Shown here piece after piece: positions 1-9,456 of a stretch of DNA of 9,456 nucleotides. Numbering within the stretch: position 1 is the stretch's first letter; every line of letters starts with the position of its first letter. Under the pieces are notes generated by a model. It was given only the letters and a program-made list of their open reading frames with translations. It made no database searches and was not told where the DNA came from. This stretch comes from an uncultured Frankiales bacterium (lineage in GTDB: Bacteria > Actinomycetota > Actinomycetes > Mycobacteriales > SCTD01): NCBI GenBank assembly GCA_946479905.1, contig CAMLIA010000169.1:1-9456 (forward strand), in the 5' to 3' direction. A program made the translations under genes and the position numbers.

Positions 1-41
1 GTCGCCCGTGGGGCGCTCGAGGGGGTCACCCCCCGGGTCAC
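1..41 (-). CDS. Start of an unidentified gene, cut by the window edge
   Basis: A GTG at 41 overlaps the TGA of the HNH gene (GTGA), as at most other junctions here. The frame stays open to the edge, giving VTRGVTPSSAPRA. A second in-frame GTG lies at 29. Thirteen residues are too few to identify the protein. From its position directly after a phage HNH endonuclease, a terminase small subunit is a reasonable guess, but this is inference from synteny only. No clear Shine-Dalgarno is seen, so translation would rely on coupling to the HNH gene. Confidence 0.45.
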   Translation of the reverse strand, partial: MTRGVTPSSAPRA

Positions 42-316
42 CAGCGCAGCGACGTGACGTCACGCAGGACCGTGACTCGTCGTCGAGCGTTCGTGAGCTT
101 CGCTCCGCCGCGGTAGTTGCACGGTCCGCAGGCTCCGCGCAGGTTGCTCAGGTCGTGAGCGAGAGAGGGGTCGACGGACAGCGGGACGATGTGGTCGACG
201 GTCGTGCTGACTCGGGTGCAGCGTGGCCCGCGGATCATGCACAGTGGGTCGCGGGCTAGTACCTGCTCACGGATGCGGCGCCATGGCCGGCCGCTGCGTC
301 CGTGCTGGGCGGCCAC
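38..316 (-). CDS. HNH endonuclease, phage packaging-associated type
   Basis: A 92-aa HNH nuclease with a GTG start. The beta-beta-alpha metal core is readable: DHIVPL at 41-46 with His42 as the expected general base, SNLRGACGPCN at 57-67 giving the central Asn, and a C-terminal CNYRGG that replaces the final His by Asn as is common in this family. Cys26, Cys33, Cys63 and Cys66 form two pairs that should bind a structural zinc. Small stand-alone HNH proteins of this length sit beside terminase genes in many phages and support cos cleavage or DNA packaging; that role is family knowledge. The start lies one base after the TGA of the preceding gene, with GAGG about 8 nt upstream. It could instead be a homing-type or nicking enzyme, but its place at the end of the operon favours packaging. 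Confidence 0.9.
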   Translation of the reverse strand: MAAQHGRSGRPWRRIREQVLARDPLCMIRGPRCTRVSTTVDHIVPLSVDPSLAHDLSNLRGACGPCNYRGGAKLTNARRRVTVLRDVTSLRW

Positions 317-317
317 G

Positions 318-440
318 TCACTCGCCTCGTGCGTGCTGCCGCAGGTGGATGTTCACGGGTACTGCGACGAAGCTGGTGTCGAGGACGGTGAACCTGACGG
401 GGAGGTTGCAGTCGTCGCAGTACCAGACGACGCGGATCAT
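318..440 (-). CDS. 40-aa putative C2H2 zinc-finger protein
   Basis: The ATG at 440 overlaps the stop of the upstream membrane protein gene as ATGA, and the frame closes with TGA at 318. The peptide begins MIRVVWYCDDCNLPVRF and ends IHLRQHARGE. It has a CxxC pair (Cys8, Cys11) and a HxxxH pair near the C-terminus, the layout of a single C2H2 or treble-clef-like finger with a beta hairpin between. No family is recognised. An in-frame ATG lies further upstream (503), but the ATGA junction and the start of the Cys/His layout favour 440. Function unknown; such microproteins are common in actinophage accessory stretches. Confidence 0.65.
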   Translation of the reverse strand: MIRVVWYCDDCNLPVRFTVLDTSFVAVPVNIHLRQHARGE

Positions 441-553
441 GCGTCGCCGTCCCAGGTCCAGAACCCGACGAGGACTCCGAGGCCGGTGCCGATGCCGAGG
501 CACCAGGCGAGGAGGGTGATCTCGAAGCGGCAGGCGGTCAGGGTTCGCGCCAT
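437..553 (-). CDS. 38-aa single-span membrane protein
   Basis: A very short frame that starts at ATG 553, inside the last codons of the preceding gene (16-nt overlap), and ends in a TGA overlapping the next ATG (ATGA). GGAG lies 6 nt before the ATG. The peptide begins MARTLTACRFEITLLAWCLG and continues into a Gly/Leu/Val-rich stretch ending GFWTWDGDA, so residues about 10-34 form one hydrophobic segment with a short basic N-terminus and acidic C-terminus. The expected topology is N-in/C-out by the positive-inside rule. No family is recognised. It fills what would otherwise be a 97-nt gap in a tightly overlapping chain, which supports its being real. It could be a regulator or a superinfection-related membrane peptide, but nothing in the sequence decides this. 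Confidence 0.6.
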   Translation of the reverse strand: MARTLTACRFEITLLAWCLGIGTGLGVLVGFWTWDGDA

Positions 554-750
554 ACCGGCTCCATGGTGGGGAGGGCAGCGAGCTCAGCGGGCCGGGAGAT
601 CTCGACGGCGGCGAGGGCGTCGAGGGCGTCGGTGATGTACGGCAGCGGGTCGGCGGCGTAGAGCGCGGTCCTGAGTGCAGCGCGGGCGACTTCGACGGCA
701 GCGCGGGTGATGCCCCGTTCCATCCAGTCGCGCCGTTCGGTGGGGGTCAC
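538..750 (-). CDS. 70-aa helical protein of unknown function
   Basis: The GTG at 750 overlaps the previous TGA (GTGA). The protein begins MTPTERRDWMERGITRAA and is alanine/leucine-rich with alternating acidic and basic residues through residues 8-55, so it should be mostly alpha-helical and soluble. It has no Cys and no recognised motif. The 3' end overlaps the membrane microprotein gene by 16 nt and contains that gene's ribosome-binding site. No homologue is recognised. Confidence 0.65.
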   Translation of the reverse strand: MTPTERRDWMERGITRAAVEVARAALRTALYAADPLPYITDALDALAAVEISRPAELAALPTMEPVWREP

Positions 751-1013
751 GCGACGGCGTCGAGGACAGCGAGGGCTTCGGCGGGTCGGCCGACTCGGAG
801 GGCGTGTGCGGCGGTGCGGCAGGCACTGGACAGGGCGGTGAGGCGCTGCACCATGTCGTAGTCCGCGGCCTCAGGGAGCGTCGGGGCACGGTAGGCGGGG
901 CGACAGTCGAGGCACAACTGAGGGAAGCGGCCTCGAGCGGAGGGGCGCAGGAACTCCCTGCCGCAGTCTCGGCAGGTGAAGTGATCGCGGACGAAGTTCC
1001 CGTCCACGATCAC
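747..1013 (-). CDS. 88-aa zinc-ribbon protein
   Basis: The GTG at 1013 overlaps the previous TGA as GTGA, with AAGG 8-9 nt upstream. The N-terminal half is a zinc ribbon: CRDCGREF at about residues 14-21 followed by CLDC at 33-36, with basic and aromatic residues between, similar to the short ribbons of phage and transcription-related proteins. The C-terminal half (about 45-88) is an alanine/leucine-rich helical segment ending ALAVLDAVA. Likely a nucleic-acid-binding accessory protein; the exact role is unknown. It lies in the operon leading to the HNH nuclease. Confidence 0.7.
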   Translation of the reverse strand: MIVDGNFVRDHFTCRDCGREFLRPSARGRFPQLCLDCRPAYRAPTLPEAADYDMVQRLTALSSACRTAAHALRVGRPAEALAVLDAVA

Positions 1014-1177
1014 GGTGTGGCCTTGCGGGGCTGCGGGATGCTCAGGTACTCGGCGTAGAGCTCGTCGAGCTTGTCGGCGGCGTCCTGCTCCGCGTCCTTG
1101 TCGTTGACGAGGACAGCGAGGCGTTCGGCAGCGGCGGTCGCGAGGATGTCGTCCCCGACCTGCTGCCGGGTCCTCAT
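1010..1177 (-). CDS. 55-aa acidic helical protein, unknown function
   Basis: The ATG at 1177 overlaps the TGA of the upstream gene (ATGA), and the TGA at 1010 overlaps the next GTG. The sequence begins MRTRQQVGDDILATAAAERL, continues with an acidic helical stretch (NDKDAEQDAADKLDELYAEY) and ends with a Pro/Lys-rich tail. Two amphipathic helices are likely. No Cys and no family recognised. The same frame stays open far upstream, but the upstream part crosses the hairpins in the intergenic region and lacks a supported start. Confidence 0.6.
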   Translation of the reverse strand: MRTRQQVGDDILATAAAERLAVLVNDKDAEQDAADKLDELYAEYLSIPQPRKATP

Positions 1178-1353
1178 CGCAGGCCGTTCGCCAAGATGAG
1201 TTCCCAGAACTCGCTGTCGAGGGTGCGGCACACCACCTCGACGGCGGGGTGCGTGTCCGGCTGGTCGAGGACGTGGTCGCGCAGGGCGAGCAGGACGTCC
1301 CGTCGTGGGGTGTCGACGAGGGCACGGCAGGTGCAGCAGATCACGGTCTGCAT
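1174..1353 (-). CDS. 59-aa Cys-containing small protein, first gene after the hairpin region
   Basis: The start is set at ATG 1353, preceded by AGGGGG about 6 nt upstream. A longer in-frame reading to 1482 would run through the hairpin at 1376-1402 and is less likely. The peptide begins MQTVICCTCRALVD and ends WELILANGLR. It carries CCxC near the N-terminus and one more Cys at about residue 42, too few for a confident zinc site. The middle is charged and helical (DVLLALRDHVLDQ). No family recognised. It heads the last gene chain and is separated from the upstream chain by hairpins, so it may have its own transcript or be expressed by read-through. Confidence 0.6.
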   Translation of the reverse strand: MQTVICCTCRALVDTPRRDVLLALRDHVLDQPDTHPAVEVVCRTLDSEFWELILANGLR

Positions 1354-1373
1354 CGCTGCCCCCTGACAACGCG

Positions 1374-1402
1374 AAAACCCTCGGCCTACAGGCTCGAGGG
1401 TT
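1374..1402 (-). terminator. Intrinsic terminator (minus strand) just upstream of the last gene chain
   Basis: On the plus strand AACCCTCG (1376-1383) pairs perfectly with CGAGGGTT (1395-1402). The stem extends inward by GCC/GGC across one bulged base, around a TACA loop. On the minus strand the stem is followed by TTTT then CGCG, a short U-tract. Good stem, modest tail. It lies only 20 nt before the ATG at 1353, so it could act as a terminator for the upstream chain or as an attenuator in the leader of the gene that follows. Confidence 0.7.
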
Positions 1403-1499
1403 GGTTCCGGGCACGCTCCGCCGCCCGACAAGGGGACAGTCTGCGGCACGAGGCGGCACTGGCGCAAGCATTCGGCCGTCACGGCGTGTCACATGACGA

Positions 1500-1524
1500 A
1501 GCCCCCTCGTTGAGGAAGGGGGCT
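1500..1524 (-). terminator. Strong GC hairpin, probable terminator
   Basis: AGCCCCCT (1500-1507) pairs perfectly with AGGGGGCT (1517-1524) around a 9-nt loop. On the minus strand the 3' arm is followed by TCG, with no real U-tract. It lies about 85 nt after the TAG that ends the upstream gene chain. The position and stem strength support termination; the weak tail lowers certainty. Confidence 0.55.
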
Positions 1525-1535
1525 CCGTGGTGCTG

Positions 1536-1555
1536 GTGGCTGTTAGCGCAGCCAC
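1536..1555. repeat. Short perfect hairpin, 7-bp stem
   Basis: GTGGCTG (1536-1542) and CAGCCAC (1549-1555) form a perfect stem with a 6-nt loop (TTAGCG). It precedes the stronger hairpin at 1500-1524 on the minus strand. There is no U-tract. It may protect the 3' end of the upstream transcript or be chance. Confidence 0.35.
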
Positions 1556-1609
1556 GACCAGTGTGCCGCAGACCCGGGCTGCTTGTCGAGCCGCGGTGTG
1601 TAGTCACCA

Positions 1610-1831
1610 CTATGGAGCGTGCGGGGCCTCCGATGACGGAGTCCTGGCGGGTGTCGTCCAGGCCAGTTGCCGCAGCACGTCGGCACGCAGCGCCTCGGCG
1701 ACGCCAGGTCCGACCTCATCACGGATCGGCGGCAGCGGGATACCGACGCACTCGCCGTGAGGCCCGTGCTTCTCGGGGTTCCCGCACGCTGTTAGCACCC
1801 GCCCCTCAGAGGGGGAGCTATGAGTAGTCAT
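1610..1831 (-). CDS. 73-aa protein of unknown function, last gene before the terminators
   Basis: The ATG at 1831 follows the previous TGA by one base (TGACATG), with GAGGGGA upstream as ribosome-binding site; the frame ends in TAG at 1610. The protein begins MTTHSSPSEGRVLTACG, has a small His/Cys-rich middle (KHGPHGEC) and a helical C-terminal half. Its first codons (ACT, ACT, CAT, TCT, CTA, ACA) are less GC-rich than those of its neighbours. The N-terminus resembles that of the adjacent upstream gene (MTTNAERPSEHVLT). No family recognised. Confidence 0.65.
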   Translation of the reverse strand: MTTHSSPSEGRVLTACGNPEKHGPHGECVGIPLPPIRDEVGPGVAEALRADVLRQLAWTTPARTPSSEAPHAP

Positions 1832-1832
1832 G

Positions 1833-2027
1833 TCAGGTCCCCTCAGGCGTGGGCGAGCCGGCGCTAGCGTCCGTCGCGTGCCGCTCCCACTCCGCCTGTG
1901 CGGTGGCCGCGTTCTTGACGTACGAGCCGACCCACCCGCACGAGCAGTCGGGCCGACGCTCTCCCAGGGCCGGGAACCAGCGCAGCGTCAGGACGTGCTC
2001 CGAAGGCCGCTCAGCGTTCGTGGTCAT
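1833..2027 (-). CDS. 64-aa protein with a CSCGW motif
   Basis: The ATG at 2027 overlaps the previous TGA (ATGA), with a strong GGAG ribosome-binding site made from the last codons of the upstream gene. The sequence begins MTTNAERPSEHVLTLRWF; residues 28-33 are DCSCGW, and a helical segment with ATAQAEWERHA follows. A short CxCGW turn before an alpha helix ending in His is common in tiny actinophage proteins and may be half of a CCHH-type zinc site (C, C, then H), although only one His is well placed. Function unknown. Confidence 0.65.
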   Translation of the reverse strand: MTTNAERPSEHVLTLRWFPALGERRPDCSCGWVGSYVKNAATAQAEWERHATDASAGSPTPEGT

Positions 2028-2497
2028 GGTGTCTCCTCACGTTCACGATAAGGGGGCTTCTGTAGCGCCGGCGAGCTGTCAGAGGAGGCGTTAGGTCGCG
2101 CGTCGCCGCAGTCCCGGCAGACCCCGTCAGGGAGCCAGACGTGGTCGTGCTTGCCGACGCGAGTCACCTGCGCGAGCCGGTCCAGGTCCAGCCGTCCGCA
2201 GTGGTGCTCCTCGTTGTCATGCCACGCGCAGGAGCCGAACAGCGGGGACTCGTCCTGGCTCTCGCTGTTGAGCAGAACGTGACCGTTTCCGCAGGTCACA
2301 GACCAGGAGCGAACGTGCTCATCGTTCCGCAGGTCGTTAGCTGTGTCCCCAGCCATGATGGCTCGGGACGTGTGCCGCTCCATGTAGACGTCGGCCCCGC
2401 AGTCCGGCAGGAAGCACACCATCTGGTCCCACGGACCCTTGGCTGACGGGGCCACGGTGCGACGGTCGAACGACGCGACCGAAGGGCTGCTCGTCAT
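2024..2497 (-). CDS. 157-aa Cys/His-rich putative zinc-binding protein
   Basis: The ATG at 2497 has a near-ideal AGGAGGA ribosome-binding site 4-5 nt upstream, and its ATGA overlaps the previous stop. Cys and His residues come in pairs: Cys28/Cys33, Cys69 with His73 (CGNGH), Cys90 with His93, HHC at 98-100, and CRDCG at 127-131. This layout suggests two or more zinc sites, the last being a simple ribbon or knuckle. The last 25 residues are low-complexity Ser/Pro/Glu and share a PNASS stretch with the adjacent upstream protein. The family is not recognised. It sits in the run of zinc-binding microproteins downstream of the helicase; a DNA- or RNA-binding accessory role is inference. Confidence 0.7.
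   Translation of the reverse strand: MTSSPSVASFDRRTVAPSAKGPWDQMVCFLPDCGADVYMERHTSRAIMAGDTANDLRNDEHVRSWSVTCGNGHVLLNSESQDESPLFGSCAWHDNEEHHCGRLDLDRLAQVTRVGKHDHVWLPDGVCRDCGDARPNASSDSSPALQKPPYREREETP
2080..2095. repeat. 16-nt direct repeat, copy 1
   Basis: CAGAGGAGGCGTTAGG is identical to 2547-2562. On the minus strand it encodes PNASS in both neighbouring proteins and lies shortly before each stop codon. Confidence 0.8.
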
Positions 2498-2697
2498 CGT
2501 TCCTCCTGTGCGCTGTAACGGCCCTTACCGGGCGTGGCTGGGTCGGCAGAGGAGGCGTTAGGCGCTGTTGGCTGGTTCGAGTCGCTCGCGAAGTAGCCGG
2601 TGCAGCGGCAGTCAGCGCAGCCCCACTGAGGGTCATGGGCGCGCTCGTGATGCCCGCAGTCGCACGGAGGAGAAGGCCGCTTATCGAGCGTGCTCAT
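2494..2697 (-). CDS. 67-aa protein with a CxCGHx4H...CxxCxC zinc motif
   Basis: The ATG at 2697 has an AAGGAGG site 6 nt upstream and an ATGA overlap. Residues 12-33 hold CDCGHHERAH followed by CADCRC, the pattern C-x-C-G-H-x4-H-x6-C-x2-C-x-C that recurs in small actinophage proteins and probably folds around zinc. The C-terminal half is low-complexity (Ser, Ala, Pro, Gly) and ends YSAQEER. The last codons double as the ribosome-binding site of the next gene. Biochemical role unknown. Confidence 0.72.
   Translation of the reverse strand: MSTLDKRPSPPCDCGHHERAHDPQWGCADCRCTGYFASDSNQPTAPNASSADPATPGKGRYSAQEER
2547..2562. repeat. 16-nt direct repeat, copy 2
   Basis: Identical to 2080-2095. It encodes PNASS in the 67-aa protein. 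The two copies start 467 bp apart, in neighbouring genes, at matching places near the C-terminus. Confidence 0.8.
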
Positions 2698-3623
2698 GAC
2701 GCCTCCTTCTTGCTCACACGGGCGAGCACGTCAGGCCACCAGACCTGCTGAACCCCGCCCTCGACCGGGCACGCCGCGGCGACGTGCCCTCGCTGAACCC
2801 ACTTCTTGACGTGATCGACCGACACCCGCGCCGCCCTGGCGGCCTCGCGCAGCGACACCCACTCGGCTTTTGACTCCCACGCTGCCCGCAGCGCGAGGGC
2901 GTACCGCTGCGGGTCGTAGCTGGCGTGGCAGCGCCGGCACGACACGTTCTCAGTGCTCAGCCCGGTCGCGGGGTCGACGACCCGCACGAGGTCCCCGCCG
3001 CAGTCGAAGCAGTCCGCGTTGGCCTTCTCGGTTGGCAGGTCCCGCCCGGTGGCGCGCTCGAGGCTCGCGTGGATCCGCTTGAGGTCGGACAGGAACTCGT
3101 CGAAGCCGAGGTGGTTGTTCGCGGCCCAGCGGGCGCGGCGCTCGAGGTAGCCGGCGGCGCGCAGCACGATGCTCGCCGGGCGGTGACCGAACTGCTCGAC
3201 CTCGCCGCGCTCCTCCTGCCACGCCAGCGCCCACCAACCGAGCTCGAAGCTCACCGGGCGGGGATCACCCTGCCGGGACGTCTCCGGGTCCTCAGACAGC
3301 CCCTCAGAGCCGCCCGAGAGCAGCGCCAGGGCATCCCCGCCGAGCAGCGGGCGCCCGTCACCGCCGCCGCGGCTGCTGCCGTAGGCGATCGGGTGCAGAT
3401 GACCGAGGTGGCTCGGGGCCTCGCAGAACATCGCCACGATGCCGCTCAGCAGGCTGCGGGCCTCGGTGAGGTCCGACTCGCAGACCAGCACGGGGTCGGT
3501 GTCGGCGAGGCTGCGGTGGCAGCAGATGCACAGCGGGTGTCCGCTGTCGGCGGCGTGCGCGGCGAGCTGCTCACGGGCTGGGCTGTCCGGGTCGGTGACG
3601 AAGTCGCAGCGCCGGCAGTTCAC
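2694..3623 (-). CDS. 309-aa zinc-ribbon and helix-turn-helix DNA-binding protein
   Basis: The GTG at 3623 overlaps the previous TGA (GTGA). A longer open frame upstream is not used, because it would overlap the neighbouring gene by about 150 nt. Three parts are visible: an N-terminal Cys region (CRRC at 3-6, then CICCH at 32-36 and Cys48); a central helical region (about 125-195) with a Trp/Glu-rich helix and a DEFLSDLKRIHASLE helix; and a C-terminal region with a zinc ribbon (CFDCGG at 205-210, CRRC at 229-232) followed by a MerR/excisionase-like helix-turn-helix (about 256-303: SLREAARAARVSVDHVKKW then a VWWPDVLARV strand-helix). Proteins with this ribbon-plus-HTH layout occur in many actinophages with no proven role. 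It is the best candidate here for a transcriptional regulator or for binding the repeats at 4008-4216. The assignment to that site is inference. Confidence 0.82.
   Translation of the reverse strand: MNCRRCDFVTDPDSPAREQLAAHAADSGHPLCICCHRSLADTDPVLVCESDLTEARSLLSGIVAMFCEAPSHLGHLHPIAYGSSRGGGDGRPLLGGDALALLSGGSEGLSEDPETSRQGDPRPVSFELGWWALAWQEERGEVEQFGHRPASIVLRAAGYLERRARWAANNHLGFDEFLSDLKRIHASLERATGRDLPTEKANADCFDCGGDLVRVVDPATGLSTENVSCRRCHASYDPQRYALALRAAWESKAEWVSLREAARAARVSVDHVKKWVQRGHVAAACPVEGGVQQVWWPDVLARVSKKEAS
3531..3546. repeat. Isolated 16-bp perfect dyad
   Basis: CAGCGG-GTGT-CCGCTG: perfect 6-bp arms around GTGT. It contains the GGGTGTCCGC core found in the repeat cluster at 4008-4216, about 460 bp away. 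It lies inside the HTH-protein gene and may be chance. Confidence 0.35.
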
Positions 3624-3805
3624 GCCGCACCAGCCAGCGCACACGCCGCGCAGATGAGTTCGACGATGAACGCGCCGTGGTCCTCGTCGAGGCTGTCGCA
3701 GTTCTTCCACCCGGTCGGTCGTTCGCTGTACGGCTCCCCGACCCGGATGTGCCGCCGGCAGTCCATGCACCCCAGGTCGGGGTCGGTGTTGCTGGGGTAG
3801 GTCAC
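3620..3805 (-). CDS. 61-aa zinc-finger-like protein
   Basis: The GTG at 3805 has GGAGGA 7 nt upstream and overlaps the previous stop (GTGA). Residues 13-16 are CMDC, followed by RRHIRVGEPYSERPTG, Cys36, and a C-terminal CAAC at 52-55. The pattern CxxC-x-hydrophobic-x-GExY ... CxxC resembles a small LIM/treble-clef-like finger seen in phage proteins (a binding turn followed by a GEPY strand). A structural zinc protein of unknown role, in the chain leading from the helicase to the HTH protein. Confidence 0.7.
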   Translation of the reverse strand: MTYPSNTDPDLGCMDCRRHIRVGEPYSERPTGWKNCDSLDEDHGAFIVELICAACALAGAA

Positions 3806-3912
3806 GACGGCTCCTCCGGGTCGGTCAGGTGGCGGGTTTCGCAGTCACGGGCGAGGACGGGCACGGGGTACTGGGTGCCGCAGAGCTCGCAGCACCACGG
3901 GTCGGGGGTCAT
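3802..3912 (-). CDS. 36-aa Cys-rich microprotein
   Basis: This gene links its neighbours exactly: the ATG at 3912 overlaps one stop (ATGA), and the TGA at 3802 overlaps the next GTG (GTGA). The peptide begins MTPDPWCCELCGTQYPVPVL and ends with an acidic tail DPEEPS. CCELCG plus CETRH (Cys24, His28) gives a C-x2-C ... C-x3-H zinc-knuckle-like arrangement. At 36 residues it is below usual gene-calling limits, but the overlaps at both ends and its zinc motif make it credible. Confidence 0.62.
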   Translation of the reverse strand: MTPDPWCCELCGTQYPVPVLARDCETRHLTDPEEPS

Positions 3913-4166
3913 GGGGTGGCCCGTCCGCAGTCCAGGCAGCGGCCGGCCTCGACCCAGCGGGAGCCGCAGTGCAGGCAGCTCGGATCGGTGTTCTGACCCC
4001 AGCCCGTCAGGGTGTCCCCGCTCTTAGAGCGGCGGGGACGGGGACACCCTGCCTCGGAGGCTCCGCCCCTAGGTGTCCCCGTGGTCTCGGGGACACCCTG
4101 CACCCCCTCTGACCTGCGGTTTTCCGTCTCAGGCGCCCGGGTGTCCCCGGGTGTCCGCGCCATCAC
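3909..4166 (-). CDS. 85-aa protein: repeat-encoded N-terminus plus C-terminal zinc knuckle
   Basis: The start is GTG 4166 (GTGA overlap with the helicase stop) or the adjacent ATG 4163; both read into MARTPGDTRAPETENRR. The first 50 residues are low-complexity (Pro, Gly, Thr, Arg, Glu), because this stretch is also the repeat array at 4008-4216. Residues about 64-80 hold CLHCG ... CLDCG, a clear paired CxxC zinc motif. The N-terminal half may be under DNA-level selection for the repeats, with only the C-terminal knuckle constrained as protein. A shorter product starting inside is possible, but no better start is seen. Function unknown. Confidence 0.6.
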   Translation of the reverse strand: MMARTPGDTRAPETENRRSEGVQGVPETTGTPRGGASEAGCPRPRRSKSGDTLTGWGQNTDPSCLHCGSRWVEAGRCLDCGRATP

Positions 4167-4216
4167 GGGGACACCTGCTCAGAGTCAGGGTGTCCGCGCC
4201 ATTCGGGGACACCCTG
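4008..4216. repeat. Nine-copy inverted/direct repeat array; candidate replication origin (iterons) or operator cluster
   Basis: Nine copies of a 13-bp element, consensus CAGGGTGTCCCCG (core GGTGTCC), occur at 4008-4020 (+), 4039-4051 (-), 4071-4081 (+), 4088-4100 (-), 4138-4149 (+), 4149-4163 (+), 4166-4177 (-), 4186-4202 (+) and 4204-4216 (-). Copies at 4008, 4039, 4088 and 4204 match the 13-mer exactly in one or other orientation. The two copies at 4149 and 4186 share the longer form GGGTGTCCGCGCCAT. Each unit is an imperfect dyad (GGG-TGT-CCC). Opposed pairs could form hairpins, the tightest being 4186-4195 with 4207-4216. The array spans the end of the helicase gene and the start of the next. 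Position and structure fit iterons bound by a replication initiator, or repressor operators; which one is inference. Confidence 0.85.
4017..4034. repeat. Hairpin between the first two repeats of the array
   Basis: CCGCTCT-T-AGAGCGG (4018-4032) is a perfect 7-bp odd palindrome lying between the opposed copies at 4008 and 4039. With a one-base bulge at 4033 it extends to C4017/G4034 and beyond. It contains the TTA triplet, one of the few AT-richer spots here. Confidence 0.6.
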
Positions 4217-5665
4217 AGAGCGCCTCCGGACGGCCTCCGCGATGACGTCGTTCCCGGCCTTCAGGCCCGCTCCGCGGATCAGCTCGCGAGCCTTCTTGCC
4301 ACCCATGTCGAGGGGCGCAGCGGCTTCGTCGAGAGCCTTGACGATGGCCTTCACCTTCGCGTCCCAGGCGGCCTTCCGGCCCTCGGCGTCGACGGTGTGC
4401 CGCAGCGGTCCCTGCTTGCGGTGCAGGACGAGGGTGCGTTCGGTGACGGGCATTCGGGCGGCTTCGCAGTCGAGCCGGTAGGTGTCGTCGGTGACGCGGG
4501 ACATCCGCCAGACGGCGTCGACGTCGCCGCTCTTGGCTGATCCGCCGCGCTGGCCCTTGGTTTCGTCCTTGCCGCTGTGGTCGAGCCGGATGAGGGCGAC
4601 GCCTTCCTGCTTGAGGCGCAGCCCGGTGTGCCGGTAGAAGCTCAGCCAGGTGTCGTTCTCGTTCTCTTCGCCGGCGATGCTGCGGCTGACGGTGTCGACG
4701 ACGACGACTTCGCAGGCGTACTCGCGGACGGCGGCGAGCAGTTCCTTGCCGCCGCGGTCGCTGTCGAGCGCCGCGAGGGTCGGGTAGGACAGGTAGCAGA
4801 GCCCCCCGAGGTCGTCGGGCCGTAGCCCCATGGCTTGCAGCCGCTCGCGGACGTCGGCTTTCGGGTCGTTCTCGAAGTCGATGTAGAGAACCCGGCGGGG
4901 CCGGTCGGGTGTCATGCCGAGGACGCTGACGCCGCGTGCCACCGAGGCGGCGAGTTCGAGCATGAGCAGGCTCTTGCCGACCTTGGGGGCGCTGTAGAGG
5001 GCCACGAGCCGCCGGGCGGGCAGGATCGGTTCGACGATCCATTCTTCTTCGCTGTCGTCGGCCCACAGCTCGTGCCAGTCGAGCGGCTTGACGCGCTCCC
5101 GGATGAGTAGCCGTAGCGCGGCGTCCTCCGCGTCCGGGTCGAGGGCGGGGGCGTCGGGTTCGACGTCGACGAGCTCGCCGGTCGCGGGGTCGACCTGCTG
5201 GCGCCGGCCGCCGAGGGTGACGGCGACCGGACCGGCCACGAGGTCGCTGAAGCCACCGAGGGTGTTGTCCCGCAGCGGCGGGTCGCGGGGTACGTCCATG
5301 CCGGCGCGCAGGCCGCTGTTGAGGCTGTCCTCGCAGGCCTTGAGGCCGTCTTCGACGATGAGGCCGTTCTGCTGGCACGCCTCGAGCAGCACTTGGCGGA
5401 TGTCGTCGGGGGCGAGCCAGTGGGGGGCGAACCGGCCGAGGGCGTAGGCGGCGGCGTTGAGGGCGGCGTTGCGGCCGGTGTCCTGCCCCATCTGGGCGAG
5501 CCCTTCGGCCTTGCCGCGCAGCGCCTTGCTGATCCATTCCCCGGCGCGGGGGTCGTCGCTGCGGACGAGGGCGAGCGCGCCGCTGGTGCGGGGCGCGGCG
5601 GGCGGCGTGGTGTTGTCGAGGCCACGGCGGGTCCGTTCGGCGGCCATGAGGTCGTTGAGGTTCAT
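4163..5665 (-). CDS. RepA-like AAA ATPase / replicative helicase
   Basis: A 500-aa protein starting at ATG 5665, which overlaps the primase-polymerase stop (ATGA). Residues about 65-125 are a helical module (NAAAYALGRFAPHWL ... LNSGLRAG) of the kind that follows primase-polymerase domains in actinobacterial elements. The RecA-like core follows: Walker A SAPKVGKS at 225-232 (first Gly of the classic motif replaced), IDFEND at 262-267 with a possible catalytic acidic residue, Walker B VVVVD at 320-324, and LDHSGKD at 361-367, typical of hexameric RepA/AAA_25 helicases. Residues about 436-482 form a probable winged-helix-like C-terminal domain. The last 20 residues (GVPEWRGHPDSEQVSP) are encoded by the repeat array. 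It should unwind the phage origin and act with the adjacent primase-polymerase. The frame is open upstream to 6076, but the ATGA overlap fixes the start. Confidence 0.9.
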   Translation of the reverse strand: MNLNDLMAAERTRRGLDNTTPPAAPRTSGALALVRSDDPRAGEWISKALRGKAEGLAQMGQDTGRNAALNAAAYALGRFAPHWLAPDDIRQVLLEACQQNGLIVEDGLKACEDSLNSGLRAGMDVPRDPPLRDNTLGGFSDLVAGPVAVTLGGRRQQVDPATGELVDVEPDAPALDPDAEDAALRLLIRERVKPLDWHELWADDSEEEWIVEPILPARRLVALYSAPKVGKSLLMLELAASVARGVSVLGMTPDRPRRVLYIDFENDPKADVRERLQAMGLRPDDLGGLCYLSYPTLAALDSDRGGKELLAAVREYACEVVVVDTVSRSIAGEENENDTWLSFYRHTGLRLKQEGVALIRLDHSGKDETKGQRGGSAKSGDVDAVWRMSRVTDDTYRLDCEAARMPVTERTLVLHRKQGPLRHTVDAEGRKAAWDAKVKAIVKALDEAAAPLDMGGKKARELIRGAGLKAGNDVIAEAVRRRSQGVPEWRGHPDSEQVSP

Positions 5666-6333
5666 GCGCTGACCCGGGGCGTCGGGTAGGTCGTCCAGCT
5701 GTAGCGGTTGCCGCCTGGTCCGAGGCTTGGGGGTAGCACGACGTAGCCGCCGTCGCCGCGCAGGTCGATGCCGGGTAGCGCCCTGGTGGTGCAGGAGGTG
5801 CCGGCGGCGAGGCTGTAGTAGTGCGAGCCGGGCGGGCGGGGCCGCTCCCGGGTCGGGTCGCCGGGTGTGGAGCACTTCGCGACGATGTCGGGGAGCAGCC
5901 CTCTGGCGGTGCAGACCGTGACGGCGCAGCAGTCCGGGGGGCACTGGGCGTGCTGCAGGTCCGCGATGCTGGCGTAGCCGTCGGGGCCGTCGACGTCGAT
6001 GACGTCGTAGCCGCCACCGCCCTGCTCGAGCCGGCCGGTGGGGGTGCCGATGTTGGCCTCCGGCCGCCGGCTCCACCAGGCTTCGATCTGAGCAGGGTCG
6101 ACGCTGGCGTCGAGGAACCCGTTGTGCGTGAGGGGTCGCTTCCCGCGTTCCACGAGTGGGAAGACGGGCCAGCCGAGCTGCTGGGCGTAGTACAGCGCGG
6201 AGGCTTTGAGGTTCACCGGCTTGGCGCGGCGGGCGGCGTCGGCGGCGTCGATGTCGGCCAGGAAGGTGATGAGTCCCTGGTCGTCGAGGGTCGCCATGTG
6301 GGCGCGCATCTCGTCGTCGGTCATGTGCTGCAT
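5662..6333 (-). CDS. Bifunctional DNA primase-polymerase (AEP prim-pol domain)
   Basis: A 223-aa protein from ATG 6333 (a second ATG lies at 6324; GGGGA is a weak upstream site). The archaeo-eukaryotic primase fold is readable. A helix ALYYAQQLGWPVFPL (46-60) is followed by GKRPL (64-68) and WWSRRPEANIGTPTG (86-100), the standard N-terminal signature. Motif I is VIDVDG (111-116) with metal ligands Asp113 and Asp115. Motif II is GSHYYSL with His171. Motif III is GIDLRGDGGYVVLPPS (188-203) with Asp190. The protein would make primers, and possibly extend them, at the phage origin. It lacks its own helicase domain, which is supplied by the overlapping downstream gene. Odd feature: about 30 residues containing Cys131, 135, 136, 141 and 154 lie between motif I and motif II, where the family usually has a short TPRGG turn. 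Confidence 0.92.
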   Translation of the reverse strand: MQHMTDDEMRAHMATLDDQGLITFLADIDAADAARRAKPVNLKASALYYAQQLGWPVFPLVERGKRPLTHNGFLDASVDPAQIEAWWSRRPEANIGTPTGRLEQGGGGYDVIDVDGPDGYASIADLQHAQCPPDCCAVTVCTARGLLPDIVAKCSTPGDPTRERPRPPGSHYYSLAAGTSCTTRALPGIDLRGDGGYVVLPPSLGPGGNRYSWTTYPTPRVSA

Positions 6334-6455
6334 CGGTGGAGTCCCCAGTGCTCGCGGGTTGCTGCGTGGTGGTTGGGTGACCGCCTGCGAGGTGCCTTCG
6401 CGGCGGTCCGTCCCCTGGGGAAGTGCTGGGCTGGCACCGTGCCCTTCGTGCTGGT
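6334..6455. other. 122-nt gap upstream of the primase-polymerase gene, with palindromes
   Basis: The only gap of more than a few bases between 1832 and 9456. It holds two perfect odd palindromes: TCCCC-T-GGGGA (6411-6421) and GGCAC-C-GTGCC (6433-6443), whose centres are 22 bp apart. No AT-rich -10 element is visible on the minus strand, and no U-tract follows either palindrome. It may carry an operator, a promoter of unfamiliar type or an RNA-level control site. Confidence 0.5.
6411..6443. promoter_or_regulatory. Two adjacent palindromes, candidate operator
   Basis: Perfect 11-bp odd palindromes TCCCCTGGGGA and GGCACCGTGCC, centres at 6416 and 6438. The 22-bp spacing is about two helical turns, which would suit two dimers on one DNA face. 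They lie between the ssDNA-binding-like gene and the prim-pol gene. An alternative is a weak terminator. No direct evidence of function. Confidence 0.35.
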
Positions 6456-6992
6456 CTAGAACGGCGGTTCGGTGTCCCATCCCGCCTTGCCGCCCGGCGC
6501 GGCGGGCGCAGCCGCGGCCGGGGCAGCTGCGGGCTCGCTGGTGCCGAGGAAGTCGTCGACGGCCTTCGCGGTCGGCGGGGTGTACTGGGCGGCGAACTGC
6601 TTCGGGGGGTTCATGCCGCGCTGCTTCGCGACCCCGTCGCCGGTGTACTTGACGGCGATGACGCCGCCGACCTCGAGGCCGCGGGCGCCGCTCTTGCGGA
6701 TCGCGTCCTTCACGGCGGCCTGCATGGCGCCCTTGACGTAGAGGCTCCGCAGCCCGTCGTCGTCGGGCTCGGTGGGGTCGCGGTCCTCGGTGGCGATGGT
6801 GACGACGAGCTGCATCATCGGCTTCCCGTCGTCCCAGAACTTCGGGGCGCCGGTCGTGAAGTCGGTCTGCTGGGACAGCGTTGGGGCGGTGGTGATGGTG
6901 CCCTTGACGACGGTGCCGACGTCGGGGAACTTCGCGCTCTTGGCGCCCCCCGACATGAGCCAGTCGTTGGCGTCGATCTGCGGTGCGGTCAC
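6456..6992 (-). CDS. Phage ssDNA-binding-like protein with SSB-type acidic tip
   Basis: A 178-aa protein. The start is GTG 6992, set by a strong AAGGAG site 5 nt upstream and a GTGA overlap; the stop is TAG. Residues 1-140 look like one beta-rich domain (VGTVVKGTITTAPTLSQQ, then MQLVVTIATEDRDP, LYVKGAMQAAVKDAIRKSG, LEVGGVIAVKYTGDG and RGMNPPKQFAAQYTPP), a family I know from many actinophages, often called hypothetical or ssDNA-binding protein. Residues 145-150 are VDDFLG. An Ala/Pro/Gly-rich linker (about 153-170) leads to the C-terminal WDTEPPF, which resembles the DDDIPF-type tip by which bacterial SSB recruits partners. The domain plus flexible linker plus acidic tip supports an SSB-like role in phage replication; the fold assignment is inference. 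It precedes the prim-pol and helicase genes. Confidence 0.75.
   Translation of the reverse strand: MTAPQIDANDWLMSGGAKSAKFPDVGTVVKGTITTAPTLSQQTDFTTGAPKFWDDGKPMMQLVVTIATEDRDPTEPDDDGLRSLYVKGAMQAAVKDAIRKSGARGLEVGGVIAVKYTGDGVAKQRGMNPPKQFAAQYTPPTAKAVDDFLGTSEPAAAPAAAAPAAPGGKAGWDTEPPF
6543..6562. repeat. 20-nt direct repeat encoding VDDFLG, copy 1
   Basis: GCCGAGGAAGTCGTCGACGG, identical to 8721-8740. Both copies are read in the same frame and encode VDDFLG, here at residues 145-150 of the ssDNA-binding-like protein. Confidence 0.85.
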
Positions 6993-7264
6993 TGCGTCTC
7001 CTTGGCGTGCTTCTGCTTGCCGCGAGGACCCGTCGCGGCGCGGGTGATCTGGTCGCCACCAACGGTGGCGTGGGGGAAGGACACGCGGCTCAACGGCTCC
7101 TGCGAGGCGCTAGCGGTCGTTCGGATGGCCTCGCGGAAGCTCAGCCCCTCATGGGCGACGGCACAGTGGAGCCTCCTGAGCTGCTCCATGCCAGTCCGGT
7201 CGACGCTGCCGCAGCCCCAGTCCGGGCAGTCAGGACAGCGCCACTCGTGGTACTGCTCGCTCAT
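6989..7264 (-). CDS. 91-aa C2H2-like zinc-finger protein
   Basis: The ATG at 7264 overlaps the methyltransferase stop (ATGA). The protein begins MSEQYHEWRCPDCPDWGCG, continues SVDRTGMEQLRRLHCAVAHEG and so gives C-x2-C ... H-x4-H, a C2H2-type finger with a short helix carrying the histidines. The C-terminal half is basic and ends GPRGKQKHAKETQ, suitable for nucleic-acid contact. The last codons (KHAKETQ) contain the AAGGAG ribosome-binding site of the ssDNA-binding-like gene, so the two are probably translationally coupled. Function unknown. Confidence 0.72.
   Translation of the reverse strand: MSEQYHEWRCPDCPDWGCGSVDRTGMEQLRRLHCAVAHEGLSFREAIRTTASASQEPLSRVSFPHATVGGDQITRAATGPRGKQKHAKETQ
6998..7003 (-). 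promoter_or_regulatory. Ribosome-binding site fixing the GTG start at 6992
   Basis: AAGGAG on the minus strand, 5 nt before GTG 6992. It decides this start for the ssDNA-binding-like gene. Confidence 0.75.
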
Positions 7265-7950
7265 GCGGCACCGCCGAACAGGTCGCCCTGCGCGAGCCGC
7301 GTGGCGATGACCTCGCAGTACCGCTCCTCGATCTCCACCCCGATGGCCTGGCGGTCGCACGAACGGGCGGCCAGGAGCGTCGACCCGGAGCCCGCGAACG
7401 GGTCAGCGATGACACCAGGTGGGCACTTGGCGATCAGGTCGTGCAGCAGACCCACCGGCTTCGGTGTTGGGTGCATCTGACGCTCGGGGGCGAGGGTGGG
7501 GAGGGAGTGCCGCAGGACGCCGTGTGAGCGCGCCCCCGTGAAGCCCTGACCCAGGACGTAGATCGACTCCCACGAAGGGCGCCAGGGGATGTCTAGGGCT
7601 CCCATGCCGGTGCTGACGACCTTGTCCCACACGAGGACCTCGCGGACCCCCGCAGGGATCGGGCGCTTCCATGTGCCGAAGACGAGCGCAGGCCGGCCTC
7701 CCCACAGGCTCAGCGCCTCGTCCCGAACGGCGACGGAGTCGTCCCCGGCGATGGTTACCCCGGTCCATCTGGACGACCACCCGGTGCCCTCATCGCAGCG
7801 GGCGCCAGTCTTGAGCGCCATGCCGTAGGGCGGGTCGGTGACGAGTACGTCAGCAGCGAGCCACGCGGTGACCTCTGTGCAGTCGCCCAGGTAGAGCGTG
7901 ATCCCGTCGGCCTCGTAGTACGGCTCCGAAGGGCTGCTAGGGGTCGTCAC
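7261..7950 (-). CDS. DNA methyltransferase (N6-adenine or N4-cytosine), beta motif order
   Basis: A 229-aa enzyme with GTG start at 7950 (GTGA overlap with the exonuclease stop). LYLGDCTEV (19-27) leads to motif IV VTDPPYGM (37-44), the catalytic DPPY that stacks on the flipped base. HPTPKPVGLLHDLI (160-173), then motif I ADPFAGSGSTLLAA (182-195) for S-adenosylmethionine and GVEIEERYCEVIATRL (204-219) follow. Motif IV before motif I marks the beta class. DPPY is commonest in N6-adenine enzymes but also occurs in N4-cytosine enzymes, so the base is not decided. The target recognition region lies between the motifs (about 45-155) and is short. No restriction nuclease is adjacent, so it is an orphan phage enzyme, likely used to evade host restriction or to mark phage DNA. 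The target site cannot be read from the sequence. Confidence 0.93.
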   Translation of the reverse strand: MTTPSSPSEPYYEADGITLYLGDCTEVTAWLAADVLVTDPPYGMALKTGARCDEGTGWSSRWTGVTIAGDDSVAVRDEALSLWGGRPALVFGTWKRPIPAGVREVLVWDKVVSTGMGALDIPWRPSWESIYVLGQGFTGARSHGVLRHSLPTLAPERQMHPTPKPVGLLHDLIAKCPPGVIADPFAGSGSTLLAARSCDRQAIGVEIEERYCEVIATRLAQGDLFGGAA

Positions 7951-8912
7951 GACGCGAGGTCCGCGATCGTGAGCGGGTTCAGATGCGTCAGCAGATCGGC
8001 CCGCTTGCGCCACGCCATCACCCACGCGGCGGCGTTCGCGGCGGCTCGCCCGGCCTCGAGGTCGACGAGGTAGATCTCGGTCTTGCCCTCGCCCTTCGGG
8101 ATGTGGATGAGCAGCCCGACGTCCTGCCGCACCCCGAGGTCGGCGCGCTCGAGGGTGCTCGGGTCGTAGCGGACCCCACCGGCGTAGCAGGCGAGCTGCA
8201 CCGCGGCGGCCTGCGCCTTCAGCTTCCCGGTCTTCTTGTCCCCGACCAGCAGCCCGAGGTCGGGGTGGGAGTAGACCCCGTCGAAGGTGCCGGCGACCTT
8301 CAGGGCGTCGTTGACGACGAACTGCTCCGCCTCGACGCACTCGAGGCCGTGGTCGGCGAGGGCGGTGAAGTAGCTCGCCACGTCGGCCTGCATCCGGTCG
8401 GGCACGAACGGGCTCGCGTCGGGCTCGGTGAAGGAGTGCACCGCGGTGCCGTAGGCGGCGGCGTCGGTGACGCGGCACAGCGCGGTCTCGATGTGCTCGT
8501 CGAGCTGCTTGTCGCCGTACTTCAGCCCGGCGCACATCGCGGCGAGGTCCTCGTGGCGAGCGATCCCGAGGGCGACGTGCCGCGCCTTCCAGGTCACGAG
8601 CCCCTCGGCGTCGTCGAGGGCGGCGGCGAGGGTGCTGATCCGGGTGTACGGCTCCGGGTCGCCACCGGCGGCGGGGACGATGAGGGGCCGTTGCCAGCGG
8701 TCACGGGGGACGTCGTTGACGCCGAGGAAGTCGTCGACGGTCTGTGCGCTCATGCGGGTGTCCTTGCAGTCGTGGCGTCGCAGCCAGAAGTGGTGGTCGT
8801 AGAGGTCGCCGTCGCGCTCCTGGACGAGCGCGCCACAGGGGCAGGTCAGCGGCGGCTTGGTCGTGGCCTTGCGGGGCGGCTTGCGGTCCAGCGGGCGGTA
8901 CGGCGGGCTCAT
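7947..8912 (-). CDS. Cas4/RecB-like PD-(D/E)XK exonuclease with N-terminal Cys/His extension
   Basis: A 321-aa reading from ATG 8912, which overlaps the upstream stop (ATGA), or 268 aa from ATG 8753, which has AAGGA 7 nt upstream. The nuclease part (from residue about 68) shows GRPLIVP-like PRDRWQRPLIVP and YTRISTL, then YGTAVHSFTE with His159, GTFDG with Asp211, the core GDKKTGK with Asp225 and Lys227, and QLACY (238-243), the RecB-family Q-x-x-x-Y motif. This is the phage Cas4-family exonuclease type that processes DNA ends in recombination or replication. The Fe-S cysteines of CRISPR Cas4 are absent, and no cas genes are near. The first 53 residues (CPCG ... HH ... H-x-C) form a probable zinc knuckle fused in frame. 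VDDFLG lies at 59-64. Which start is used, or both, is unresolved. Confidence 0.85.
   Translation of the reverse strand: MSPPYRPLDRKPPRKATTKPPLTCPCGALVQERDGDLYDHHFWLRRHDCKDTRMSAQTVDDFLGVNDVPRDRWQRPLIVPAAGGDPEPYTRISTLAAALDDAEGLVTWKARHVALGIARHEDLAAMCAGLKYGDKQLDEHIETALCRVTDAAAYGTAVHSFTEPDASPFVPDRMQADVASYFTALADHGLECVEAEQFVVNDALKVAGTFDGVYSHPDLGLLVGDKKTGKLKAQAAAVQLACYAGGVRYDPSTLERADLGVRQDVGLLIHIPKGEGKTEIYLVDLEAGRAAANAAAWVMAWRKRADLLTHLNPLTIADLAS
8721..8740. repeat. 20-nt direct repeat encoding VDDFLG, copy 2
   Basis: Identical to 6543-6562. Here it encodes residues 59-64 of the long exonuclease reading, or 6-11 of the short one. Confidence 0.85.
8761..8765 (-). promoter_or_regulatory. Internal ribosome-binding site for a shorter exonuclease
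   Basis: AAGGA on the minus strand, 7 nt before ATG 8753 inside the exonuclease frame. It is as good as or better than the site before ATG 8912 (GAGGA, 9 nt away), so an internal start giving the 268-aa nuclease is plausible. Confidence 0.5.
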
Positions 8913-9058
8913 GCGTCGTCGTCCTCGCCGCTCTGGCCGGTGCCGGCGCAGTCGTGGCACTCGGTCTCGACGGCGTTGACGCCGCTGCCGTGCCGCCAGC
9001 CCTCGGGCTCCCAGACGAAGAAGCCGTGGCCCTCACAGGCCGGGCAGGGGGCGGTCAC
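8909..9058 (-). CDS. 49-aa tandem CxxCxGxG zinc microprotein (DnaJ-like knuckles)
   Basis: The GTG at 9058 overlaps the RusA stop (GTGA), and the TGA at 8909 overlaps the exonuclease ATG (ATGA). The peptide begins VTAPCPACEGHGFFVW and contains CPACEGHG (5-12) and CHDCAGTG (34-41), two CxxCxGxG repeats joined by about 20 residues, followed by an acidic tail GEDDDA. Two such repeats are what one zinc centre of the DnaJ zinc-finger domain needs, so a single zinc centre is expected. It has no J domain and is not a DnaJ. It may be a small zinc accessory protein of the recombination genes on either side. Confidence 0.75.
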   Translation of the reverse strand: MTAPCPACEGHGFFVWEPEGWRHGSGVNAVETECHDCAGTGQSGEDDDA

Positions 9059-9456
9059 GGCAGCGCCGCCGGGGTGATCTCGACGATGACGCCGGGGCTG
9101 CTCATCGGCCCGGCCGGTGAGGTCCAGTGCTTGCCGGCGCGGACGTCGACGACGAGCGCGTCATCGACCCATGCCCCGCTGTCCGATATGGCGTCGAGCA
9201 ATGCCCGCTGGAGCTTGTCGATGTCCCCGACGCGGATCGGCCGGGCGGGGGCGTTGTCGCGCAGCAGGTGCGCGTTACGCCCGGTGCGCCAGTGCGAGGC
9301 GGGCCGGTCGAAGTAGAACAACGCGCGGACGTGCACCGGCTCGGTGATGCGGGTGAGCCCGTCGAGGGTCATGGCGACGTGCGCGGCGTGGCTGACGGTG
9401 TTGCGCCACGGGGTGAGGGTCGCGTCGTTGCTGTCCCGCAGCGCGTACTTGGTGCG
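9055..9456 (-). CDS. rusA: RusA-like Holliday-junction resolvase, 5' end outside the window
   Basis: The frame is open from the window edge (9456) to TGA at 9055, giving 133 visible residues. An internal ATG at 9372 is not the start, because clear family sequence precedes it (TKYALRDSND ... PWRNTVSHAA, the K-x-A/L-R ... W-R-x-x-V-x-x-A helix of RusA-type proteins). The core is GDIDKLQRALLDAI (the Asp-x-Asp-Lys-Leu metal and DNA-contact motif) followed by WVDDALVVDVRAGK, the second acidic pair. This is a homodimeric endonuclease that cuts four-way junctions. In phages it resolves recombination or replication branches before packaging. The missing part is probably only about 10-25 residues. The Asp and Lys catalytic residues visible here are intact. 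Confidence 0.9.
   Translation of the reverse strand, partial: RTKYALRDSNDATLTPWRNTVSHAAHVAMTLDGLTRITEPVHVRALFYFDRPASHWRTGRNAHLLRDNAPARPIRVGDIDKLQRALLDAISDSGAWVDDALVVDVRAGKHWTSPAGPMSSPGVIVEITPAALP

Follow-up and report, generated by a model that had tools for sequence, protein, structure and literature searches.

What function is served by a dense array of short repeats located at the very end of a helicase gene? This question is raised by the 9,456-nucleotide stretch of DNA analysed here (hereafter the window), where nine copies or close variants of the 13-mer CAGGGTGTCCCCG, four of them exact, occupy positions 4008–4216. An earlier inspection of the letters of this DNA (the sequence-only reading) regarded the array as a phage replication origin or a regulatory cluster. 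We examined the array in the window, its position and sequence in relatives of the helicase, and its relationship to the helicase protein.

The array and its neighbourhood in the window

On the minus strand, the order is a Prim-Pol gene (PF09250), an AAA_25 helicase gene (PF13481), the array and a small zinc-ribbon-like ORF. The features are listed below; the iterons were placed by their match to CAGGGTGTCCCCG.

5662..6459, minus strand: Prim-Pol gene, overlapping the start of the helicase gene, its own start codon being uncertain (Pfam Prim-Pol, E 3.5e-33)
4163..5665, minus strand: AAA_25 (RepA-like) helicase gene, 500 aa, proposed initiator (Pfam AAA_25, E 5e-29)
4217..4378, minus strand: segment encoding the three-helix HTH-like domain predicted at the C-terminus, which would read the iterons (AF2 model, clade-B covariation)
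4204..4216, minus strand: iteron 1, exact CAGGGTGTCCCCG
4186..4198, plus strand: iteron 2, one mismatch
4166..4178, minus strand: iteron 3, three mismatches, core GGTGTCCCCG intact
4147..4159, plus strand: iteron 4, two mismatches
4137..4149, plus strand: iteron 5, one mismatch
4108..4119, minus strand: constant element CCGCAGGTCAGA, preceded by AAAA (4120–4123), candidate unwinding or priming site (enriched in relatives)
4088..4100, minus strand: iteron 6, exact
4069..4081, plus strand: iteron 7, two mismatches
4039..4051, minus strand: iteron 8, exact
4018..4032, no strand assigned: terminal palindrome CCGCTCTAAGAGCGG, located between iterons 8 and 9 (7-bp stem, below the 8-bp threshold used for relatives)
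4008..4020, plus strand: iteron 9, exact
3909..4166, minus strand: small ORF, start within the array, zinc-ribbon-like CxxC...CxxC end, predicted only (ORF list, alignment)

The recount of the window agrees with the nine copies and four exact matches described in the sequence-only reading. The alternating orientation described there is seen for most of the iterons (by rising position, + − + − + + − + −) and is broken only by the same-strand pair at 4137 and 4147, which overlap each other by 3 bp. When up to three mismatches to CAGGGTGTCCCCG are allowed, 18 matches occur window-wide, 9 of them inside the array; 200 dinucleotide shuffles of the whole window gave a mean of 9.27 (sd 3.02, largest 16). 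With up to two mismatches, eight of the nine window matches are in the array, and the remaining one is at 3327. The nonamer GGTGTCCCC occurs seven times in the window, always inside the array, and of the 13 occurrences of the heptamer GGTGTCC, 9 are in the array and 4 elsewhere. As for a single 8-mer counted in both orientations, seven non-overlapping copies are found within 260 bp, while the maximum was four both in 60 whole-window shuffles, scanned with a coarser step, and in 500 shuffles of 800 local bases. The density of the array is thus never approached by shuffles.

Three iterons are located within the last 17 helicase codons (stop codon, 4163–4165), and the others are located in the small ORF, for which no Pfam or PHROG match was found. 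No Rfam match at the gathering score was found in the window, and the cumulative GC skew, proposed earlier as a check of the origin, has no clear turning point at the array. Further ORFs of the window match phage families (HNH, RusA, DNA methyltransferase and exonuclease). For the HTH protein encoded at 2694–3770, presumably the 309-aa protein previously suggested as a possible binder, no close relative was confirmed in the viral contigs, where arrays occurred; a role of this protein at the array is accordingly unsupported, although it may have one. The region of about 3503–3978 has DNA matches of 65–71% identity, mostly in mycobacteriophages (20 listed of 287 phage records for window positions 3000–7000); among the matches listed, this region is annotated as hypothetical or, in two Rhodococcus phages, as SSB.

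An AF2 model of the helicase (mean pLDDT 81, from an alignment of 90 rows) has a core of the RecA type, and its best PDB matches are 1nlf and 1olo, the RSF1010 RepA hexameric helicase (Foldseek for 1nlf: E 1.1e-6, TM 0.62 to the target, rank 1 of 965, with KaiC and RadA close behind). As modelled, the protein fits the RepA-like (RSF1010) hexameric RecA-fold class. Its C-terminal helices are predicted at 444–461, 470–479 and 486–497. A model of the C-terminal domain only gave three helices once more, and its PDB fold matches were weak, none being significant. The last helix ends at codon 4217–4219 and the first iteron begins at 4216, so that the array directly follows the HTH codons.

Array, word and constant element in relatives

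Loci carrying relatives of the helicase were taken from viral contigs, GTDB genomes, and sampled genomes near the genomes reached from those. The samples, which partly overlap, gave matches in 5/394, 6/396, 7/391 and 9/297 genomes at E 1e-40, and in 5/54 and 7/323 at E 1e-60. The 113 loci with a helicase match were reduced to 103, as 10 were taken as duplicates (L022, L024, L101, L117–L122 and L124). The locus counts given below are not independent because near-duplicates remain and inflate them (L107/L113, on one contig; L059/L110; L060/L115; L072–L074; L053/L063).

An array was counted when the helicase 3′ end carried one 8-mer at least five times as exact copies, with both orientations represented. 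Such arrays were found at 71 of the 103 loci, and more than 900 bp away, five copies are reached at 1 of the 103. Across the loci, 36 distinct top 8-mers were found, several of which are register shifts of one core. In all of the first relatives from viral contigs (L005–L012), an array lies at the helicase 3′ end or close to it (8/8; that of L012 lies about 520 bp past the stop codon), and these arrays are built from six words: CTGTCCCC (L005 and L008), AACTGTCC (L006 and L007), CCACCCCG, ATGCCCCG, CGGTTCCC and ACGGATCG. Loci with clear arrays have about 7–13 iteron copies by matrix, in both orientations. The nearest named relative found is Streptomyces phage mu1/6, whose helicase is 36.5% identical and whose helicase gene contains eight copies of ACCTGCCC. 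The position is thus kept and the repeats are kept as repeats among relatives, and this comparison favours the origin side of the sequence-only reading.

Fewer than five exact copies were found at 32 of the 103 loci: 19 have four and 13 have three or fewer. Among the latter, contig ends cut L026, L076 and L097, L034 and L109 are barely related, and eight are plain negatives (L025, L031–L033, L041, L047, L057 and L098). L031–L033 are mycobacterial and no more distant than the array-bearing mu1/6. No such array was found in BFK20 or in the Oline region. The L098 helicase has a recognisable HTH of the type paired with GGGGAACG and no array after it, which is a contrary result; this locus is possibly a decayed provirus or one with a replaced 3′ end.

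Two further observations were made. One is that, at positions 4648–7717 of L027 (IMGVR_UViG_2836621216_000001), a segment of about 1,020 bp comprising the helicase C-terminal part and the array is present in three tandem copies with 99.8–99.9% identity, which may be an assembly artefact or a real duplication of a candidate origin. Another is that an unrelated-looking viral contig (L003, 9938–9964) has one perfect inverted pair of the same 10-mer, apparently between divergent genes; this pair may be an operator.

The sequence-only reading also referred to the stoperators of phage L5, which are reportedly 13-bp sites spread over the genome. In the complete genome of mu1/6, the array in the helicase gene is the only one (eight copies; next best, three). 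The word is clustered there (8 of 14 copies), in two viral records that are possibly incomplete (8/13 and 10/15) and, as stated above, in the window. A stoperator-type dispersed operator is therefore not supported.

A cluster of operators, through which the HTH-like domain of the helicase or another protein would regulate the downstream genes or its own gene while replication starts elsewhere, is a separate and unlikely explanation. HTH-like domains often belong to repressors, and some copies of the word do lie outside the arrays (6/14 in mu1/6, and 5/13 and 5/15 in the two viral records). However, the outside count in mu1/6 is not unusual, since 13% of 336 8-mers of the same composition reach it; no sigma-70-type promoter-like or terminator-like site was found at the array; the array is within or at the end of an ORF in many relatives; and the domain that covaries with the word belongs to a replicative-type helicase.

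The position of the array relative to the stop codon differs among loci. In L006, L010, L011, L018 and L019, the array starts past the helicase stop codon, while in mu1/6 and its clade, the ORF continues through the array to a zinc ribbon, with the repeats encoding a proline-rich linker; in the alignment, this ribbon is similar to the end of the small ORF of the window. The coding overlap in the window, to which the sequence-only reading attached importance, is therefore incidental. In contrast, its expectation that relatives would keep the repeats and not the encoded peptide agrees with these positions.

In the window, the constant element CCGCAGGTCAGA (CCsCAGGTCArA as a consensus across arrays) is located between two sets of iterons. 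In the 980 bp around the helicase end, CCGCAGGTCAGA was found exactly at 17 of 95 loci, three near-duplicate pairs included, and with at most one mismatch at 36 of 95, as compared with 4/842 and 10/842, respectively, in control windows from the same loci; the 95 loci are those left after 18 duplicate, cut or distant loci were dropped. The element often follows an A-rich stretch, and an iteron often comes immediately after it. At 26 of 56 loci (46%; L056 and L070, whose best matches were judged misplaced, are excluded), it coincides with the least stable 24 bp of the array, as compared with 12% for random positions; the corresponding 24 bp in the window are found at a distance of 62 bp from it. 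The iterons flank a short A-rich constant element and not a long AT-rich block.

The constant element is absent from many arrays. In another subclade (L011, L018, L019 and L021), TTTCCCTCACAAA is found mid-array instead, about 76–90 bp past the helicase stop codon; L011 and L018, the two of these loci that were checked, encode fusions of Prim-Pol and helicase, as does L028. The helicases of mu1/6, L050, L055 and L059 carry a DnaB N-terminal domain (DnaB_N) and no Prim-Pol, and their loci have the constant element with zero or one mismatch, so this element is not tied to one primase. The helicase ORF of L013 likewise carries DnaB_N in place of Prim-Pol. C-rich hairpins centred on CTA/TAG and with stems of 8 bp or more were counted at 35 of the 103 loci, a count made without a chance control and into which the 7-bp stem of the window does not enter.

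Plasmid iteron arrays can serve copy control besides initiation, and the layout of an array alone does not separate the two. The array might accordingly be a site of replicon control or partition (incompatibility, handcuffing or a centromere-like function) that binds the initiator and is not itself the start site. We consider this very improbable: no partition family was found in the ten window ORFs scanned (Pfam and PHROG), and the constant A-rich element and the hairpin within the array resemble parts of an origin.

Covariation of the word with the helicase C-terminal domain

The clade that includes mu1/6 (clade B) comprised 58 candidates, from which L097, L098 and seven exact protein duplicates were removed, leaving 49 loci. 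For these loci, successive 12-residue segments of the protein were set against the iteron matrices, with the distance between the AAA cores as a control. The partial correlation is highest over helix 2 and the turn that leads to helix 3 (0.33–0.46). It is at most 0.215 ahead of the helix 2 peak, and little or none is left in the later part of helix 3 (0.11 and −0.01); past helix 3, in the stretch encoded by the array, values of up to 0.34 occur. The partial Mantel correlation for the HTH segment given AAA is 0.31 (p 0.001, n = 49), and that for AAA given HTH is 0.19 (p 0.002), indicating some independent correlation of AAA with the word. Helix 1 (0.02, p 0.35) and the downstream zinc ribbon (0.06, p 0.18) gave null results. 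In clade B, the word thus follows helix 2 together with the turn towards helix 3, and neither helix 1 nor the zinc ribbon. When 34 diverse loci were scanned in the same way, the correlation was weak, 0.24 at most, and the AAA domain had peaks of 0.21–0.22.

The relationship is also seen in individual comparisons. The mean word distance to the nearest neighbour is 0.14 when neighbours are chosen by HTH, 0.31 when chosen by AAA, and 0.36 for random pairs. Among 587 pairs with similar AAA, the word distance rises with the HTH distance, from 0.15 (48 pairs) through 0.27 (187 pairs) to 0.37 (352 pairs). The AAA core of L105 is 91–92% identical to those of its five nearest neighbours, of which the nearest (92%) has a word distance of 0.71 and the next four have 0.36–0.73; its nearest neighbour by HTH is L050, whose AAA is only 65% identical and whose word is common to both (distance 0.04). 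L079 behaves in the same way. These results support the suggestion that the C-terminal domain of the helicase may be the binder of the array.

The HTH segment adjoins the array on the DNA, and joint transfer could therefore produce covariation without contact. The pair L018 and L019 bears on this point. Across 1.2 kb on the upstream side and some 500 bp on the downstream side, these loci are mostly 87–98% identical, while the identity falls to 52% over helices 2–3, with a smaller dip (77%) about 330–360 bp before the stop codon. All nine scored iterons, that is, those matching four search words, share one base change, from GTGTGCCG to GTGTCCCG or a shortened form; a tenth, weaker and unscored copy has that change and one more. 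Such a pattern would be expected of a change of specificity, and it is possible that both tracts were imported, still as a matched pair, from a relative of the same architecture.

If linkage were the whole explanation, the HTH codons and the array would recombine together, and the word would be read by another protein or by none. The array of the window does directly follow the HTH codons, and the two tracts could be co-exchanged. We nevertheless give little credence to this view. Helix 1 on the upstream side and the zinc ribbon on the downstream side do not covary; in L018 and L019, the 50 bp that separate the replaced helices from the array are almost identical; and, beyond the base changed in 9/9 scored iterons, no other change is found in the 71 columns of the iteron core, against 24 differing columns out of 114 in the spacers.

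A candidate origin and its known counterparts

The array is a repeat cluster at one place in the genome, beside the proposed initiator gene in most relatives, as is the case for iteron-type origins. We estimate a probability of roughly 80% that a phage of actinobacterial type, or a related element, has its replication origin here, where the C-terminal domain of the helicase would bind the iterons and open the duplex and Prim-Pol would prime. The sequences themselves show the array, its kept position, the change of word between lineages, the constant element, the terminal hairpin and the covariation with the protein, whereas binding, melting, priming and the start of replication at the array are inferred from them. 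In the proposed mechanism, the AAA_25 helicase would bind the alternating iterons through its own three-helix HTH-like domain and assemble on both sides of the constant element; the duplex would open at or next to this A-rich element mid-array, where the helicase would load; and the Prim-Pol of the adjacent gene, or perhaps the host primase in the DnaB_N types, would prime the exposed strand.

Several known systems can be compared with this arrangement. In phage lambda, the iterons reportedly lie inside the coding sequence of the initiator O and are type-specific among relatives, similar to the arrays here. Lambda O is said to be a helicase-recruiting initiator with an N-terminal DNA-binding domain; unlike lambda O, the helicase here bears the proposed DNA-binding domain itself, at the C-terminus.

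A similar layout is that of the pri-rep-ori modules of SaPIs and PICIs, where the initiator helicase is beside a primase and the origin is immediately 3′ of the helicase gene (PMC6092414, PMC7581432). The window likewise has the array immediately 3′ of the helicase gene and a separate Prim-Pol gene next door. Two sets of iterons around a weaker segment, which may have a counterpart in the short A-rich element here, and a C-terminal domain as the origin binder are further described for SaPI/PICI (PMC6092414, PMC7581432). The likeness is one of layout; the helicases here are AAA_25/RepA-like with Prim-Pol or a DnaB N-terminal domain. Moreover, the iterons here alternate, the constant element and the C-rich terminal hairpin recur, and the hosts that could be placed are Actinobacteria. 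According to PMC7581432, the C-terminal domains of SaPI Rep and Cch2 recognise iterons downstream of their own genes. For CCPol-MP/Cch2 of SCCmec, the helicase C-terminal domain binds direct repeats just past its own gene, as proposed here; the putative SCCmec origin has three short iterons, with inverted repeats dispensable for binding (PMC7581432), whereas about 7–13 iterons in both orientations are found here. SaPI and SCCmec thus share the principle of origin recognition by the helicase's own C-terminal domain, which would operate here in a different helicase family.

In the PLE of Vibrio cholerae, the DNA-binding domain of RepA and an iteron origin covary, as here, and are swapped as a unit; they replicate only as cognate pairs (PMC8263062). 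The PLE differs in that the domain is a RepA_N domain, carried by an initiator and not by the C-terminus of a helicase, and in that three iterons of about 30 bp are used; an anti-origin nuclease is the proposed driver of change there (PMC8263062). The RepPP modules of actinomycete integrative elements (AICEs) resemble the window in having a Prim-Pol gene beside a replication gene, and differ in that the word 'iteron' is absent from the main text of PMC3218068.

A description of the origin of this helicase family was not found among the papers listed by searches of the open-licence literature, which mostly leaves out subscription journals; older work on mu1/6 and BFK20 replication may exist. 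An iteron origin beside its initiator is known as such. What is unusual is how widely the word changes while the plan is fixed, together with the link of the word to a short helicase segment. Tentatively, and at somewhat less than even odds, we propose that these loci belong to a large group of actinobacterial phage origins that diversifies fast: the sequence of the iterons would be dictated by a short part of the replicative helicase, and specificity would change when this part is swapped and about 10 iterons are rewritten in concert while the constant element and the hairpin stay.

If this proposal is true, the diversification could stem from origin-directed attack or from competition with co-resident elements, as proposed for PLE and ICP1. 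Arrays that serve as origins would at one stroke provide testable origins for actinobacterial phages and proviruses by the dozen, with the constant element as a single candidate site of melting or priming. The loci would also constitute a natural collection of protein domains paired with their DNA words, which might allow a recognition code to be deduced, and the way in which a replicon shifts its origin specificity when about 10 sites must change jointly would become testable.
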